Below are positions 1 through 64,000 of a stretch of 64,000 bases of DNA, in pieces. The position numbers were made by a program, and so were the translations under genes. This DNA comes from Nocardioides panacis. Its GTDB lineage: Bacteria; Actinomycetota; Actinomycetes; Propionibacteriales; Nocardioidaceae. The stretch lies in contig NZ_CP077062.1 of the NCBI RefSeq assembly GCF_019039255.1, positions 4,154,001-4,218,000 of the forward strand, read 5' to 3'. The notes under the pieces were generated by a model. That model searched no databases. It was not told the DNA's origin and saw only the letters and a program-made list of their open reading frames with translations. Position 1 is the stretch's first letter, and every line of letters begins with the position of its first letter.

Positions 1-441
1 TCCGTCGCGGTGAACTCCGGGCCATCCAATCGGCGGTCGAGGCCAATGGCGCATCGAACAGACCATCGAGGTAACCGCCGGTACCGGCGCAGCCAGGTCG
101 CAGTGGTCGCCAACGCTCGTTTGGTCCGTTGGCACCACCTGAACTTCGAAACCGACCGCCCTTCCTGGGTTGCCCGGTGCCCTGGTGGACCTGGACCGGT
201 GAAGGCATCGCCGGGCTCTGGGCCATCAGCCTCTACCGCATGAGCCAAGACTGACCGCTCGGAAAGCGCTTGCGCCCTCGCTGAGGTGAACCGGGAGGCG
301 GGCCGATACGTGGTTGCGCGCGGGGAGTCGCGAGTCGGCGCGGGGTGCTGTTGCTTGTCAGCACCGCAATCTGGATAGGACATCAGTGCCCTGCCGTGAA
401 CTCAGGGAAGTGCCGCGCGTGTTGTCGCCGCCGTCGATTTC
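1..441. other. Left edge, no confident gene
   Basis: No convincing gene is visible. A plus-strand frame from 75 to 254 has no start codon and ends in WTGEGIAGLWAISLYRMSQD, which could be the tail of a gene broken by an upstream indel. An overlapping frame (10-243) begins with ATG but is Arg/Pro-rich and resembles no family I know. From 255 to 441, downstream of the convergent leftward gene, I see no promoter or strong terminator hairpin. Confidence 0.35.
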
Positions 442-2676
442 CTATATAAACCCGACGGTCCCGAGAGCGTAAGCCAGATCGGGTGCGTCGAGAGGGTGAC
501 CGTGTTCAAGGCTCTTGATAGACAGCACGCCGTCGGAGGTGCGGTCTGGATGGAAGGTGGACCAGGTGTTGCAGCGCGGACAGTCACGACCTATTAGGTA
601 TGGGCGAAGCAGGTGCAGATTTCCCTGACCGTCAGCGACATACAAACTTCCTTGCTCAAGGTCGCTACGGGCTTGTTGCATATGTACGAAGGGCACGACT
701 GGGTGGTCACCCATGAGGCGTCGATAGGTGACATCGGTTATTCCCGAGAGGGAGTCATAGCGGACATCGCTGACGTGGATCAGCGGTAAATCCGTGAGGA
801 ACGAGGCACTCTGGATGAGCATCTGTAGGTCTGCGAACTCTTCCTCCACCATCGCACTGAACTCGGCGTCGGTGTAGCGGCGGAGATGGGCCTGGGCCTG
901 GCGACGGCTGCTGAGACGGCGTCGGGGGCCTGCCGTGGTCTCCGACAGCAGACTGCGAACTTCGCCCAGCGGCTGCTCATCGGGAAGTCGACGAAAGGCC
1001 CTACCAGAGATCTCTTCGAGGACTGCAACCCAGTCACCTAGTCCCGGACCCGAGCGCCCGGACGAGAGTTTCTCCTTGATCGCTTGGGTCGCTCCCACCG
1101 GGAGCCCCGCATGTCGCGCCATGACGAGACCGATCATGGCGCAGTAGCAAAGCAGCACCTCGTAGGTCTCCAGGATCGCTTCGTGGGTCTGCCGTAGATC
1201 TGCTCCAGTGCGAAGCGCTTCAAGAGTGCGCCAACGATATGCAATGGGATAGGGATAGCGAGTACGGACCCGATAGTCGGGATCGTCCACGAGTGCTGCG
1301 GCCTCACCCTTGAGACGGAGGGTTCTGCCCCGGTCAACTAGTCGGGCGCGCGCATCTCTTGATGAGTCGCTGTCGAACGTTGCGAGCAGAAGGCGCTCTG
1401 CCTCTCGCGCCCAGTCTGTGAAATGTTGTGAGGCGCTTGCCAAGTCGTCAAGTGCGGCGGTCAACGCCGCGTCTGGCTCTGGGAGCGGCAAGTCTCGCAA
1501 CGCCGCCGAGGTCAGTCTCATCGTGACGCCACGAGCAGCGGTGAGCGCCGCTGCGAGTTCGGATCGGAGGAACAGGACGATCATTTGCCGATGTGCTGTT
1601 GTCAGCGGACGTTTGGGACGTAGGGCGAGCACGCTTCGACCCACGACCGCAGGAAGGTCCAGTGCCTGCACCTCCGCAACTATGTGGCCCGTAGAGACGG
1701 ATGGACGCCTTATGGAACGAATGAGGAACTCCCCCACGCGGAGAGGTTCAGAAGCGCCCGCGTGTACCCACATCGTGTCTGGATCGATAGCCGCGATGGT
1801 GCCGTCCGCTAAGACATCGCGCCCGTCCAAGAACCGGGTCGCGCCCGGTTCAGTCGACTCGCACGGCCCGCCTACAAGCGCCCCGAGAGTCGGAAGGGGT
1901 GAAATGACGTGAAAGAGGTCTTCGAGTGCCTCGGTCGCTCCGAACCCCGCCAACTCGGACTGGCGGCGGAGAATATCCGGATCATGCCTTTCAAACGCCA
2001 GACTTTCACCTGGTTCCAGCGAGCGACGGACAACGTAGCCATGCTCACCGCGACCTCCCTCCCTCTTCAGGAGTCGTCGGAAGTCGTCGCGAACCGATTC
2101 CGGGTTCGGGCCTCGCGGTATGCGAAACATCTTCAAAGGTAGGTCTGGGCCTCCGTGACACAGCAGGAGAAAGCGCACAGACACTGACGTGTGCACTGAC
2201 TCAAGGGCACCCGAGGCTTCGATGACCATTCGGGGCTTCCACTGGGAGAGCATCTCGGCCCGAAAGCGTTGGCCACTGGCTGAGGTCAGCGTGGACATGG
2301 GGACTATGAGTCCAAGGAATGTCTCCCGTCCCTCGGGTGCATCGACAGATAAGGCGATGGACTCTTGAAGGTCAGGTGCCCGAGCAGACTTACCGTCGCG
2401 GTTCAGGGGAAGACCCCTTCCCCAGGGCGGGAAGAACAGCACCGGACCTTCGAGCAACGCGGCGTTCGAGAGAGAGGGAAGGTCTTCCAGAGGCCCCGAC
2501 CGTGAGTTCAGATCCTCCAAGGAGTTCGGGAGAGTCATACGCCCAACTCCGTCGGTATCCGTCCCGTTCACACGAAGTAGCGAAGGCACGCTGTCGGAGA
2601 ACTCCGCGAAAGTCTGAAGGATTAGGTCTGCGAAGAGGTTGCCCTGCCGTTCAATCCCGCTCGTGCTTGGGTGCAT
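442..2676 (-). CDS. Defence-island protein with degenerate N6-methylase half, TRD-like segment and Cys-containing C-terminal domain
   Basis: 744 aa, function not established. Residues about 75-175 read like the second half of a gamma-class N6-adenine methylase: FFPPWGRG sits where NPPY/NPPW normally lies, followed by a GLIVPMSTL strand and a VIEASGAL..VHTSVSVRFLLL stretch. No SAM-binding motif I (DPACGSG) is present, so catalysis is unlikely. Residues about 290-400 resemble a type I specificity-subunit recognition domain ending in RDLPLPEPD, then a helical segment. From about 470 come RYPYPIAYRWR and a helical domain; near the end CPRC (699-702) and KSLEHGH suggest metal binding. It follows the nuclease-like gene on the same strand after a 241-bp gap and may be cotranscribed. 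I infer a DNA-recognition or adaptor role in the island; the domain reading is by eye. Confidence 0.6.
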   Translation of the reverse strand: MHPSTSGIERQGNLFADLILQTFAEFSDSVPSLLRVNGTDTDGVGRMTLPNSLEDLNSRSGPLEDLPSLSNAALLEGPVLFFPPWGRGLPLNRDGKSARAPDLQESIALSVDAPEGRETFLGLIVPMSTLTSASGQRFRAEMLSQWKPRMVIEASGALESVHTSVSVRFLLLCHGGPDLPLKMFRIPRGPNPESVRDDFRRLLKREGGRGEHGYVVRRSLEPGESLAFERHDPDILRRQSELAGFGATEALEDLFHVISPLPTLGALVGGPCESTEPGATRFLDGRDVLADGTIAAIDPDTMWVHAGASEPLRVGEFLIRSIRRPSVSTGHIVAEVQALDLPAVVGRSVLALRPKRPLTTAHRQMIVLFLRSELAAALTAARGVTMRLTSAALRDLPLPEPDAALTAALDDLASASQHFTDWAREAERLLLATFDSDSSRDARARLVDRGRTLRLKGEAAALVDDPDYRVRTRYPYPIAYRWRTLEALRTGADLRQTHEAILETYEVLLCYCAMIGLVMARHAGLPVGATQAIKEKLSSGRSGPGLGDWVAVLEEISGRAFRRLPDEQPLGEVRSLLSETTAGPRRRLSSRRQAQAHLRRYTDAEFSAMVEEEFADLQMLIQSASFLTDLPLIHVSDVRYDSLSGITDVTYRRLMGDHPVVPFVHMQQARSDLEQGSLYVADGQGNLHLLRPYLIGRDCPRCNTWSTFHPDRTSDGVLSIKSLEHGHPLDAPDLAYALGTVGFI

Positions 2677-2917
2677 TCCGTCGTCCGATCTGGAAACTAC
2701 CGTCGTTACTGCGAGGACGCTACGGTGACAAGTCCGTTGGGGAGCAGAATCACGGGAAAGCCATTTTCGGGGCTGAATATGGTCTGCTTTTAGGTTGCAG
2801 CCCCTTAGCCGCCCGCGATGGGTTGCGCGCGGTCACCTCTCTAAAATCCATCAGAGCAGTTGGTCAAAGATCAGCCGACGAGGACCCAAGTCCTGCAGCA
2901 GGGACCCATGAACCCGG

Positions 2918-3946
2918 TCAGTGGGCTGCCGCCTGGATCGCCTTGCTGGAGCGCTCCGCCGCTTCGATGGAGGGCTCGGTCAAGAGTTGGTCGAGGAGCG
3001 CCCAGATACGCCGAGCCCGATAGATTTTCCCGGTCGGGATCGCCGGGACCGGGATGTCCGGGCCGAGGTCGTAGACCACGTGCGGGACACCGTCTGGTCG
3101 GGTGGGGGCTTCGGGGCCGCCTGGGATGTCGGGCCAGCGGTCGCCGAGCGAGGGTAAGACGGTCGAGGACACGACCCGGTTGACCTGCTGCAACTTCCCG
3201 TCCCACCGAAACCCCATCAGTACCGGTGGGCGTCGGGGCCAGTTCTTCCCGAACGGATGGAAATAGGCCCGCTCGGTGGTCACGTAATCCCGGAAGGTGC
3301 GGTCGCCGAACCGGTCCTTAGAGACCGAGACGACGTAGACCCACTGATCGTTGTACGCCCGCACTGCGGTGGCTCCCTTCAGGTAGGTCTGCAGTTGCGT
3401 GAGCCAGACTCGTTCTGCCCCGTTTCGGGTGTCGGCGAGCGCGCTGCCCAGGTCCGTGCGGACCTGGTCCCAGGGCAGGTGCCGGACCGGCACCCCGTCC
3501 ACGTCGATGGGGAGTTCGCGGGCGGCCCAGGCGAGCGAAGAGTCCGAAAGGGAGACCAGCAGGGGGACGGTGACCCCGGCGAACCGTCCGACGTAGCGGG
3601 TCAGTTGTGCCTCGCCCGGTTGCAGCCAGCCCTTCTTGGCCTCGACGATCAACAGCACCTCCGTGCCGGTGTCTGAGGTCAGGCGCAATTCCAAGTCGGT
3701 GCGGCCAAGGTCGTCGGGCGTCTCTAGGGCGACCTCGACCTGGGTTGGGTCCCCGGGGAGCCCGAGCCGGGACCATAGCGCTCGCCGCAGCGCCGGGGAG
3801 ACGGAGAGGGTCCAGCCCAGCGAGGCTGTCAGGTCGACCTCGTCCCGACCGATGAGGTCGAGGACCGAGGTGATCTCGTGCTGGTACCGCATCAGCGACT
3901 GTCCCGACGGGTGGGCTGGGGGATGGCGGAGTAGGGGCTGAGGCAT
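2918..3946 (-). CDS. PD-(D/E)XK nuclease-like protein of the defence island
   Basis: 342 aa from ATG 3946, chosen because GAGGGGACC lies just upstream; the frame stays open another 59 codons. Residues about 20-60 (MRYQHEITSVLDLIGRDEVD and what follows) look like the N-terminal helices of PDDEXK-fold proteins, with a candidate acidic residue at Glu24. The core is TDLELRL (Asp84) followed by VLLIVEAKKGW (Glu102-x-Lys104), a normal D-x(15-20)-E-x-K layout, so catalytic residues appear intact. The C-terminal 200 residues match nothing I recognise and may bind a partner or DNA. It is divergent from the helicase operon across a 409-bp gap. I infer a restriction-type effector nuclease; a structural PDDEXK fold without activity is the main alternative. 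Confidence 0.6.
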   Translation of the reverse strand: MPQPLLRHPPAHPSGQSLMRYQHEITSVLDLIGRDEVDLTASLGWTLSVSPALRRALWSRLGLPGDPTQVEVALETPDDLGRTDLELRLTSDTGTEVLLIVEAKKGWLQPGEAQLTRYVGRFAGVTVPLLVSLSDSSLAWAARELPIDVDGVPVRHLPWDQVRTDLGSALADTRNGAERVWLTQLQTYLKGATAVRAYNDQWVYVVSVSKDRFGDRTFRDYVTTERAYFHPFGKNWPRRPPVLMGFRWDGKLQQVNRVVSSTVLPSLGDRWPDIPGGPEAPTRPDGVPHVVYDLGPDIPVPAIPTGKIYRARRIWALLDQLLTEPSIEAAERSSKAIQAAAH

Positions 3947-4355
3947 GGTCCCCTCAGTATTGGTGCCGCCAGCCTGGTTCGCAGAAGAACACTTCGTCCG
4001 CTCCGTCGCGAGGATGCAGTTGGCTGACGGATGGGGCTCGGCAACGAAGCCTCGTTTTGCCGCTTTCTCGATCCGCCATCCACCCCGGGACACCTCGTTC
4101 ATCACGAAGACGTGTCCGCTCACATTGCGCCAGCGAGCCGCCCGAGCCGAGTCGCGTCGGCGGGCAGGCCCTGGAGTCGTCCGGAGTGCCGGAAAATGCT
4201 ACGACCTGTCCATGTGGACAAGTACCGTGCAACCAGTTAAGAACTCAACGGGGGCGGTTCGCCGGAGTGGAAGTCACAACTTCGGTGAAGCGAGAAGGTT
4301 GCCGATATCCCTCCAAGTGCTAAGCCGGTAGATGGAGCGAGGGACAAGGGAACTG
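3947..4355. other. Divergent intergenic region with a possible DUF2188-like remnant
   Basis: This 409-bp gap separates the leftward nuclease gene from the rightward helicase operon and must hold promoters for both. On the minus strand, in frame with and upstream of the nuclease start, about 4123 down to 3950 encodes a segment with GHVFVMNE and RGGWRIEKAAKR, weakly reminiscent of DUF2188 (a short domain with a GGW-K core). It lacks a convincing start and may be a remnant. No clear -35/-10 pair could be assigned by eye. Confidence 0.3.
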
Positions 4356-7300
4356 ATGGACGTTTTCAAGGTGCGCGACGAGGTCATCGACGACTACCGC
4401 GCGTTCACTCAGGGCTTCCTCACCATCAGGGACACCGAGATCCGCGAGAAGGTGGAGTCCGACATCGACTCCGGCCTTCTCTGGCCAGAGCCGTGGCTGG
4501 CTTTGAACCCCTCCTTCGAGACCGGCGGGTCCGTAGATGACCTGGTCGACCAAGGTGCCCTTGCCGAGACGACCGCGAAGGTGTTCCGAATCAAGGAGCA
4601 CGAGGGGGGACCCGGGCGCTCGACCCATCACCTTGCACGCACACCAGCGTGATGCGCTCGCGGTGGCGGCGTCGGGCGAGTCCTATGTCCTTACGACCGG
4701 CACGGGGTCGGGTAAGTCGCTGACCTACTACATCCCCATCGTTGATCGGATCGTCCGTGAGGGCTCTGGGAAGGGCGTTCGCGCGATTGTCGTGTATCCG
4801 ATGAACGCGCTGGCGAACAGTCAGTTGGAGGAACTGAAGAGGTTCCTGCATCGAGGGTTCGGTGGAAAGTCGCCGGTGACGTTCGAGCGCTACACCGGAC
4901 AGGAGAGCCGGGAGAAGCGCGACGAGATCCTCAAGAACCCGCCGGACATCATCTTGACCAACTACATGATGTTGGAACTGATGCTGGTCCGTCCCCAGGA
5001 GCGGAAACTCATCACCGCGTCCAAGGATTTGTCGTACCTCGTGCTCGATGAACTCCACACCTACCGTGGGCGGCAGGGCTCCGACGTAGCGATGCTGGTG
5101 CGTCGGCTCCGGCAGGCCACGGGGGCGGCGAACATCCAGTGCATCGGTACTTCCGCCACGCTCGCCGGACCCGGGACATTGGCCGAGCAGCGGATCGAGG
5201 TTGCCGCCGTCGCGTCTCGTGACTTCGGTGTCGAGGTCAAACCCACCTCAGTCATCGGCGAGACTCTGCGCCGGGCTACGAATGGAGCGGTCGACAAGGA
5301 CGCGCTTCGCCAACGGATCCATGCTGCGCCGCCAACCACCTACGCCGACCTCCACGTCGACCCCCTTGCCGTCTGGATCGAAGACACGGTCGGCATCACC
5401 GAGAAAGAGGGCAGGCTCGTCCGGGCACAGCCACGGACACTGGAGCAGGCCAGCCGCCAACTCGCGGACCTCACCGGGGCTGACGCTGGGGAATGTGCCG
5501 CCGCGATCCGCGCGACCCTCATGGCTGGCGCAGGCGACGACGCGGTGGACCCGTCCACGGGCAAGCGCCTGTTTGCGTTCAAACTGCACCAGTTCATCAG
5601 CCGAGGTGACACGGTGTATCAAACCCTTGCCGTCGGTGAGGACCGCTGGTTCACGACCAAGAAGCAGATGTTCAAGCCGGGCGACCCTGGGAGCCTGCTT
5701 TTCCCGCTCGCGTTTTGCCGTGAGTGCGGACAGGAGTACCTCCTCGCTGCGCTCGATGACTCTGCCGGGTACCCGAGGTTCGTGCCCCGTGAAGAACGAG
5801 ACCAGTCCGGGGAGAAGAAGACCGGGTACCTGTTTCTGTCCGCGAGCGAGTCGTGGCCCGAGAAGTCCGACACTCTCGCCCTTGCCGACCGGGTCCCCGA
5901 AGCATGGGTGACGGGGACCGGCGACGAACGACAGATCGCTGCCGACCGTCGCGACCTTCTGCCTGACGTGAAGCAGGTCGACCGCAGCGGAGCCATCGTG
6001 GATGCCGGTGGTGTCTCGGCGGCGTACCTGGACAAGTTTCGGTTCTGCCTCAACTGCCGCACCGTCTACGAGTCCGCTCGCGGTAACGACTTCGCGAAAC
6101 TCTCCTCGCTGGGGTCCGAAGGGCGTTCTTCGGCGACCACCGTGTTGTCCGCTTCCATCGTGCGCGCCCAGCAGAAGGAAGTCGGCATCGCTGACGCAGC
6201 CCGCAAGGTGCTGACGTTCACCGACAACCGGCAAGACGCCAGCCTGCAGGCCGGACACTTCAACGACTTTGTTCTAGTGGGCCAGACCCGTGCCGCACTG
6301 CATCGCGCTGTTCGTGACCATCAGGACAAGACGGGAGGCCCGCTAAATCACGAGGACCTGCCCGCCGCCGTGGTCGCCGCGCTCAACCTCGACCCGACCG
6401 AGTACGCCAAAGAACCGGGTGCCCGGCTGACCGCTGAACGCGCCGCGAAAGCGCTACGGGAGGCGGTCGCCTATCGCGTGTACGCCGACCTGTCACGCGG
6501 CTGGCGCATCACCATGCCCAACCTTGAAGAGACGGGCCTGTTGCACGTCGCCTACGCCTACGTAGGTGAACTCTCCGCCGACAGCACCAGGTGGAGCAGC
6601 GACACGTGGTCCCAGATGCCCGACGCGCTCGCCGCTGCCTCCCCGGAATCGCGTCAGAAGATGATCGTCGCGCTCTTAGACGAGATGCGTCGCAACCTAT
6701 GCGTACGCACTTCCTACCTGACCGAAGAGGGCAGCGAGCGCATCAAGAGCCTGTCCGAGGCGCACCTCATCTCACCCTGGGCACTCACAGACGACACCCC
6801 GGCCCGGTCTGGCACCGCGTACCCCCCGGTCCCGTAGGAAGGGCGACCGATCCGTTACCGACCTATTCATCTCCGGCTTGTCCTCCTACGGGCGGTGGCT
6901 GCGGAACCGGTCCGGACTCAAAGCCCTCGACGGCACCAAGTTGTCGGTCCAAGACGCCGAAGACACGATCCGCGCCATTCTCGAAGTGCTCAAGACCGAA
7001 GGGCTCGTGGAGAAGGTCGACGACCGGCCCGGGGAAGTCCCCGGCTTCCAGATCAACGAAGCCGCCCTGCAGTGGGCTCCCGGCGACGGCAGCCGCCGCA
7101 CCGTAGACATCCTGCGCGTCACCACCGACGACGCCGGAGGGCGCGTCAACCCGTACTTCCGCGACTTCTACCAGACCCTCGCGACCAGTCTCGGCGGACT
7201 CACAGCAGCCGAGCACACCGCACAGGTCCCAGCCCAAGTCCGTGAAGGACGCGAGGAAGCGTTCCGAAAGGGTGACCTTCGGGTCTTGTACTGCTCACCC

Positions 7301-9586
7301 ACGATGGAACTCGGCGTCGACATCTCCACCCTGAACGCCGTCGGCATGCGCAATGTGCCGCCCACACCCGCCAACTACGCGCAACGGTCCGGACGGGCAG
7401 GTCGTGCCGGTTCCCCAGCACTCGTGGTGACCTATTGCGCCACCGGATCCGGGCATGACCAGTTCTACTTCCGCCGCTCAGACCTGATGGTCTCCGGACA
7501 GGTCGCGCCACCGAGGCTGGACCTGTCCAACGAGGACCTCATCCGTGCGCACGTACACGCCATCTGGCTCGCCGAAACCGGACAGGACCTACACGGGGCG
7601 ATGCAAGACATCGTTGACCTCGATCAAGACACCCTGCCGTTGCTCCCGTCCATCGCTGCCTCGCTTGCCGACGAGGGAGCCAAGAAGCGGGCCGTGTCCG
7701 CAGCGAACGCAGTGCTGTCCGGCACGAGCGAGGTCACGTCGGCGGCGTGGTGGAAGCCCGGCTGGCTAGAAGACGTGGTGCGGCAGTCCCCAAGCCAGTT
7801 CGACCGGTCCATCAACCGGTGGCGCGGCCTGTACAAGAACGCCCAAGCCGAGGCACTCCGACAGACCGAGATCGCCAACAACCTGTCAGTCACGCCCGGT
7901 GAACGCAACGCCGCCAAAGCCCGTCGCCGCGAAGCCGAGTCACAGATCGAGTTGCTGCGCGGCGGAGGAGACGACCGCAACCAGTCCGACTTCTACCCCT
8001 ACCGCTACCTCGCCTCCGAAGGGTTCCTGCCGGGCTACTCATTCCCAAGGCTCCCACTCGCGGCTTTCATCCCAGCCGGTCGCAAGACCAAGGCCGGGGA
8101 AGGCGACTACGTACAACGGCCCCGGTTCCTCGCCATCACCGAGTTCGGGCCGGGCGCGTTCATCTACCACGAAGGTGCCCGCTACTCCGTACACCGTGTA
8201 CAAATCCCGGTCGGCTCCGACCCGTCCGGTGGACCGCTCTTGGAATCCGCGAAGCGATGCACCGCCTGCGGCTACCTCCACAAGCCCTCCGGCGACGGCG
8301 ACGGCCTCGAAATCTGTCAGCGGCCCGGTTGCGGCGCTGACCTGGGGGCTGGCCACGTCGGGAACCTTCTGCGCATGCAGACCGTCATCACCCGCCGCCG
8401 CGACCGCATCTCCGCCGATGAGGAAGAACGACACCGGTCCGGATTCGACATCGAGACTGCTGTCCGCTTCGAACCGCACGGGGAACGGTCAAGCCACACC
8501 GTCGTCACGGTCCGTGACGCCGCTGGTGATGTCGTCGCCACGCTCACCTACGGCGACACCGCCCTCATCCGGCGTATGAACATCGGCTTTCGCCGCCAGA
8601 AGGTCAAAAACGGGTTCCCGCTCAACCTCCAAGACGGACGGTGGGGAAAGAACGCCGACACCCCCGAGGCACAGGCAAAGGAAATCGACGCCGGGGGAGA
8701 GTCCGTCTCCGCAGGCAAAACTACGGCTCTCGTGATCCCCTACGTCGAAGACCGCTGCAACGCGCTCCTAGTCGAGTTTTCCAACCACCTCTCGGATGAA
8801 CAGAAGATCGCCGTCCAATACGCGTTGAAGCGCGGTATCGCCATCGCGTTCCAGTTGGAAGACAACGAACTCGCCGTCGAACCTCTACCAAGCCCTGCCG
8901 ACCGCAACCTGCTGTTGTTCTACGAAAACAGCGAAGGCGGAGCAGGGGCCCTGCGCCGGTTCGCCATGGACACCCACTCCTTCCGCAACGCGGTCACTGA
9001 AGCACTCGACGTCTGCCACTTCAATCCCGAGACCGGCGAAGACCTCAACCACGCGAAGCACGCCATCCGTATCGGCTCCACCAAGCCAGAGCGCTGCGAA
9101 CGAGCGTGCTACGACTGTCTGCTGTCGTACGGCAACCAGCCCGACCACCTCGCGCTCGACCGACACAAGGCCAAGGACGTCCTGGTGGGTCTCCGCGACG
9201 CCACCCTCGAAGTCGGGGCCGGTGGACAGTCACGACAGGAGCAGTACGAAACCCTCCTCGCGGAGTCCACAACCAGCGCCGAAACGCACTTTGTGGAGTG
9301 GCTGTTCAAGCGCGGCTACCGGCTCCCGACCCATGCCCAGTATCGAGTCGCGGACGCCGAAGCCCTGCCCGACTTCGTTTATGCCGATAGAGACGTCCGA
9401 ACCGCCGTCTATGTTGACGGACCTGTCCACGAATACAGCGACGTGGCAGCACGCGACGCCCAAGTGGAGAAGCGACTGCTGTCCAAGGGCTGGTTCGTGG
9501 TCCGGTTCGACATCAAGAACAACACCGCGTGGGACCAGCAGTGCATGGACCTGGTCGACGTGTTCGGACAAGGAGACACTCTGTGA
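4356..9586 (+). pseudogene. DEAD/DEAH helicase-DUF1998-nuclease fusion, DISARM DrmA/DrmB-like, two frameshifts
   Basis: Conceptual protein of about 1742 aa after removing one G from the run at 4604-4609 and one C from 6822-6827. ATG 4356 (MDVFKVRD) follows GGGACAAGGG and fits the family better than ATG 4332. Visible in order: Walker A TGTGSGKS (~112), LDELHTYRG as motif II (~230), GTSATLAG motif III, Cys pairs FCRECG and FCLNCR, TFTDNRQDA motif [12 protein letters not shown] motif VI (~1010), the DUF1998/MZB region ending in [15 protein letters not shown], and a C-terminal segment with LPDFVY and [10 protein letters not shown] like DUF559/Vsr-type nucleases. DrmA is a helicase and DrmB carries DUF1998 in DISARM; here both are in one chain. 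It would be an ATP-driven translocase of phage defence. The stop overlaps the next start (GTGA). Read literally, the product is split into three pieces. Confidence 0.82.
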
Positions 9587-12464
9587 CGACCACCCCGGTG
9601 GCATCCCGGTTCACCGAGGGGACCCTCGTGGCCTCCCGCGACCGGGAATGGGTCGTCGTCGACGCATCCGACCCGACGTTCCTTCTCGTCCGTCCGCTGG
9701 CGGGCGCTGATGAGGACATCTCGGCACTCATGCCTGCCCTCGAAGAGGTCACCGAGGCCACCTTCCCGCCTCCCACCGTGGAGGACCTCGGGGACGGGAC
9801 TGCCGCCCGCTTGCTGCGCGACGGTCTCCGGATCGGATTCCGAGCCTCCGGGGGGACCGTTTCGCAGCCTCGCCGGGCTCGCTGTCACCCCACGTGCCTA
9901 CCAGTACGTGCCGTTGCTCATGGCGCTCCGCCAGGGCGGTGACGCGGTACGGCTCCTCATCGCGGACGGCGTCGGAATCGGCAAGACCGTGGAAGCCGGA
10001 CTCGTCGCCGCCGAACTCCTCGCCCAAGGAGAGGCCAGGGGTCTGGCTGTGCTCTGCAGCCCGGCGCTGGCTCCGCAGTGGCGCGAGGAACTGCGGGTCA
10101 AGTTCAACATCAACGCCACCCTCGTCCTGCCGTCGACCGTGAACCGGCTAAACCGGGGGCTGCGCATGGGAGAGTCCCTGTTCGACCGCCACCCTTACGT
10201 CGTCGTGTCCACCGACCTCATCAAGCAGCGCAACTACCGCGACGACTTCGCCCGAACTTGTCCCAACCTTGTCATCGTCGACGAAGCCCATACGTCCGTC
10301 ACCGCTGGGGGAGCGAACTCCCGCAGCGGCGCGACCCTGCGTCACCACCTTTTGCAGCGACTCGCCGCCGACCCCAAGCGGCACATGCTGTTCCTCACCG
10401 CCACACCTCACCAGGGTGACGACCAAGGCTGGAAAGGCCTCCTGGCGCTCCTCAACCCCGAACTGGAGCACCTGCCGTCCGACCTGTCCGGTGCCCAACA
10501 CGACGACGCCCGACGCGAACTCGCCCGCTACTTCGTTCAACGGCAACGCGGAGACATCGCTGACTTCCTTGAAGACACGGTCTTCCCGGATCGGGCCACC
10601 ACAGAAGAGACCTACAAACTGCACCCCGAGTACCGGGCATTGCTGGACCGGGTCCTGGACTATGCCCGCGAGACCGTCAGCGACGACGCCATTGCAGGAA
10701 CCGTCCGCCAGCGGGTCCGCTGGTGGTCCATGGTCGCCCTGCTCCGCTCGCTCGCATCCAGCCCCGCTGCTGCCGCGACCACGCTGCGGAACCGTGCCGC
10801 CACCGCCGAGGCAACCACCGACCAGGAAGCCGACGAGATCGGACGCAACCTGATCCTTGACGAGGACGACGACGCCTCCACCGATGCAGACGACATCGCC
10901 CCCGGCGCAGACGACACACCCACTGGCGCTCCCGCCACGTCAACACGCCGCAAGTTGCTGGAGTTCGCCCGCCAGGCCGACGCACTGGTCGGCACGCAGA
11001 AGGACACCAAACTCGCTCGCCTCACCGAGATGGTGAAACGGCTTCTCGACGAGGGCTACCAGCCGATTGTCTTCTGTCGGTACATTCCCACCGCTGAATA
11101 CGTCGGTGAACACCTCCGCAAGGCGCTGGCGAAGACGGCTCGCGTCGAAGCGGTCACAGGCACCATGCCTCCCGAAGCGCGAGAAGCAGCCGTCGCAGAC
11201 CTCGGCACTCACGACGGCCCCCACGTCCTCGTCGCCACCGACTGCCTGTCCGAGGGCGTGAACCTGCAGGATTACTTCAACGCCGTCGTCCACTACGACC
11301 TCGCCTGGAACCCCACCCGACACGAACAGCGAGAAGGTCGCGTTGACCGATTCGGACAACGCGCCGAGACGGTCCGTGCGATCACCTACTACGGGGTCGA
11401 CAACCCCGTAGACGGCGTCGTCCTCAACGTTCTCATCCGCAAACACGAAGCCATCCGCAAGTCCACCGGCGTCTCCGTGTCACTCCCCGCCGACTCCGCA
11501 CTCGTGATGCAAGCCGTCTTCGAGGGCCTCATTCTTCGACGCGGCGACGACGCCCAGGAAGCCCTTTTCGACCTCCCCGGCTTCGACAGCGAAGAAGAAC
11601 TCTTCGACACCTGGCAATCCACAGCCGAACGCGAGAAGCGGTCCAGGTCCCGGTTCGCCCAACACGCCCTGTCTCCGGCTGCGGTAGGCGAGGAACTCAA
11701 GGAGGTCCGTGCCGCCCTAGGTGGACCAGCCGACGTGGACAACTTTGTTCGCAACGTCCTCGTTCGCCTCGGAGCGAACCTTGTCGAAACGGGGGGAGGG
11801 ATTCACCGCCACCGTCGCCACCCTCCCGAGGGCGCTTCGCGACATGCTGCCCATCAAGCCCACCGACGCGACCATCACCTTCGTTCGCGACCTCCCGGCC
11901 CCCGTCGGTGCCCATGTGCTGACTCGCACCGCCCCCGCCGTCGAGGCGCTGGCTTCCTATGCCCTCGACGCAGCGTTGGACCCGCTCCTTGCCCCGGAGT
12001 TCCGTCCCGCCCGGCGCTCCGGCGTCATGCGTACCACCGCCGTCACCGACACCACCACACTCCTGGTGACTCGCATGCGGTTCCACGCCACGATGCCAGG
12101 ACGGGACAGAGACGTTCCCATGGTCGTAGAAGAGGCACACCTCGCCGCGTTCACCGGTACTCCGGATAACCCGACGTGGCTCAGCGACGAAACCGTGGCC
12201 GACCTGTTGAAGGCGACCCCCGCCGGGAACATGCCTGAGTCGATGGGGAAGGCATTCATCACCCCAACGCTCGATGCCCTCAATCAGGGGCATCTGTTCG
12301 CCCACCTGTCAGATGCAGCCGATACAAAGGCACAGGAACTCGACGACTCGCATCGTCGGGTTCGACAAGCCGCAGGAACCCTCGTCCGTGGGCTCCGGGT
12401 CACCGCCCAGAAGCCCGTCGACATTCTCGGCGTCTACCAGTTCATCCCAGGAGGAAACGCATGA
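9583..12464 (+). pseudogene. SNF2-family helicase, DISARM DrmD-like, two frameshifts
   Basis: Conceptual protein of about 959 aa after removing one G from 9850-9855 and one G from 11791-11796. GTG 9583 overlaps the preceding stop, and AAGGAG lies upstream. Visible: TPRAYQYVPLLMAL (Q-motif-like) and DGVGIGKTVEAG (Walker A, ~135), VDEAH motif II (~230), LFLTATPHQGDDQGW motif III, VFCRYIPTAEYV and ATDCLSEGVNLQ in the second RecA lobe, and REGRVDRFGQRA motif VI (~585). An acidic Asp/Glu-rich linker lies near 425-455. These are SNF2/RapA-type features, and DrmD of class 1 DISARM is this kind of protein. The last 250 residues are a family-specific tail. Stop and the methylase start overlap in ATGA, so the operon is translationally coupled. 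Frameshift 1 removes the entire helicase core from the native frame if real. Confidence 0.82.
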
Positions 12465-15400
12465 GTCGCCTCACTAGCGGTGGCGCGACTTACCCGACCA
12501 TCAATACGGTGGGAGCGCTCCTCCCACCCGATCTGCTAACTCGGCTCGCCAACAGCGAACTCGAACACCTCAAGCCCAGCACCTACGGGCTCCCCGAGTC
12601 CTTCACGCTTCGGCAGGCAGCCGCCCGTGCATGGGAACTGTTGCTCCCCACCTACCGGTCCTTCCAGACGCGACTAGCCGCAATGACGGACAGCGACCCC
12701 GCCACCGTCGTCACCCGCGACCGGTGGACCAGCGTTCTCCTCCGCGAACTGGGCTACGACCTCACCACAATCCCGAACATCCAGATCGAGGACGACACGT
12801 TCGACGTTCGCTACCTCGACGGCCACGTCCCAGTTCACCTGCTTGGCTGGAACGTCGACCTCGACAAACGAGCCTCCACCAACGTACGAGGAGCATCCCG
12901 TAGCGCTCCGCACTCGCTCATCCAGGAACTACTCAACCGCACCGACAAGCACCTATGGGCCATCCTCACCAACGGCAAACGCCTCAGGCTCCTGCGCGAC
13001 AACATTGTCATGGGCCGACCCGCCTACATCGAATTCGACCTCGAAGGCATGTTCACCGGCGAACAGTTTGCCGACTTCGCCATCCTCTACGCACTCGCCC
13101 ACGCCACCCGACTCCGCTCCGAACAGCCTGCGGACTGCATCCTCGAACAATGGCGAACCGCCGCCATCAACGACGGCACCCGAGCGCTCGATCACCTCCG
13201 CGACGGCGTTGTCGAAGCCCTCAAGAGCCTCGGTACAGGCTTCCTCGAACACCCAGACAGCGCCGCCCTCCGCGACCTCCTCCGGGGTAACCACGGTGCG
13301 AGCGACGACTACTACCGCTGGCTCCTCCGCCTTGTTTACCGGCTAATCTTCCTGTTCGTTGCTGAGGATCGCGATCTGCTCCACCCTGAAGACACGCCCA
13401 CTGAAATTCGTCGGCGGTACGCCGACTACTTCTCCACACAGCACCTGCGCGAACTTGCGACTCGTCGCCGGGCCGGACGACACACCGACACGTGGGCAGC
13501 CCTCCGCCTTGTGTTCGACGCACTCGGGAACGACGGCGAACCCGGCCTCGGGCTGCCCGCCTATGGATCCGACCTCTTCAATGCAGGCTTCATCGGCACC
13601 CTGAACGACGCCAAGATCAGCAACGAGCGGCTAATGGACGCGGTCCGTTCGCTCTCCCAACTTCCCGACCCGGGGACTGGCACGCTGCGACCCGTCGACT
13701 ACAAGAACCTTGGCTCTGAGGAACTCGGATCCGTTTACGAAGCACTACTCGAATACGTCCCGACAGTGGGAGACGACGGGGCATTCAACCTAGGCGTGCA
13801 AAGTGGGAATGCCCGCAAGACCAGCGGCTCCTACTACACGCCCACGGAACTCGTTGAACTCCTCCTCGACGAGTCACTCGACCCAGTCCTGGACGAGGCG
13901 AGCGCGGCAGAGAACCCCATCGAGGCACTCCTCGCGATTACCGTGTGCGACCCCGCATGCGGCTCCGGGCACTTCCTCGTCGCGGCAGCGCGACGAATCG
14001 CTCGCCGACTTGCCATCGCGCGCACTGGAGACCCCGAACCCACCCCGGATGCCATGCGAGAAGCCCTCCGAGAAGTTGTCGCGCACTGCATCTACGGCGT
14101 CGACCTCTCGGACCTCGCCGCAGAACTCGCCAAGGTGAGTCTCTGGCTCGAATCGCTGACACCAGGGAAGCCGCTCGCATTCCTAGATGCCCACATCAAG
14201 GTCGGGAATGGCTTCATCGGAGCATCCCCCCGCGCTACTCGCTGAAAACATCCCGGACGACGCATTTACGCCGGTGCACGGAGACGACCAACCGTGCGAC
14301 ATCTGCTCCGCAGCAGGCAGCGCGAAGTGCAACCACAAATGGTCATCGATAGTCCGAAAGCACAATCAGTCGGAGCGCCAGAACGCTGGTGAGCAAACGC
14401 TGTTCGGCGTCCACGGTGTGCGCATCGACAACGCCGCACTCGCCGCCGCACTCGACGACATCGAACACCAGAATGCTGACGACATCGCTAGTGTGCGCGC
14501 CAAGGCAGACGCGTGGCGACGCCTCGACAACAGCACCGAACTGCGCCGCGCACGAACCGTGGCTGACGCGTGGTGTGCCGCGTTCATGTGGACACTCAAT
14601 CGTGACGCCATCCAGCCAATCACCCACGAGGGTCTGCTCGCGCTCCAAGGCGACCCTGACCTCGTACCTCTCGCCGCCCAGCGAGAGGTCGTTGCACGCC
14701 TCGCTCGCAAGTACCGGTTCTTCCATTGGCACCTTGAGTTCCCACAGATCTTCCGAGCCACCGGTGGTGCGGAGGCGGGCACGCAAGGTTGGTCCGGTGG
14801 ATTCTCGCTTGTACTTGGGAACCCGCCGTGGGACCGGGTGAAGGTCCAGGAACCTGAGTTCTTCAACGCTGCCGGACGGCCCGACATCGCCAAGGCGACT
14901 GGAGCCAAGCGGCGAAAGATGATCGAGGCGTTGTCTGCGGAGGATCCGCCACTCTTCGATGCTTACTCAGCAGCGCTGCAGGAGGCCGAGGCGACCGCCT
15001 GCTTCCTTCGCAATTCTGGGCGTTTCCCGCTTGCGGGCGTTGGTCGCGACATCAACACATCCTCGATCTTCGTGGAGTCCTCCAGCCAACTAATCGCCCC
15101 GACGGGTCGGTTGGGGCAAGTGGTCCCATCGGGCATCGCCACGGACGACACAACGAAGAATCTCTTCGCCGAACTGTCAGACGGGCGGCTCGTCACGCTG
15201 CTCGACTTCGACAACCGGAAGGGGATCTTCCCTGCGGTTCACTCAGCAACGAAGTTCTGCGTTCTGATAGCCAAGGGAACGCGTGACAGGATGGCGAAGG
15301 CGCGTTTCGCGTTCTTCCTCCAAGAGCCCAAGGAAGCCAAGGATCCGTCCCGTTGGATCCCCATGAGCGCCAGCGACATCGCTCTTATCAACCCCAACAC

Positions 15401-16397
15401 GCGGACCTGCCCCATCTTTCGGACGGTCCGACACGGCGAAATTGCCCTGGACGTTTACCGAAGGCACGCCGTGTTGTCCGGGCCAGAGGCAACGCGCGAA
15501 CCGAACGGATGGGCGTTCACCACGCGGCCTGGCCTTTTCCACATGGGCAACGACTCCGCCCTGTTCACGGAAGATGCCGACGCCCCCGGTAACGTCCGCC
15601 TGTACGAGGCGAAGATGGCTCACGCTTACGATCACCGCTGGGCAAACCTCGCGGGCGTCTCCGAGGCCCCAAATCGCAGCGACCCCAAGGATTTGGCTCA
15701 ACCACGCCATTGGGTCAGCCAACGCGAGGTGAAGCGTCGGATCGGTGCCGAGGTGCCCTTCCTTACAGGCGTTCGTGATGTCACCAACTCCACGAACGAA
15801 CGCACCTTGATTCCGCTGGTGTTGCCGCCAGAGGGGGTCGGACACAACATCACGCTCTTCCAGGTCCGCACCCACGCCCTATCGCTTGTGGCTTGCTTCG
15901 CCAGCCTGGCGTGCGACTTCATGTCCCGGGTGAAACTGGGCGGAACACACATGAGTGCCTTTGTGCTTCGCCAACTTCCCATTCCCTCACCGCAGACCTT
16001 CGACGAGCCCTGTCCATGGGATTCGCAACTGACCCTCGCAGAGTGGATCCGACCACGCGTCCTCGAACTCCTTTGGACCGCCGAGGACCTCAACGGACTG
16101 GCGATGAGCGAGAACCTGTCAGGGCAGCCGTACGTGTGGGATTCGGAGCGCCGTCGCACGTTGCGAGCCGAACTCGACGCCGCCTTCATGCATCTCTACG
16201 GACTGCGTCGCGACGAGGTTGACTTTGTGCTCGACGACTTCCCCATTGTGCGCAAGGCCGAAGAGAAGCAGTACGGACGGTTCGCGCTGAAGGAACTCAT
16301 CCTCAATCTCTACGAGGACATGGCGCGGGCTTCGGCAAGCGGACAACCCCTGAAGTCTTCGCTTACTCCTCCGCCCGGCGGCGGGCCTCAAAACTAG
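12461..16397 (+). pseudogene. Eco57I-like N6-adenine DNA methylase, DISARM DrmMI-like, one frameshift
   Basis: Conceptual protein of about 1311 aa after removing one C from the run at 14226-14231. An N-terminal domain of about 450 residues (VLLRELGYD, RTDKHLWAILTNGKRLRLL) is followed by the SAM-binding motif I CDPACGSGHFL (~496) and the catalytic motif IV LGNPPWDRV (~786), then a long target-recognition region (FVLRQLPIPSP, TAEDL). This is the Eco57I/BREX-like gamma class that methylates adenine in a specific site; in DISARM such an enzyme marks self DNA. The frameshift lies between motifs I and IV, so the literal sequence encodes no complete methylase: the first piece ends at 14245 and the second is open from 14187. 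Loss of self-marking beside an active nuclease would be harmful, so the defect is either an artefact or accompanied by loss of the helicases. Confidence 0.83.
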
Positions 16398-16539
16398 GCA
16401 AGACGTGGTTCTGTCCCCAGGTGTGCCAGTGAGCCGTCCAATCGTCCGCGTCGCAGTCGAGTAGCGGAGCGGGTGGGGCAATGCGTGCTAGTCCTGAGCA
16501 CGAGGACGAGTGTTGAGGGACCTAGGAGAGGCCATAGGC

Positions 16540-17517
16540 ATGCCGTACGACCTGAAGGACCGACTCGTAGTCGGGATCGCATCAAGCGCGCTCTTCGACC
16601 TCGCAGAATCGGACAAGATCTTTCGCACTCAAGGCGAACAGGCATACCGGGACTACCAGGAAGAGAACCTCCATACCCCGCTCGCCCCGGGGATGGCGTT
16701 CTCCTTTATTCGACGACTCTTGTCGATGAACGACCTGAGCGACGACCTGAGCGACCCGCTCATAGAGGTGATCGTCATGTCACGCAACGACCCAGACACC
16801 GGTCTCCGAGTCATGGAGTCCATCGAACACTACGAACTTGCGATCACCCGGGCGATCTTCATGCAAGGAAAGGCCCCCTACGCTTACATCCCCGCCCTCA
16901 ATGTCTCCCTGTTCCTATCCGCCGATGAAGCAAACGTGCGCGAAGCCAACCATGCGGGCCACCCAGCAGGACGCGTCCTGCCCTCCGCCATGGTTGACGA
17001 CGATGACGACCATGACCTCCGCATCGCCTTCGACTTCGATGGAGTCCTTGCAGACGATGAGTCTGAACAGGTCATGCAACGAGGCGGGCTCGCCAACTTC
17101 CACGAACACGAGACCGAAGAAGCGGTCTCGGCCCACAACCCAGGGCCGCTCCAGCCGTTTCTCCTCAGGATCGCTCGCATTCAAGAGCGCGAGCAGGCCC
17201 TTAGGCTCAAAGATCCGACCTACCGCGTACGCCTTCACGTCGCCATCGTCACCGCACGAAACGCGCCCTCGCACAAGCGAGCCATCGGCACCCTCAAGCA
17301 ATGGGGGGTGATGGTCAACGACGCGTTTTTTCTCGGCGGTATCGACAAGAACGCGGTCATCAGCGTCCTACGCCCTCACATCTTCTTCGATGACCAGCGA
17401 GGTCATCTTGAATCCACCTCCGAGTCGGCCCCATCCGTTCACGTGCCCTTCGGAGCCCTCAACGAGAAGACCGAAATGTGGGAACCAAGCGACGAACCGG
17501 CGGAGGGAGACGACTAA
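16540..17517 (+). CDS. Cytosolic 5'-nucleotidase (PF06189 type)
   Basis: 325 aa from ATG 16540 (MPYDLKDRLVVGIASSALFDL-like start); GGAGAG lies 9 bp upstream, better than the in-frame ATG 16510. The family hydrolyses nucleoside 5'-monophosphates. The N-terminal SSALFDL..SDKIF and the central FDFDGVLADDESE (HAD-like DxD motif) are its signatures, followed by VTARNAP and HIFFDDQ, the later catalytic acid and Lys/Asp motifs. Length is usual for the family and the frame is intact. It is the last gene of the island, 142 bp after the methylase on the same strand. Nucleotide-depleting enzymes occur in other antiviral systems, so a role in defence is possible, but a cargo or housekeeping role is equally open. 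Confidence 0.75.
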   Translation: MPYDLKDRLVVGIASSALFDLAESDKIFRTQGEQAYRDYQEENLHTPLAPGMAFSFIRRLLSMNDLSDDLSDPLIEVIVMSRNDPDTGLRVMESIEHYELAITRAIFMQGKAPYAYIPALNVSLFLSADEANVREANHAGHPAGRVLPSAMVDDDDDHDLRIAFDFDGVLADDESEQVMQRGGLANFHEHETEEAVSAHNPGPLQPFLLRIARIQEREQALRLKDPTYRVRLHVAIVTARNAPSHKRAIGTLKQWGVMVNDAFFLGGIDKNAVISVLRPHIFFDDQRGHLESTSESAPSVHVPFGALNEKTEMWEPSDEPAEGDD

Positions 17518-17776
17518 GCGTGACTCTCGACGCCACCGGACACTTACGGAACGATTGCCTCCGTCCTAGCCAGGCGGGTCTACGGTCGACTGGTCAAAGG
17601 GCACTTCGAAGATCTGTGGCACGTCACCGAGACTACCGATTTGGCCTGTGGATAAGTGACACGACCTGTCACCGGTGACGCCCTGTGTCGCGACCGGTGA
17701 CAGTCTGGCGTCGCCCTACACCGCGACCCCGCGGGCGACGTCGAGGTCCTGGTGAGTCGAGTCCGGCCTGGTACGC
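17518..17776. other. Island/chromosome junction, no gene
   Basis: Gene-free stretch where composition changes from the less GC-rich island to very GC-rich chromosome. It contains clustered TGTCAC/GTGACA half-sites (listed separately). No tRNA, integrase or obvious attachment repeat is visible here. Confidence 0.5.
17656..17703. promoter_or_regulatory. Cluster of TGTCAC/GTGACA inverted half-sites
   Basis: GTGACA (17656-17661), TGTCAC (17667-17672), the 12-bp palindrome GTCACCGGTGAC (17668-17679) and ACCGGTGACAG (17693-17703) lie within 48 bp. CTGTCACCGGT (17666-17676) and ACCGGTGACAG form an 11-bp inverted repeat with 16 bp between the arms. Overlapping dyads of one half-site look like a multi-site operator, but no adjacent gene has an obvious promoter here and the binding protein is unknown. 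Confidence 0.4.
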
Positions 17777-17811
17777 CAGAACCCCCGACAGCGCGGCTGT
17801 CGGGGGTTCTG
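17777..17811 (-). terminator. Perfect 15-bp hairpin terminator
   Basis: Arms CAGAACCCCCGACAG and CTGTCGGGGGTTCTG pair perfectly around a 5-nt loop. It lies 16 bp beyond the stop of the leftward DUF3618 gene and would also stop rightward reading from the defence island. No long U tract is present, as is common in high-GC actinobacteria. Confidence 0.8.
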
Positions 17812-17826
17812 TGCTGCGCGTGAGGG

Positions 17827-18414
17827 TCAGCTCGGAGTGGCTTCGTCCTTGACGTTCTGCGCCGAGGACTGCCCTTCCTCCTTGACGTGCTGCGCCGACT
17901 CCTGCGCGGTCGACTTGAGCTGCTGCGCCGAGTCCGCGGCGGACTGCTTGAGGTCGCCGGCCAGGTCCTGGCCCACCGACTTGGCCTCGTCGACCAGCGG
18001 CTGGCCCTGCTCCTTGGCCACCTCGGTCAGCTTCTGAGCGGCCTGGCTCTCCTTCTCGCTGGCCGGGATCAGCGCCGAGATCAGCATGCCGGCGCCGAAG
18101 GCCACGAGACCCGCGGCCAGCGGGTTGCCCTGCGTGCGTGACTCGATGGTGTCGAGCGCGCCCGTCGCACCGTCGGCCACCGAGCCGGTGGCGCTGGACG
18201 TGGAGCCACTCAGCCTGTCGCCGGCGTGGGAGGCCGAGCCCATCACCTTGTCCCGGACCGAACCGATCCGGCCCTTGGCCGCCTGCTTGCGACGGTCCAT
18301 CACCCGGGCCGGGCTGACCTTGTCGGTCAGCTCGTCGATGTCGCGGGTCAGGTTCGAGCGGGTGGCCTCGATGTCGGCCGGGGTGGGGGTCAGCTCTTCT
18401 GTGTTTTGGCCCAT
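17827..18414 (-). CDS. DUF3618 domain protein
   Basis: 195 aa from ATG 18414, preceded by AGGAGG. Residues about 12-60 (DIEATRSNLTRDIDELTDKV, then RVMDRRKQAAKGR) match the DUF3618 pattern. A short hydrophobic segment (GLVAFGAGMLISALIP) follows in mid-protein, and the C-terminal third is a polar Ala/Gln/Lys/Glu-rich helix repeating AQ.VK..-type heptads, likely coiled coil. This is the third gene of a three-gene leftward operon with a holin-like membrane protein and a coiled-coil protein; it overlaps the upstream gene by 25 bp. Such clusters are common in actinobacteria and are thought to act at the envelope, but the molecular role is unknown. Confidence 0.8.
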   Translation of the reverse strand: MGQNTEELTPTPADIEATRSNLTRDIDELTDKVSPARVMDRRKQAAKGRIGSVRDKVMGSASHAGDRLSGSTSSATGSVADGATGALDTIESRTQGNPLAAGLVAFGAGMLISALIPASEKESQAAQKLTEVAKEQGQPLVDEAKSVGQDLAGDLKQSAADSAQQLKSTAQESAQHVKEEGQSSAQNVKDEATPS

Positions 18415-18812
18415 TGGACGTCCTCCTTGAGAGTCTGCTGCGTGGTGGGGAGTTGCGGGTTGGCTTCCTTGATCTCCTTGCGTCCGCGCGACGCCAGGAC
18501 AGCGGCAGCGGCACCCCACAGGAGTGCCACGATCAGCGCCGCGAGCTCGACGGGCATCCAGTTGTCGAGCAGGTACGTCAGGGCGAAGGACAAGAAGAAG
18601 AGCGCGAAGTGGCCCGCCAGCCCGGCGCCGCCGAACATGCCAGCGCCCTTGCCCAGCTTGGAGACCTCTTGCTTCATCTCCGTCTTGGCGAGCTCCATCT
18701 CCTGCTTGATCAGCGTGCTCATGTCCTTGCTGATGTCGCCGACGATCTCGCCGACCGAGCGGGTCTCGCCCGGTCGGTCCGTCGGGGGACCGTACCGGTC
18801 AGCCGTGCTCAT
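18390..18812 (-). CDS. Phage holin family-like membrane protein (PF07332 type)
   Basis: 140 aa. The N-terminal SVGEIVGDISKDMSTLIKQEMELAKTE-type amphipathic helix and two central membrane segments (FGGAGLAGHFALFFLSFA and VELAALIVALLWGAAAAVL) are the signature of the actinobacterial putative actinobacterial holin-X family. Despite the name these are chromosomal inner-membrane proteins, not lysis proteins. Its ATG overlaps the stop of the upstream gene (ATGA) and its end overlaps the DUF3618 gene, so the three are cotranscribed. Confidence 0.8.
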   Translation of the reverse strand: MSTADRYGPPTDRPGETRSVGEIVGDISKDMSTLIKQEMELAKTEMKQEVSKLGKGAGMFGGAGLAGHFALFFLSFALTYLLDNWMPVELAALIVALLWGAAAAVLASRGRKEIKEANPQLPTTQQTLKEDVQWAKTQKS

Positions 18813-19534
18813 GAAAGGCCGCCGGTCGAGCGGGTCTCGGCCCAGGTCGTGTCTCCGGCCACGGAGCCGGCCGGGTTGGGGAGGCCGGCGTCCGCGTCGG
18901 GGTAGACCGGCGTCGACTCGGGGACTCCGGTGCCGGCGAGCGGCGTGCCGGCCGAGGTGCCGTAGCCCGCGGGCTGGACGGCAACCGGGGCGGTGCCGCC
19001 GTACGTCGCGCCGCTGCTGCTGGAGCCGTTGCGGGCGTCCTTCGCGCCGCGGGTGAGCCGACCGGCGACGACGCCGGCGGCCAGGGCCCCGAGCAGGAAG
19101 GTGCCGGGCTTGCGGCGGGCGTAGCTGCGGACCTCGTCGAGCAGGTCGCGGGGCTCGCGTCCGTCGATCCGGGACGAGAGACCGCGCACCCGGTCGGCCG
19201 CTTCGCGGGCCAGGTTCGAGGCGATGCCCTGGTCGGTCTGCGTGGCCATCTTCTCGAGGTCGTCCCCGACCGACTGCAGCGTGTCGACGAGCCGGTCACG
19301 CTGGGTCCTCGACTGCTCCTCGACCTGCGTGGTGGCCTGGTCGAGCAGGTGCGTCACCTGCGTCTGCGCCTCGGACGCGACCCGCTGGGCCTCGTCCTTG
19401 GCGACGCCGGCGACGTGCTTGCTCTCGTCCGCGGCGGTGCCGGCGGCCTGCTGAGCCTGGTCCTTGGCGCTCGTCGACGAGGAGCTCTCGCCGGCGGAGC
19501 CGATGGGTGTGTCGTACGGGTGGTCTACCGACAT
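18809..19534 (-). CDS. Coiled-coil envelope protein with one membrane segment
   Basis: 241 aa from ATG 19534 (MSVDHPYDTP), with AAGGAG upstream; a 54-codon open extension lacks a site. Residues 25-110 are Ala/Gln/Asp/Glu-rich heptads (AKDEAQRVASEAQTQVTHLL), predicted long coiled coil. RSYARRKPGTFLLGAL and following hydrophobic residues form one probable membrane helix at about 165-185, followed by a low-complexity Gly/Ser/Thr/Pro tail. It is first in the operon with the holin-like and DUF3618 genes. Proteins of this architecture often sit beside those two families; function is unknown. Confidence 0.75.
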   Translation of the reverse strand: MSVDHPYDTPIGSAGESSSSTSAKDQAQQAAGTAADESKHVAGVAKDEAQRVASEAQTQVTHLLDQATTQVEEQSRTQRDRLVDTLQSVGDDLEKMATQTDQGIASNLAREAADRVRGLSSRIDGREPRDLLDEVRSYARRKPGTFLLGALAAGVVAGRLTRGAKDARNGSSSSGATYGGTAPVAVQPAGYGTSAGTPLAGTGVPESTPVYPDADAGLPNPAGSVAGDTTWAETRSTGGLS

Positions 19535-19716
19535 GAACGTGCTCCTTCTGTTGGTCGTTCCGGTCGCGCTGTGCGCGGAGGTGGTGTCCAGCACGACGAC
19601 GGCGGACGAACTCCTCGTCGTCGGGAAAAGCTGCTCGTCGCCCCTGTCGCTGTCAGTGGCCGACGTCCACGGCGTACCCGGTCCGTCGCGTCCCATACCG
19701 GTCCACCGGCGAGTGT

Positions 19717-19729
19717 CTTACGGTGTAAG
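19717..19729. promoter_or_regulatory. Palindrome CTTAC-GGT-GTAAG
   Basis: Perfect 5-bp arms around a 3-bp centre, upstream of the leftward envelope operon. It has the size and symmetry of a repressor site but matches no consensus I can name. Confidence 0.3.
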
Positions 19730-19808
19730 CGGGGCGTTTGACGCGGTCCCCACGGGGCACTAGGGCGGGCTGCCCGGGCCCGCTCCGGGACGAGGTCGGC
19801 ACGGCGTC

Positions 19809-19826
19809 CGGCAGGCGCGCCTGCCG
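19809..19826 (-). terminator. 18-nt self-complementary hairpin
   Basis: CGGCAGGCGCGCCTGCCG is a perfect palindrome located 13 bp past the stop of the leftward hydrolase gene, consistent with a terminator that lacks a U tract. Confidence 0.5.
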
Positions 19827-19839
19827 TCAGCGGGCGCCG

Positions 19840-20607
19840 TCAGTCCGCGCGCCCCACCCGCGCCAGCCACTCGGCGACGAGGGCGCGCAGCAGGTCCGGC
19901 TGCTCGTGGGGCAGTGCGTGCCCCGCGTCGTCGACGACCGCGAGCGAGGCGTGCGGGTAGTGCTCCAGGAGGCCGGCGGCCGCGGCGTACCCGACCGTCG
20001 AGTCGAGCCGCCCGGCCACCACCAGCGTCGGGCCCGGGTACGCCGGTCCCCGGCCGGGGGTGAGCTCCCACCGCTCGCCGATCCGGCCGAGCGCGGCCTG
20101 GTCGACGAGCGCGGCCGCCGGCCGGACGTAGCGCTCGTAGCGCTCCAGCATCTCGGGGGTGTGCACCACGAAGTAGCCGCGGAACTCCTCGTCGCCGATC
20201 GCCTCCGGCCCGGTGACGACCCGGTGCTCGGGGACCTCGCGCAGCCCGGGCAGCAGCGGACAGACCAGCGCGAGACCGGCGACCCGACCCGGCTCCCGCG
20301 CGGCCATCGCCTGCGCGTAGTAGCCGCCCGCCGAGTGACCGACCAGGAGGTACGGCGCCCCGTCGGCGACCTCGGCGGCGAAGTCGAGCAGCGTGTCGAG
20401 GACGTCGTCGGCGCTGCGCAGCCGGTCGGGGGCCGGTGTCCGGCCCGTCCCGGGGAGGTCGGGATAGATCCGCCGGAACCCCGCGACACCGTCGAAGGCC
20501 GGCTCGAAGCACGCCTCGGCCTCATGGTGGTCCACCCCGGCGCCGTGCAGCACCAGCACCGGCCGACCGGCACCGTGCTCCGCGTGGTGCACCCCGCGCG
20601 TCCCCAT
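19840..20607 (-). CDS. Alpha/beta hydrolase
   Basis: 255 aa from ATG 20607 (an ATG 9 bp further upstream is also possible). The fold is clear: LVLHGAGVDH with the oxyanion-hole HG near residue 20, nucleophile elbow GHSAGGYYA (Ser near 92), acid GRLDSTVG and His in DAGHALPHEQ. Substrate cannot be predicted; the family covers esterases, lactonases and haloperoxidase-like enzymes. It is 48 bp downstream of the aldolase gene on the same strand and may share its transcript. No signal peptide. Confidence 0.8.
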   Translation of the reverse strand: MGTRGVHHAEHGAGRPVLVLHGAGVDHHEAEACFEPAFDGVAGFRRIYPDLPGTGRTPAPDRLRSADDVLDTLLDFAAEVADGAPYLLVGHSAGGYYAQAMAAREPGRVAGLALVCPLLPGLREVPEHRVVTGPEAIGDEEFRGYFVVHTPEMLERYERYVRPAAALVDQAALGRIGERWELTPGRGPAYPGPTLVVAGRLDSTVGYAAAAGLLEHYPHASLAVVDDAGHALPHEQPDLLRALVAEWLARVGRAD

Positions 20608-20655
20608 GCGGCACATCTAGCCACGTGCAGGCCGCTCCGGTCCAGGGCCCAGGTG

Positions 20656-21543
20656 TCAGGTCGACGAGGCGGCGTAGATGCCGGCGATGGAGGCGTCGAG
20701 CGCCGCGTCGAACTCCGCGTCGCTCAGGGAGACGGTCAGTCCTTCGGTGAGCGCCCGAGAGAAGCTGGCGATCACCCCCGGGTTCCTCGTGAGGCGTGCG
20801 TTCGCCTCCGCGCGGGAGTAGCCGCCGGAGAGCGCGGCCACGCGCAGCACCCGCGGATGCTCGAGCAGCTCGCGGTGGTAGCCGTCCTGCTCGGGGAGCG
20901 TCAGCTTGAGCATCACGTCCTGTCCCGCGCCCAGCCCGTCGAGGTGCGAGAGGAGTGCGTCCTTGAGGAGCTTCTCCGTCGCCGCCTTCTCCGGGCTGTG
21001 GATGTCGATCTCGGGCTCGATGACGGGGACCAGGCCGGCCGCCAGGATCTGCCGCGCGACCTCGAACTGCTGGGCGACCACGGAGCTGACGCCGGTGTCG
21101 TCCGCGGTCAGCACCACCGAGCGCATCTTGGTCCCGAAGACGCCGTGCCGCTTGGCCCGGTCGAGCAGCCCGTCGAGGCCGGGGATCGGCTTCATCAGCC
21201 GTGCGCCGTCGGCCTCGGGCTCCAGGCCCTTGTCCACCTTGAGGAGCGGCACCACGTGCTTCTGCGTCCAGAGGTACTCCGCCACACCCCTGCCGCCGAT
21301 CTCCCGGTCCATGGTCTGCTCGAACAGGATCGAGGCCAGGATGCGCTCCCCGTCGAACACCGGGCTGGTGATGATGCGGGTGCGCATCTCGTGGATCAGG
21401 TCGAACATCTCGGCCTCGCCGGAGTACGCCGTCTCCTCGACGCCGTACAGCCTCAGCGCCTTCGGAGTGCTGCCCCCGCTCTGGTCCAGGGCGGCGATGA
21501 AGCCCGTCCCGGTCCTGATCCTGCTCAGCATGCGCTCGTCCAC
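20656..21543 (-). CDS. fda: Fructose-bisphosphate aldolase class I
   Basis: 295 aa from GTG 21543, with GGAGAGG upstream. It reversibly cleaves fructose-1,6-bisphosphate to dihydroxyacetone phosphate and glyceraldehyde-3-phosphate through a Schiff-base lysine, without metal. Strongly conserved blocks of the bacterial class I (FdaB-type) enzyme are visible: GFIAALDQSGGSTPKAL near the N-terminus, MRTRIITSP, ILFEQTMDREI, VPLLKVDKGL, MKPIPGLD, GTKMRS, VPVIEPEIDI, MLKLTLPEQ with the probable catalytic lysine, and ALSGGYSRAEAN. Length equals the family norm. Most actinobacteria rely on a class II enzyme, so this may be a second isozyme. Confidence 0.9.
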   Translation of the reverse strand: MDERMLSRIRTGTGFIAALDQSGGSTPKALRLYGVEETAYSGEAEMFDLIHEMRTRIITSPVFDGERILASILFEQTMDREIGGRGVAEYLWTQKHVVPLLKVDKGLEPEADGARLMKPIPGLDGLLDRAKRHGVFGTKMRSVVLTADDTGVSSVVAQQFEVARQILAAGLVPVIEPEIDIHSPEKAATEKLLKDALLSHLDGLGAGQDVMLKLTLPEQDGYHRELLEHPRVLRVAALSGGYSRAEANARLTRNPGVIASFSRALTEGLTVSLSDAEFDAALDASIAGIYAASST

Positions 21544-21680
21544 CCGACGTCCTCTCCGACGACGGACCACCGCTGTGGCCGTCTCCGCCCCCGCGCTCCC
21601 TCCAGCCTCACTCTCCGACGGCGAGGCTGCGAGGGACGTTCGTCCTGACCTGCGGGCTCCACGGCCGACGAGGGCAGCCG

Positions 21681-22577
21681 TCAGCCGTCGCCGTGCTCGA
21701 CGACCGCCGCCGCGACGACGAGGTCCTGCCACGACATCCCGACGCTCTTGAACACCAGCGGACGGTCGGCGGGTACGGCGGCCGCGCCGGTCAGCACCGC
21801 GCGCATCGGCACCAGGTCGCGCGGGGCCAGGGCGCCCTCGGCGATCGCCAGCACCACGTCGCCGGCCTCCCGCAGGGCGGTGGCGACGTCCTCCACCACG
21901 ACCGTGGCCCGGCCCAGCAGCGCGGCGTCGAGCTCGCGGGCGTCCGGCTCGTGCGACCCGACGGCGACCACCACCGCGTCGTCGCGCAGCAGGCGGGAGT
22001 TCAGCACCGGCGAGCGGGCGGAGGTCGCGCAGACGACGACGTCGGCCGCCCGCACCGCCTCGTCGGCGGCCGGCGACCCCAGCGCCACCGCGGCGAGCGA
22101 GGTCCGGGACGGGTCGCGGACCAGGTAGGTGGACGACGCCAGCGGGCGGACCGCGGCCAGCGTCGAGACGTGGGCGGTGGCCTGCGGGCCGGAGCCGACG
22201 ACTGCGACCCGCAGCGGCCGGTGCGGCAGCCGCTGGAGGACGGCAGCCACCGAGACCGCGGGCGTGCGCAGCGTGGTGAGGGCCGTCCCGTCGAGCACCG
22301 CGCGCAGCGCGAGGGTCTCCGGGTCGAAGAGCAGGTAGACCGCCTGGATGCGGGGCAGGTCGCGGGCCGGGTTGCCGGGGGCGACGGTGACGACCTTGAC
22401 CCCGGCCCCGGTCGGCGCCTCCGACGGCATCAGCAGGAACTGGCCGCGCGCCAGGGCGACCGGCACGCGGGCCGGGTCGGCGGCCGGGTCGAGCCCGCGT
22501 CGTACGGCGTCGGTGAGGGCCCGGACCGCCGCGGCGGGTCCGAGGGCGGCGACGGCGTCCGCGTCGAGGTACCTCAT
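21681..22577 (-). CDS. Ornithine cyclodeaminase/mu-crystallin family, probable pyrroline-2-carboxylate reductase
   Basis: 298 aa. The family uses NAD(P)H; members either deaminate ornithine to proline or reduce delta1-pyrroline-2-carboxylate. Visible: N-terminal LPSEAPTGAGVKVVTVAPGN-type substrate region, TALTTLRTPAVS, the Rossmann motif VAVVGSGPQA, and VVAVGSHEPDARELD with the conserved Gly-x-Asp-like stretch. Its ATG overlaps the stop of the proline racemase-like gene (ATGA), so the two act together, pointing to proline/hydroxyproline catabolism and thus to reductase rather than ornithine cyclodeaminase activity. Substrate is inferred from context. Confidence 0.8.
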   Translation of the reverse strand: MRYLDADAVAALGPAAAVRALTDAVRRGLDPAADPARVPVALARGQFLLMPSEAPTGAGVKVVTVAPGNPARDLPRIQAVYLLFDPETLALRAVLDGTALTTLRTPAVSVAAVLQRLPHRPLRVAVVGSGPQATAHVSTLAAVRPLASSTYLVRDPSRTSLAAVALGSPAADEAVRAADVVVCATSARSPVLNSRLLRDDAVVVAVGSHEPDARELDAALLGRATVVVEDVATALREAGDVVLAIAEGALAPRDLVPMRAVLTGAAAVPADRPLVFKSVGMSWQDLVVAAAVVEHGDG

Positions 22578-23590
22578 CGCAGCTGGAACCCGGGGACCAT
22601 CGGGTCGGACGGGTCGATGCAGAACTCGTGCTGCCCGGTGCGGTAGGCCGTGCCGGTGACCTGGGGAAGCACGGCGGGGCGGCCGCCGACCTCGACGGTG
22701 CCCAGCACGGTCCCCGTGAAGGTGCTGCCGACGACCGAGTCGTGCCGGAGCACGGTGCCGCTCGGCAGGCGGCCGTCGGCGGCGAGCACCGCGAGCCGGG
22801 CGCAGGTGCCCGAGCCGCACGGCGAGCGGTCCACCTCGCCGTCGGCGAAGACGGTCACGTTGCGCTGGTGCACCAGCCCCTCGGTGCCGCCGAGGTCGTC
22901 GAACCAGATGGTGCCGTAGACGCCGCTCAGCCGCGGGTCGCTCGGGTGCACCGCGTGCTCGGTGCCGTCCAGCGCCCGCCTGATCTCGCGGCCGAGCGCG
23001 ACCAGCTCCCCGAGGTCGCCCGGTGTGACCGACAGTCCCACCTGGGCGGCGGGCAGCGTCGCGTAGACCGCCCCGCCGAACGCCACGTCCACCCGCAGCT
23101 CGCCGCGGGAGGTCGGCACGGCCACGTCGGTGGCGATGACCCAGCTCGGCACGTTGACGAAGTCGACGGACACCACCCGGGCGCGCTCGCGGTGCACGCG
23201 CGCGCTCACCCGGCCGGACGGTACGTCGATCACCACGTCCACGCTGCCGGTCTCCGGGGCCGCCACCAGCCCGGACTCCACGGCCCACACGCCGAGCGCC
23301 ATCGTCCCGTGCCCGCAGGCGGTGGAGAAGCCGTCCTTGTGCCAGAACAGGACCCCCAGGTGGGCCGCGTCGTCGTCGGGCGGCACGAGGAAGCCGCCGT
23401 ACATGTCCGCGTGACCGCGCGGCTCCGAGCACAGCACCCGGCGCAGGCCCTGGACCTCGGGATCCTCGATCGCCCGCGCCCGGCGCTCGGCCACCGTCGC
23501 ACCCGGGATCGGCACCGGCGGGTCCACCACGATCCGGAACGGCTCGCCACCCGTGTGGTAGTCCGTGGTCGCGATCCTCGACGGCAGCAC
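22574..23590 (-). CDS. Proline racemase family, probable 4-hydroxyproline 2-epimerase
   Basis: 338 aa from GTG 23590. The two-base mechanism needs two cysteines, and both are present: Cys92 in STACGHGTMA and Cys258 in DRSPCGSGTC. In trans-3-hydroxyproline dehydratases the second is replaced by Thr, so this should be a racemase/epimerase. TDYHTGGEPFR and RGHADMYGG are further signatures. It is first in an operon with the cyclodeaminase-family gene (4-bp overlap) and divergent from an SGNH hydrolase gene 102 bp away. Proline and hydroxyproline cannot be told apart by eye. Only a weak ribosome site precedes the GTG. Confidence 0.82.
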   Translation of the reverse strand: MLPSRIATTDYHTGGEPFRIVVDPPVPIPGATVAERRARAIEDPEVQGLRRVLCSEPRGHADMYGGFLVPPDDDAAHLGVLFWHKDGFSTACGHGTMALGVWAVESGLVAAPETGSVDVVIDVPSGRVSARVHRERARVVSVDFVNVPSWVIATDVAVPTSRGELRVDVAFGGAVYATLPAAQVGLSVTPGDLGELVALGREIRRALDGTEHAVHPSDPRLSGVYGTIWFDDLGGTEGLVHQRNVTVFADGEVDRSPCGSGTCARLAVLAADGRLPSGTVLRHDSVVGSTFTGTVLGTVEVGGRPAVLPQVTGTAYRTGQHEFCIDPSDPMVPGFQLR

Positions 23591-23692
23591 GTCGGCATCC
23601 TGCCACGGGACGAGCCTGGCTCGGCCCGTGCCGGCGGGGCCTGGCCGGGCGTAGCGTCTGAGGGAGACGTGCCGCGCAGGAGGTGGTGAGCC

Positions 23693-25294
23693 ATGGCGGA
23701 CCAGCGGGCCACTCCCGACGAGGTCCGGATCCGGACCAGCCCGCGGGAGCCGGTGACCGACCCCACGCTCGGGATCGAGGTCCCCCGTCCCCCCGCGGCC
23801 GCTCCGGCGCGGCACCGTCTGGTCACCCTCGGGGACTCCCTCACCCAAGGGTTCATGAGCGCGGCCGTGCACCGCACCGACGTGTCGTGGCCGGCGATCG
23901 CGGCGTACGAGCTGGGCCTGACCGCCGAGCAGTTCACGTTCCCGACCTACGAGTGGCCGACCGGGCCGGGCGGCCTGCCGCTGGACCTGGAGCGGCTGGC
24001 CCGGGCGTTCGAGAAGCGGTTCGGCGCGCACCTGGACTTCTGGGAGATCGTGACGGCCGGACTGTGGCTGCGCTCCTACCTGGACCGGATCGAGGACTAC
24101 TGGGAGCGCGGGGACGGCTCCCGGACCCCGCCCGGCGGCGCACCGTTCCACAACACGGCGGTCTACGGGTGGGACCTGCTCGACCCCCAGCTCCTGACCG
24201 CGCCGATGGTCGCCTCCCGGCTGGCCGGCCCGACCCGGGACGACGTGCTGTCGCAGCTGGTGGAGCACCACCAGGACCGGGCCGCCTGGCCGGTCCTGCA
24301 GCGGGCCCGCAGGGGCAACCGCGGCCGCACGGTCCTGGACGCCGTGACCGACATGAGCCGGCCCGCCCAGGGCGTCGAGACGCTGGTGGTCGTCCTGGGT
24401 GCGAACAACGCGCTCGGCTCGGTCGTCACGCTGGAGCCCGCCTGGACCCCGGAGGGCTACGACGACCTCCCTCCCGAGGAGCGCCTGACGGCCCGGGTCG
24501 GCTGCAACCTGTGGCGGCCCAGCGCCTTCGCCGCCGACTGGTCGCTGCTCGAGGAGAAGCTGCGCGGGGTCGCAGCCCAGCACGTGATCATCGCGACGGT
24601 CCCGTCGGTCACCATCGCGCCGATCGCGCGGGGCACCTTCACGAAGGTCCGTCCGGAGTCCCGGTACTTCCCCTACTACACACGGCCGTGGGTCACCGAC
24701 GAGGACTTCGACCCCCGCCGCGACCCGCACCTCACCGCCGACGAGGCCCGGGCGATCGACTCCGCCATCGACTCCTACAACGAGACGATGATCGGCTCCG
24801 TCGCCGCCGCCCGCACCGACGGCCTCGACTGGTACGTCTTCGACATGGGGTTGCTCCTCGACCGGCTGGCGACCCGGCGCTACATCGACAGTCCCTGGGC
24901 GAGGCCGGCCTGGTGGACCCCCTACGAGCTGCCACCCGCGCTGCGTGCGCTGGACCCGGTGCCGAACACCCGGTTCTTCCGGGCGGGTCCCGAGGGGCGC
25001 ACCGACGGCGGGCTGTTCTCCCTCGACGGGGTGCACCCGACGACCAGCGCCTACGGCATCCTCGCCCAGGAGGTCATCAAGGTGATGGAGCTGGCCGGCG
25101 TGGAGTTCGCCGACCGCCAGGGGCAGCCGCGCACCGGCCCGGTCCGGGTCGACTTCGAGCGGCTGCTCCGCGCCGACACCCTGCTCAGCGACCCGCCCGC
25201 CGCGGTCAGCAACACGCTGAGCCTGCTCGGCTGGCTCGACGACCGGCTCGACCTGGTCACCCGGTTCCTGCCCTTCGTGCACTCGCCCCTCTAG
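23693..25294 (+). CDS. SGNH/GDSL-type hydrolase family protein
   Basis: 533 aa from ATG 23693, with AGGAGG 8 bp upstream. RLVTLGDSLTQGFMS (Ser49, block I), VVLGANNALGS near 235 (block III with GxN) and SLDGVHPTTSAYG near 445 (block V, Asp and His) give a complete SGNH catalytic set. The enzyme is unusually long: about 180 residues separate blocks I and III, and a further 80 follow block V (FERLLRADTLLSD). No signal peptide, so it is likely cytoplasmic. Probable ester or acyl hydrolase of unknown substrate. Divergent from the racemase operon. Confidence 0.8.
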   Translation: MADQRATPDEVRIRTSPREPVTDPTLGIEVPRPPAAAPARHRLVTLGDSLTQGFMSAAVHRTDVSWPAIAAYELGLTAEQFTFPTYEWPTGPGGLPLDLERLARAFEKRFGAHLDFWEIVTAGLWLRSYLDRIEDYWERGDGSRTPPGGAPFHNTAVYGWDLLDPQLLTAPMVASRLAGPTRDDVLSQLVEHHQDRAAWPVLQRARRGNRGRTVLDAVTDMSRPAQGVETLVVVLGANNALGSVVTLEPAWTPEGYDDLPPEERLTARVGCNLWRPSAFAADWSLLEEKLRGVAAQHVIIATVPSVTIAPIARGTFTKVRPESRYFPYYTRPWVTDEDFDPRRDPHLTADEARAIDSAIDSYNETMIGSVAAARTDGLDWYVFDMGLLLDRLATRRYIDSPWARPAWWTPYELPPALRALDPVPNTRFFRAGPEGRTDGGLFSLDGVHPTTSAYGILAQEVIKVMELAGVEFADRQGQPRTGPVRVDFERLLRADTLLSDPPAAVSNTLSLLGWLDDRLDLVTRFLPFVHSPL

Positions 25295-25424
25295 CGGCGG
25301 GGCGGCGGTGCGCCGGAGGTTCCCGGTGGGCGGGGAGTGATGTCATGTCGAGAAGCGCCGGTCGGCTCCGCTCATCAGGTGAAGGGCCGCGACGGACGCG
25401 GTCCACGACACCAGGAGAACCACC

Positions 25425-25835
25425 ATGCCGAAGTACCTGCTCCTCAAGCACTACCGCGGCGGCCCGGCGCCGCACCACCCGTTCCCCCCGATGGACCAGT
25501 GGGCCCCCGAGGACGTGGAGGCGCACATGGCCTTCCTCCAGCACGTCAGCGAGCTGCTGGAGAAGAACGGCGAGCTCGTCGACGCGCAGGCGCTCACCCC
25601 CGCCCGCACCTGGGTCCGGTACGGCGGCCCGGACGCCGCCCCGGTGACCACCGACGGCCCGCTGCCCGAGACCAGCGACCTCGTGGCGGGCTGGTACATG
25701 ATCGACGTCGACTCCCACGAGCGCGCCGTCGAGCTCGCGGCGTACGTCTCCTCCGAGCCCGGGCCCGGCGGGGAGCCGCTCTACGAGTGGATCGACGTCC
25801 GCGAGGTCATGTCCGAGGCACCCGCGGACGACTGA
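25425..25835 (+). CDS. YCII-related (DGPF) domain protein
   Basis: 136 aa, with AGGAG upstream of ATG 25425. The start MPKYLLLKHYRGG, the DGPLPETSDLVAGWYMIDVDS block (the 'DGPF' region) and a Glu-rich C-terminus are typical of YCII-like dimeric alpha/beta proteins that accompany ECF sigma factors. The next gene, 6 bp downstream, is exactly such a sigma factor (ECF42-type arrangement), suggesting joint expression and a regulatory or sensing role. No catalysis is demonstrated for this subgroup. Confidence 0.85.
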   Translation: MPKYLLLKHYRGGPAPHHPFPPMDQWAPEDVEAHMAFLQHVSELLEKNGELVDAQALTPARTWVRYGGPDAAPVTTDGPLPETSDLVAGWYMIDVDSHERAVELAAYVSSEPGPGGEPLYEWIDVREVMSEAPADD

Positions 25836-25841
25836 CCCGCC

Positions 25842-27065
25842 GTGACCGACGAGCCGACGCCGCGACTGGACGAGGGTGCCCTGCGCGCCCTCGTCCCGCG
25901 GGTGCTCGCGGTCCTGGTGCGGCGGGGCGAGGACTTCTCCGCCGCGGAGGACGCGCTGCAGGAGGCGTTGCTGGAGGCGCAGCGGGTGTGGCCCGAGCAC
26001 CCGCCGCGCGACCCGCGCGCGTGGCTGGTGACGGTCGCGACCCGGCGGCTGGTCGACGTACGTCGCAGCGAGGCGGCCCGGCACCGCCGGGAGGAGGCGA
26101 CGTACGCCGAGCCGCGGCCGGTCGGCGCCGAGGAGGGCGACGACACCCTCTTCCTGCTGTTCTGCTGCTGCCACCCCGACCTCACGCCCGCCTCCCAGGT
26201 GGCACTGACCCTGCGCGCCGTCGGCGGTCTCACCACCCGGGAGATCGCGGACGCGTTCTACGTGCCGGAGGCGACGATGGCGCAGCGGATCAGCCGGGCC
26301 AAGCGCGCCCTGCGGGACCGCCGCCTGGACCGGGCCGGCGACCTCGCCGTGGTGCTGCGGGTGCTCTACCTCGTCTACTCGGCCGGGCACGCGGGCCGGG
26401 TGGACCTGGCCGGCGAGGCGGTCCGGCTCGCCCGCCAGCTCACCCTCGCCACCGAGGAGCCGGAGGCCCGCGGGCTGCTCGCGCTGATGCTCCTGAACCA
26501 CGCCCGGCTGCCGGCGCGCCTCGACCCGGAGGGCCGGATCGTCACGCTCGACCGGCAGGACCGCGGTCTCTGGGACACCCGGGAGATCGCCGAGGGCGTG
26601 CGCGTCCTGCAGTCGGCGCTGGCCGTCGGGCGCCCGGGCCGCTACCAGGTCGAGGCCGCCATCGCCGCCCTGCACGACGACGCGGCCGTCGCCGAGGAGA
26701 CCGACTGGCCGCAGGTGCTGGCGTGGTACGACGACCTCGTCGCGCTCACCGACGACCCGGTGCGCCAGGACCCGGCGGCGGTGCTCGGCCGCGCGGTGGC
26801 GGTCGGCCACGTCCTCGGCGCCGCCGCCGGGCTGCGCGAGACCGACCGGCTGGCCGGCGTGATCGGCGACCGGCACCGGTGGCACGCCGTGCGCGGTCAC
26901 CTGCACGAGCTCGGCGGCGACCTCCCGGCCGCGGCCACGGCCTACGCCGAGGCGGCCCGGCTGGCCACGAACCTCGCCGAGCGCGACCACCTGGTCCGGC
27001 AGGCCGCCCGCGCGCGCCGCGGAGCCGGGGGACCGGTGGCCGGGGCTGGGATGATGCCCGCATGA
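25842..27065 (+). CDS. ECF-type RNA polymerase sigma factor with long C-terminal extension (ECF42-like)
   Basis: 407 aa from GTG 25842. Residues about 15-85 form region 2 (AAEDALQEALLEA, DPRAWLVTVATRRLVDVRR), residues about 110-170 region 4 (LTTREIADAFYVPEATMAQRIS as helix-turn-helix). The remaining about 230 residues are helical TPR-like repeats (DUF6596-like: YLVYSAGHAGRVDLAGEAVRLARQL) rather than an anti-sigma-binding site; in this class the extension controls activity and no anti-sigma gene is expected, and none is present. It is between the YCII gene and an MBL-fold gene, overlapping the latter by 4 bp. Confidence 0.88.
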   Translation: MTDEPTPRLDEGALRALVPRVLAVLVRRGEDFSAAEDALQEALLEAQRVWPEHPPRDPRAWLVTVATRRLVDVRRSEAARHRREEATYAEPRPVGAEEGDDTLFLLFCCCHPDLTPASQVALTLRAVGGLTTREIADAFYVPEATMAQRISRAKRALRDRRLDRAGDLAVVLRVLYLVYSAGHAGRVDLAGEAVRLARQLTLATEEPEARGLLALMLLNHARLPARLDPEGRIVTLDRQDRGLWDTREIAEGVRVLQSALAVGRPGRYQVEAAIAALHDDAAVAEETDWPQVLAWYDDLVALTDDPVRQDPAAVLGRAVAVGHVLGAAAGLRETDRLAGVIGDRHRWHAVRGHLHELGGDLPAAATAYAEAARLATNLAERDHLVRQAARARRGAGGPVAGAGMMPA

Positions 27066-27958
27066 CCACCACGCTCGACTGGTACGGCTGCGCCACGTTC
27101 GGCCTGCGCACCGCGGGGATGCACATCCTGCTGGACGCGTACGTCGACCGGGCGGCCACCGCGGCCGGGCCGGGCCTGCGTGCCGAGGACATCACCGACT
27201 GCGACTGGATCGTGATCGGGCACGCGCACTTCGACCACCTCTACGGCGCGGAACGGATCGCGCCGGCGACCGGGGCCCGGATCGTCGCGGGCTACGAGTC
27301 GGTGCGGCTGCTGGAGGCGCTGGGCGTCCCGCTCGAGCAGATGGTCCCGGTGGCCGGCGGGGAGACCGTCGACCTGGGGAACGGGTGCCGGGTGACCGCC
27401 TACCCGAGCCAGCACTCCTGCGTCTGGTCGCACGGGCAGATGCCGCAGGCGGGCGAGGTGTGCCTGGGTGACCTCGGGGTGACCTGGCAGGAGCAGCAGA
27501 CGCGGATGCAGGCGCTGACCCGGCACCTCGCCACCGCGCTGGACCCGGTCGCCGGTGAGCACCTGCAGGCCGCCCTGGCCGGGCACAGCGACCGGGGCGA
27601 CGGCGGGGCCCTGCTGTTCCTCTTCGAGCTCCCGGACGGGTCGCTGCTGTTCCAGGACACCAGCGGGCACTGGAGCGGCGTGCTCGCGCACCTGCGGCCC
27701 GACGTCGCGATCCTGGCCGCCGCCGGCCGGGGCAACGTCGACGGGGAGCCGGTCCAGGGGACCCTCGCGGACTTCGTGGCCCGGCAGGCGGAGCTCCTGG
27801 GCGCGCCCCGGATCCTGCTCAGCCACCACGACGACTGGCTCCCCGGCTTCTCCGTGGACACCGACCTGGTCCCCGTGCGCGCGGCGCTCGCCCGGCGCTG
27901 CCCGGAGGTCGAGCTCCTCGAGCCCGGCTACTGCGCGGGGACCGTGCTGTTCGGCTGA
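27062..27958 (+). CDS. Metallo-beta-lactamase-fold hydrolase
   Basis: 298 aa, ATG overlaps the sigma-factor stop. IGHAHFDHLYG (residues ~53-63) is the HxHxDH zinc motif of the MBL fold; further ligands are plausible in SQHSCVW, FQDTSGHWS and LLSHHDDW. No signal peptide. The arrangement resembles UlaG/lactonase-like cytosolic MBL proteins more than RNases. Translational coupling to the ECF gene suggests that it is part of the same response; the substrate is unknown. Confidence 0.82.
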   Translation: MTTTLDWYGCATFGLRTAGMHILLDAYVDRAATAAGPGLRAEDITDCDWIVIGHAHFDHLYGAERIAPATGARIVAGYESVRLLEALGVPLEQMVPVAGGETVDLGNGCRVTAYPSQHSCVWSHGQMPQAGEVCLGDLGVTWQEQQTRMQALTRHLATALDPVAGEHLQAALAGHSDRGDGGALLFLFELPDGSLLFQDTSGHWSGVLAHLRPDVAILAAAGRGNVDGEPVQGTLADFVARQAELLGAPRILLSHHDDWLPGFSVDTDLVPVRAALARRCPEVELLEPGYCAGTVLFG

Positions 27959-28009
27959 CCGGGCGGTGCGCCCCTTCGGCGCGGCGACCTCCCGCACTAC
28001 GCTCCCGAC

Positions 28010-28840
28010 ATGCCTCCCGCACCGGACTCCAGCCGGCTCGCCGTCCTCATCGACGGTGACAACACGACGCCCACGATCATCGAGGCGCTGCTCGCCGAGA
28101 TCGCGAAGTACGGCAGCGCCACGGTCAAGCGGGCCTACGGCGACTGGACCACGTCGAGCCTGCGCGGCTGGAAGGAGGCGATCAACGCGCACGCCATCCA
28201 GCCGATGCAGCAGTTCGCCTACACCACCGGCAAGAACGCGACCGACAGCGCGATGATCATCGACGCGATGGACCTGCTCTACACCGGCAACCTGGACGGG
28301 TTCTGCCTGGTCACCTCCGACAGCGACTTCACCAAGCTCGCCTCCCGGCTCCGGGAGTCGGGCAAGACGGTGTACGGCTTCGGCGAGCCCCGCACGCCCC
28401 AGGCCCTGGTCGCCGCGTGCGACAAGTTCGTCTACCTCGACGTGCTCCGGCGTCCGGACAAGCCGACGAAGGAGCCCAGCGACGAGGGCGCGGCGGACAC
28501 CGCCCCGTCCCGCGCGAGCGGCAGCGAGCTGCGCCGGGACGCCAAGCTGGTCAGGTTGCTGCGCGAGGGGATCGACGCGGCCTCGGACGACGACGGCTGG
28601 GCCAACCTCGGAGGCGTCGGCTCGTACGTCGCGAAGCAGGCGCCGGACTTCGACTCCCGCAACTGGGGCTACGCCAAGCTGGTCGACCTGGTCACCGCGA
28701 TCGACCTCTTCGAGGTGAAGCGGTCCGCGGGGCAGGGGCCCCGGGTGCGGGAGCGGCCGAAGGGGGAGACCGCCAAGAAGGCGCCCGCCAAGACGGCCAC
28801 CAAGAAGGCCAGCAGAGCGGGCACCGCCCGGAAGTCCTGA
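28010..28840 (+). CDS. NYN-domain RNase-like protein with OST-HTH/LOTUS domain
   Basis: 276 aa. Residues about 8-150 are a LabA/NYN (PIN-like) domain with the acidic set LIDGDN, TDSAMIIDAMD and TSDSDF that would bind metal and cut RNA. Residues about 180-245 (KLVRLLREGID, DDGWANLGGVGSYVAKQ, FDSRNWGYAKLVDLV) are an OST-HTH/LOTUS RNA-binding domain. The Lys/Ala-rich tail (KKAPAKTATKK) is like actinobacterial nucleic-acid-binding tails. It stands alone between the MBL gene and a convergent transporter gene. Likely an RNA-processing enzyme; the target is unknown. Confidence 0.88.
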   Translation: MPPAPDSSRLAVLIDGDNTTPTIIEALLAEIAKYGSATVKRAYGDWTTSSLRGWKEAINAHAIQPMQQFAYTTGKNATDSAMIIDAMDLLYTGNLDGFCLVTSDSDFTKLASRLRESGKTVYGFGEPRTPQALVAACDKFVYLDVLRRPDKPTKEPSDEGAADTAPSRASGSELRRDAKLVRLLREGIDAASDDDGWANLGGVGSYVAKQAPDFDSRNWGYAKLVDLVTAIDLFEVKRSAGQGPRVRERPKGETAKKAPAKTATKKASRAGTARKS

Positions 28841-28850
28841 GCCGCCCCGC

Positions 28851-29723
28851 TCACACGGTGACCAGGACGACGCCGGTCGCCACGAGGACCGTCGCGGCGA
28901 TGCGCCAGCGGCCGAAGCGCTCCCCGAACACCACCGCGCCGATCACGGCTCCGACGATGACGCTCGACTCGCGCAGCGCGGCGATCGGCGCCAGGGCGCC
29001 CCGGGTCTGGGCCCAGAGCACGAGCGCGTAGGCGGCCATGGACAGCGCCCCGCCGGCCAGGCCGGCCCGCAGGTGCGGCCGGAGCTGCCGCGGCAGCCGC
29101 CCCCGGCGGACCACCAGCGCCGCGACCGGCAGCACCGGTCCCTGCAGGAGGAACAGCCAGCCGGTGTAGCCGGCCACCGTGCCCGCGCTGCGCACCCCGA
29201 CGCCGTCCAGCGTGGTGTAGGTCGCGATGGCCACCCCGGTCAGGACCGCGGCCGCGATCGCCGGACGCGCGGCCCGGGTGGGCACCCCGCCCACGAACAC
29301 CAGCAGGCCGAGCCCGACGGAGATGGTGACCACCCCGACCAGCCGGAGGACGGACAGCTCCTCGTGGACGAGGACCGCCGCGCCGAAGGCCACCAGCCAG
29401 GGCGACGTGCCCCGGGCCAGCGGGTAGACCTGGCCGAACTCCCCGAGCCGGTAGCAGCGCATCAGCAGCAGGTTGTAGACCACGTGCATCGCGGCGGAGC
29501 CGGCCAGGAACGGCCAGCAGGCCCGCGCGGGGGCCGGGGCGACGAGCACGAGGACGACGGCACCCGCGGTGACCGCGGTGCCGATGAGTGCGAACCCGAC
29601 GAGCTGGTCGCCGATGGCGTGCGCCAGCGCGTTCCACACCGCGTGCAGCACGGCGGCCGCCAGGACGGCCCCGGTGACGGCGACCCCGACCGAGGCCGGA
29701 GCGGCGGTGGCGATGCTCAGCAC
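28851..29723 (-). CDS. DMT-superfamily (EamA) transporter
   Basis: 290 aa from GTG 29723 (an upstream start at 29774 is open but adds a non-conserved tail). About ten hydrophobic segments form two EamA halves, e.g. VTGAVLAAAVLHAVWNALAH at the N-terminus (typical HxxWN motif) and AYALVLWAQTRGALAPIAAL / ESSVIVGAVIGAVVFGERF in the second half. Exporter of small metabolites at the inner membrane; substrate unknown. It is convergent with the NYN gene (10-bp gap) and divergent from the hydrolase-TetR operon. Confidence 0.82.
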   Translation of the reverse strand: MLSIATAAPASVGVAVTGAVLAAAVLHAVWNALAHAIGDQLVGFALIGTAVTAGAVVLVLVAPAPARACWPFLAGSAAMHVVYNLLLMRCYRLGEFGQVYPLARGTSPWLVAFGAAVLVHEELSVLRLVGVVTISVGLGLLVFVGGVPTRAARPAIAAAVLTGVAIATYTTLDGVGVRSAGTVAGYTGWLFLLQGPVLPVAALVVRRGRLPRQLRPHLRAGLAGGALSMAAYALVLWAQTRGALAPIAALRESSVIVGAVIGAVVFGERFGRWRIAATVLVATGVVLVTV

Positions 29724-29785
29724 GAGGTGACCCCCGGACGTCTCGTGGCCCGACCAGTGGCCGGCTGCCAGCACCCTATCCGGCC

Positions 29786-29821
29786 TTGACAGGGCAGGCT
29801 ATTGACATTAGCTTTTTGGGT
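29786..29821 (+). promoter_or_regulatory. Sigma-70-type promoter for a leaderless transcript
   Basis: TTGACA (29786-29791), exactly 17 bp, then TAGCTT (29809-29814), which fits TAnnnT. The A of the next ATG is 7 bp beyond, where transcription should start, so the hydrolase mRNA is probably leaderless; indeed no Shine-Dalgarno is present. A second TTGACA at 29802-29807 may be a fortuitous or regulatory copy. Confidence 0.65.
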
Positions 29822-30619
29822 ATGACATCTAGCCAGTTCCTCGTGCGGCCCGAGGGTCGCCTCGCGTACGACGTCACGGGCTCCGGCCCGCTGGTCGTCT
29901 GCTCTCCCGCGATGGGCGAGCTCCGCTCGTCGTACCGGCACCTGGTGCCGCTGCTCGTGGACAGCGGCCTGCGGGTCGCCACCCTCGACCTCCGCGGCCA
30001 CGGCGACTCGGACGCCACGTTCTCGTCGTACGACGACGTGGCCCTCGCCTCGGACCTGCTCGCCCTCGTCGACGAGCTCGGCGGGCCGGCGCTGCTGGTC
30101 GGCAACTCGATGAGCGCCGGCGCCGCGGTGATCGCCGCCGCCGATCGTCCCACCGCGGTCAGCGCGCTGGCGCTGCTCGGGCCGTTCGTGCGCAACCCGT
30201 CCGGCGGCCGGCTCGCCACCTTGATGTTCCGGCTCGCGCTCACCAGGCCCTGGGGACGGTCGGCGTTCCTGTCCTACTACCCCCGGTGGACGCCCGGCGT
30301 CCGCCCCGAGGGGTACGACGAGCACGCGGCCGCCGTGCGCGACAACCTGCGCCGACCGGGTCACTGGAAGGCGTTCGCGGCGACGACCCGCACCACGCAC
30401 GCGCCGGCCGAGGCCCGGCTGGACGAGGTCCGCTGCCCGGCGGTCGTGGTCATGGGCACCGACGACGTCGACTGGAAGGACCCGGCCGCGGAGGCCGCGT
30501 GGGTGGGGGAGCGGCTGCACGCCGAGGTGCTGATGGCCCCCGGGGTCGGGCACTACCCGCAGGCGCAGGCCCCGGTGCTCGTCGCGGAGGCCGTGACGTC
30601 GCTGGTCGCCCGTGCCTAG
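29822..30619 (+). CDS. Alpha/beta hydrolase
   Basis: 265 aa from ATG 29822 (MTSSQFLVRPEGRLAYDVTG). Core motifs: VVCSPAMGELRSS after strand 3, LDLRGHGDSD, nucleophile elbow VGNSMSAGAA (Ser near 95), acid MGTDDVDWKDP and His GVGHYPQAQ. The elbow GNSMSAG and the lack of a canonical HG oxyanion motif set it apart from its hydrolase neighbours. It overlaps the following TetR gene by 8 bp, so the regulator probably controls its own hydrolase operon. Substrate unknown; likely esterase or haloperoxidase-like. Confidence 0.85.
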   Translation: MTSSQFLVRPEGRLAYDVTGSGPLVVCSPAMGELRSSYRHLVPLLVDSGLRVATLDLRGHGDSDATFSSYDDVALASDLLALVDELGGPALLVGNSMSAGAAVIAAADRPTAVSALALLGPFVRNPSGGRLATLMFRLALTRPWGRSAFLSYYPRWTPGVRPEGYDEHAAAVRDNLRRPGHWKAFAATTRTTHAPAEARLDEVRCPAVVVMGTDDVDWKDPAAEAAWVGERLHAEVLMAPGVGHYPQAQAPVLVAEAVTSLVARA

Positions 30620-31196
30620 GGCCGGGCTGTCCCCCGAGGTCGTGGTGGCCGAGGCGGCCGCCCTGGTGGACGCCGAGGGCGCGGGCGCGCTCACGCTCGC
30701 GGCCGTGGCCAAGCGGTTCGGCGTCGCCGTACCCAGCCTGTACAAGCACGTCGGCGGCCTCGAGGACCTGCACTCCCGGCTGGCCGTGCTCGCCGCCCGC
30801 GACCTGGGGACCGCGCTGAGACGCGCCGCGACCGGCCGGGCGGGGCGCGACGCCCTCGCGGCGGTCGCGGCGGCCTACCGCGACTACGCCCGCGCGCACC
30901 CCGGCTGCTACGGCTACCTGCTCCGGGCCCGGCCCGAGGACGCCGAGCACGCGGCGGCCAGCCAGGAGGTGCTGGACGTGCTCTACGCGCTGTTCGACGG
31001 CTACGGCATCCGGCCGGGCGCGCCCGCCGTCGACGCGGCCCGCTTCGTGCGGAGCACCCTGCACGGCTTCGTGGCCCTGGAGAACGCCGGCGGTTTCGCG
31101 ATGGCCCGGCCCGTGGGCCGCAGCTTCGCCCGGGCCGTCGACGGCCTCGACACCGCCCTGTCCGGCTGGGAGGCCGACGTCCCCGCGGCCGGGTGA
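30612..31196 (+). CDS. TetR-family regulator with WHG C-terminal domain
   Basis: 194 aa from GTG 30612. Residues 6-50 are the DNA-binding domain (VVAEAAALVDAEGAGALTL, AVAKRFGVAVPSLYKHVGG). The C-terminal part, with RSTLHGFVALENAGGF and the end LDTALSGW, matches the TetR_C_33/WHG ligand-binding domain. It overlaps the hydrolase gene and probably represses the leaderless promoter at 29786; the TTGACA-containing segment there is the obvious operator region. Confidence 0.88.
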   Translation: MPRAGLSPEVVVAEAAALVDAEGAGALTLAAVAKRFGVAVPSLYKHVGGLEDLHSRLAVLAARDLGTALRRAATGRAGRDALAAVAAAYRDYARAHPGCYGYLLRARPEDAEHAAASQEVLDVLYALFDGYGIRPGAPAVDAARFVRSTLHGFVALENAGGFAMARPVGRSFARAVDGLDTALSGWEADVPAAG

Positions 31197-31211
31197 GTCC
31201 CGGGGCGCCGG

Positions 31212-31865
31212 TCAGGCCTGGTCGGCGTCGTGCACCAGGATGGCGATGTGCACCCGGTTGGTGACGTCCAGCTTGGTGAACAGCCGCGACACGTGTGCCT
31301 TGACCGTCGCCTCGCTGAGGAACAGCGAGGCGGCCACCTCGGCGTTCGACGCCCCTGCCCCGATCGCGGTGGCCACCTCGCGCTCGCGGTCGGTGAGCGT
31401 GGCGAGCCGGCGCGCGGCGTCGCGGTGCCGGTCGGAGGCCGGGCTGGTGCCGAAGTGCGCGAGCAGGGTGCGGGTGACGGACGGCGAGATGATCGCGTCG
31501 CCGGAGGCGACCAGCCGGACCGCCCGGATGATCTCCGCGGGCGGCGTGTCCTTGACCAGGAACCCTCCGGCGCCGGCGCGCAGGGCGCTCATCACCTGCT
31601 CGTCGGCCTGGAAGGTGGTCAGCACGATCACCTGCGGGGCCGGGTCGAGCCGGCGCACCGCGGCGGTCGCGGTGATCCCGTCCATCTCCGCCATCCGGAT
31701 GTCCATCAGCACGACGTCGGGCCGGTGCGCCCGGACGGCGGCCACCGCGTGGGCGCCGTCGTCCGCCTCGCCCACCACCTGGAGGTCCTCGGCCGAGGAC
31801 AGGATGATCCGGAGACCGGCGCGCACGAGGGCGTCGTCGTCGACCAGCAGCACCCGGATGGTCAC
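31212..31865 (-). CDS. NarL/FixJ-family response regulator
   Basis: 217 aa from GTG 31865, overlapping the histidine-kinase stop (GTGA). The receiver domain has VLLVDDD (9-11), phospho-acceptor Asp55 in VVLMDIRM, Thr in VIVLTTFQ and Lys in FLVKD. A C-terminal LuxR-type helix-turn-helix follows (LTDREREVATAIGAG, SNAEVAASLFLSEATVKAHVS). Together with the upstream kinase it makes a complete two-component system. The target is not given by sequence, but the small membrane-protein gene divergent from the kinase is the nearest candidate. Confidence 0.93.
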   Translation of the reverse strand: MTIRVLLVDDDALVRAGLRIILSSAEDLQVVGEADDGAHAVAAVRAHRPDVVLMDIRMAEMDGITATAAVRRLDPAPQVIVLTTFQADEQVMSALRAGAGGFLVKDTPPAEIIRAVRLVASGDAIISPSVTRTLLAHFGTSPASDRHRDAARRLATLTDREREVATAIGAGASNAEVAASLFLSEATVKAHVSRLFTKLDVTNRVHIAILVHDADQA

Positions 31866-33043
31866 CACTGCAGCTCGGCGTCGACCACGAAGTCGCCCGA
31901 TCCGTCCGGCCCGTGCACGAGCGTGCCGCCGGCGAGCGTGACGCGCTCCTGCAGCCCGAGCAGGCCCGCGCCGGACCCGGGCAGCGCCGGTCCGCGGGCG
32001 GCGTGGATCGGCTGGCGGTTGCGGACGACGACGTGCAGGCCGGCCCCCGGTGCGCCGGTGACGTGCACGCTCGAGTCCGTGCCGGTGGCGTGCTTGCCGA
32101 TGTTGGTGAGCGCCTCCTGCACGATGCGGTAGGCGTCCCGGCCCAGCGCGCCGGGTACGTCGTACGCGTCGTCGACGTCCATCTCCAGGTCGATCTTCGC
32201 GCCCGCCCGCCGGGTCTCCCCCACCAGGCGGCGGACGTCGGCCAGCGTGGGCTGCGGGGCGGCCGGCACCGGCTCCTGGCCGGGCTCCTCCCGGAGCACC
32301 CCGATCACGCTGCGCAGCTCCTCGAGGGCCTGGCGGGCGGTGGAGCGCAGCAGCTCGGCGGTCTCCCGCACCTTCGCCGGCGGCAGGTCCGGCCGCACCT
32401 CGAGACCGCCCGCGTGCAGCGCCAGCAACGAGATCCGGTGCGCGAGGACGTCGTGCATCTCCCGGGCGATCCGGGCGCGCTCGGCCGTCCTCGCCCGGTC
32501 CTCGTGCAGCCGCTGGTCGGCCTCCGCCCGCAGCGCCCGCTCGCGCAGGGAGAGCAAGAGCTGCCGTCGGGCCCGGACGAACATCCCCCAGGCCGTGGCC
32601 GCCAGCGCCAGCGGCGTCACCACCGCCACCACCGAGAGCGGGTCGGTCGTCGGGCTGTAGACCGCGAAGAGCAGGGCGGACGGCACCCACAGTGCGGTGA
32701 CGAGCAGCGCCGGCCGGGCCGGGCGGTAGACCGCGAGCGAGAACAGCGCCAGCAGCCCGGGCGCGGTCGCGGAGATCGAGACGGTGCCCAGCACGACGCA
32801 CAGCAGCGCGACCCCGAGCGGCCACCGGCGCCGCCACCACAGCGAGAGGCAGGCGGCCACGCCACACGCCACGTCGAGGTACACCTGACCGGCGGACAAC
32901 GGGTGGAGGGTGTCGCGCAGCGCCGGGCTGAGGAACAGCGCCGCGAGCACCACCCCGGCCAGGCACCCCGCGGCGTCCACCGCCAGGTCGCGGCCGGTGC
33001 GCCGCCCACCCGTCTTCCCCCACGACCTGCTCGACCGGGACAT
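31862..33043 (-). CDS. Sensor histidine kinase (HisKA_3 type)
   Basis: 393 aa from ATG 33043. Five to six N-terminal membrane segments (AAGCLAGVVLAALFL through VVTPLALAATAWGMFV) contain almost no extracellular loop, so the signal may be sensed in the membrane. Dimerisation/phospho-acceptor box ERARIAREMHDVLAHRISLL (His of EMHD) and ATPase N-box IVQEALTNIGKHA are intact, with GAGLLGLQERV as the G-box. It is paired with the NarL-type regulator by a 4-bp overlap, and resembles DesK/LiaS-type kinases of membrane stress. Confidence 0.92.
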   Translation of the reverse strand: MSRSSRSWGKTGGRRTGRDLAVDAAGCLAGVVLAALFLSPALRDTLHPLSAGQVYLDVACGVAACLSLWWRRRWPLGVALLCVVLGTVSISATAPGLLALFSLAVYRPARPALLVTALWVPSALLFAVYSPTTDPLSVVAVVTPLALAATAWGMFVRARRQLLLSLRERALRAEADQRLHEDRARTAERARIAREMHDVLAHRISLLALHAGGLEVRPDLPPAKVRETAELLRSTARQALEELRSVIGVLREEPGQEPVPAAPQPTLADVRRLVGETRRAGAKIDLEMDVDDAYDVPGALGRDAYRIVQEALTNIGKHATGTDSSVHVTGAPGAGLHVVVRNRQPIHAARGPALPGSGAGLLGLQERVTLAGGTLVHGPDGSGDFVVDAELQW

Positions 33044-33247
33044 GACTTCAGGGTAGGGGTCGGGCCCGGCCCGGGACACCGACGAAGGTCGGTGCGGGCC
33101 GCGACGAAAGGCGGGTCTGCCCACCGCGGGAGCCCGTCCTTTGCTCCCTCCCGGCACCGACGACCCGCCGATGTGCCGACCCGGGCTCCGCGGCGATCGT
33201 GGTGAGTCGGCACCGGTCGGTGCCGCACACCACCAGGAGGCGACACC

Positions 33248-33724
33248 ATGAAGCAAGCGCCAGCACGACCGTCGGCACCTTCCCCGCAGCCGCAGCCCGT
33301 CCCGGCCGTGCCACCTCCGGGCCGGCTGTCGCTGTGGCAGCTGAACCTGCTGCGCGTGGGCTACCTCGTGATGGGCGTGGGCCTGGCGGTCTTCAAGTGG
33401 CCCACCTTCCTCGACCACGGGCCGTGGAGCCTGGCGGAGGGCACGAAGGAGTGCATGCTCGTCGCGATGTCGGTCCTGGCGCTGCTGGGGCTGCGGCACC
33501 CGCAGCGCATGCTGCCGATCCTGCTCTTCGAGGTCGCCTGGAAGCTCCTCTGGCTCGGCGTCGTGGCCCTGCCGCTGTGGGTGCACGGCGAGCTCGGCGG
33601 TGCCACGCGCGTGCAGGCCGGGACGGTGCTCTGGGTGGCGATCATCATCGCGGTCGTCCCGTGGCGCCACGTGCTCGGCCAGTACGTGACGGCCCCCGGC
33701 GAGCCCTGGCGCCGGACCCGGTGA
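33248..33724 (+). CDS. Small four-helix membrane protein
   Basis: 158 aa, with AGGAGG upstream of ATG 33248. A Pro/Gln-rich cytoplasmic leader of about 25 residues precedes four probable membrane helices (LNLLRVGYLVMGVGLAVF, MLVAMSVLALLGL, MLPILLFEVAWKLLWLGVV, VLWVAIIIAVVPW). Not a family I can name with certainty. It is divergent from the two-component system (204-bp gap), which may regulate it. Confidence 0.7.
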   Translation: MKQAPARPSAPSPQPQPVPAVPPPGRLSLWQLNLLRVGYLVMGVGLAVFKWPTFLDHGPWSLAEGTKECMLVAMSVLALLGLRHPQRMLPILLFEVAWKLLWLGVVALPLWVHGELGGATRVQAGTVLWVAIIIAVVPWRHVLGQYVTAPGEPWRRTR

Positions 33725-33792
33725 GCGGACGCCGTCCCCGGGCGGACGCCTGCGCGGCCGCACCGGGACCGGCCCCGGTATCGTCACGAGGC

Positions 33793-34290
33793 GTGACATC
33801 ACCCCACCCCACGTACGAGCAGCTCGTCGACCTGCCGGCGTACGCCGAACAGCCCGTCCCGATCGCGTTCGAGGACGTCAACGGCCACCTCAACGTCCGG
33901 CACTACACCGGCATCGCCAGCGAGGGGCTCGACGAGTCCCTGGTCGGGCTCGGGATCCCGCAGAACTGGCCGGTCTCCGGGCACGCGTGCTTCTCCGCCG
34001 AGCACCACCTGACCTACCTGGCCGAGCTGCGCACCGGTGACACGATGTCGGCGCGGGTGCGGCTGCTCGGGCGGGCGGAGCGGGCCGCGCACGCCCTGGT
34101 CTACCTGCTCGACGACTCGCACCAGCGGCTGAGCTTCGTGATGGAGGAGGTCTTCCTGCACATCGACATGGAGACCCGCCGCACCGCGCCGTGGCCCGAC
34201 CACGTGGCGGCCGCCCTCGACGAGCGCATCGCCGCGAACGCCGACCTGCCGTGGCAGCCCGACGTGTCCGGCTCGATGAGCCTGCGCTGA
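33793..34290 (+). CDS. Hotdog-fold thioesterase-like protein
   Basis: 165 aa from GTG 33793. FEDVNGHLNVRHYTGIASEGLD matches the 'D.NGH.N...Y' signature of 4-hydroxybenzoyl-CoA thioesterase-like hotdog enzymes, and the later HLTYLAELRTGDTMSARVRLLG strand pattern fits. The catalytic Asp lies in the DVNGHLN motif. Likely hydrolyses an acyl-CoA of unknown chain. It is 5 bp upstream of a VOC-family gene on the same strand. Confidence 0.78.
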   Translation: MTSPHPTYEQLVDLPAYAEQPVPIAFEDVNGHLNVRHYTGIASEGLDESLVGLGIPQNWPVSGHACFSAEHHLTYLAELRTGDTMSARVRLLGRAERAAHALVYLLDDSHQRLSFVMEEVFLHIDMETRRTAPWPDHVAAALDERIAANADLPWQPDVSGSMSLR

Positions 34291-34294
34291 GCCG

Positions 34295-35020
34295 ATGACC
34301 GTCCGGCTCGTCGACCTCTGCTTCGACGCCCACGACCCGGTCGCGCTCGCGCGCTTCTGGGGCGGCGTCCTGGGCTGGGAGACGGCCGACGACGACCCGC
34401 AGGACGGTGTCACGCTCCTGCCGGCCGACGACACCGGGTTCCGGCTCTGGTTCGTCCCCAGCAGCGAGCCGAGGTCCGGCCCGAACCCCGTGCACCTCGA
34501 CCTCACGAGCAGCTCCCTCGAGGACCAGCAGCAGACGGTGGCCAGGGCGCTCGGGCTCGGCGCCCGGCACCTCGACGTCGGTCAGCTCCCCGAGGAGGAG
34601 CACGTGGTGCTCGCCGACCCCGAGGGCAACGAGTTCTGCGTCGTCGAGCCGGGCAACGGCTTCCTCGCCGACTGCGGGTTCATCGGGGCGCTGTCGTGCG
34701 ACGGCTCGCAGTCCGTGGGGTACTTCTGGAGCGCGGCGCTCGGCTGGCCGCTGGTCTGGGACCAGGACCAGGAGACCGCGATCCGCTCACCGCACGGCGG
34801 ACCGAAGATCGCCTGGGGCGGCCCGCCCCTGACCCCGAGGACCGGGAAGCACCGGACCCACTTCGACCTCGCCCCTCCGGCCGACGGCGACCAGCAGGTC
34901 GAGGTCGACCGCCTCCTGGCCCTCGGGGCGACGCGCGTGGACATCGGCCAGGGCGACGTCGGGTGGGTCGTGCTGGCCGACCCCGACGGCCACGAGCTCT
35001 GCGTGCTGCCTCCGCGCTAG
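34295..35020 (+). CDS. Two-domain VOC family protein (glyoxalase-like)
   Basis: 241 aa. Two repeats of the glyoxalase/bleomycin-resistance fold: residues 3-117 ([21 protein letters not shown] to [17 protein letters not shown]) and 125-240 ([15 protein letters not shown] to [17 protein letters not shown]). Each repeat ends in the DPxGxE(F/L)C strand with the metal-binding Glu. Resembles the glyoxalase_6 subgroup common in actinobacteria; substrate unknown. Confidence 0.85.
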
Positions 35021-35190
35021 CCGGTCGCCGGCGCGATGTTGGCGCTGCCCCGGAACACGTTGCCCGGGTCGTACGTCGCCTTGAGCCGGCCCAGCCTCGC
35101 GAACTTCTCCTCGCCGTAGGCGGACCGCACCGGGTCCCGGTCGTCGTACTCCGCCGACCCGTCCACGTAGGACCCGTCCCGGGCGGGCAC
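35017..35190 (-). pseudogene. Remnant C-terminus of a BBE-type FAD-linked oxidase
   Basis: The last about 50 residues of a berberine-bridge-type oxidase are recognisable on the minus strand: [20 protein letters not shown], then [10 protein letters not shown] before the stop at 35017-35019. The rest of the enzyme (about 400 residues, FAD-binding domain) is absent; immediately upstream lies an unrelated intact gene on the other strand. This is a truncated relic with no start codon, overlapping the VOC stop by 4 bp. Confidence 0.7.
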
Positions 35191-35225
35191 TCCCCGTTCG
35201 CACGGGGCAGGGGCAGGATGGCGGC

Positions 35226-35633
35226 ATGGACCTCGACGACGCACGGGAGTTCGTCCGCACCCACCACCGGGCGGTGCTCGCGACCCGCACCTCCTCCGGC
35301 ATCCAGCAGAGCCCGGTGCTGGTCGGCGTGGACGACACCGGCCGGCTCACCGTCAGCAGCCGGGAGACCGCGTTCAAGACCAAGAACCTGCGCGCCGACC
35401 CGTGGGCCCAGCTCTGCGTGCTGAACGACCGGTTCTTCGGGGACTGGGTCTACGTGGAGGGGCGCGCCGAGGTGGTCTCGCTGCCCGAGGCGATGGAGCC
35501 GCTCGTGGAGTACTACCGCGGCATCTCGGGCGAGGCCGACGACTGGGACGCCTACCGGGCCGGGATGGAGCGGGAGCGCCGGGTGATCCTCCGGATCACG
35601 CCGACGCGGGCCGGGCCGGACCGTCAGGGCTGA
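35226..35633 (+). CDS. PPOX-class F420-dependent oxidoreductase
   Basis: 135 aa. The split beta-barrel signature is clear: [20 protein letters not shown], then [20 protein letters not shown] with the KxxNLRxDP motif, and [12 protein letters not shown]. Length and layout match the actinobacterial family that uses F420H2 (or FMN) to reduce diverse substrates. Its end overlaps the convergent MmcQ-like gene by 10 bp. Confidence 0.87.
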
Positions 35634-36073
35634 GGACCGGCCGGCGCGTCCGCGCCGTCCGCACGGGACGCCAGCCACGCGGCGGCGCGGCGTGCAGAGG
35701 CGCGGGACAGCCAGGCGTCCTGCACCAGCTCGGCCAGCTCCTCGCGGCTGAGCTCGCCCACCCGTCCGGCCCTCAGCAGCACCGAGGGGTGGCCGTCGAA
35801 GTGCGCGGTGGTGAAGAACGGCGTGGACTCGTCCTGGACGAGCGCCTGCTTGTCGCCCTCCGACGCCACCCAGAACACGATCACGTCGGTGAGCCGCTCC
35901 CCGGTCACGGGGTCGAGCGCGTCGGGGCGCGGGGTCCGGAAGAAGATGAAGGACCTGCCGCCCACCTGGTAGACCGGGTTGCCGCTCGTGCCGTCCACGA
36001 CGGTGACGTGCGGCAGGCCCCGGGCCAGCGCGTGCACGTCCTCGAGGCGGGCTCTCCGCTCGGCGCTGCCCAT
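35624..36073 (-). CDS. MmcQ/YjbR-family protein
   Basis: 149 aa. VHALARGLPHVTVVDGTSGN, SFIFFRTPRPD and FFTTAHFDGHPSVLLRAGRV follow the MmcQ/YjbR pattern, a CyaY-like fold with double-wing features proposed to bind DNA. The tail is Ala-rich and overlaps the convergent oxidoreductase gene. Biological role unknown. Confidence 0.78.
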   Translation of the reverse strand: MGSAERRARLEDVHALARGLPHVTVVDGTSGNPVYQVGGRSFIFFRTPRPDALDPVTGERLTDVIVFWVASEGDKQALVQDESTPFFTTAHFDGHPSVLLRAGRVGELSREELAELVQDAWLSRASARRAAAWLASRADGADAPAGPQP

Positions 36074-36128
36074 GTCCTGGAAGATACCTCCAGCCGGCGG
36101 GGTCGCGGGTGCGACCGGACGCGCCGGG

Positions 36129-37562
36129 TCAGCTCCAGCAGTAGGAGTCCGAGGACGCGTCGCCGCCCTGCAGGCGCACCTGGTGGACCCGGCGCCCGCG
36201 GAACTCCTCGCCGTGCGGGAAGAAGCGCCGGTCCGGGGTCATCCCGCCCGCGACCGGGTCGGTGTCGATCTTCGCCATCCAGGCGCCGGTGCCGTCGGGG
36301 TAGAACTGGTCGTCCCACGCGCCGTACAGCGAGTTGGTGACGTAGACCCGGCGCCCGTCGCGACTGACCTCGACCATCTGCGGCCCGCCGGCGAGCGGTT
36401 CGTCCGGCGCCGACGGGTGACCGGTCCGTCGCACGATCCCGCCGAGCTGCACCGACCCGACCTCACGCGGCGCGGCCGGGTCGGAGACGTCGTACTGCTT
36501 GAGCTCGCCGATGCCCCAGCACGACACGTAGAGCATCCGGTCGTCCACGGACAGGTCGATGTCGGTGACCAGGGGAGGGACCGCGGCGAAGGGCTTCAGC
36601 GCCGGCGGCAGGTCGTCCGGGTCGGCCGGCTGGGCCGGGATCGTGATCACCTTGTCGACCTGCCAGTCGCTGCCCTCGCGGTGCCAGCGCCACACCGACG
36701 CGGACAGGTCCTCGGTCGAGATCACGACGCCCACGAACCCCCACGTCGCGTCCGGGTCGTGGGAGGGGCGGAGCTCCAGCACCATCTGGTGCTCCGGGCC
36801 CAGGTCGAGCGTCTGCTGGTGCCGGCCCTCGGCGAGGTCCCAGAAGTGCATCTGGTGGCCGTACTTCTGGCCGAGCAGCAGCTCGGGCACGATGCCCTCC
36901 TCGATCATCGACGGGGTGCCCCACTCGCTGGAGACCAGGGTGTTCTGGTTGAGGTGCCACCAGGCGTCGTAGGCGAGGTACTGCGGCCCGCGGTCGGTCT
37001 CCCAGGCGCGCAGCACGTCGAAGGTGTTGTGGTCGAGCAGCGCGATGCCGCCCGGGCCGTCGACGCCGTCCGCGCCGCCGAGGCAGGTCAGGAACACCCC
37101 GTCCGGACCGCAGTGCAACGTGTGCGGCCGCGAGTAGCCGGCCTTCTCGGCGAGCTCGGAGGCCTCGATCGTCTTGTGCAGCCGCGGCGCGCGCGGGTCG
37201 GGCTGGGTGTCGAGGACGTGCACCCGGGAGCTGCGCAGGCCGGGCAGCAGCAGGAACCGCCGCTGCAGGCCGTCCGGCCCCATGTCGTGCCCGGCGTGCA
37301 TCAGCGCGCTCGAGCAGGCGTTCCACCCGAAGTGGTGCAGCTCGTCGCCGCGGGTGGGCAGGTCCACCCAGCCGACGACCTGCGCGAAGTCCGCCGAGGA
37401 CTCGTCGACGTCGAGGACGGCCAGGGCGTCCGGGCGCTCGCCGGAACGGTCGAAGGCGACGACGTAGGCCAGCCGCTCGGTCGGTGCCGCCGCCGCCTCG
37501 GCGGCGCTGCGGTAGAACGTCGGGTCCGTCTGCTGCGACGACGTACCGGCTGATGGGCTCAT
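36129..37562 (-). CDS. Methanethiol oxidase / selenium-binding protein 56 family
   Basis: 477 aa from ATG 37562, with GAGGAG upstream. The SBP56 family contains bacterial methanethiol oxidases that convert methanethiol to formaldehyde, H2S and H2O2. Signatures: HHFGWNACSSALM near 75-90, HTLHCGPDGVFLTCLGG, HLNQNTLVSSEWGTPSM, GHQMHFWDL, DIDLSVDDRMLYVSCWG and a C-terminal DSYCW. The His residues of these blocks are candidate metal ligands. No signal peptide is visible, so a cytoplasmic form is likely. Confidence 0.9.
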   Translation of the reverse strand: MSPSAGTSSQQTDPTFYRSAAEAAAAPTERLAYVVAFDRSGERPDALAVLDVDESSADFAQVVGWVDLPTRGDELHHFGWNACSSALMHAGHDMGPDGLQRRFLLLPGLRSSRVHVLDTQPDPRAPRLHKTIEASELAEKAGYSRPHTLHCGPDGVFLTCLGGADGVDGPGGIALLDHNTFDVLRAWETDRGPQYLAYDAWWHLNQNTLVSSEWGTPSMIEEGIVPELLLGQKYGHQMHFWDLAEGRHQQTLDLGPEHQMVLELRPSHDPDATWGFVGVVISTEDLSASVWRWHREGSDWQVDKVITIPAQPADPDDLPPALKPFAAVPPLVTDIDLSVDDRMLYVSCWGIGELKQYDVSDPAAPREVGSVQLGGIVRRTGHPSAPDEPLAGGPQMVEVSRDGRRVYVTNSLYGAWDDQFYPDGTGAWMAKIDTDPVAGGMTPDRRFFPHGEEFRGRRVHQVRLQGGDASSDSYCWS

Positions 37563-37746
37563 CGCTACCAACTCCTCGGGCGACCCGGGGACGAGCAGCC
37601 AGCTCCCCCCGATGCACGGTGCCCACGACGCTACGTCGCGCGGCGGGGCGCTCGGCAGGGCCCTTCCAGGCCATTCGCGCGTGGGTCCCCGGTGCGGAGC
37701 GGGTGGGCCGAACGGACCGGGACCTGGCGCGGCGGCCGGACCCGGG

Positions 37747-38508
37747 TCAGGCGTCGGCGAGGTAGGGGTCGGCCCAGGCGCTGATGATCCGGGCGGCCCG
37801 CTTGGCCTGGTTGCGACCGGTGAGCAGGTGGTCGGCGCCCTCCAGCGACACGAAGCTGCGCGGGTGCCGCGCGGTCCGGAAGATCTCGCTCGCGTTGGCG
37901 ATGCCCACGGTGTTGTCGGTCGGGGAGTGCATCACCAGCAGCGCCCGGTGCAGGGTGCGGATCTGCTCGCGCAGGTCCGCCGCGCGCACGTCCTCGATGA
38001 AGTGCCGCCGCAGGGTGAGCGCCCGGCCGCCGATCAGGAACGCGGCCTCGCCGTCGGCCAGGATCCGCTCGACCAGGGCGTCGTAGTTGTGCTCGACGTG
38101 GCCGGGGTCGTACGGCGCCCCGACGCTCGCCACCGCGCGCACCGAGTCCACCTCGTGGGCCGCGGCGATGACCGCCGCGCCGCCGAAGGAGTGCCCCACC
38201 AGGAGCCGCACCTCGCGGCCGGACCCGTTCATGAACCGGGCGGCCTGCACGGTGTCCCCGACCTTGTGGGAGAACGAGCCGTCGCCCCACTCGCCCTCGG
38301 AGTCACCCAGCCCGAGGTTGTCGAAGCGCAGCATGCCGATGCCCTCGGCGGCCAGCTGCTTGCAGATCCGGCTGGCGGCGGGACAGTCCTTGCCCAGCGT
38401 GGAAGCCGTGCGAGAACACCCCCAACCCCGGGTCGGCCCCTCGGGCGGGTCGACCAGCCCGGCCAGCACCGGTCCGCTGCTGCTGCGGAACCGCACGCGC
38501 TCGGCCAT
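37747..38508 (-). CDS. Alpha/beta hydrolase with a locally scrambled oxyanion-hole segment
   Basis: 253 aa. The fold is evident: LAAEGIGMLRFDNLGLGDSEGEW-type strand-4 region, nucleophile elbow VGHSFGGAAVI (Ser near 97), VMHSPTDNTVG and GADHLL for the acid and His. Relatives read VFSHGFTLGKD or similar after strand 3; here residues 31-36 are CSRTAS before TLGKD. Adding one base in the C5 run 38419-38423 and removing one G at 38401-38402 restores VFSHGF, so two compensating indels changed six residues, including the oxyanion-hole HG. Either a double sequencing error or a damaged enzyme. Confidence 0.8.
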   Translation of the reverse strand: MAERVRFRSSSGPVLAGLVDPPEGPTRGWGCSRTASTLGKDCPAASRICKQLAAEGIGMLRFDNLGLGDSEGEWGDGSFSHKVGDTVQAARFMNGSGREVRLLVGHSFGGAAVIAAAHEVDSVRAVASVGAPYDPGHVEHNYDALVERILADGEAAFLIGGRALTLRRHFIEDVRAADLREQIRTLHRALLVMHSPTDNTVGIANASEIFRTARHPRSFVSLEGADHLLTGRNQAKRAARIISAWADPYLADA

Positions 38509-38545
38509 GCCGCCGATCCTTCCAGACAGCCGCCGTGCGCGGGGG

Positions 38546-39337
38546 TCAGCAGGTCGCGCCGGACCGGCCGGCCGTGGGCGCGGGGGCGGCGATCGACCTG
38601 GTGTTCGGCTTGCGGAGCGTGTGGTAGCGCAGCCAGTCCATCTGCATCCGGCTGACGTTCATCCGCCTCCCCGGCTCGCCGACCATCGCGAACCGGACGG
38701 TGAGCGGGACGCCGGACAGTGCCGCGCTGCGGCGCTCGGTGCTGACCACGTGCGCATCGACGAACCAGGCGATGTGGCTGCTGGTGACCTCGACGGCGAA
38801 GGTGTGCCACCGGTCGTTGCCGAGGTTCATGCCGTGCCGCGCGGCGCTCTCGAGGTCCGGCAGGTTGCGGATGTAGAAGTGCGCGCGGTTGGTGCCGAGC
38901 CGGTAGCTCTCCAGCGCGACGTCGCGGGCCCCGCAGTTCTGCGGCCGTCCGGCGGCGGGCACCAGCTCGGTGCGCACCCGGTACGACGTCGCGGCGGCGG
39001 TGTACTGCCGGGACCGCAGCCGGATCTCCCAGCGGCCGACGGCGTGGCCGGCGCCCTTCAGGGTGGCCACGACGTTCCCGGCGCGGCCGGTGTTCAAGGT
39101 GAGCATGCCGTGCTGGGTGCGGGCGTTGCCGGCGCCCGGGGCGGACACCGTCCAGATCCGCTTGCGCGGTCCGACGAAGTCGTCCTGCCACACGTGCTTG
39201 CCCCAGCCGTAGGTGTTCGCGGCGTTCACCGGGCCGGGCACCCGCGCGTGGTTCGCCGAGGACGGGCTGAGCGGGACCAGCGTGAGGGACAGGGCCGTGA
39301 CGGCGCCGAGGGTGGCGGCGCGGCGCAAGGAGTTCAT
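38546..39337 (-). CDS. Secreted GH16-like (concanavalin-fold) protein
   Basis: 263 aa from ATG 39337. An N-terminal signal peptide (LRRAATLGAVTALSLTLVPL, cleavage near SSA-NHA) precedes a jelly-roll domain: WGKHVWQDDFVGPRKRIWT, GHAVGRWEIRLRSRQ, FAVEVTSSHIAWFVDAHVV. These strands are like GH16 laminarinase-type folds, but the catalytic ExDxxE signature is not visible: the RTELV segment lies roughly where it would be expected. It may therefore bind glycans without cleaving them. No strong ribosome site is seen. Confidence 0.65.
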   Translation of the reverse strand: MNSLRRAATLGAVTALSLTLVPLSPSSANHARVPGPVNAANTYGWGKHVWQDDFVGPRKRIWTVSAPGAGNARTQHGMLTLNTGRAGNVVATLKGAGHAVGRWEIRLRSRQYTAAATSYRVRTELVPAAGRPQNCGARDVALESYRLGTNRAHFYIRNLPDLESAARHGMNLGNDRWHTFAVEVTSSHIAWFVDAHVVSTERRSAALSGVPLTVRFAMVGEPGRRMNVSRMQMDWLRYHTLRKPNTRSIAAPAPTAGRSGATC

Positions 39338-39359
39338 CGGGACAAGGTACGCGTACCGC

Positions 39360-39417
39360 CCCCGGGTCGTCCGGTTGAGCGCGCGCCGGGGCGCCCCCGC
39401 AACCGGACGACCCGGGG
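39360..39417. repeat. Dispersed palindromic repeat, copy 1
   Basis: An 18-bp perfect stem (39360-39377 pairing with 39400-39417; core arm GGGTCGTCCGGTTG) encloses a 22-nt GC-rich loop with its own GGGGCGCCCC hairpin. Its end abuts the stop codon of the leftward gene 39418-39837. A near-identical element sits at 51321-51376 directly after another stop, so this is a REP-like or terminator repeat family. Confidence 0.8.
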
Positions 39418-39837
39418 TCAGGGGAGGGCGGCGGCGAGCGCGCCGGCCAGCGCGACGACCGCTCCGACGCTGCGCAGCCGGTCGACGATCAGCAGCCGCC
39501 GGAGCAGCGCCGGCTCGGGTCCGGCGGCCAGCCGTCCGTGGGTCGGGGCCGCCGCCGTGGCGGTGACGGTGACGGCCAGCAGCGTGCCGGCGTCGGCGAC
39601 CCAGGTCCCGGCCGAGGGGTCGCCGGTCGTCGCGCCGAGGCAGGCGACCAGCGCGGCGCCGTACACCAGGGCGACGAGCGGGGCGATGCCGCGGGAGTGC
39701 CGGGCGTGCGCCGCGGCCCACTGGCCGGCCGGCACCGCGACGAGCGCGGGGTAGGCCACCAGCGTGACGGTGAGCTGGAAGCCGGCGTGCAGCGCGGCGG
39801 CGCCGAGCAGCAGGACGTCCCAGGTCCCGGCGCTCAC
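39418..39837 (-). CDS. Hypothetical four-helix membrane protein
   Basis: 139 aa from GTG 39837. Four hydrophobic segments (VLLLGAAALHAGFQLTVTLV, IAPLVALVYGAALVACLGA, AGTLLAVTVTATAAA, SVGAVVALAGALAAAL) with a Tyr-Pro-Ala motif after the first. Resembles small actinobacterial membrane proteins of unknown function. Starts 4 bp after the stop of the secreted phosphatase gene upstream, so likely cotranscribed with it; terminates at the palindromic repeat. Confidence 0.6.
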   Translation of the reverse strand: MSAGTWDVLLLGAAALHAGFQLTVTLVAYPALVAVPAGQWAAAHARHSRGIAPLVALVYGAALVACLGATTGDPSAGTWVADAGTLLAVTVTATAAAPTHGRLAAGPEPALLRRLLIVDRLRSVGAVVALAGALAAALP

Positions 39838-39841
39838 GCGG

Positions 39842-40906
39842 TCAGTCGGTCTTCTGGTCGGGCGACTTGCCGACGATCCGGACCCGCGAGACGACCACCG
39901 GGTGGTCGGTGGTGATGTCGACCAGCCGGCTGCGGTCCTCGAAGTAGCCCGAGAACGTGACGCCCTGCGAGCCGAAGATCCAGTCGACCGCACGCGGCCG
40001 GTCCGCGCGGCAGCCGCCGTTGTTGGTGCCGCCCCGGGCCGCCACCATCGGCGCCCCGGAGGTCATCGCGCAGAAGTAGCCGTCCCGCTCGTTCATGTCG
40101 CCGGTGACGAAGACCGGGACACCGGTGCCGATCAGCCGGTTGGCCAGCGCGATCTCCACGCGGGTGGCCCGGTCCCGGAAGCGCTGCTGGCGGTGGAAGC
40201 GGGCGGTGTCGGCCGGGTTGTGGAAGTTCGCGAACCAGGCCTCCACGCCGGTGTCGAGGTTGCGCAGCTTGACGTAGGGCATCGCCCGCGGGCTGCCGTT
40301 GAAGTAGGGGATCCGCACGATCTTCTTCTCGACCGCGACGAACTTGTCCCGGCGCCAGCCGATCGAGTTCTCGGTGTCCCGGGCCTTCAGCGCGAAGCCC
40401 GGCCAGAAGTCCATCGCGGTCTGCCGCTGCAGCGCGCCGAGCTGCGGACCCTGCAGCTCCTGGAACCCGACGACGTCCGAGCCGTGCCGGTGGACCAGGT
40501 CGGCGGCCCGGCCGGCCCGGACCCGGCCCGACGCCATCCCGGGGCGCTTGCCGTTGCCGGAGGTGTGGCTGGCGCCCAGCACGTTGAACGAGCTGATCGT
40601 GAAGTCGAGGACCGGCGCGGGAGCCGGCGGCTCGGGCTTCGGCTTCTTGGTCGGCTTCTTGGTGGGCGTGGGCCGGGCGGTCAGGGTGACCGGGCGGCCG
40701 GGGCTCTGTGACGGCAGCGCGCTGGGCGGCGTCACCTCCGACGGGGTGCTGCCGGTCGGGCTGGCGGGCGTGCTCGACGGGTGCGGCGCGGGACCTCCGG
40801 AGACCTGGTCGGAGTCCTGGTGCACGACGTAGGCGACGCCGATGCCGACCAGGGCCACGAACACCACGGCGGTCACCAGGGCCAGCACGCCGGGGGTCCA
40901 CTTCAC
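39842..40906 (-). CDS. Membrane-anchored endonuclease/exonuclease/phosphatase family protein
   Basis: 354 aa. Residues 8-28 are one membrane helix (VLALVTAVVFVALVGIGVAYV), followed by a long Pro/Ser/Thr/Lys linker to about residue 95, placing the enzyme outside the cell. The EEP domain shows ISSFNVLGASH, VVGFQELQ (metal Glu), FANFHNPAD, FVTGDMNERDGYF (Asp/Asn) and TDHPVV (catalytic Asp-His). The family cleaves phosphoester bonds in nucleic acids or lipids. A frameshifted paralogue lies 85 bp upstream on the same strand. Confidence 0.82.
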   Translation of the reverse strand: MKWTPGVLALVTAVVFVALVGIGVAYVVHQDSDQVSGGPAPHPSSTPASPTGSTPSEVTPPSALPSQSPGRPVTLTARPTPTKKPTKKPKPEPPAPAPVLDFTISSFNVLGASHTSGNGKRPGMASGRVRAGRAADLVHRHGSDVVGFQELQGPQLGALQRQTAMDFWPGFALKARDTENSIGWRRDKFVAVEKKIVRIPYFNGSPRAMPYVKLRNLDTGVEAWFANFHNPADTARFHRQQRFRDRATRVEIALANRLIGTGVPVFVTGDMNERDGYFCAMTSGAPMVAARGGTNNGGCRADRPRAVDWIFGSQGVTFSGYFEDRSRLVDITTDHPVVVSRVRIVGKSPDQKTD

Positions 40907-40991
40907 GGCTGAAAGATACCCCGCAGCGCGGCCCGTCCAGACCGGGTTGCGGCAACTGTGACGTCGGTCCCGACCGCGGTCCGGTGGGGAG

Positions 40992-41928
40992 TCAGTAGGT
41001 GACGGCCGGAACCACCGGCAGCGGCGGCGTCGGGGACAGCGCGGCGGGCGCCCTGGTGCCGTCGACGGTCACCTCGGTGACGATCATCGGGTGGTCGGTG
41101 GTGCGGGCGACAAGCGGGCTGCGGTCCTCGATGTAGCCGCTCCAGGTGAGGTCCGGCGACCCGAAGATCCAGTCGACCGCGCGCGGCTTGTTGGCCACGC
41201 AGACCCCGTTGGACGAGTAGCCGCCGCGGGCCGCGACGAGCGGGGCCTCCACGATGACGCGGCACATGTACGGCGCCCGGTCGTTCATGTCGCCGGTCAT
41301 GAAGCGCGGGATCCCGGAGGCGGCCAGCTGGTTGTGCAGCGCGACCTCGACGCGGGTCGCCTCGGCGCGCCACTTGCCCTGGTTGCGGTACTGCGCGGTG
41401 TCCGCGGGGTTGTGGAAGTTCGTGAAGTACGACATCAGCCCGGAGGTCTTCTCGCGCAGCAGCACGATCGGCATCGGCCGGGGGTTGCCGTTGAAGTAGG
41501 GGATGTTCACCGTGGTCGCCTGCACGAGATCGAACTTGTCGGTGCGCCAGCCGATGGAGTTCTCGGTGTCGCGGGCCCGCAGCGTGAAGCCCGGGTAGAC
41601 CCCCCCAGGCGCCAGCGGTGATCTGCAGGAACTTGGTGAGCTGGCTGGCCTGCATCTCCTGAAAGCCGACCACGTCCACGCCGTGCTGGTCGAGCAGTTG
41701 GTTGGCCCAGATGATCCGGGTGGCACCGGTGGAGCGGGCGCCGCCGGAGGGGGTGTGGCTGGCGCCGAGGACGTTGAACGAGCTCACGGTGTACGTCGCG
41801 GACGGGGGCAGCGCACGGCGGGTCGTCGAGGACGCGGGCGCCTGCGCGGCCACGCCGACCAGGCCCGCGAGCAGCAGCGTCACGAACACTGCCGTCACAG
41901 ACGACACACGACTCGACTTCTCCACCAT
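40992..41928 (-). pseudogene. Secreted EEP-family paralogue, frameshifted
   Basis: Conceptual 311 aa from ATG 41928 after removing one C (plus strand) from the run at 41600-41606. The signal peptide (SSVTAVFVTLLLAGLVGVAA) ends at AQA. The N-terminal part has VSSFNVLGASH and VVGFQEMQ; after the shift come TLRARDTENSIGW, FTNFHNPAD, FMTGDMNDRAPYM and TTDHPMIV, the same motifs as its neighbour, from which it clearly arose by tandem duplication. Read literally, the product ends with a wrong tail after AGAWGG. The homopolymer position suggests an artefact. Confidence 0.8.
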
Positions 41929-42028
41929 GAGTAAAAGGTAAACGGCCCGACGGCGTGGCATAACCCGTTCGGTGATATTTCTGCTAATCGGCGCCGATGT
42001 CCCGCGGGCGTCGGGGCATGATCGGGGG

Positions 42029-43279
42029 ATGAGCGACCACCACACCAGCACGGTGCACGTCCCGGGCCTCGTGCTCACCGACCACGAGGTCTGGGTGCCG
42101 CTCGACCACGCGAAGCCGGACGGCGACCGGATCACCGTGTTCGCCCGCGAGGTCGCCGACGTCGACGGCCGCGACAAGCCGTTCCTGGTGTTCCTCCAGG
42201 GCGGCCCCGGCAGCGAGGCGCCGCGGCCCACCCGGCACCCGGCCAACCCCGGCTGGCTGGACCGGGCGCTGCAGGACTACCGGGTGCTGATGTTCGACCA
42301 GCGCGGCACCGGGCGCTCCACGCCGATCGGGACGCTGCCGGGGATGACGCCGCAGCAGCAGGCCGACCACCTCGTGCACTTCCGCGCCGACTCGATCGTG
42401 CGCGACGCCGAGCTGGTCCGGCAGGCGCTGGGCGTGGACCGGTGGAGCGTGCTGGGCCAGTCCTTCGGCGGGTTCTGCTCGCTGACCTACCTCTCCTTCG
42501 CGCCCGAGGGCCTGCGCGAGGCGTTCTTCACCGGCGGCGTGCCCCCGGTGGGCCGGGCCGTCGACGACGTGTACGCCGCGACGTACCGGACCCAGCTCGA
42601 GCGGAACCGGCGCTACTACGCGCGCTACCCCGGCGACCGGGACCGGGTGCGGGCGCTGCACGAGCGGCTCGACGACGGCGGGGTCACGCTGCCGAACGGC
42701 GACGTGCTGTCCTCGCGCCGGTTCCGGACGATCGGCAGCGGGCTGGGGATGAGCGACGGCGCCGAGCAGCTGCACTACCTGCTGGAGCTCGACTGGGCCT
42801 CGCCGATGTTCCGCCACGACCTCGCCGCGGCGCTGCCGTTCCAGGGCCGCAACCCGCTGTACGCCGCGGTGCACGAGGCCTGCTACGCCGACGGCGTGAC
42901 CACCGGCTGGTCGGCGCAGCGGATGCTCCCGGAGGAGTTCGCCGCGGACGAGACGCTGTTCACCGGCGAGCACGTGTTCCCCTGGTCTCTCGGCGAGGAC
43001 CGCGAGCTCGCGCCGCTGGCCGAGGCCGCCGACCTGCTGGCGTCCTACGCGTGGCCGCGGCTGTACGACGAGGAGGCACTGCGCTCCTGCGACGTGCCGG
43101 CCGCCGCCGCGATCTACGCCGAGGACGCCTACGTCGACCGGGCGTTCTCGGAGGAGACCGCCGCGCTCGTGCCGTCGCTGCGCCCGTGGGTGACCAACGA
43201 GTACGAGCACAACGGACTGCGGGCCGGCGGCGACCGGATCCTCACCCACCTGTTCGACCTGGCCCGCGGCCGCCGGTGA
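42029..43279 (+). CDS. Proline iminopeptidase-like alpha/beta hydrolase
   Basis: 416 aa from ATG 42029. VFLQGGPGSEAPRP is the HGGPG-type oxyanion motif (here QGGPG), VLMFDQRGTGRSTP the DQRGxGxS motif, and VLGQSFGGFCSLTY the nucleophile elbow (GQSFGG), all as in S33 prolyl aminopeptidases. Asp and His are plausible in YAEDAYVD and YEHNGLRAGG. Cytosolic; it would release N-terminal proline from peptides. Stop overlaps the next start (GTGA). Confidence 0.88.
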   Translation: MSDHHTSTVHVPGLVLTDHEVWVPLDHAKPDGDRITVFAREVADVDGRDKPFLVFLQGGPGSEAPRPTRHPANPGWLDRALQDYRVLMFDQRGTGRSTPIGTLPGMTPQQQADHLVHFRADSIVRDAELVRQALGVDRWSVLGQSFGGFCSLTYLSFAPEGLREAFFTGGVPPVGRAVDDVYAATYRTQLERNRRYYARYPGDRDRVRALHERLDDGGVTLPNGDVLSSRRFRTIGSGLGMSDGAEQLHYLLELDWASPMFRHDLAAALPFQGRNPLYAAVHEACYADGVTTGWSAQRMLPEEFAADETLFTGEHVFPWSLGEDRELAPLAEAADLLASYAWPRLYDEEALRSCDVPAAAAIYAEDAYVDRAFSEETAALVPSLRPWVTNEYEHNGLRAGGDRILTHLFDLARGRR

Positions 43280-44262
43280 ACCCGGTCGGCGGGGAGGAGA
43301 CCGCACAGTCCTACCGTGACTTCGCCGAGCAGGCCCGGGGGTCGTCGGCCTGCTTCACCGACTGGGCGCTGGCCGTCGCGGCGGACCCCGAGGTGCTTGC
43401 GCTCGTCGAGTCGCTGCCCGCCGCCAAGCGGCAGCCGAACCTGGTGCTCGCCGCCGCCCGGTGGCACGGCGCCCCCGCCCCCGGACCGTACGACGGGCTG
43501 CGGACCGTGCTGCTCGACGACTGGGACGCGGTGCGGGCCACCGTGCTGTCCCGGGCGACGCAGACCAACGAGGTCGGCCGGTGCGCGACGCTGCTGCCGG
43601 TGCTCGCCGGGCTGCCCGGGCCGCTCGCGCTGCTCGAGGTGGGCGCCTCGGCGGGGCTCTGCCTCTACCCCGACCGGTACTCCTACCGCTACCCCGGTCA
43701 CCCGCTCGACCCGGTCGACGGACCCAGCCGGGTGCTGCTCGAGTGCTTGGTGGACGGGGACCCGCCGCTCCCGGACGCGCTGCCCGAGGTCGTCTGGCGC
43801 GGCGGCATCGACCTGAACCCGCTCGACGTGCGCGACGACGACGCGATGCGCTGGCTGCGGACGCTGGTCTGGCCCGAGCACGAGGACCGGCGCACCCGGC
43901 TGGCCGCCGCGGTCGACCTGGCGCGCGAGGACCCGCCGACGCTGGTGCGCGGCGACCTCAACGACGCGCTGCCCGACCTGGTCGAGCAGGCCCCGGAGGA
44001 CGCGACGCTGGTGGTGTTCCACTCCGCGGTGCTGGCCTACCTCTCCGCGCAGGACCGGGACCTGTTCGCGCTGCAGATGGCCGTGACGCCGGGGCATTGG
44101 GTCGCCAACGAGGGGCCGCGGGTGCTGCCGACCGTGGCCGCGACCGCCCCCGAGGGCCCGCCGCCCGGTGCCGTCGTCGGCCCGGCGCCGTTCCTGCTGG
44201 CGCTGGACGGCCGGGCCGTCGCCTGGACCGAGCCCCACGGCCGCGCCCTGACCTGGCGCTGA
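43276..44262 (+). CDS. DUF2332 family protein
   Basis: 328 aa from GTG 43276, coupled to the peptidase gene. YRDFAEQARGSSACFTDWAL, TQTNEVGRCATLLPVL, LLEVGASAGLCLYPDRYSY, WRGGIDLNPLDV and VVFHSAVLAYLS are the conserved blocks of this actinobacterial family. The LEVGASAGL segment resembles a Rossmann SAM-binding loop, so a methyltransferase-like fold is possible, but no activity is known. Confidence 0.87.
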   Translation: MNPVGGEETAQSYRDFAEQARGSSACFTDWALAVAADPEVLALVESLPAAKRQPNLVLAAARWHGAPAPGPYDGLRTVLLDDWDAVRATVLSRATQTNEVGRCATLLPVLAGLPGPLALLEVGASAGLCLYPDRYSYRYPGHPLDPVDGPSRVLLECLVDGDPPLPDALPEVVWRGGIDLNPLDVRDDDAMRWLRTLVWPEHEDRRTRLAAAVDLAREDPPTLVRGDLNDALPDLVEQAPEDATLVVFHSAVLAYLSAQDRDLFALQMAVTPGHWVANEGPRVLPTVAATAPEGPPPGAVVGPAPFLLALDGRAVAWTEPHGRALTWR

Positions 44263-44299
44263 CCCTGGCCCGGGGGAGGGTCCGACCCGGGCCTCGTGC

Positions 44300-44313
44300 T
44301 GGAACACGTTCTA
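44300..44313 (+). promoter_or_regulatory. KstR-type operator TGGAACACGTTCTA
   Basis: Exact match to TNNAACNNGTTNNA, the site of KstR-family repressors that control steroid catabolism in Mycobacterium and Rhodococcus. It ends 11 bp before the ATG of the flavin monooxygenase gene, a position where a bound repressor would block transcription. A single 14-bp match could arise by chance, but its position is telling. Confidence 0.5.
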
Positions 44314-44324
44314 GGCTCGGCGGC

Positions 44325-45824
44325 ATGAGCGAGCACGTCGACGTCCTGGTGATCGGCGCCGGCCTGTCCGGCATCGGCGCCGCCTGCCACCTCGAGGAGC
44401 GGCTGCCCGGGACGTCGTACCTCGTGCTCGAGGCGCGCGACGCGATCGGCGGCACCTGGGACCTGTTCCGCTACCCCGGGATCCGCTCGGACTCCGACAT
44501 GTTCACGCTCGGCTACCGGTTCCGGCCGTGGACCGGCGAGAGGTCCATCGCGGACGGCCCGGCGATCCTGGACTACGTGCGCGGCACCGCTGCGGCGTAC
44601 GGCGTCGAGGAGAAGGTCCGCTTCGGCGCGAAGGTGGTCGCCGCCTCCTGGTCCGGCGAGGACGCGACCTGGACGGTGCGGCTGGCCTCGGGCGCGGAGC
44701 TGACCTGCGGGTTCCTGTGGTGCTGCAGCGGCTACTACTCGTACGACGCGGGGTACACCCCGGACCTGCCGGGGCTCGAGGCGTTCACCGCCGCCGGGGG
44801 CGAGGTCGTGCACCCGCAGCAGTGGCCCGAGGGCCTCGACCACACCGGCAAGCGGGTCGTCGTGGTGGGCAGCGGCGCGACCGCCGTGACGCTGGTGCCC
44901 GCGCTCGCCGAGCGGGCGGCGCACGTGACGATGCTGCAGCGCTCGCCCACCTACGTCGTGTCGCTGCCCGGTGTCGACCGGGTCGCTGCCCGGCTGCGCG
45001 AGCGGCTGTCCCCCGCGAGGGCGTACGCGCTGACCCGGTGGAAGAACGTGCTCGTCACCACCGCGAGCTACCAGCTGGCCCGGCGCCGCCCCGAGCTGAT
45101 GAAGCGGCTGATCCGCAAGGGCGTCACCAGCCAGCTGCCCGCGGGCTTCGACGTCGACCGGCACTTCAAGCCGGCCTACGACCCGTGGGACCAGCGGCTC
45201 TGCCTGGTGCCGGACGGCGACCTGTTCCGCTCGATCCGGCACGGCCGGGTCGACGTGGTCACCGACCACATCGACACCTTCACCCCGACCGGCCTCCGGC
45301 TCGTCTCGGGCGAGGAGCTCGCGGCGGACGTCGTGGTGACCGCGACCGGCCTGGCCCTGCTGGCGTTCGGCGGCATCGCGCTGTCGGTCGACGGGGTCGA
45401 CGTACACCTGCCGGAGACGATGGCCTACAAGGGCATGCTGCTCTCCGGCGTGCCGAACTTCGCCTACGTGATCGGCTACACGAACGCGTCCTGGACGCTG
45501 AAGGCCGACCTGGTCAGCGAGTACGTCGTGCGGCTGCTGTCGTTCATGCGCGACCAGGGGCACGACACGGTGGTGGCCGAGCGGGACCCGGCCGTCGAGG
45601 AGGAGCCGTTCATGGACTTCGCCTCGGGCTACGTGCAACGGTCCCTGCACCTGCTGCCCAAGCAGGGCTCCCGGGCGCCGTGGCGGCTGCGGCAGAACTA
45701 CCTGCGAGACGTGCTGACGATCCGTCGCGGGGCGGTCGAGGACGACGTGCTGCGGTTCTCGCACTCCCCGTCGGCCCGGGACCGCGCGTCGGCCCGAGCA
45801 GCACCCGGCGGTGGTCCGGACTAG
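44325..45824 (+). CDS. Flavin-containing (Baeyer-Villiger-type) monooxygenase
   Basis: 499 aa. VDVLVIGAGLSGIGAA is the FAD Rossmann motif (GxGxxG) near the N-terminus; GGTWDLFRYPGIRSDSDMF is characteristic of Baeyer-Villiger/FMO enzymes; VVVVGSGATAVTL near 185 is the NADPH motif. Relatives in mycobacteria (EthA-like) share YTNASWTLKADL near the C-terminus. It would insert oxygen into a ketone or oxidise S/N atoms. The KstR-like site directly upstream hints at steroid or related catabolism, but no steroid genes are in the window. Confidence 0.88.
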   Translation: MSEHVDVLVIGAGLSGIGAACHLEERLPGTSYLVLEARDAIGGTWDLFRYPGIRSDSDMFTLGYRFRPWTGERSIADGPAILDYVRGTAAAYGVEEKVRFGAKVVAASWSGEDATWTVRLASGAELTCGFLWCCSGYYSYDAGYTPDLPGLEAFTAAGGEVVHPQQWPEGLDHTGKRVVVVGSGATAVTLVPALAERAAHVTMLQRSPTYVVSLPGVDRVAARLRERLSPARAYALTRWKNVLVTTASYQLARRRPELMKRLIRKGVTSQLPAGFDVDRHFKPAYDPWDQRLCLVPDGDLFRSIRHGRVDVVTDHIDTFTPTGLRLVSGEELAADVVVTATGLALLAFGGIALSVDGVDVHLPETMAYKGMLLSGVPNFAYVIGYTNASWTLKADLVSEYVVRLLSFMRDQGHDTVVAERDPAVEEEPFMDFASGYVQRSLHLLPKQGSRAPWRLRQNYLRDVLTIRRGAVEDDVLRFSHSPSARDRASARAAPGGGPD

Positions 45825-46177
45825 CCGATCCCGGCCACCGCGTCGAGCCGTTGGAGCAGGTCGTGCGCGGCGAGCTCGACCTTCTTGTGCCGCCACTCGG
45901 CCGCCCGATAGACGCAGGCGATCAGGCCGCTGCGGTGCACCCGCCGGAAGTCGCCGTAGACGAAGGCGTACCTCGCCTTGGACTCGTCGCCCGGCCCCTC
46001 GGTCAGGCCGAGGTGCCAGGCGGCGTACTCCTCCCAGGTGTGGTTCTCCAGGTACGCGTTCCGCGCCTCGGCGTTCGGCTGGGCGTCGCCCCAGTCGCTG
46101 TCGAGGACGTACTGCTTCGCCTCGATCAGCTCCCGGCACCGCCGGACCCCGGCGTCGTTCACCTCGTAGCTCGCCAT
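45821..46177 (-). CDS. Conserved actinobacterial hypothetical protein
   Basis: 118 aa. EVNDAGVRRCRELIEAKQYV, WEEYAAWHLGLTEG and YAFVYGDFRRVHRSGLIACV recur in short actinobacterial proteins of unknown function; RAAEWRHKKVELAAHDLLQ closes it. Soluble, with no membrane segment or cofactor motif. Convergent with and overlapping the monooxygenase gene by 4 bp. Confidence 0.75.
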   Translation of the reverse strand: MASYEVNDAGVRRCRELIEAKQYVLDSDWGDAQPNAEARNAYLENHTWEEYAAWHLGLTEGPGDESKARYAFVYGDFRRVHRSGLIACVYRAAEWRHKKVELAAHDLLQRLDAVAGIG

Positions 46178-46229
46178 GTCCGCACCCTAGAACGGTCGAG
46201 CCGGGTCTGGTGAGGGTTCGAGCCGGGGC

Positions 46230-46805
46230 TCAGTCTCGCCGCCGGGCCCGGAACGCCGCCGCCTTCGTGCGGTTCTGGCACGCGGTCGAGCAGAACCTCC
46301 GGGTCGCGTTGCGCGAGGTGTCCACGAACACCCGGTCGCAGCGCTCGGCCGCGCACCCGCCGAGCCGCCCGGCCAGGTCGCTGCCGATCGCCAGCGCGAG
46401 CCCCGTCGCGCAGCCGGCCGCCCAGCCGGTGGCGAGCGAGTCGTCGGCGCCGTGGAAGTGCACGTGCCAGCCGTCCCCGTCGGGCAGCCGGTCGAGCTGC
46501 GGGCGCGCGCCGGCGTCGAGCATCAGGGTGTTGAGCAGGCGTACGGCGCCCCGGTCGTCCCCGCGCGCCATGCTGCTGAACACCTCCCGCAGGTCCGCCG
46601 AGAACGCGACGAGGGCGTCGGCCTCCGCGTCGCTCACCCGGGGTGCCCGACGGCCTTCGCCACCCAGCGCGGTCGCGACGGCGCGACGGCGTGCGGCACC
46701 CACCGGCGTCTCGGTCGCGACGCCGCCGCTCTCCCCGGGCGTGAGGTGGTTGACCAGCCGCGCCGCGACGTCGACCAGGTTCAGCACGTGACTGTCGAAA
46801 GTCAT
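46230..46805 (-). CDS. CGNR zinc-finger (ABATE-domain) regulator
   Basis: 191 aa from ATG 46805. Residues up to about 140 form an ABATE-like stress-associated domain (FDSHVLNLVDVAARLVNHLTPG). The C-terminus has C-x4-CDRVFVDTSRN and RRFCSTACQNRTKAAAFRARR, the zinc finger in which CGNR is here CQNR. Such proteins are probable transcription factors. It is divergent from an MFS transporter; two similar GTGACTG..CGAA..AGTC sites flank the shared promoter region, one inside its own start codon. Confidence 0.87.
   Translation of the reverse strand: MTFDSHVLNLVDVAARLVNHLTPGESGGVATETPVGAARRRAVATALGGEGRRAPRVSDAEADALVAFSADLREVFSSMARGDDRGAVRLLNTLMLDAGARPQLDRLPDGDGWHVHFHGADDSLATGWAAGCATGLALAIGSDLAGRLGGCAAERCDRVFVDTSRNATRRFCSTACQNRTKAAAFRARRRD
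46788..46804. promoter_or_regulatory. Operator-like site 1, GTGACTGTCGAAAGTC
   Basis: The dyad GACT-GTCGAA-AGTC overlaps the CGNR start codon and shares GTGACTG-N-CGAA with site 2 at 46836-46852, 48 bp away. Two copies of the same sequence between a regulator and a divergent transporter suggest autoregulation by the CGNR protein; inferred from sequence only. Confidence 0.4.
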
Positions 46806-46835
46806 TTGACCAGTCACTCTCGCTCTCGTAGGTTG

Positions 46836-46852
46836 GTGACTGACGAACAGTC
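46836..46852. promoter_or_regulatory. Operator-like site 2, GTGACTGACGAACAGTC
   Basis: Perfect dyad GACTG-ACGAA-CAGTC, 22 bp upstream of the MFS start codon, resembling site 1 in sequence and spacing. Confidence 0.45.
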
Positions 46853-46874
46853 TGACACCAGTGACGGGGGAACG

Positions 46875-48119
46875 ATGTCGGGACCGCTCCCGAGGGCCGT
46901 GCACGTCCTGGTCGCGGCCCGGGCGGTGAACCGGCTCGGCGCCTTCACGCTGCCGTTCCTCGCGGTCACGCTGGTGCGCGAGCTCGACGCGACCGTCGCG
47001 CAGGCGGGGTACCTGCTCGCGGCGTTCGGTCTGGCCACCCTGCCCTCACGGCTGCTCGGCGGCCACCTCGCGGACCGGATCGGCGGCCGGGCCACGATCG
47101 TCGCCGGCCTGGTCGGCACCGCCGCGGCCCAGCTGCTGGTGGCCGCGGCGCCGGGCCTGTGGGTCGCCGGGGTCGCCGTGGTGCTGCTCGGGCTGGCGTT
47201 CGAGGTCTACGAGCCGCCCAGCCAGGCGCTCGTCGCCGACGTGACGACCGAGGACCAGCGCCCCGCGGCGTACAGCCTGATGGCGGGGGCGATGGCCGCC
47301 GCCGGGATGGCCGCCGGCCTGCTCGCGCTCGCCCTCGCCGGCGTCGGGCTGCGCTGGCTGTTCGTCGTCGACGCGGCCACCTGCCTGGCCTGCGCGGTCC
47401 TCGTCGGGATGACAATTCCGGCGGGACCGCCCGTCGTCGCCGCCCGTCCGCGCGCCTCCGCCGCCTGGCGCGACAGACGGCTCCTGGTGATGCTGGGTGC
47501 GGGGACGGGGTTCGCCCTGGTGTACCTCCAGATCACCATCGCCCTCCCGCTGACGCTCGTCGCCCGCGAGCTTCCCGTCGCCGGCACCGGCCTCCTGCTC
47601 ACCGTCTCGGCGACCACGATCGTGCTCGCCCAGCCGCTGCTGCGCCCCCGGCTGCTGGGCCGGCTCGACGACTTCGCGGCGATGACCGGCGGCTACGTGC
47701 TGCTGTCCGTCGGGCTGTTCGCCACCGGGTACGCGCGGTCGCTCCCCGCGTTCGCGGCCGCGGCGGTGCTGTGGAGCCTCGGCGACCTGGTGCTGCTCGG
47801 TCGCGCCTACTCGGTCGTCGCGGCGCTGGTGCCGGCCGGGCGGCGAGGTGGCTACCTGGCGGCCTACGGGACCAGCTGGGGCTTCGCCGCGGTCGTCGCT
47901 CCCGCGGTCGGCACCGGGCTGCTGACGTACGGCGGCCCTGCGCTGCTCTGGTCGTCACTCGCGCTGCTCTGTCTGCTGCTCGCGGCCGCCCAGCCCGTCG
48001 TACGCCGGGTGGTCAGCGGTGGTACTCCACCCGCCACAGCGGGCCGTCCAGCTCCTCGGCCCGCACCACCTCCAGGCCGTCGGCGGCGAGCCGCTCCATC
48101 GACGCGCGGGTCAGGCTGA
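46875..48119 (+). CDS. Major facilitator superfamily transporter
   Basis: 414 aa from ATG 46875. About twelve hydrophobic segments; GGHLADRIGGRATIVAGL between helices 2 and 3 is the MFS signature loop A (GxLxDRxGxR). Probable drug or metabolite efflux, regulated with the divergent CGNR protein. The last about 37 codons, after VVRRVVSGG, are Pro/Arg-rich and overlap the convergent methyltransferase gene by 107 bp; this tail is not conserved in such transporters, and the natural stop may have been lost by mutation or indel. Confidence 0.83.
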   Translation: MSGPLPRAVHVLVAARAVNRLGAFTLPFLAVTLVRELDATVAQAGYLLAAFGLATLPSRLLGGHLADRIGGRATIVAGLVGTAAAQLLVAAAPGLWVAGVAVVLLGLAFEVYEPPSQALVADVTTEDQRPAAYSLMAGAMAAAGMAAGLLALALAGVGLRWLFVVDAATCLACAVLVGMTIPAGPPVVAARPRASAAWRDRRLLVMLGAGTGFALVYLQITIALPLTLVARELPVAGTGLLLTVSATTIVLAQPLLRPRLLGRLDDFAAMTGGYVLLSVGLFATGYARSLPAFAAAAVLWSLGDLVLLGRAYSVVAALVPAGRRGGYLAAYGTSWGFAAVVAPAVGTGLLTYGGPALLWSSLALLCLLLAAAQPVVRRVVSGGTPPATAGRPAPRPAPPPGRRRRAAPSTRGSG

Positions 48120-48650
48120 ACGGCGGGCCGGCCGCGGGGTCGACGCCGGCGACGTGCCGGAACGCCACCGCCAGCAGCGTCCCGCCGGGCGCGACCAGGT
48201 CGGCGACCCCGGCGATCGCGCGGTCCCGCGGCGGGTCGGGCAGCGCCTGGACCGTGAAGATCTCCACGACGAGGTCGAACGCGTGGCGCCAGGCGGCCGG
48301 CAGGTCGAGCAGGTCTGCGACCCGGTAGTCCACGGTCGATCCCGGGTGCCGCTCCGCCGCCAGCCGTACGGCGGTCGCGGCCACGTCGAAGCCGGTCGTC
48401 TCGAAGCCCAGCCGGGCGAGGTACTCCGCGTCCGCACCGAGCCCGCAGCCGACCACGACGGCCCGCCGGCCCTCGCCGCGCACGTCGTGCCGCTCGGCCC
48501 ACTCACGCAGCAGCGCTCGCGGTCCCACGGCATGCCCACCTCGCCGGCCTCGCCGGCGGCGTACAACCGGTCGAACCAGGCGGTCGGACGGCCCTCCGCG
48601 ACCGCCTCCGCGAACAGCTCACCGGCCCGCCGGTCCCAGTCCCGCACCAT
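48013..48650 (-). pseudogene. Class I SAM-dependent methyltransferase, frameshifted
   Basis: Two frames on the minus strand join near 48,520. Upstream: DRRAGELFAEAVAEGRPTAW and FDRLYAAGEAGEVGMPWD, typical of the thiopurine-methyltransferase-like class with a MPWD motif. Downstream: RALLREWAERHDV, VVVGCGLGADAEYLA (motif I), YRVADLLDLP and DLVVEIFTVQALP. One base must be added in the CC of GACCGCGAG (minus strand) to join them, giving about 212 aa. Unlike the other shifts this is a loss rather than a gain. The end overlaps the MFS gene. Substrate unknown. Confidence 0.72.
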
Positions 48651-48725
48651 CCCGCGAGCCTGCCCCGACCGCACCCGCCCTGTCGAGACCACTACTCCCC
48701 GGCCCGACGTGCCCCGCGTCCCGGG

Positions 48726-50798
48726 TCAACGGGGGCGGCGGCGGGTGCCCGGGGTCCCGGGCCACCAGAACCGCTCGCCGATCAGCGCCACCAGGGCCGG
48801 CACCAGCACCGAGCGCACCAGCAACGTGTCCAGCAGCACCCCGAAGCCGACGATCACCCCGATCTGGGTCAGCGTGATCAAGGGCAGCACGCCCAGCACG
48901 GTGAACACCGCGGCGAGCAGGATCCCGGCGCTGGTGATCACGCCGCCGGTGACGGCCAGCGCGGTGGCGATGGAGGTCCGGGTGTCCTCGGTGGCGGCCT
49001 CCTCGCGGGCCCGGGTCGCCAGGAAGATGTTGTAGTCGACGCCCAGCGCGACCAGGAACAGGAAGCTGAGCAGCGGCACACCGAGGTCGAGCGCGGGGAA
49101 CCCGAACCAGTGCGAGAACGCGAACCACCCGGCGCCCAGGCTGGCCACGAAGGTCGCCACCACGGTCAGCACCAGGACCACCGCGGCGACCACCGAGCGC
49201 AGCAGCAGCAGGAGCACGACCATCACGATCCCGAGGATCAGCGGCAGGATCACCCGCTGGTCGCGGGTCGCGGCGGTCTTGGCGTCCAGGGCCTGGGCAT
49301 CGGTCCCGCCGACGAGCGCGTCCGGGTCGACCTGGCGTACCGCGGCGCGCAGGTCCTCCACGACCGCCGAGCTGGCAGCGGACTCCGGGGCGGCCGAGAG
49401 CACGGCGTCGAGCTCGACGAGGTTCGCCTCCGACGCGCCGGGTCGGACGCTGCTGACGCCCGGGACCGACGCGGCCGCCCGTCTCACGGCGTCGGCCCGC
49501 TCCGGCGTGGTCAGGACGGCGGTGGGCTCCGAGGACCCGGCGGCGAAGTGCGCGCCGAGCACCTGCTGGCCGACGACCGACTCCGGCTTGGCGCGGAACT
49601 GCTCGGTCTGGGACAGGCCGGTCCTGAGGCCGACGGCTCCGGCGCTGAGCACGCCGAGGACCAGCAGGCTGACGATCGCGACCGGCACCGGACGGGCGGT
49701 GACGGAGCGGCCGACCTTGGACCAGAACCCGGTCCGGGTGGGCTCGGCCTGGCCGGGTCGCGGCACGAACGGCCAGAACAGCCCGCGCCCGAAGATCAGG
49801 AGCGCGGCGGGCAGCACGACCAGGGCGTAGACCACCGCGGTCACCACCCCGATGGCCGCGGAGAACCCGAGGCCGCGGTTGCTCGGGCTGACCGCGAACC
49901 CCAGGGACAGCAGGGCGAGCACGACGGTCGAGGAGCTGGCCAGGATCGCCGGCGCGGCCTGCGAGAGGGCGACCCGCATGGCGTCGTACCGGTCCTCGAG
50001 CAGCCGGAGCTCCTCGCGGTAGCGGGCGATCAGCAGCAGGGCGTAGTTCGTGCCGGCGCCGAAGACCAGCACCGAGGTGATCCCGATCGTGGCCTCGTCG
50101 ATGCTGAAGCCGAACGCGTCGACGGCCAGCGACACCAGCTTGGTCGCCACCTGGTCAGCGGTGCCGACCACGGCCAGCGGCACCAGCCAGAGCCAGGGGC
50201 TGCGGTAGGTGAGCAGCAGGAGCAGGGCGACCACGCCGACGGTGGTCAGCAGCAGCCGGACGTCGGCACCGTCGAACACGGCGCCGAGGTCGGTCTGGAA
50301 GGCCGGGCCGCCGGTGACGTTGGCGTCCAGGCCGACCGGCAGGTCGGCGGCCACCTGGGCGCGGATGTCCTCCACGGCCGTGCGCTGGGCGGTGTCGGAC
50401 AGGTCGGTGGACAGCGGTACGCCGATCAGCGCGGCCTCGCCGTCGTCGGAGAACGCGGGGAAGGTCTTCTGGCCCTCGGCCGCCAGCGGGCGCAGCGCGC
50501 CGACCAGCCCGCCGATCACCTGCCGGTCCTCGGCGGTGAGCGGCTTCCCGCCCCGGTCGAAGACCGCGAAGGCCGGCGCGTACGCCGTCGCGGGCAGCTT
50601 CTGCTGGGCCCGCAGCGCGAGCGTGGACTCGGCGTCGTCGGGCAGCGCGGCGGCGGGGTCGGTGCTCGCCTGCGCCGCGGCGACCAGGGAGAGCGCGAGC
50701 CCGGAGAGCAGGAGCGCTGCGACCAGGACCACCCAGGAGGTGCGGCGGGTGTGCCAGGGCCGGCGAGCCTCTTTGTTTCGGCCGTCGAATAGTTCCAC
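48726..50798 (-). CDS. MMPL-family transporter
   Basis: 690 aa from GTG 50798. Two RND-like halves, each with a soluble loop followed by six membrane helices: first half LLTTVGVVALLLLLTYRSPW, then FGAGTNYALLLIARYREEL; second half VILPLILGIVMVVLLLLLRS and ALGVDYNIFLATRAREEA (the conserved Asp-Tyr pair of MMPL proton relay). Such proteins export lipids or drugs from actinobacteria. The start codon lies within a palindrome shared with a divergent MarR gene only 24 bp away, strongly suggesting control by that regulator. Confidence 0.9.
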   Translation of the reverse strand: MELFDGRNKEARRPWHTRRTSWVVLVAALLLSGLALSLVAAAQASTDPAAALPDDAESTLALRAQQKLPATAYAPAFAVFDRGGKPLTAEDRQVIGGLVGALRPLAAEGQKTFPAFSDDGEAALIGVPLSTDLSDTAQRTAVEDIRAQVAADLPVGLDANVTGGPAFQTDLGAVFDGADVRLLLTTVGVVALLLLLTYRSPWLWLVPLAVVGTADQVATKLVSLAVDAFGFSIDEATIGITSVLVFGAGTNYALLLIARYREELRLLEDRYDAMRVALSQAAPAILASSSTVVLALLSLGFAVSPSNRGLGFSAAIGVVTAVVYALVVLPAALLIFGRGLFWPFVPRPGQAEPTRTGFWSKVGRSVTARPVPVAIVSLLVLGVLSAGAVGLRTGLSQTEQFRAKPESVVGQQVLGAHFAAGSSEPTAVLTTPERADAVRRAAASVPGVSSVRPGASEANLVELDAVLSAAPESAASSAVVEDLRAAVRQVDPDALVGGTDAQALDAKTAATRDQRVILPLILGIVMVVLLLLLRSVVAAVVLVLTVVATFVASLGAGWFAFSHWFGFPALDLGVPLLSFLFLVALGVDYNIFLATRAREEAATEDTRTSIATALAVTGGVITSAGILLAAVFTVLGVLPLITLTQIGVIVGFGVLLDTLLVRSVLVPALVALIGERFWWPGTPGTRRRPR

Positions 50799-50805
50799 GC
50801 TGGAA
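50793..50805. promoter_or_regulatory. MarR-type operator TTCCA-CGC-TGGAA
   Basis: Perfect 5-bp dyad around CGC in the 24-bp gap between the MMPL start (GTG 50796-50798, inside the palindrome) and the MarR start (50823). Outer ATAGT and ACTAT repeats at 50790-50794 and 50812-50816 add a second symmetry. A repressor bound here would block both genes. Confidence 0.55.
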
Positions 50806-50822
50806 AGAGTAGACTATCGGGC

Positions 50823-51320
50823 ATGTCGGATGGCAACCCCCGGGTCGGACCGGTCCGGTCCTGGGTGGTCCGCAGCATGCGGACGTTCGGGAACGAGCTC
50901 GAGCTCTACATCGCCGCGGCCGGGCGCGAGAACGAGATGCACCGCACCGACCTCGCCGGCCTGTCGATGGTGATGGACGAGGAGTCCCAGGGGCACCCAG
51001 TGACGCCGGGCCGGCTGAGCAGCTCGCTGCAGCTCAGCGCCCCGGCGACCTCGGCGATGCTCGACCGGCTCGAGCGGCTCGGCCACGTCCGTCGTACGCC
51101 GCACGCGACGGACCGGCGCTCGGTGGTCGTGGAGATCACCGACCACGCCCGCGAGGTCGGCGGGGCGATGTTCGGCCGGATGGCCCAGCACCTCGGTCCG
51201 GTCCTCGCGGCCTACGACGACGACCAGCTCGCGCTGATCGCGGAGTTCCTCGACCGCGCCTCCGAGGCGACCCGGGCCGCGCGCGAGGAGACCCCCCCCG
51301 CTGACCCCCTGACCCCCTGA
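50823..51320 (+). CDS. MarR-family regulator
   Basis: 165 aa. Winged-helix core: VTPGRLSSSLQLSAPATSAMLDRLERLGHVRRTPHATDRR, where the last ten residues form the wing with the conserved DRR. The first 55 residues form the dimerisation helices (LYIAAAGRENEMHRTDLAGL). Divergent from the MMPL transporter. The C-terminus passes through a run of eight C (51292-51299) and then ADPLTP, so its exact end is uncertain. The stop abuts palindromic repeat copy 2. Confidence 0.88.
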   Translation: MSDGNPRVGPVRSWVVRSMRTFGNELELYIAAAGRENEMHRTDLAGLSMVMDEESQGHPVTPGRLSSSLQLSAPATSAMLDRLERLGHVRRTPHATDRRSVVVEITDHAREVGGAMFGRMAQHLGPVLAAYDDDQLALIAEFLDRASEATRAAREETPPADPLTP

Positions 51321-51376
51321 CCCGGTCGTCCGGTTGCGGGAGCGCCCGGGCGCGCGCTCAAGCGGACGACCCGGTC
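51321..51376. repeat. Dispersed palindromic repeat, copy 2
   Basis: In the sense TGA-CCCGGTCGTCCGGTTGCGGG...GCGCGCGCTCAAGCGGACGACCCGG it matches the reverse complement of copy 1 with only a few differences and again begins at a TGA stop codon (MarR, 51318-51320). Arms CGTCCGGTTG and CAAGCGGACG fold with one mismatch. It probably ends both the MarR transcript and that of the convergent monooxygenase gene. Confidence 0.78.
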
Positions 51377-51701
51377 AGCGGTCGACGGCCATCTCGCCCA
51401 GCTCGGACCAGTCCGTGCCGGGCACCTCGAAGTTCACGATCTTCGGGGTCGCGGCGAGGTACTTCGGCAGGTCCTGCTGGGCCTTCTTGAAGTGGTCGGA
51501 CTGCACGTGCGCGCCGCCCGCCTCGCCGTCGCGGAAGGCCTCGACGAGGACGTACTCGTTCGGGTCGGTGACGCTCCGCGACCACTCGAACCACAGGCAG
51601 CCGTCCTCGGCGTTGCAGGCCTCGGTGAACTCCCGCGAGAGCTGCGGCCAGTCGTCGGCGTGCTCGGGCAGGACCTGGAACTTGGCGGTGATGAAGATCA
51701 A
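51375..51701 (-). CDS. Antibiotic biosynthesis monooxygenase (ABM/YgiN-like) domain protein
   Basis: 108 aa. FITAKFQVLPEHADDWPQL, EDGCLWFEWSRSVTDPNEYVL and SDHFKKAQQDLPKYL follow the ABM ferredoxin-like fold used for quinol or polyketide oxidation and heme degradation without cofactors. Single domain, soluble, forms dimers in known relatives. The end overlaps the palindromic repeat by 2 bp. Confidence 0.85.
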   Translation of the reverse strand: MIFITAKFQVLPEHADDWPQLSREFTEACNAEDGCLWFEWSRSVTDPNEYVLVEAFRDGEAGGAHVQSDHFKKAQQDLPKYLAATPKIVNFEVPGTDWSELGEMAVDR

Positions 51702-51735
51702 GACGGCTCCTCGGGTCGTGGCTGGGCCTCCGAGC

Positions 51736-52356
51736 CTACGAGCGTCGGCCCAGCGCGGCGAGCAGTCGGGTGCTCGGCCGCGCGTGCACGGGTACGTCGA
51801 CCGGGTCGGCGAACCGCGCGGGACGGTCGGCGTGGTCCACGAGCAGCGGCAGCACCTCGAGGAGCTCCAGGGCCAGGCCCGGCGGCAGCGGCCGGTCCGC
51901 GCCGCAGGCCTGCGCGACGTCCCAGCCGTGCACCGCGATCTCCAGGGCGCCGGCGGCCGCGACCAGGTCGGAGCGCAGCTCGCGGTCCGCGACGGCGACC
52001 GGTCCCGGACCGGGGTGGTGGGTCCAGGCCGCGAGCAGCGCGCAGGCGCGGTGCTTCAGGGCCTCGACCAGGTCCTGGACGGGCCGGGCGACGGCACCGG
52101 GCCCGGCGCGGACCGGCACCAGGTCGACGTACCCGATCTCGGCGGCCTCGGTGAACGCCGCGAGCGAGTCGACCATGTGCCGCAGCAGCGCGTGCAGGTC
52201 CCAGCGCTCGCACGGGGTGCGGGCGTCCGGCGGCGCGCCGCCGACCAGGAGCAGCGACCCGCGCGTGTAGTCGACGGCGCGGCCGAGCAGCTCCGGGCCG
52301 GCGAGCCGGCGGGGAGACTGCCCGGGGTCCGCGGCCCAGGGTGAGGGCGTGGACAT
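51736..52356 (-). CDS. TIGR03086-type DinB-fold metal-binding protein
   Basis: 206 aa. RTPCERWDLHALLRHMVDSLAAF gives the family's 'P...W....L..H' motif with His as metal ligand, and LEIAVHGWDVAQACG provides the HxWD/ D residues. Such DinB/mycothiol-dependent maleylpyruvate isomerase-like proteins bind divalent metal and are assumed mycothiol-dependent transferases. It follows the ECF sigma gene on the same strand (6-bp gap), so cotranscription is likely. Confidence 0.83.
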   Translation of the reverse strand: MSTPSPWAADPGQSPRRLAGPELLGRAVDYTRGSLLLVGGAPPDARTPCERWDLHALLRHMVDSLAAFTEAAEIGYVDLVPVRAGPGAVARPVQDLVEALKHRACALLAAWTHHPGPGPVAVADRELRSDLVAAAGALEIAVHGWDVAQACGADRPLPPGLALELLEVLPLLVDHADRPARFADPVDVPVHARPSTRLLAALGRRS

Positions 52357-52362
52357 GCGACC

Positions 52363-53376
52363 TCAGACGTCGACGGCGAGGCTGGCCGGCAGGCCGAACA
52401 GCTCGAAGAGCTCGGGGCCGAAGAACGCGCCGACGTGCTCGACGCCCTCCGGGCCGAGGGTGAGGACCTGGAGCTGGAACGGGTGGAAGACGTCGTCCTC
52501 GCCGCGCATGTAGAGGCCGAACGCGGGCTGCCCGTTGGCACGGGTCGGCAGCATCCGCATGTCGTGCACCCCGCCCGGGCACTGGGTGTCGATGAGCCGA
52601 CCGATGTTCTCGGCGCCCTGGTACCACCCGGTGAACGGTGGCATCTCCCAGATCGCGTCGCGGGTGAGCATCGAGACGATCGCGGCGACGTCCTTGTCCC
52701 AGAAGGCCTGCACGTAGCGGTCCAGCATCTGCTTCTGCTCCGGGGTCGGCTCGCCCACGGTGTCCGCGGAGAGGTTCGCCTTCTCCAGGGTGGCGTGCGC
52801 GCGCTGCAGGGCGCTGTTCACCGAGGCGGTCGTCGTGTCCAGGGCCTCGGCGACCTCGGCGGCCCGCCACCGGAGCACGTCGCGCAGGATCAGCACCGCG
52901 CGCTGGCGGGCCGGGAGGTGCTGCAGGGCCGCCACGAACGCCAGCCGGATGGTGTCCCGGTCGGTGACCACGGCCAGCGGGTCGGCCGACGTGCCGGAGT
53001 CGAGCAGCGCGTCGGGTGCCGGTTCGAGCCAGGGGATCTCGCCGTTCTCCTCCAGCGGCGCGCCCGCCTCGCTCGACGGGGCGCCCAGACCGGCCGGCAG
53101 CGGTCGCCGGTCGCGGCCCTCGAGCGCGGTCAGGCAGACGTTGGTGGCGATCCGGTAGAGCCAGGTGCGCACCGAGGAGCGGCCCTCGAAGTTGTGGTAG
53201 GCGCGCCAGGCCCGCAGGTAGGTCTCCTGCACCAGGTCCTCGGCGTCGTGCACCGAGCCGGTCATCCGGTAGCAGTGCGCCAGCAGCTCACGGCGGTAGG
53301 GATCGGTCGCCTGCGGGAAGTCCGCCACCGCCGGAGCCCCGGGTGTCGCGTTCTCCGTCACCGTGCTGGTGGCCAT
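52363..53376 (-). CDS. ECF RNA polymerase sigma factor with SnoaL-like domain (SigG/SigX5 type)
   Basis: 337 aa. Region 2: YRRELLAHCYRMTGSVHDAE then DLVQETYLRAWRAYHNFEG; region 4: FVAALQHLPARQRAVLILRD, WRAAEVAEALDTTTASVNSA. From about 210 a SnoaL/NTF2-like domain (MLDRYVQAFWDKDVAAIVSML, DAIWEMPPFTGWYQG) replaces an anti-sigma partner and may sense a ligand. This architecture is that of SigG/SigJ-like factors. No anti-sigma gene is adjacent; a metal-binding DinB-fold protein follows. Confidence 0.9.
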   Translation of the reverse strand: MATSTVTENATPGAPAVADFPQATDPYRRELLAHCYRMTGSVHDAEDLVQETYLRAWRAYHNFEGRSSVRTWLYRIATNVCLTALEGRDRRPLPAGLGAPSSEAGAPLEENGEIPWLEPAPDALLDSGTSADPLAVVTDRDTIRLAFVAALQHLPARQRAVLILRDVLRWRAAEVAEALDTTTASVNSALQRAHATLEKANLSADTVGEPTPEQKQMLDRYVQAFWDKDVAAIVSMLTRDAIWEMPPFTGWYQGAENIGRLIDTQCPGGVHDMRMLPTRANGQPAFGLYMRGEDDVFHPFQLQVLTLGPEGVEHVGAFFGPELFELFGLPASLAVDV

Positions 53377-53492
53377 CGGTCCCCGCCTTCCTCCGTGTGC
53401 GCCCCACCCTAGGTCGGCGCGGCTCTCCTGGAAACAGACTTGTCGGTCGAGGAGAACTCATCGCTCCGGGCCGGCGCTTTTGACCGACCCCT

Positions 53493-55427
53493 GTGACCCG
53501 TGGTGCGATCGGGGCGTGGAAGCGCCTGGGGAACCTCACCGCCGCCCTGCTCGTCACGCTGCCGCTCGCGGGCTGCACCGGAGGCCCCCAGGGCCCGAGC
53601 GTCCAGGACGCCGCCGGCGAGCTCGCCGCCGCGCTGTCCGCGGGCCGGCTGACCACGGTGGCGTTCAGCGGCGGCACCCCGCAGCAGGCTCAGGGGCTGT
53701 GGACCCGGGCGGTCGACGGCCTCGGGGACTCCAAGCCGCGCGTCCAGGTCGGCAAGGTGACCGAGGGTGCCGACGGCAAGCCGTCGACCGCGACGCTGTC
53801 CTACGTGTGGCGGCTGGCCGGGAACGCCCAGCCGTGGACCTACGACACCACCGCCGAGCTGACCCGCGGCGGCGACGACGCCTGGCAGGTCCGGCTCGAC
53901 CCCTCCCTGGTCTACCCCGACCTGAAGCAGGGCGAGTCGCTCCGGCTCACCCCGGTGGATCCCGACCGTGCCGACATCACCGGCGCCGGCGGGAGCCGCC
54001 TGGTCACCGAGCGGCCGGTGCTCCGGTTCGGTATCGACAAGGGCACCGTCCCCGCGGCGTCGGCCGGCGCCTCGGCCCGTCGGCTGGCCCGGCTGGTGGG
54101 CGTCGACCCCGCGGCGTACGCCGAGCGGGTCCGGGCTGCCGGGCCGAAGGCCTTCGTCGAGGCGATCGTGCTCCGCCCCGCCGACGCGGGCAGCAAGCGC
54201 GGTGCCGCCGGGCAGATCCCGGGGGCCGCGGTGGTCGGTGACACCCTGCCGCTGGCACCCACCCGCGAGTTCGCCCGGCCGATCCTGGGCTCGGTCGGCC
54301 CGGTGACCGCGGAGATCGTCAAGGAGTCCGACGGCGCCTACCGCGCCGGCGACGAGGCCGGTCTGAGCGGGCTGGAGGCGCGGTACGACGAGCGGCTGCG
54401 CGGCACGCCCGGCGCCGACGTCGAGGTCGTGGACGCGAAGGGCCAGGGCCGCGAGGTGTTCAGCGTCGACCCGCAGCCCGGCGACCCGCTCGCCACCACG
54501 CTCGACCCGCGGCTGCAGCGCCTGGCCGAGCGGGTGCTCGGCGGCGTCTCCCCGGCCTCCGCCCTGGTCGCGATCCGGCCCTCGAGCGGCGACGTGCTGG
54601 CCGCCGCCAGCGGCCCCGGCGGTGGCGGCCTGTCCACCGCGACCGTCGGCCAGTACGCCCCCGGCTCCACCTTCAAGGTGGTCACCAGCCTCGCGCTGCT
54701 GCGCTCCGGGCTCGAGCCGTCGAGCACGATGTTCTGCCCCGAGACGGTCGTCGTGGACGGCAAGCGGTTCAAGAACTACGACGACTACCCGGCCGACGGG
54801 ACCGGCCGCATCCCGCTCAGCCTCGCGGTCGCGAACTCCTGCAACACCGCCTTCATCGGCGAGCGGGAGACCGTCGACCAGCCCGAGCTCGCCCGGGCCG
54901 CCGCCTCGCTCGGCCTCGGCGTGGACCACGACCTCGGGTTCCCGGCCTACTTCGGGAAGGTCCCCGCCACCCTCGAGGAGGCCGGCTCGGAGACCGGGCA
55001 CGCCGCCTCGCTGATCGGGCAGGGCCGGGTCACCGCGTCCCCGCTGGCGATGGCGACGGTGGCCGCGTCGGTGGCGAAGGGGTCGGTCGTGGTGCCCCGG
55101 CTGCTCCCGGACCAGGCCGCCGACCAGGCCGCGGACGGGGCCACCCCGCAGACCCCGCTGACCGCGGCCGAGGCCCGGCAGCTCCGCACGCTGATGCGCG
55201 GCGTGGTCACCCAGGGCAGCGGCCGGTTCCTGCTGAGCGTGCCCGGCGCCCCGGTGCTGGCCAAGACCGGCACGGCCGAGTTCGGCTCCGAGGAGCCGCT
55301 GCAGACCCACGCCTGGATGATCGCGGTGCACGGCGACCTGGCCGTCGCGGTGTTCGTCGACGTCGGCGACTCGGGGTCCGGGACGGCCGGCCCGCTGCTC
55401 GACCGGTTCCTGCGCCAGGCCGGCTGA
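53493..55427 (+). CDS. Lipoprotein penicillin-binding transpeptidase with NTF2-like N-terminal domain
   Basis: 644 aa from GTG 53493. The signal peptide ends at lipobox LPLAGC (Cys28), so the enzyme is membrane-tethered outside. Residues about 35-150 form an MecA-N/NTF2-like domain, about 160-300 a PBP dimerisation domain, and the transpeptidase follows: SxxK in PGSTFKVV (Ser392, Lys395), SxN as NSCNTAF, and KTGTAEFG (KTG). All catalytic residues are present, so it should cross-link peptidoglycan and bind beta-lactams. It stands alone, followed by a hairpin terminator. Confidence 0.93.
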   Translation: MTRGAIGAWKRLGNLTAALLVTLPLAGCTGGPQGPSVQDAAGELAAALSAGRLTTVAFSGGTPQQAQGLWTRAVDGLGDSKPRVQVGKVTEGADGKPSTATLSYVWRLAGNAQPWTYDTTAELTRGGDDAWQVRLDPSLVYPDLKQGESLRLTPVDPDRADITGAGGSRLVTERPVLRFGIDKGTVPAASAGASARRLARLVGVDPAAYAERVRAAGPKAFVEAIVLRPADAGSKRGAAGQIPGAAVVGDTLPLAPTREFARPILGSVGPVTAEIVKESDGAYRAGDEAGLSGLEARYDERLRGTPGADVEVVDAKGQGREVFSVDPQPGDPLATTLDPRLQRLAERVLGGVSPASALVAIRPSSGDVLAAASGPGGGGLSTATVGQYAPGSTFKVVTSLALLRSGLEPSSTMFCPETVVVDGKRFKNYDDYPADGTGRIPLSLAVANSCNTAFIGERETVDQPELARAAASLGLGVDHDLGFPAYFGKVPATLEEAGSETGHAASLIGQGRVTASPLAMATVAASVAKGSVVVPRLLPDQAADQAADGATPQTPLTAAEARQLRTLMRGVVTQGSGRFLLSVPGAPVLAKTGTAEFGSEEPLQTHAWMIAVHGDLAVAVFVDVGDSGSGTAGPLLDRFLRQAG

Positions 55428-55433
55428 CGCCGC

Positions 55434-55464
55434 GGCCACCCGGTCCCTGCGGACCGGGGTGGCC
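55434..55464. terminator. Hairpin terminator between convergent genes
   Basis: GGCCACCCGGTCC and GGACCGGGGTGGCC pair around a CTGC loop with one bulged base, starting 7 bp after the PBP stop and 15 bp before the end of the convergent RDD gene. Confidence 0.7.
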
Positions 55465-55478
55465 CCCTGCGACGTCGG

Positions 55479-56144
55479 TCAGCCGATCTTGAGCACCCTC
55501 GTGCCGCCGGCGAACCGGTCGTGCCAGCCCTGCTTGGTGGGAGAGGTGCTGATCGTCACCGCGATCGTGATCGCGGCGGCGAGCTCCAGCAGGCTGCCGA
55601 CGAGACCGAGCAGCGGGATGATCCCGAGGATCCCCAGGCCGGTCCACACGTTGCGCTTGAAGGCCTGCTCCACCGTCGGGTGGCCGCCCTCGGGCCCCTG
55701 GGTCTCCAGCTTGAGCAGCATCTTGCCGACGGTCTGCCCGCGCTGGGACTCCATCACCACGAAGTAGCCGAGGTAGAGCGCCGTGGTGATGATCGCGGAG
55801 AGCGCGCCGATCGCGAAGCCGTTGCCGGTGCTGAGGCCGTAGCCGGTGGCCGAGCTCGCCCCGAGCAGGCCGACGATCAGCACGGCGCTGATGATCGCGT
55901 TGACGATGCCGACCAGGATGCCGTCGATGAGCCGGGCCAGGAAGCGGATCCCCACGTCGGCCGGCTGGCCGACCCCACCGGTGGCCGGGCCGTAGCCGTA
56001 GCCGGGCTGCGCGCCGTAGGGGGCGCCCGGCGGGGGCGGCGGCGGCGGTGCCGGCTGCCCGGGCCCGGTGGACCAGGCCCCGGGCGGTGTCTGGCCGGGG
56101 GGCGGGGTGCCCTCCGGAGGCGGGTTCTGCGTCGGCTCACTCAT
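55479..56144 (-). CDS. RDD-family membrane protein
   Basis: 221 aa. The first 70 residues are a Pro/Gly/Tyr-rich cytoplasmic leader (PPPPPPPGAPYGAQPGYGYG), then GIRFLARLIDGILVGIVNAI gives the Arg and Asp-Asp-like RDD signature, followed by three to four membrane segments. RGQTVGKMLLKLETQGPEGG is the conserved loop after helix 2. Role unknown; possibly ion transport or osmotic tolerance. Convergent with the PBP gene. Confidence 0.87.
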   Translation of the reverse strand: MSEPTQNPPPEGTPPPGQTPPGAWSTGPGQPAPPPPPPPGAPYGAQPGYGYGPATGGVGQPADVGIRFLARLIDGILVGIVNAIISAVLIVGLLGASSATGYGLSTGNGFAIGALSAIITTALYLGYFVVMESQRGQTVGKMLLKLETQGPEGGHPTVEQAFKRNVWTGLGILGIIPLLGLVGSLLELAAAITIAVTISTSPTKQGWHDRFAGGTRVLKIG

Positions 56145-56293
56145 GATGTCCCCTCACTTCACTGGGCGTGCCTGGCGGTCCGGCGGACCACCCGGACACC
56201 TGACGCTAGTGAATGCGTGAACGCTTGTCAGCAGCCGGGCCTTGTCGCCGGCGTGGCGGCGGGGGAGGCTGTCGGGAACACGAGGAGGCCGCG

Positions 56294-57097
56294 ATGCTGA
56301 GGTTCCACCGCGCCGGGCGCAGCCACAGCGGGCTGGTCCGAGCCGTCAACGAGGACTCCGGGTTCGCCGGCCCCTCCCTCGTGCTGGTCGCCGACGGGGT
56401 CGGGGGCGCGGCCGCCGGCGAGGTCGCGTCGGCCACCGCGGCCTACGTCACCAGCGCGCTGGCCCTCGGCCGGCCCGACGCGGACCCGGTCGCCGTGCTC
56501 ACCGAGGCGGTCCGGCTGACCCACGAGCAGCTCGAGGTGGGTACGGCGCAGGACCCGTCCCGCACCGGGATGGGCACCACACTCACCGCGCTGCTGACCG
56601 ACGGCGCGCGGGTGGCGCTCTGCCAGGTCGGCGACTCGCGCGCCTACCTGCTGCGCGACGGGACGCTGACCCAGCTCACCCGGGACCAGACCTTCGTGCA
56701 GCTGCTCGTCGAGCAGGGCGTGATCACCCGCGAGCAGGCCCGCCGGCACCCCCGCAAGAACGTCGTCCTGCAGGCGCTGGAGGCCGGGCACCCCGCGGAG
56801 CCGGACGTCGGCCTGGTCGACGTACGCCTCGGGGACCGGCTGCTGGTCTGCTCCGACGGGCTCACCGACCTCGTCGAGGACGACCAGGTCCGGGTGTGCC
56901 TGGAGCAGCCGGACGCCGAGGAGGCCGCCCAGGCGCTGGTCGACGCGGCGCTCGCGGCCGGCGGGGTCGACAACGTCACCTGTGTGGTGGCCGACGTCGA
57001 GGACGGTCCCCGGCTGGTCCCGGACGGGGCCCGGCTCGGGGCGTTCAGCTCCCCGGACCTGGTCGTCGACCCGGCCGCCGTCCACGCCCTCGGCTGA
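56294..57097 (+). CDS. PP2C-type protein serine/threonine phosphatase
   Basis: 267 aa from ATG 56294, with AGGAGG upstream. The acidic metal-binding set is visible: RAVNEDSGFAG, LVLVADGVGGAAAG (DGVGG), GMGTTLTALL, QVGDSRAYLL, LLVCSDGLTDLVEDD and GGVDNVTCVV. No membrane helix, unlike PstP, so it is a soluble PP2C. Kinase partner not in the window. Ends before a large bidirectional hairpin. Confidence 0.9.
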   Translation: MLRFHRAGRSHSGLVRAVNEDSGFAGPSLVLVADGVGGAAAGEVASATAAYVTSALALGRPDADPVAVLTEAVRLTHEQLEVGTAQDPSRTGMGTTLTALLTDGARVALCQVGDSRAYLLRDGTLTQLTRDQTFVQLLVEQGVITREQARRHPRKNVVLQALEAGHPAEPDVGLVDVRLGDRLLVCSDGLTDLVEDDQVRVCLEQPDAEEAAQALVDAALAAGGVDNVTCVVADVEDGPRLVPDGARLGAFSSPDLVVDPAAVHALG

Positions 57098-57126
57098 CCG
57101 GCAGAGCCTCCGGCTGCACGACGAGG

Positions 57127-57188
57127 CCCCCGGCTGATCGAGCCTGTCGAGATCACTGGGAGTCTCGACGGGCTCGACCAGCCGGGGG
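57127..57188. terminator. Large hairpin, probable bidirectional terminator
   Basis: Arms 57127-57152 and 57163-57188 pair over 26 bp with two imperfect positions (core GGCTGATCGAGCCTGTCGAG against CTCGACGGGCTCGACCAGCC), loop TCACTGGGAG. It lies between the convergent phosphatase and nuclease genes. The GGCTGRTCGAGCC...GGCTCGACCAGCC type of hairpin is frequent between genes in high-GC actinobacteria. Confidence 0.8.
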
Positions 57189-57204
57189 CCGGCCGGGGGG
57201 TGGG

Positions 57205-60200
57205 TCAGTTCTGCACGGTGAAGGTGACCGGCGTGGTCACCGCCTCGGCGAGGTCGCTGCCAAGGTACTGCACGGAGACCGTCTCCTGCCCCTTCGTCTT
57301 GTACGGCGCCAGCGTGATCGTCGCGTGCCCGTCCACGAGCTGCTCGAAGCCGAGGATCGCGCCGTCCTGGCGGACCACGACGTAGCCGGTGACGACCTGG
57401 CCGGGCGCGGTCAGCGTCACGTCGAGCCGCGGGCTGGTGGTCTTCTTGTGGATCACCGTCGGCTGGACTCCGACGACGACCCGGGGCGTCGCCTTGACCA
57501 CGTCGAACGCGACGTCGGCCGAGGACGGCGCGAAGGCCGAGGTGCCGCCGAAGCTCGCGGTCACCGTCTGCGTGCCGACGGCCTGGTAGGCCGGCAGCGT
57601 CAGGGTGGCGACGCCGTTGCTGACCGGGGCGGTGCCGAGCACGGTGCCGCCGGAGGTGAACGTCACCGTCCCGGCGTCGACGGTGCCGGTGTCACCGGCG
57701 ACGCGGGCGGTGAGGGTCGGCTTCGTGTCGCGGACCACGACCGGCTCGGGGGAAACGGTGGCCGTCGTGGTGGTCGCGGCCGGCGGCGCCGGGACGTCGA
57801 AGCCGACCAGCAGCGGGTCGTGGTCGCTGGAGCGGTACGGGTCCGGCGCGTAGAAGCTCGTCGCGTTGTAGTTGAACCGGCTGTACTCGTAGGCCACCGA
57901 CTCGACCGAGTTGATGTTCCACACGTGGGCGCCGGTCACCTGCGCGAGCGCCGGGCCGTTGGCGAGCACGTGGTCGAGCGACCCGACGACACCGCTGAAC
58001 TGGTAGGTGTACTCGTCCGGCGCCCGGTCGGCACCGATGTCGGTGTACCCCGCGTCGTACAGCACCTGCAGCGGGTCCTCCTGGGTGTAGGAGTTGAAGT
58101 CACCGGTGAGGAACACCAGGTCGGTGCCGGCGAGCGCCTTCTGCTGGTCGGCGAAGGTCACCAGGGCCTTGGCCTGCGCGACCCGGTCCGGGTTGGCGTT
58201 GCCCTGGCCGGTGCCGTCGTCGACGCCGGAGCCCTTGGACTTGAAGTGGTTCACGATCACCAGGAAGTCCTGGGCGGCGGTGCCCCCCGCGGGTCGGAAG
58301 GCCTGGGCCAGCGGCTCGCGCGCGTTGTCGAACGCCGGGTCCTGCAGGATGTGGGAGGTGCCGACCGGGGCGGCCTTGGCCTGCTTGTAGATGAAGGCCG
58401 TGCGGATCACGTCCTCGTCGGTGACCGCGGGGCGGTCGGCCGGTGTGGGGGAGGGCACGAACTTCCAGACCGCCGAGCCGGCGGCCGCGTTCAGCGCGTC
58501 GACCAGCGAGGACAGCGCGTCGTCGCGACGGTCGGGACCGGCGTACTGCGCGGAGTTCTCGATCTCCTCCAGGGAGAGCACGTCGGCGCCGAGGGTGTTG
58601 ATGGCGGCGACGATCTTGGCGCGCTGGCGCAGCAGGTTCTCGTCGTTCGCCGCGCCGCGGGGGCCGTTGCCGTTGCAGGAGTTGACGGTCACCTTGTTGC
58701 CGGCGCGGTCGTTGTAGAAGCTGCAGGTGCCGCCGTCGGCGACGAAGTCGTCACCGGTCTCGGGGAAGAAGTTCAGCACGTTGAAGCTGGCGACCTTGAG
58801 GTCGCCGCCGACCGGGGCCGGCGCCGCGGGGCGGGTGTCGGGGAACGTCGCGGGCTGCACGGTGGCGGCGTTCGCGGCGGTCAGCTGCTGGGTGGGCTGC
58901 AGCTTCCAGGCGTTGTTGCGGTAGTCGAGCACGACCGGCCGGGTGAACGTCGCCGGCGCCCCGACCCGGATCGAGTGGTCCGCGGTCAGGTACGGCAGCG
59001 GGACGTCCTTGCCGCTGGTCAGGTAGTTCAGCGACGAGCCGTCGTCGAGGACGACCTTCTTGGTCGCGTTGTCGGCCTCGACGGCCTGCGCGGCCGGGCC
59101 GGGCTTCGCCACGTCGGTCGGCTGCGGCAGCGGCCGGGTGTCGTGCGCGAGGCCGATCTCGGCGTACTGGTTCAGCGAGTAGTTGTCGGTGACGGTGTAG
59201 GCGCCCTGCGGGGCGACGAGCATGCCCTCGAGCGACTCGCGGCTCGCGTCGGTGGCCGGGAAGCCGACCGTGGCGGGGGCCGGGGTGGCGACCTGGTCGA
59301 TCAGCGTGGTCACGCCGCCGGCGGCCGGGGTCAGCTCGGTCATCCCGGCGAACTCGGTGACCTTGCCGGTGACCTGGAGGAAGTCGCCGACGTGCGGGTA
59401 CGTCGCACCGCTGCCGGCGAACACGAAGATGCCGTCGGACGTGTCGTGGGTGGACAGGTCCAGGGCGCCACCGGTGCCGGGGGTCTGCAGGTAGTAGCCG
59501 TTGAAGCCGCCGGTCGGGTACGCCGCGGTGACGACGCCCTTGGTGATCACCGACTGGTCGACGAACGGGCTGGTCGCGCCCGGGCCCTGGATCTGCTCGA
59601 TGCTCGCGGGGACCGGGTCGCCCGGGGGCTGGGTCGGGCCGGTCGAGGAGTTCTCGGGCTTGGGGGCCGCGGAGCCGAAGTCGGCCTTGTTGTCGTTCGT
59701 GTCCGCGCCGGCCGCGGTGCGGGTCGCGGCCGTGGTGTTGGACAGCGTCGGCGCGGGGGCCGAGCCCTCGAACGCGTTCGCCGTGCCGTAGCCGACCAGG
59801 TCGACGACGCTCGGGTCCGTGGCGGGCACGGGGGTCGCCGACGAGGACAGGAAGACGACGCCGTTGGTGCCGGACAGCGCCAGCGTGCCGGTCGCGTCGG
59901 GCGTCGGCAGCGCCCCCGACGGGGTGGCGCCGGCGGCCTCGGCCACCAGGAACTTGCCGTTCGCCGGGACGGTGCCGCTCAGCGCGGTGGCCGCGGACGT
60001 CGTACCGGTGGCGGAGCGGTACTGCACGCTCATCCCGGCCAGCGGGAGCGGGGAGCCGGTGGTGTTCTGCAGCTCGATGAAGTCGTTGGTGTACGGCGCG
60101 CCGGAGTTGCCGCCGCCTCCGTAGACCTCGCTGATGACCAGCCCGGAGGTGCTCGCCGCGGCGGGCGCGGCGGTGGCGAGCGGGGCGAGGGGGGTGGCGA

Positions 60201-60252
60201 CGAGGGCGAGGCCGACGGCGGCTGCCCAGCGGCGGGACGGGGATCGGGACAC
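57205..60252 (-). CDS. Secreted ExeM/NucH-type extracellular nuclease
   Basis: 1015 aa from GTG 60252, preceded by AGGAG. Signal peptide (RRWAAAVGLALVATPLAPLA), then a lamin-tail domain (GLVISEVYGGGGNSGAPYTN), an OB-fold region near 210-330 (TKGVVTAAYPTGGFNGYYLQ), an EEP catalytic domain about 485-810 (LKVASFNVLNFFPE, LSLEEIENSA, VNHFKSKGSG, FLTGDFNSY, VGSLDHVLAN, SSDHDPLLVGF), and two or more Ig-like repeats to the end (GTVTFTSGGTVLG). No LPXTG or transmembrane anchor. It would degrade extracellular DNA. The long open frames on the opposite strand here are shadows. Confidence 0.93.
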   Translation of the reverse strand: MSRSPSRRWAAAVGLALVATPLAPLATAAPAAASTSGLVISEVYGGGGNSGAPYTNDFIELQNTTGSPLPLAGMSVQYRSATGTTSAATALSGTVPANGKFLVAEAAGATPSGALPTPDATGTLALSGTNGVVFLSSSATPVPATDPSVVDLVGYGTANAFEGSAPAPTLSNTTAATRTAAGADTNDNKADFGSAAPKPENSSTGPTQPPGDPVPASIEQIQGPGATSPFVDQSVITKGVVTAAYPTGGFNGYYLQTPGTGGALDLSTHDTSDGIFVFAGSGATYPHVGDFLQVTGKVTEFAGMTELTPAAGGVTTLIDQVATPAPATVGFPATDASRESLEGMLVAPQGAYTVTDNYSLNQYAEIGLAHDTRPLPQPTDVAKPGPAAQAVEADNATKKVVLDDGSSLNYLTSGKDVPLPYLTADHSIRVGAPATFTRPVVLDYRNNAWKLQPTQQLTAANAATVQPATFPDTRPAAPAPVGGDLKVASFNVLNFFPETGDDFVADGGTCSFYNDRAGNKVTVNSCNGNGPRGAANDENLLRQRAKIVAAINTLGADVLSLEEIENSAQYAGPDRRDDALSSLVDALNAAAGSAVWKFVPSPTPADRPAVTDEDVIRTAFIYKQAKAAPVGTSHILQDPAFDNAREPLAQAFRPAGGTAAQDFLVIVNHFKSKGSGVDDGTGQGNANPDRVAQAKALVTFADQQKALAGTDLVFLTGDFNSYTQEDPLQVLYDAGYTDIGADRAPDEYTYQFSGVVGSLDHVLANGPALAQVTGAHVWNINSVESVAYEYSRFNYNATSFYAPDPYRSSDHDPLLVGFDVPAPPAATTTTATVSPEPVVVRDTKPTLTARVAGDTGTVDAGTVTFTSGGTVLGTAPVSNGVATLTLPAYQAVGTQTVTASFGGTSAFAPSSADVAFDVVKATPRVVVGVQPTVIHKKTTSPRLDVTLTAPGQVVTGYVVVRQDGAILGFEQLVDGHATITLAPYKTKGQETVSVQYLGSDLAEAVTTPVTFTVQN

Positions 60253-60454
60253 GCTGCATCTCCTGGTGGCGGGGGTGGTGCCGAGGGACCCGGCAGACCA
60301 CCGGGGCGCGTGTGGGCGCCGCCCGGAGGCGTGAGGCGATCTCCCGAGATGAAGAACCAGCGGAGCGTATCCCCCCAAACCCCCCGAGCGGGAGGGCGTG
60401 AAGGTATCGAGAAGGTGACGATCAGGGGTGGAACCGGGCGGATACGGTGGCCGG

Positions 60455-60998
60455 ATGGTCCTGCCCACCCTCGGTGCCCTCGTCCCCCCTGCCCGCGCTC
60501 GAGCACCCCGGCCTGCTCGGCGCCCCGGTCGCCCGGGCCCTCGCGGGCTGGCCGCACGCCGCCGAGGTCGGGGTCGTCGAGATCGACCCGGAGCTCGCCG
60601 ACACCGCGGCGATGACCGAGGCCTACGACGTCCCGCTCACCGCGAGCGCGAACTGCGTCGTCGTCGCCGGGAAGCGGGCCGGCGAGGAGCGCGTCGCGGC
60701 GTGCGTCGTACGCGCGGACACCCGCGCCGACGTCAACGACCTGGTCAAGCGCAGCCTGGACGTCCGCAAGGCGTCGTTCCTGGCGATGGACCGGGCCGTC
60801 GAGGAGTCCGGGATGGAGTACGGCGGCATCACCCCCGTCGGCCTGCCGGACGGCTGGCGGCTGCTCGTCGACGAGGCCTGCCTGGCGATCGACGTCGCGA
60901 TCATCGGCAGCGGGGTCCGCCGCTCCAAGCTCCTGCTCCCCGGCCGGCTGCTCGGGTCCCTGCCCGGCGCCGAGGTGGTCCCGGGCCTGGCCCGCTGA
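60455..60998 (+). pseudogene. YbaK/aminoacyl-tRNA deacylase family protein, frameshifted near N-terminus
   Basis: Conceptual 180 aa from ATG 60455 (MVLPTLGALVP) after removing one C from the C6 run 60484-60489, continuing as LPALEHPGLLGAPVARAL. The rest follows the YbaK/ProX editing-domain pattern: VPLTASANCVVVAGKRAGEE (with the family's conserved 'N..v' strand and Lys), RSLDVRKASFLAMDRAVEES and GGITPVGLPDGWRLLVDEA. Such enzymes hydrolyse mischarged aminoacyl-tRNA. Read literally, only the frame from 60447 is open and lacks the native N-terminus. Position and type match the shifts in the defence island. Confidence 0.78.
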
Positions 60999-61273
60999 CC
61001 CGGGCCCAAGGTGAGTCCGACCCGGGCCCAAGGAGACCCCGACCCGGGCCCAAGTTCACGCCGACCCGGGCCCAAGTTCACGCCGACCCGGGTCCAAGTT
61101 CACGCCGACCCGGGCCAGGGGTGAGTCCGACCCGGGCCTCGCGATCACGTCGAGCCTCTCCGCGACGGGAGACCCGGGTGGACCTCTTCCAAGACCCGGG
61201 TGGACCTCTTCCAAGACCCGGGTCGACGTTGACTGGGACCCGGGTCGGGGTTGGCTGAGGTCCGGGTCGTGGT
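60998..61273. repeat. 22-bp tandem repeat array
   Basis: About twelve copies begin with GACCCGGG at 22-bp spacing; three central units continue with a CCAAGTTCACGCC type of sequence, two others with TGGACCTCTTCCAA, and the last is degenerate (GGTCCGGGTC). One unit is longer (about 42 bp). Each unit contains the palindrome CCCGGG. The array fills the whole gap between the convergent YbaK-type and glpD genes. Not CRISPR: no unique spacers. Could be a minisatellite or a transcription-stopping or DNA-binding cluster. Confidence 0.85.
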
Positions 61274-62821
61274 TCACGTGAGCAGGGCGAGCACCTCGGC
61301 CGCGGCCGCCTCGGCGAGCACCCGGTCCGCCGGCACGAGCCCGATCCGGGTCCGCCGGTCGAGGAGGTCGTCGACGTCGAGCGCCCCCTCCTGTACGACG
61401 CCCCAGATCAGCTCGGCCCTCGTCGTGGCCAGGCCGTCCGCCACCGGGGCGAGCAGCGTCGCGTCGTCCAGGCCGAGGCCGCGACCGTGCGCGAGCAGGG
61501 CGGGCGCCTCGGCGCCGTACCTGCGCACCAGCCGGGCCGGTGCGTCCACCCGGGCCAGCGCCGCACGGGGCGCGGCGCCGACCAGCGGCAGGTCGCGGGT
61601 GCGGCAGGGGCCGGCGGCCAGCGGGGTCCGGGCGAGGGCGCGGTCGACGGCGTCCTCGGCCATCCGACGGTAGGTCGTCAGCTTGCCGCCGACCACGGTC
61701 ACCACGCCGTCGGCCGACTCCAGGACCGCGTGCCGCCGGGACAGGTCCGCGGTCGCGCCGCCGGGGCCGGTGTCGAGCAGCGGCCGCAGCCCGGCGTACG
61801 CGCCGACCACGTCCGCGCGGGTCACCGGCCGCTCGAACGCCGGCCCGATCACCCCGAGCAGGAACTCGATCTCCGCGTCGGTGGGGACGGGCACGTCGGG
61901 TACGTCGCCGTCGACCGGCTCGTCGGTGAGCCCGACGTACACCCGGCCCTCGGGCTGCGGCAGCGCGAACACGAACCGGCTCGTCGAGCCGGGCACCGGT
62001 GCCATCACCGCGGTGGTCAGACCCTCGAGGGCCGCCGAGCGGAGCACGAGGTGGGTGCCGCGCGACGGCCGCAGCCGGACACCGGGCACCAGGCCGCCCG
62101 CCCAGATGCCCGCCGCGTTCACGACGGTGCGCGCCCGGATCGTGGAGGTGGTGCCGGTGAGCTCGTCGCGGACGACCGCGCCGTCCCCGGACAGCTCGGT
62201 GACCCGGGTCCGGGTCAGCACCCGGGCGCCGTACGTCGCGGCGGTGCGGGCCAGGCCGACGACGAGCCGGGCGTCGTCCTCGAGCTGACCGTCCCAGGAC
62301 AGCAGCCCGCCGCGCAGCCCGTCGGCGCGCAGCCCGGGGACCAGGCCGAGGGTCTCGGTGCGCGAGAGCCGCCGGGGCCGGGGGAGCACGTCGCGCGGGG
62401 TGCGCGCGGCCAGCCGCAGCAGGTCCCCGGCGACCAGGCCGGCCCGGGTCAGCCGCGCCGCGCCGGGCGCGACCGAGGGCTGCAGCGGGACCAGCATCGG
62501 CAGCGCGCGGGTGAGGTGCGGCGCGGTCCGGGTCATCAGCACCCCGCGCTCGACGGCGCTCTCGTGGGCGACGCCGACCTGCCCGTGGGCGAGGTACCGC
62601 AGCCCGCCGTGCACGAGCTTCGAGCTCCACCGCGACGTACCGAAGGCCAGGTCGTGGGCGTCGACGGCGACCACGGACAGCCCGCGCGAGGCGGCGTCCA
62701 GCGCCACGCCTGCGCCGGTCACGCCGAGCCCGACGACCAGCAGGTCGACGACCCGGCCGTCGGTGGCCTCGGCCAGCTCCCGCTCCCGCCGTACGACGGA
62801 CAGGGCCGGCGACCCGCTCAC
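61274..62821 (-). CDS. glpD: Glycerol-3-phosphate dehydrogenase, FAD-dependent
   Basis: 515 aa from GTG 62821, overlapping the TetR stop (GTGA). Oxidises sn-glycerol-3-phosphate to dihydroxyacetone phosphate, passing electrons to quinone at the membrane. VDLLVVGLGVTGAGVALDAA is the FAD Rossmann motif, followed by GTSRWSSKLVHGGLRYL (family block), RTVVNAAGIWAG and GGKLTTYRRMAEDAV. The C-terminal helical cap is complete. The order glpD-tetR with a divergent flavoprotein is the same as Rv2249c-Rv2250c-Rv2251 in M. tuberculosis (from memory). Confidence 0.92.
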   Translation of the reverse strand: MSGSPALSVVRRERELAEATDGRVVDLLVVGLGVTGAGVALDAASRGLSVVAVDAHDLAFGTSRWSSKLVHGGLRYLAHGQVGVAHESAVERGVLMTRTAPHLTRALPMLVPLQPSVAPGAARLTRAGLVAGDLLRLAARTPRDVLPRPRRLSRTETLGLVPGLRADGLRGGLLSWDGQLEDDARLVVGLARTAATYGARVLTRTRVTELSGDGAVVRDELTGTTSTIRARTVVNAAGIWAGGLVPGVRLRPSRGTHLVLRSAALEGLTTAVMAPVPGSTSRFVFALPQPEGRVYVGLTDEPVDGDVPDVPVPTDAEIEFLLGVIGPAFERPVTRADVVGAYAGLRPLLDTGPGGATADLSRRHAVLESADGVVTVVGGKLTTYRRMAEDAVDRALARTPLAAGPCRTRDLPLVGAAPRAALARVDAPARLVRRYGAEAPALLAHGRGLGLDDATLLAPVADGLATTRAELIWGVVQEGALDVDDLLDRRTRIGLVPADRVLAEAAAAEVLALLT

Positions 62822-63435
62822 GGGTGGAGGTACCCGTCCACCAGGGCCCGGAGCTCGCCGTCGAACGCCGCCGCGTCGAGGCCGTCGCCGGTCATCGTCG
62901 CCGTGGACAGGCCGAAGCCGTAGGCGGCGAGCAGCACCGAGCGGGCCAGCAGGGCCGGGTCGCCGGCTCGTACCGAGCCGTCGGCCCGCCCTTCGACGAC
63001 GCCGGCCTCGAGCCGGGCGAGCAGCGCGTCCTGGGTTCGGCCGCGACGCTCGAGCAGGTAGGGCAGCAGCAGCTCGGGGTCGACCTCGACGATGGTGCGG
63101 AACAGCTCGTTGCGACGCAGCGCGGCCACGGTCGCGGCGACCCCGTCGGCCAGCCGCTCGCGCGCCGACCCGGCCGACGAGGGCTCCTCGGCGATCCCGG
63201 ACCACTCGCGGGTCATCAGGTCGCCGACCAGGCTCCGCATGTCCGGCCAGCGCCGGTAGATCGTCATCCGCGAGACGCCGGCCCGCCGCGCCACGTCGGT
63301 CAGCGTGCTGCGTCGCCAGCCCAGCGCCACGATGCTGGCGCGGGCCGCGTCGAGGAGCGCGTCGTCCCCCGCGGCCCGGCGGTGGCCCGGCGGGGCCGTC
63401 TGGGTCGCCCGGGAGATGTTACGAAGTGACGGCAC
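62818..63435 (-). CDS. TetR-family regulator
   Basis: 205 aa from GTG 63435. The DNA-binding domain is at about 25-72 (LLDAARASIVALGWRRSTLT, DVARRAGVSRMTIYRRWPDM), followed by a helical ligand-binding domain. The start codon sits inside the large dyad 63418-63450, so the regulator probably represses itself and the divergent FAD oxidase. If the true start is lower, the N-terminal 20 residues are not translated; no ATG is available before the helix-turn-helix. Confidence 0.88.
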   Translation of the reverse strand: MPSLRNISRATQTAPPGHRRAAGDDALLDAARASIVALGWRRSTLTDVARRAGVSRMTIYRRWPDMRSLVGDLMTREWSGIAEEPSSAGSARERLADGVAATVAALRRNELFRTIVEVDPELLLPYLLERRGRTQDALLARLEAGVVEGRADGSVRAGDPALLARSVLLAAYGFGLSTATMTGDGLDAAAFDGELRALVDGYLHP

Positions 63436-63450
63436 ATGTCACACTGTAAC
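63418..63450. promoter_or_regulatory. TetR operator between divergent genes
   Basis: GTTACGAAGTGAC (63418-63430) and GTCACACTGTAAC (63438-63450) are inverted with 11 of 13 positions matching and a 7-bp centre. It overlaps the TetR start and ends 2 bp before the ATG of the FAD-linked oxidase (63453), so both mRNAs would be controlled, and the oxidase mRNA has no room for a ribosome site between operator and start. Confidence 0.65.
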
Positions 63451-63452
63451 GC

Positions 63453-64000
63453 ATGACGACTCCGATGCACTGGGCCCGCTGGGGCGACCCCGACCAGGCC
63501 GCCGCCCTTCCCGAGGCCGCCCGCGGGCTGGTCGAGCTCGCGTTCGGCCCCGCCGAGGAGCGGCCCACCACCCCGCTCGCCGAGGTCCGGGTCCCCGAGC
63601 CCGCGCTCGCCGCGGACCTGCTGGCCGGGCTGCGCGACCTCGTCGGCGCCGACCACGTGCACATCGACCACGAGACCCGGGTCCGGCACACCCGCGGCAA
63701 GTCGACGTCCGACCTGCTCCGGATGCGCGCCGGCGACGGCTCGGACGCCCCCGACGCCGTCGTCCGGCCGGCCGGCCACGACGAGGTGCAGGCACTGGTC
63801 GGCTGGTGCGCGGAGCACCGGGTCGCGCTGGTCCCGTTCGGCGGCGGCACCTCGGTCGTCGGCGGGCTCACCGTGCTGCGCGAGGGGTACGCCGGCGTGG
63901 TGTCGCTCGACCTGGGCCGGCTCGACGCGCTGGTGTCGGTCGACGCCGAGTCGGGGACCGCCGTGCTCCAGGCCGGGGTGCTCGGCCCGGCCGCCGAGGA
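63453..64000 (+). CDS. FAD-binding oxidase, alkyldihydroxyacetonephosphate synthase-like, incomplete
   Basis: First 182 residues only; the gene runs off the window. MHWARWGDPDQAAALPEAAR is the N-terminal pattern of the AGPS-like family, and from about 95 the PCMH-type FAD-binding domain starts: DAVVRPAGHDEVQALVGWCA, VALVPFGGGTSVVGG (flavin pyrophosphate loop), VSLDLGRLDALVSVD. Divergent from tetR-glpD. Genomic pairing with glpD suggests a role in glycerolipid or ether-lipid-like metabolism; no activity is proven for bacterial members of this group. Confidence 0.85.
   Translation, partial: MTTPMHWARWGDPDQAAALPEAARGLVELAFGPAEERPTTPLAEVRVPEPALAADLLAGLRDLVGADHVHIDHETRVRHTRGKSTSDLLRMRAGDGSDAPDAVVRPAGHDEVQALVGWCAEHRVALVPFGGGTSVVGGLTVLREGYAGVVSLDLGRLDALVSVDAESGTAVLQAGVLGPAAE

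Follow-up and report, generated by a model that had tools for sequence, protein, structure and literature searches.

A probable ARMADA Type I anti-phage operon, predicted cargo of a Tn7/Mu-like transposon, in Nocardioides panacis

ARMADA, as described by Bell et al. (bioRxiv 2025, PMC12458937), brings together a YprA helicase, a BrxHII-like helicase and a PglX-like methylase. According to that description its helicases are most similar to those of Druantia, its SNF2 and methylase genes are common to it and DISARM class 1, and its Type I is abundant in Actinomycetota, the phylum that also hosts the DNA analysed here; a DISARM-like system associated with McrBC had appeared in an earlier paper of the same group (PMC11090510). 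In DISARM class 1 the DUF1998 module is described as a separate gene, drmB (PMC12458937), and Druantia Type III is described as pairing its helicase DruE with DruH (PMC13192584). Tn7-like elements with defence cargo are likewise known (Benler et al. 2021, PMC8649781).

The window, a stretch of 64,000 nucleotides of Nocardioides panacis DNA, holds three consecutive genes on one strand, encoding a helicase, an SNF2 ATPase and an adenine methylase (Table 1). Their place and order had been proposed from the letters and open reading frames of the DNA (the sequence-only reading) and are borne out by the frames and by PADLOC and Pfam matches; the overlaps said to couple the genes are real (GTGA at 9583-9586, ATGA at 12461-12464). 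By content, order and linkage the operon is predicted from sequence to be ARMADA Type I, of a lineage that is defined by a BrxA-like insertion following RecA1 and by a MarR-like domain. The whole reading, that of an ARMADA Type I anti-phage operon carried as cargo of a Tn7/Mu-like transposon, with frame breaks that are sequence errors, is given a probability of roughly 90%. To DISARM there is kinship only, and ARMADA Type I itself has already been described (PMC12458937).

Table 1. Features of the operon and its surroundings, in positions of the window
Feature	Position	Strand	Remarks
revB	442..2676	-	744 aa; divergent orphan; degenerate methylase/specificity-like by eye only
revA	2918..4123	-	401 aa; divergent orphan; PD-(D/E)xK-like motif by eye only, no family
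Three-gene operon	4356..16397	+	Helicase, SNF2 ATPase, methylase
YprA-family helicase, ArmC-like	4356..9586	+	RecA1, CxxC pairs, RecA2, DUF1998/MZB, Vsr/DUF559-like tail
Helicase frame pieces	4332-4652, 4537-6837, 6722-9586	+	Stop at 9586
G run	4604..4609	+	Helicase frame change
C run	6822..6827	+	Helicase frame change
MTES_1575/DUF559 (Vsr-like) nuclease region	9254..9583	+	PDF...VDGPVH motif kept; from alignment of relatives and Pfam
SNF2/RapA-type ATPase, BrxHII/DrmD/DpdE/ArmA-like	9583..12464	+	GTG start at 9583
SNF2 ATPase frame pieces	9583-~9850, 9587-12169, 11721-12464	+	
G run	9850..9855	+	SNF2 gene frame change; visible only against a relative
G run	11791..11796	+	SNF2 gene frame change
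PglX/DrmMI/type IIG-like adenine methylase, ArmB-like	12461..16397	+	ATG start; C-terminal target-recognition-like region
Methylase frame pieces	12461-14245, 14187-16397	+	
C run	14226..14231	+	Methylase frame change
5'-nucleotidase	16510..17517	+	PF06189; PADLOC candidate PDC-S08; carried by the Tn7/Mu-like element
Right end of Tn7/Mu-like element	17647..17721		TGT...ACA end at 17720; inverted repeats; CCGCG duplication

Pfam placed DEAD, Helicase_C, MZB (the DUF1998 zinc site), SNF2 and N6/Eco57I methylase domains on the window frames. A search of defence models had also been suggested by the sequence-only reading, and PADLOC, among the matches listed, gave DruE as the best models for both halves of the helicase (163.5 bits for the N-terminal and 170.7 bits for the C-terminal half, against 22.5 and 34.1 bits for DrmA models), DpdE (681.8 bits) and DrmD (264.8 bits) for the SNF2 ATPase, DrmMI (189.9 bits) for the first piece of the methylase and type IIG models for the second. 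The SNF2 gene was matched in addition by a DrmA-named model (PDLC02572, 172.5 bits) and its frame by the PLD_Helicase model, best over the helicase region among the matches listed. Against the NCBIfam DISARM DrmD model a protein of one relative, L024, scored 309 bits, and it is not DrmD by that model because the cut-off is 610.

Chance open reading frames were ruled out: each of the three genes has homologues in the relatives L024, L025 and L026, to which its pieces align at 34-56% identity (the helicase at 44-51%, by tblastn). Each of these relatives has the helicase in a single frame (1745, 1724 and 1741 aa, respectively) and likewise the SNF2 gene (936, 936 and 970 aa). Homology extends to ArmC, ArmA and ArmB of the ARMADA Type II system of E. 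coli ATCC 8739 (L138): the SNF2 piece 9587-12169 shares 26% identity with ArmA (E 1e-40) and the N-terminal part of the methylase 25% with ArmB (E 2e-25), the C-terminal SNF2 piece showing no similarity to ArmA (E 1.9). In that Type II system the order is ATPase, methylase, helicase and then the UvrD-type helicase ArmD, whereas the window operon begins with the helicase and, like Type I, has no ArmD (RelE-GajB-like); its next gene is the 5'-nucleotidase, followed by the transposon end. The succession of YprA helicase, BrxHII-like ATPase and PglX-like methylase, the Vsr-type C-terminus and the one extra cysteine module are those described for Type I (PMC12458937). The sequence-only reading had mentioned that 'DISARM-related arrays' had been proposed, which was the right name: the array is ARMADA, and order and content fit Type I as published there.

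Linkage of the three genes is conserved. Within a set of 197 genomes that included its own, helicase matches at E <1e-70 were found in that genome and four others, three of which (G159, G189 and G130) hold the full three-gene operon; in G191 the methylase precedes the helicase, and six genomes of the same genus gave no helicase match at this threshold. A scan of genome contigs with a single window protein as query returned no match and was redone with an alignment, A1; the profile scan of public genomes with A1 gave at least 591 relatives among at least 595 stretches, and the best 80 were kept. Among these best 80 of at least 591 relatives, the SNF2 gene lies downstream on the same strand in 73 and the methylase in addition in 65, the contig stopping ≤300 bases past the helicase in five. 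The order helicase-SNF2-methylase held in 59/59 of the best 80 that had at least 6.5 kb downstream, a threshold that just excludes L044; one of 6.0 kb would give 61/62. Comparison of gene order, also suggested by the sequence-only reading, thus found the genes linked in relatives rather than scattered, the misses being two loci with less room (L044, 6.3 kb downstream, and L110, 2.8 kb), which have the helicase without SNF2 or methylase. In L092, one of the 59, helicase and SNF2 are one 3170-aa frame. McrB follows the operon in 12/51 loci with ≥9.9 kb, again among the best 80, and McrB-like and McrC genes lie past the methylase in L024-L026 (3/3); unlike those three, the window operon has no McrBC beside it, and its deposited frames are broken at homopolymer runs.

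Two features of the helicase bear on its type. Its N-terminal half has two invariant CxxC pairs (45 sequences), which may belong to a beta-barrel zinc module of the Type I kind, with two or more CxxC motifs, and one invariant four-cysteine set lies ahead of DUF1998 (41 sequences); these sets agree with the 'one inserted domain in Type I' of the published account (PMC12458937). At the other end of the chain, the DUF559/Vsr-like nuclease that had been claimed found support in relatives: of 16 aligned helicase C-termini, 14 matched MTES_1575 and 13 DUF559 (Pfam, E ≤0.1), Vsr itself matching just 1/16 at that level. The window tail's own matches to the first two families (E 0.0016 and 0.0017) are weaker than the curated cut-offs, and a PDB search with the tail gave nothing significant, a solved Vsr appearing at E 1.5. 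The families of the tail presumably belong to one clan with the Vsr-type PD-(D/E)xK nucleases.

As deposited, all three genes are broken. Five frame changes, all in one sense, coincide with the operon's five G/C runs of six, and five breaks in 12 kb that reach every gene are what would be seen if the breaks were real and an ARMADA Type I operon had decayed, leaving the system dead in this strain. The same genome served as control, in 20 stretches of 20 kb (400 kb), at runs whose coding phase is clear and which have an open frame to either side. There, 16/32 G/C runs of ≥6 break frame in the operon's sense and 1 more in the other, against 8/297 runs of five (Fisher p 5e-13); for runs of four and three the counts are 22/1250 and 110/5895. 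An earlier, looser control, which took in gene boundaries, points the same way (25/53 runs of ≥6 in one sense and 7 in the other, 18/391 runs of five, 38/761 random positions). Five control sites in core genes were followed by Pfam, piece by piece: one is a clear split (in L128 a GGDEF domain is divided at the run into 1-79 and 81-160), two are consistent with a split (in L131 a DJC28 domain breaks off at 46 of 70, and no match follows it; in L132 the run is flanked by two domains, which we take to be of one oxidoreductase type), and L123 and L116 point neither way. In the loci of the best 80 relatives, by comparison, 1/106 runs of ≥6 break frame in the operon's sense and 3 in the other.

Since one-sense breaks at runs of ≥6 occur genome-wide, the record most likely carries run-length errors, which are a likelier source of the frame breaks than decay; it follows that the cell probably has an intact operon. 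That 5/5 operon runs are broken, compared with about half elsewhere, leaves some room for real decay, but core genes share the breaks, relatives' loci seldom have them, and between the breaks the operon's frames stay open and its conserved motifs are kept. A decayed operon is for these reasons improbable.

The sequence-only reading had taken the locus for a variant of DISARM class 1, with drmA and drmB fused and the gene order rearranged. Its sense of a defence operon with DISARM kinship stands: SNF2 and adenine methylase genes and a helicase plus DUF1998 recall class 1, the first two being the genes that DISARM and ARMADA have in common, and they are matched by the DrmD and DrmMI models, the SNF2 gene also by the DrmA-named one. 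DISARM class 1, however, has a PLD drmC and a different gene order. In the window, a Pfam scan of ten frames gave no PLD domain, in line with the earlier remark that a PLD-type drmC is missing, and there is no separate drmB, DUF1998 lying in the same chain as the helicase. The supposed fusion does not hold as a peculiarity of this locus, helicase, DUF1998 and nuclease tail forming one chain in intact relatives too, and DruE exceeds the DrmA models by >130 bits in each helicase half. The gene order is that published for ARMADA Type I (PMC12458937) and is the one kept wherever relatives have room. A rearranged, fused DISARM was rejected on the helicase models and the conserved linkage, and is very unlikely.

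A system resembling Druantia Type III, with additional genes, is slightly less likely again. It would fit DruE as the top PADLOC helicase model and the similarity of ARMADA and Druantia helicases reported in PMC12458937, but SNF2 and methylase are conserved with this helicase instead of DruH, which was absent from the PADLOC matches listed for the window frames and for seven upstream genes. A helicase tree also sets the window apart from E. coli DruE, though on a long branch. Its 39 rows draw on 21 of the best 80 loci (L015, L017, L019, L021 and L022, read on the wrong strand, were left out, an X was placed at one stop in row L058, and the label '3gene' also takes in L094 and L110, whose downstream genes were unseen). 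The window falls in a 27-row group, which includes no published Type I reference and is divided from E. coli ARMADA II ArmC and Druantia III DruE by a split of 100/97, on long outgroup branches for which the tool warns of false joins; its nearest rows inside the group are Mycobacterium and Rhodococcus copies (99/95). The Druantia reading was rejected on DruH not being found among the PADLOC matches listed. Least likely of all is a phase-variable operon, switched on and off by its runs as contingency tracts: each of the three genes does have its breaks at homopolymer runs, but this reading was rejected because unrelated core genes show the same pattern, relatives' loci are broken at so few such runs, and six is a short length for a phase-variable run.

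Judging by the sequence around it, the ARMADA Type I operon is carried by a Tn7/Mu-like element of 27 kb that has inserted immediately after dnaB. A block of low GC (60-68%, against ~74%) extends from near dnaB, to the left of the window, to ~17.7 kb. The element's ends are inverted repeats starting TGTAGGGCGAC, accompanied by subterminal repeats and a CCGCG duplication of 5 bp, and its left end lies 9 bases past the dnaB stop. At the left of the element are a TnsB-type gene (match to a solved TnsB, E 2.4e-5), a MuB-like ATPase of MuB/TnsC type (E 0.0026) and further genes, among them, beside TnsB, a 303-aa gene that is conserved next to a TnsB relative in G084 and is a candidate TnsA or TniQ/TnsD. 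A 401-aa gene is a further candidate for either role. Neither candidate has a Pfam match, and the 303-aa gene has no significant PDB match. TnsB relatives occur in 2/197 genomes, the element's own included. The relative in G084 lies near JetD, identified by Pfam, and near other genes that we take to be Wadjet-like as well; a search for transposon ends in G084 found none with a duplication. In six genomes of the same genus the dnaB side aligns (6/6, in two pieces in one of them) and the sequence beyond it does not, so that an empty site is not demonstrated.

With its TnsB-type transposase, MuB/TnsC-type ATPase, arrays of end repeats and defence cargo the predicted element resembles the Tn7-like defence-cargo transposons described in PMC8649781, and it differs from them in being inserted just after dnaB, a gene absent from the main text of that paper and also not mentioned in the main text of PMC10293859. 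From ARMADA Type I as published (PMC12458937) the window copy differs in its place on such a transposon, where a 5'-nucleotidase and two orphan genes accompany it. Relatives of the 5'-nucleotidase were found in 0/80 ARMADA loci (best 80 of at least 591 relatives). The best Pfam match of revB, at E 0.07, misses the cut-off, and a revB relative lies beside ARMADA in L033; a PHROGs search on three neighbour genes gave no match.

How the operon might act can be sketched as a load-translocate-cut scheme. The methylase and SNF2 ATPase would mark host DNA, on the assumption that methylation is the self mark. The YprA helicase, judging by its domains and relatives, would load on phage DNA, single-stranded or processed, while the phage enters or replicates; DruE, a relative, is described as engaging 3' single-stranded DNA (PMC13192584). 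On the same grounds the RecA core and DUF1998 canopy would drive the helicase along phage DNA, which its C-terminal Vsr-type domain may cut. Phage growth would be blocked directly and the cell not killed, by analogy with ARMADA Type II, in which infected cells stay viable (PMC12458937). For E. coli Type II, the same source reports that Walker-motif mutants of ArmA and ArmC lose protection, as does an NPPW mutant of ArmB, whose SAM-motif mutant loses it in part only. A 2026 review lists ARMADA among methylation-based systems with restriction mechanism unknown (PMC12904381). It has also been considered, as a tentative and rather unlikely extension, that the element is a composite immune transposon on which revA, revB and the 5'-nucleotidase, the last of them trimming nucleotide pools in the infected cell, are unrecognised partners of ARMADA Type I. 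Read in that way, revA would be nuclease-like and revB degenerate methylase/specificity-like, on an element that inserts just after dnaB.

The operon was found from raw sequence, where PADLOC 2.0.0 gives separate DruE, DpdE/DrmD and DrmMI or type IIG matches. Its broken frames would make an annotator call the system dead, whereas the genome-wide control favours sequence error. ARMADA Type II is described as carried by prophage-like elements (PMC12458937); for Type I, the predicted transposon would be a concrete route of spread.

The ARMADA operon is carried as cargo by a 27.1-kb Tn7/Mu-like transposon, which has TGT...ACA ends, a 5-bp CCGCG duplication and transposase genes, and which is inserted 9 bases past the dnaB stop. 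Its other cargo includes two divergent orphan genes, revA and revB, for neither of which was there a family match above cut-off, and a 5'-nucleotidase matching the PADLOC phage-defence candidate PDC-S08. A PD-(D/E)xK-like motif was judged by eye in revA, and a revB relative (37%) adjoins ARMADA in L033, the locus of a helicase relative.

Coordinates of the transposon, its cargo and related features
Feature	Location	Strand	Remark
Tn7/Mu-like transposon	window 1-17720 + L028 2620-12001 (dnaB side)		own genome, G000 C1 4144619-4171720
revB	window 442-2676	-	orphan, divergent
revA	window 2918-4123	-	orphan, divergent
5'-nucleotidase	window 16510-17517	+	PF06189, full-length; between operon and transposon end
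revB relative	L033 20036-21898
TnsB and neighbour-gene relatives	L148 4826-11689, 14035-15905		genome G084
ARMADA Type I-like operon	L135 9514-22488		Deinococcus radiodurans R1 plasmid MP1
Two-module examples	L024 14486-16086; L025 14481-16225; L053 11078-12600; L066; L067
Frame-change sites (examples)	L128 12945; L132 12535; L131 17056		own genome

A second genome has genes related to the transposon's TnsB and to one neighbour gene; they lie near a Wadjet-like set, in which Pfam names JetD, and near what looks by eye like a MATE-type transporter gene.

Across 400 kb of the N. panacis genome, about half of testable G/C runs of at least 6 change frame, all counted in one sense, which looks like run-length sequence error.

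Among the relatives, a single 3170-aa open frame spans helicase and SNF2 ATPase in Micromonospora sp. ATA32 (L092), and the Vsr-like active-site motif of the helicase C-terminus looks degenerate by eye in 2/16 aligned relatives (L066 and L083). The D. radiodurans methylase is annotated in two pieces, ISDra3 interrupting its C-terminal part; a McrB family gene lies farther along. Some relatives have, after the methylase, two C-terminal target-recognition-like modules (7/64 loci having a match, of which five appear clear and one of the others is interrupted by an IS), a pairing that is possibly a specificity-switching arrangement.
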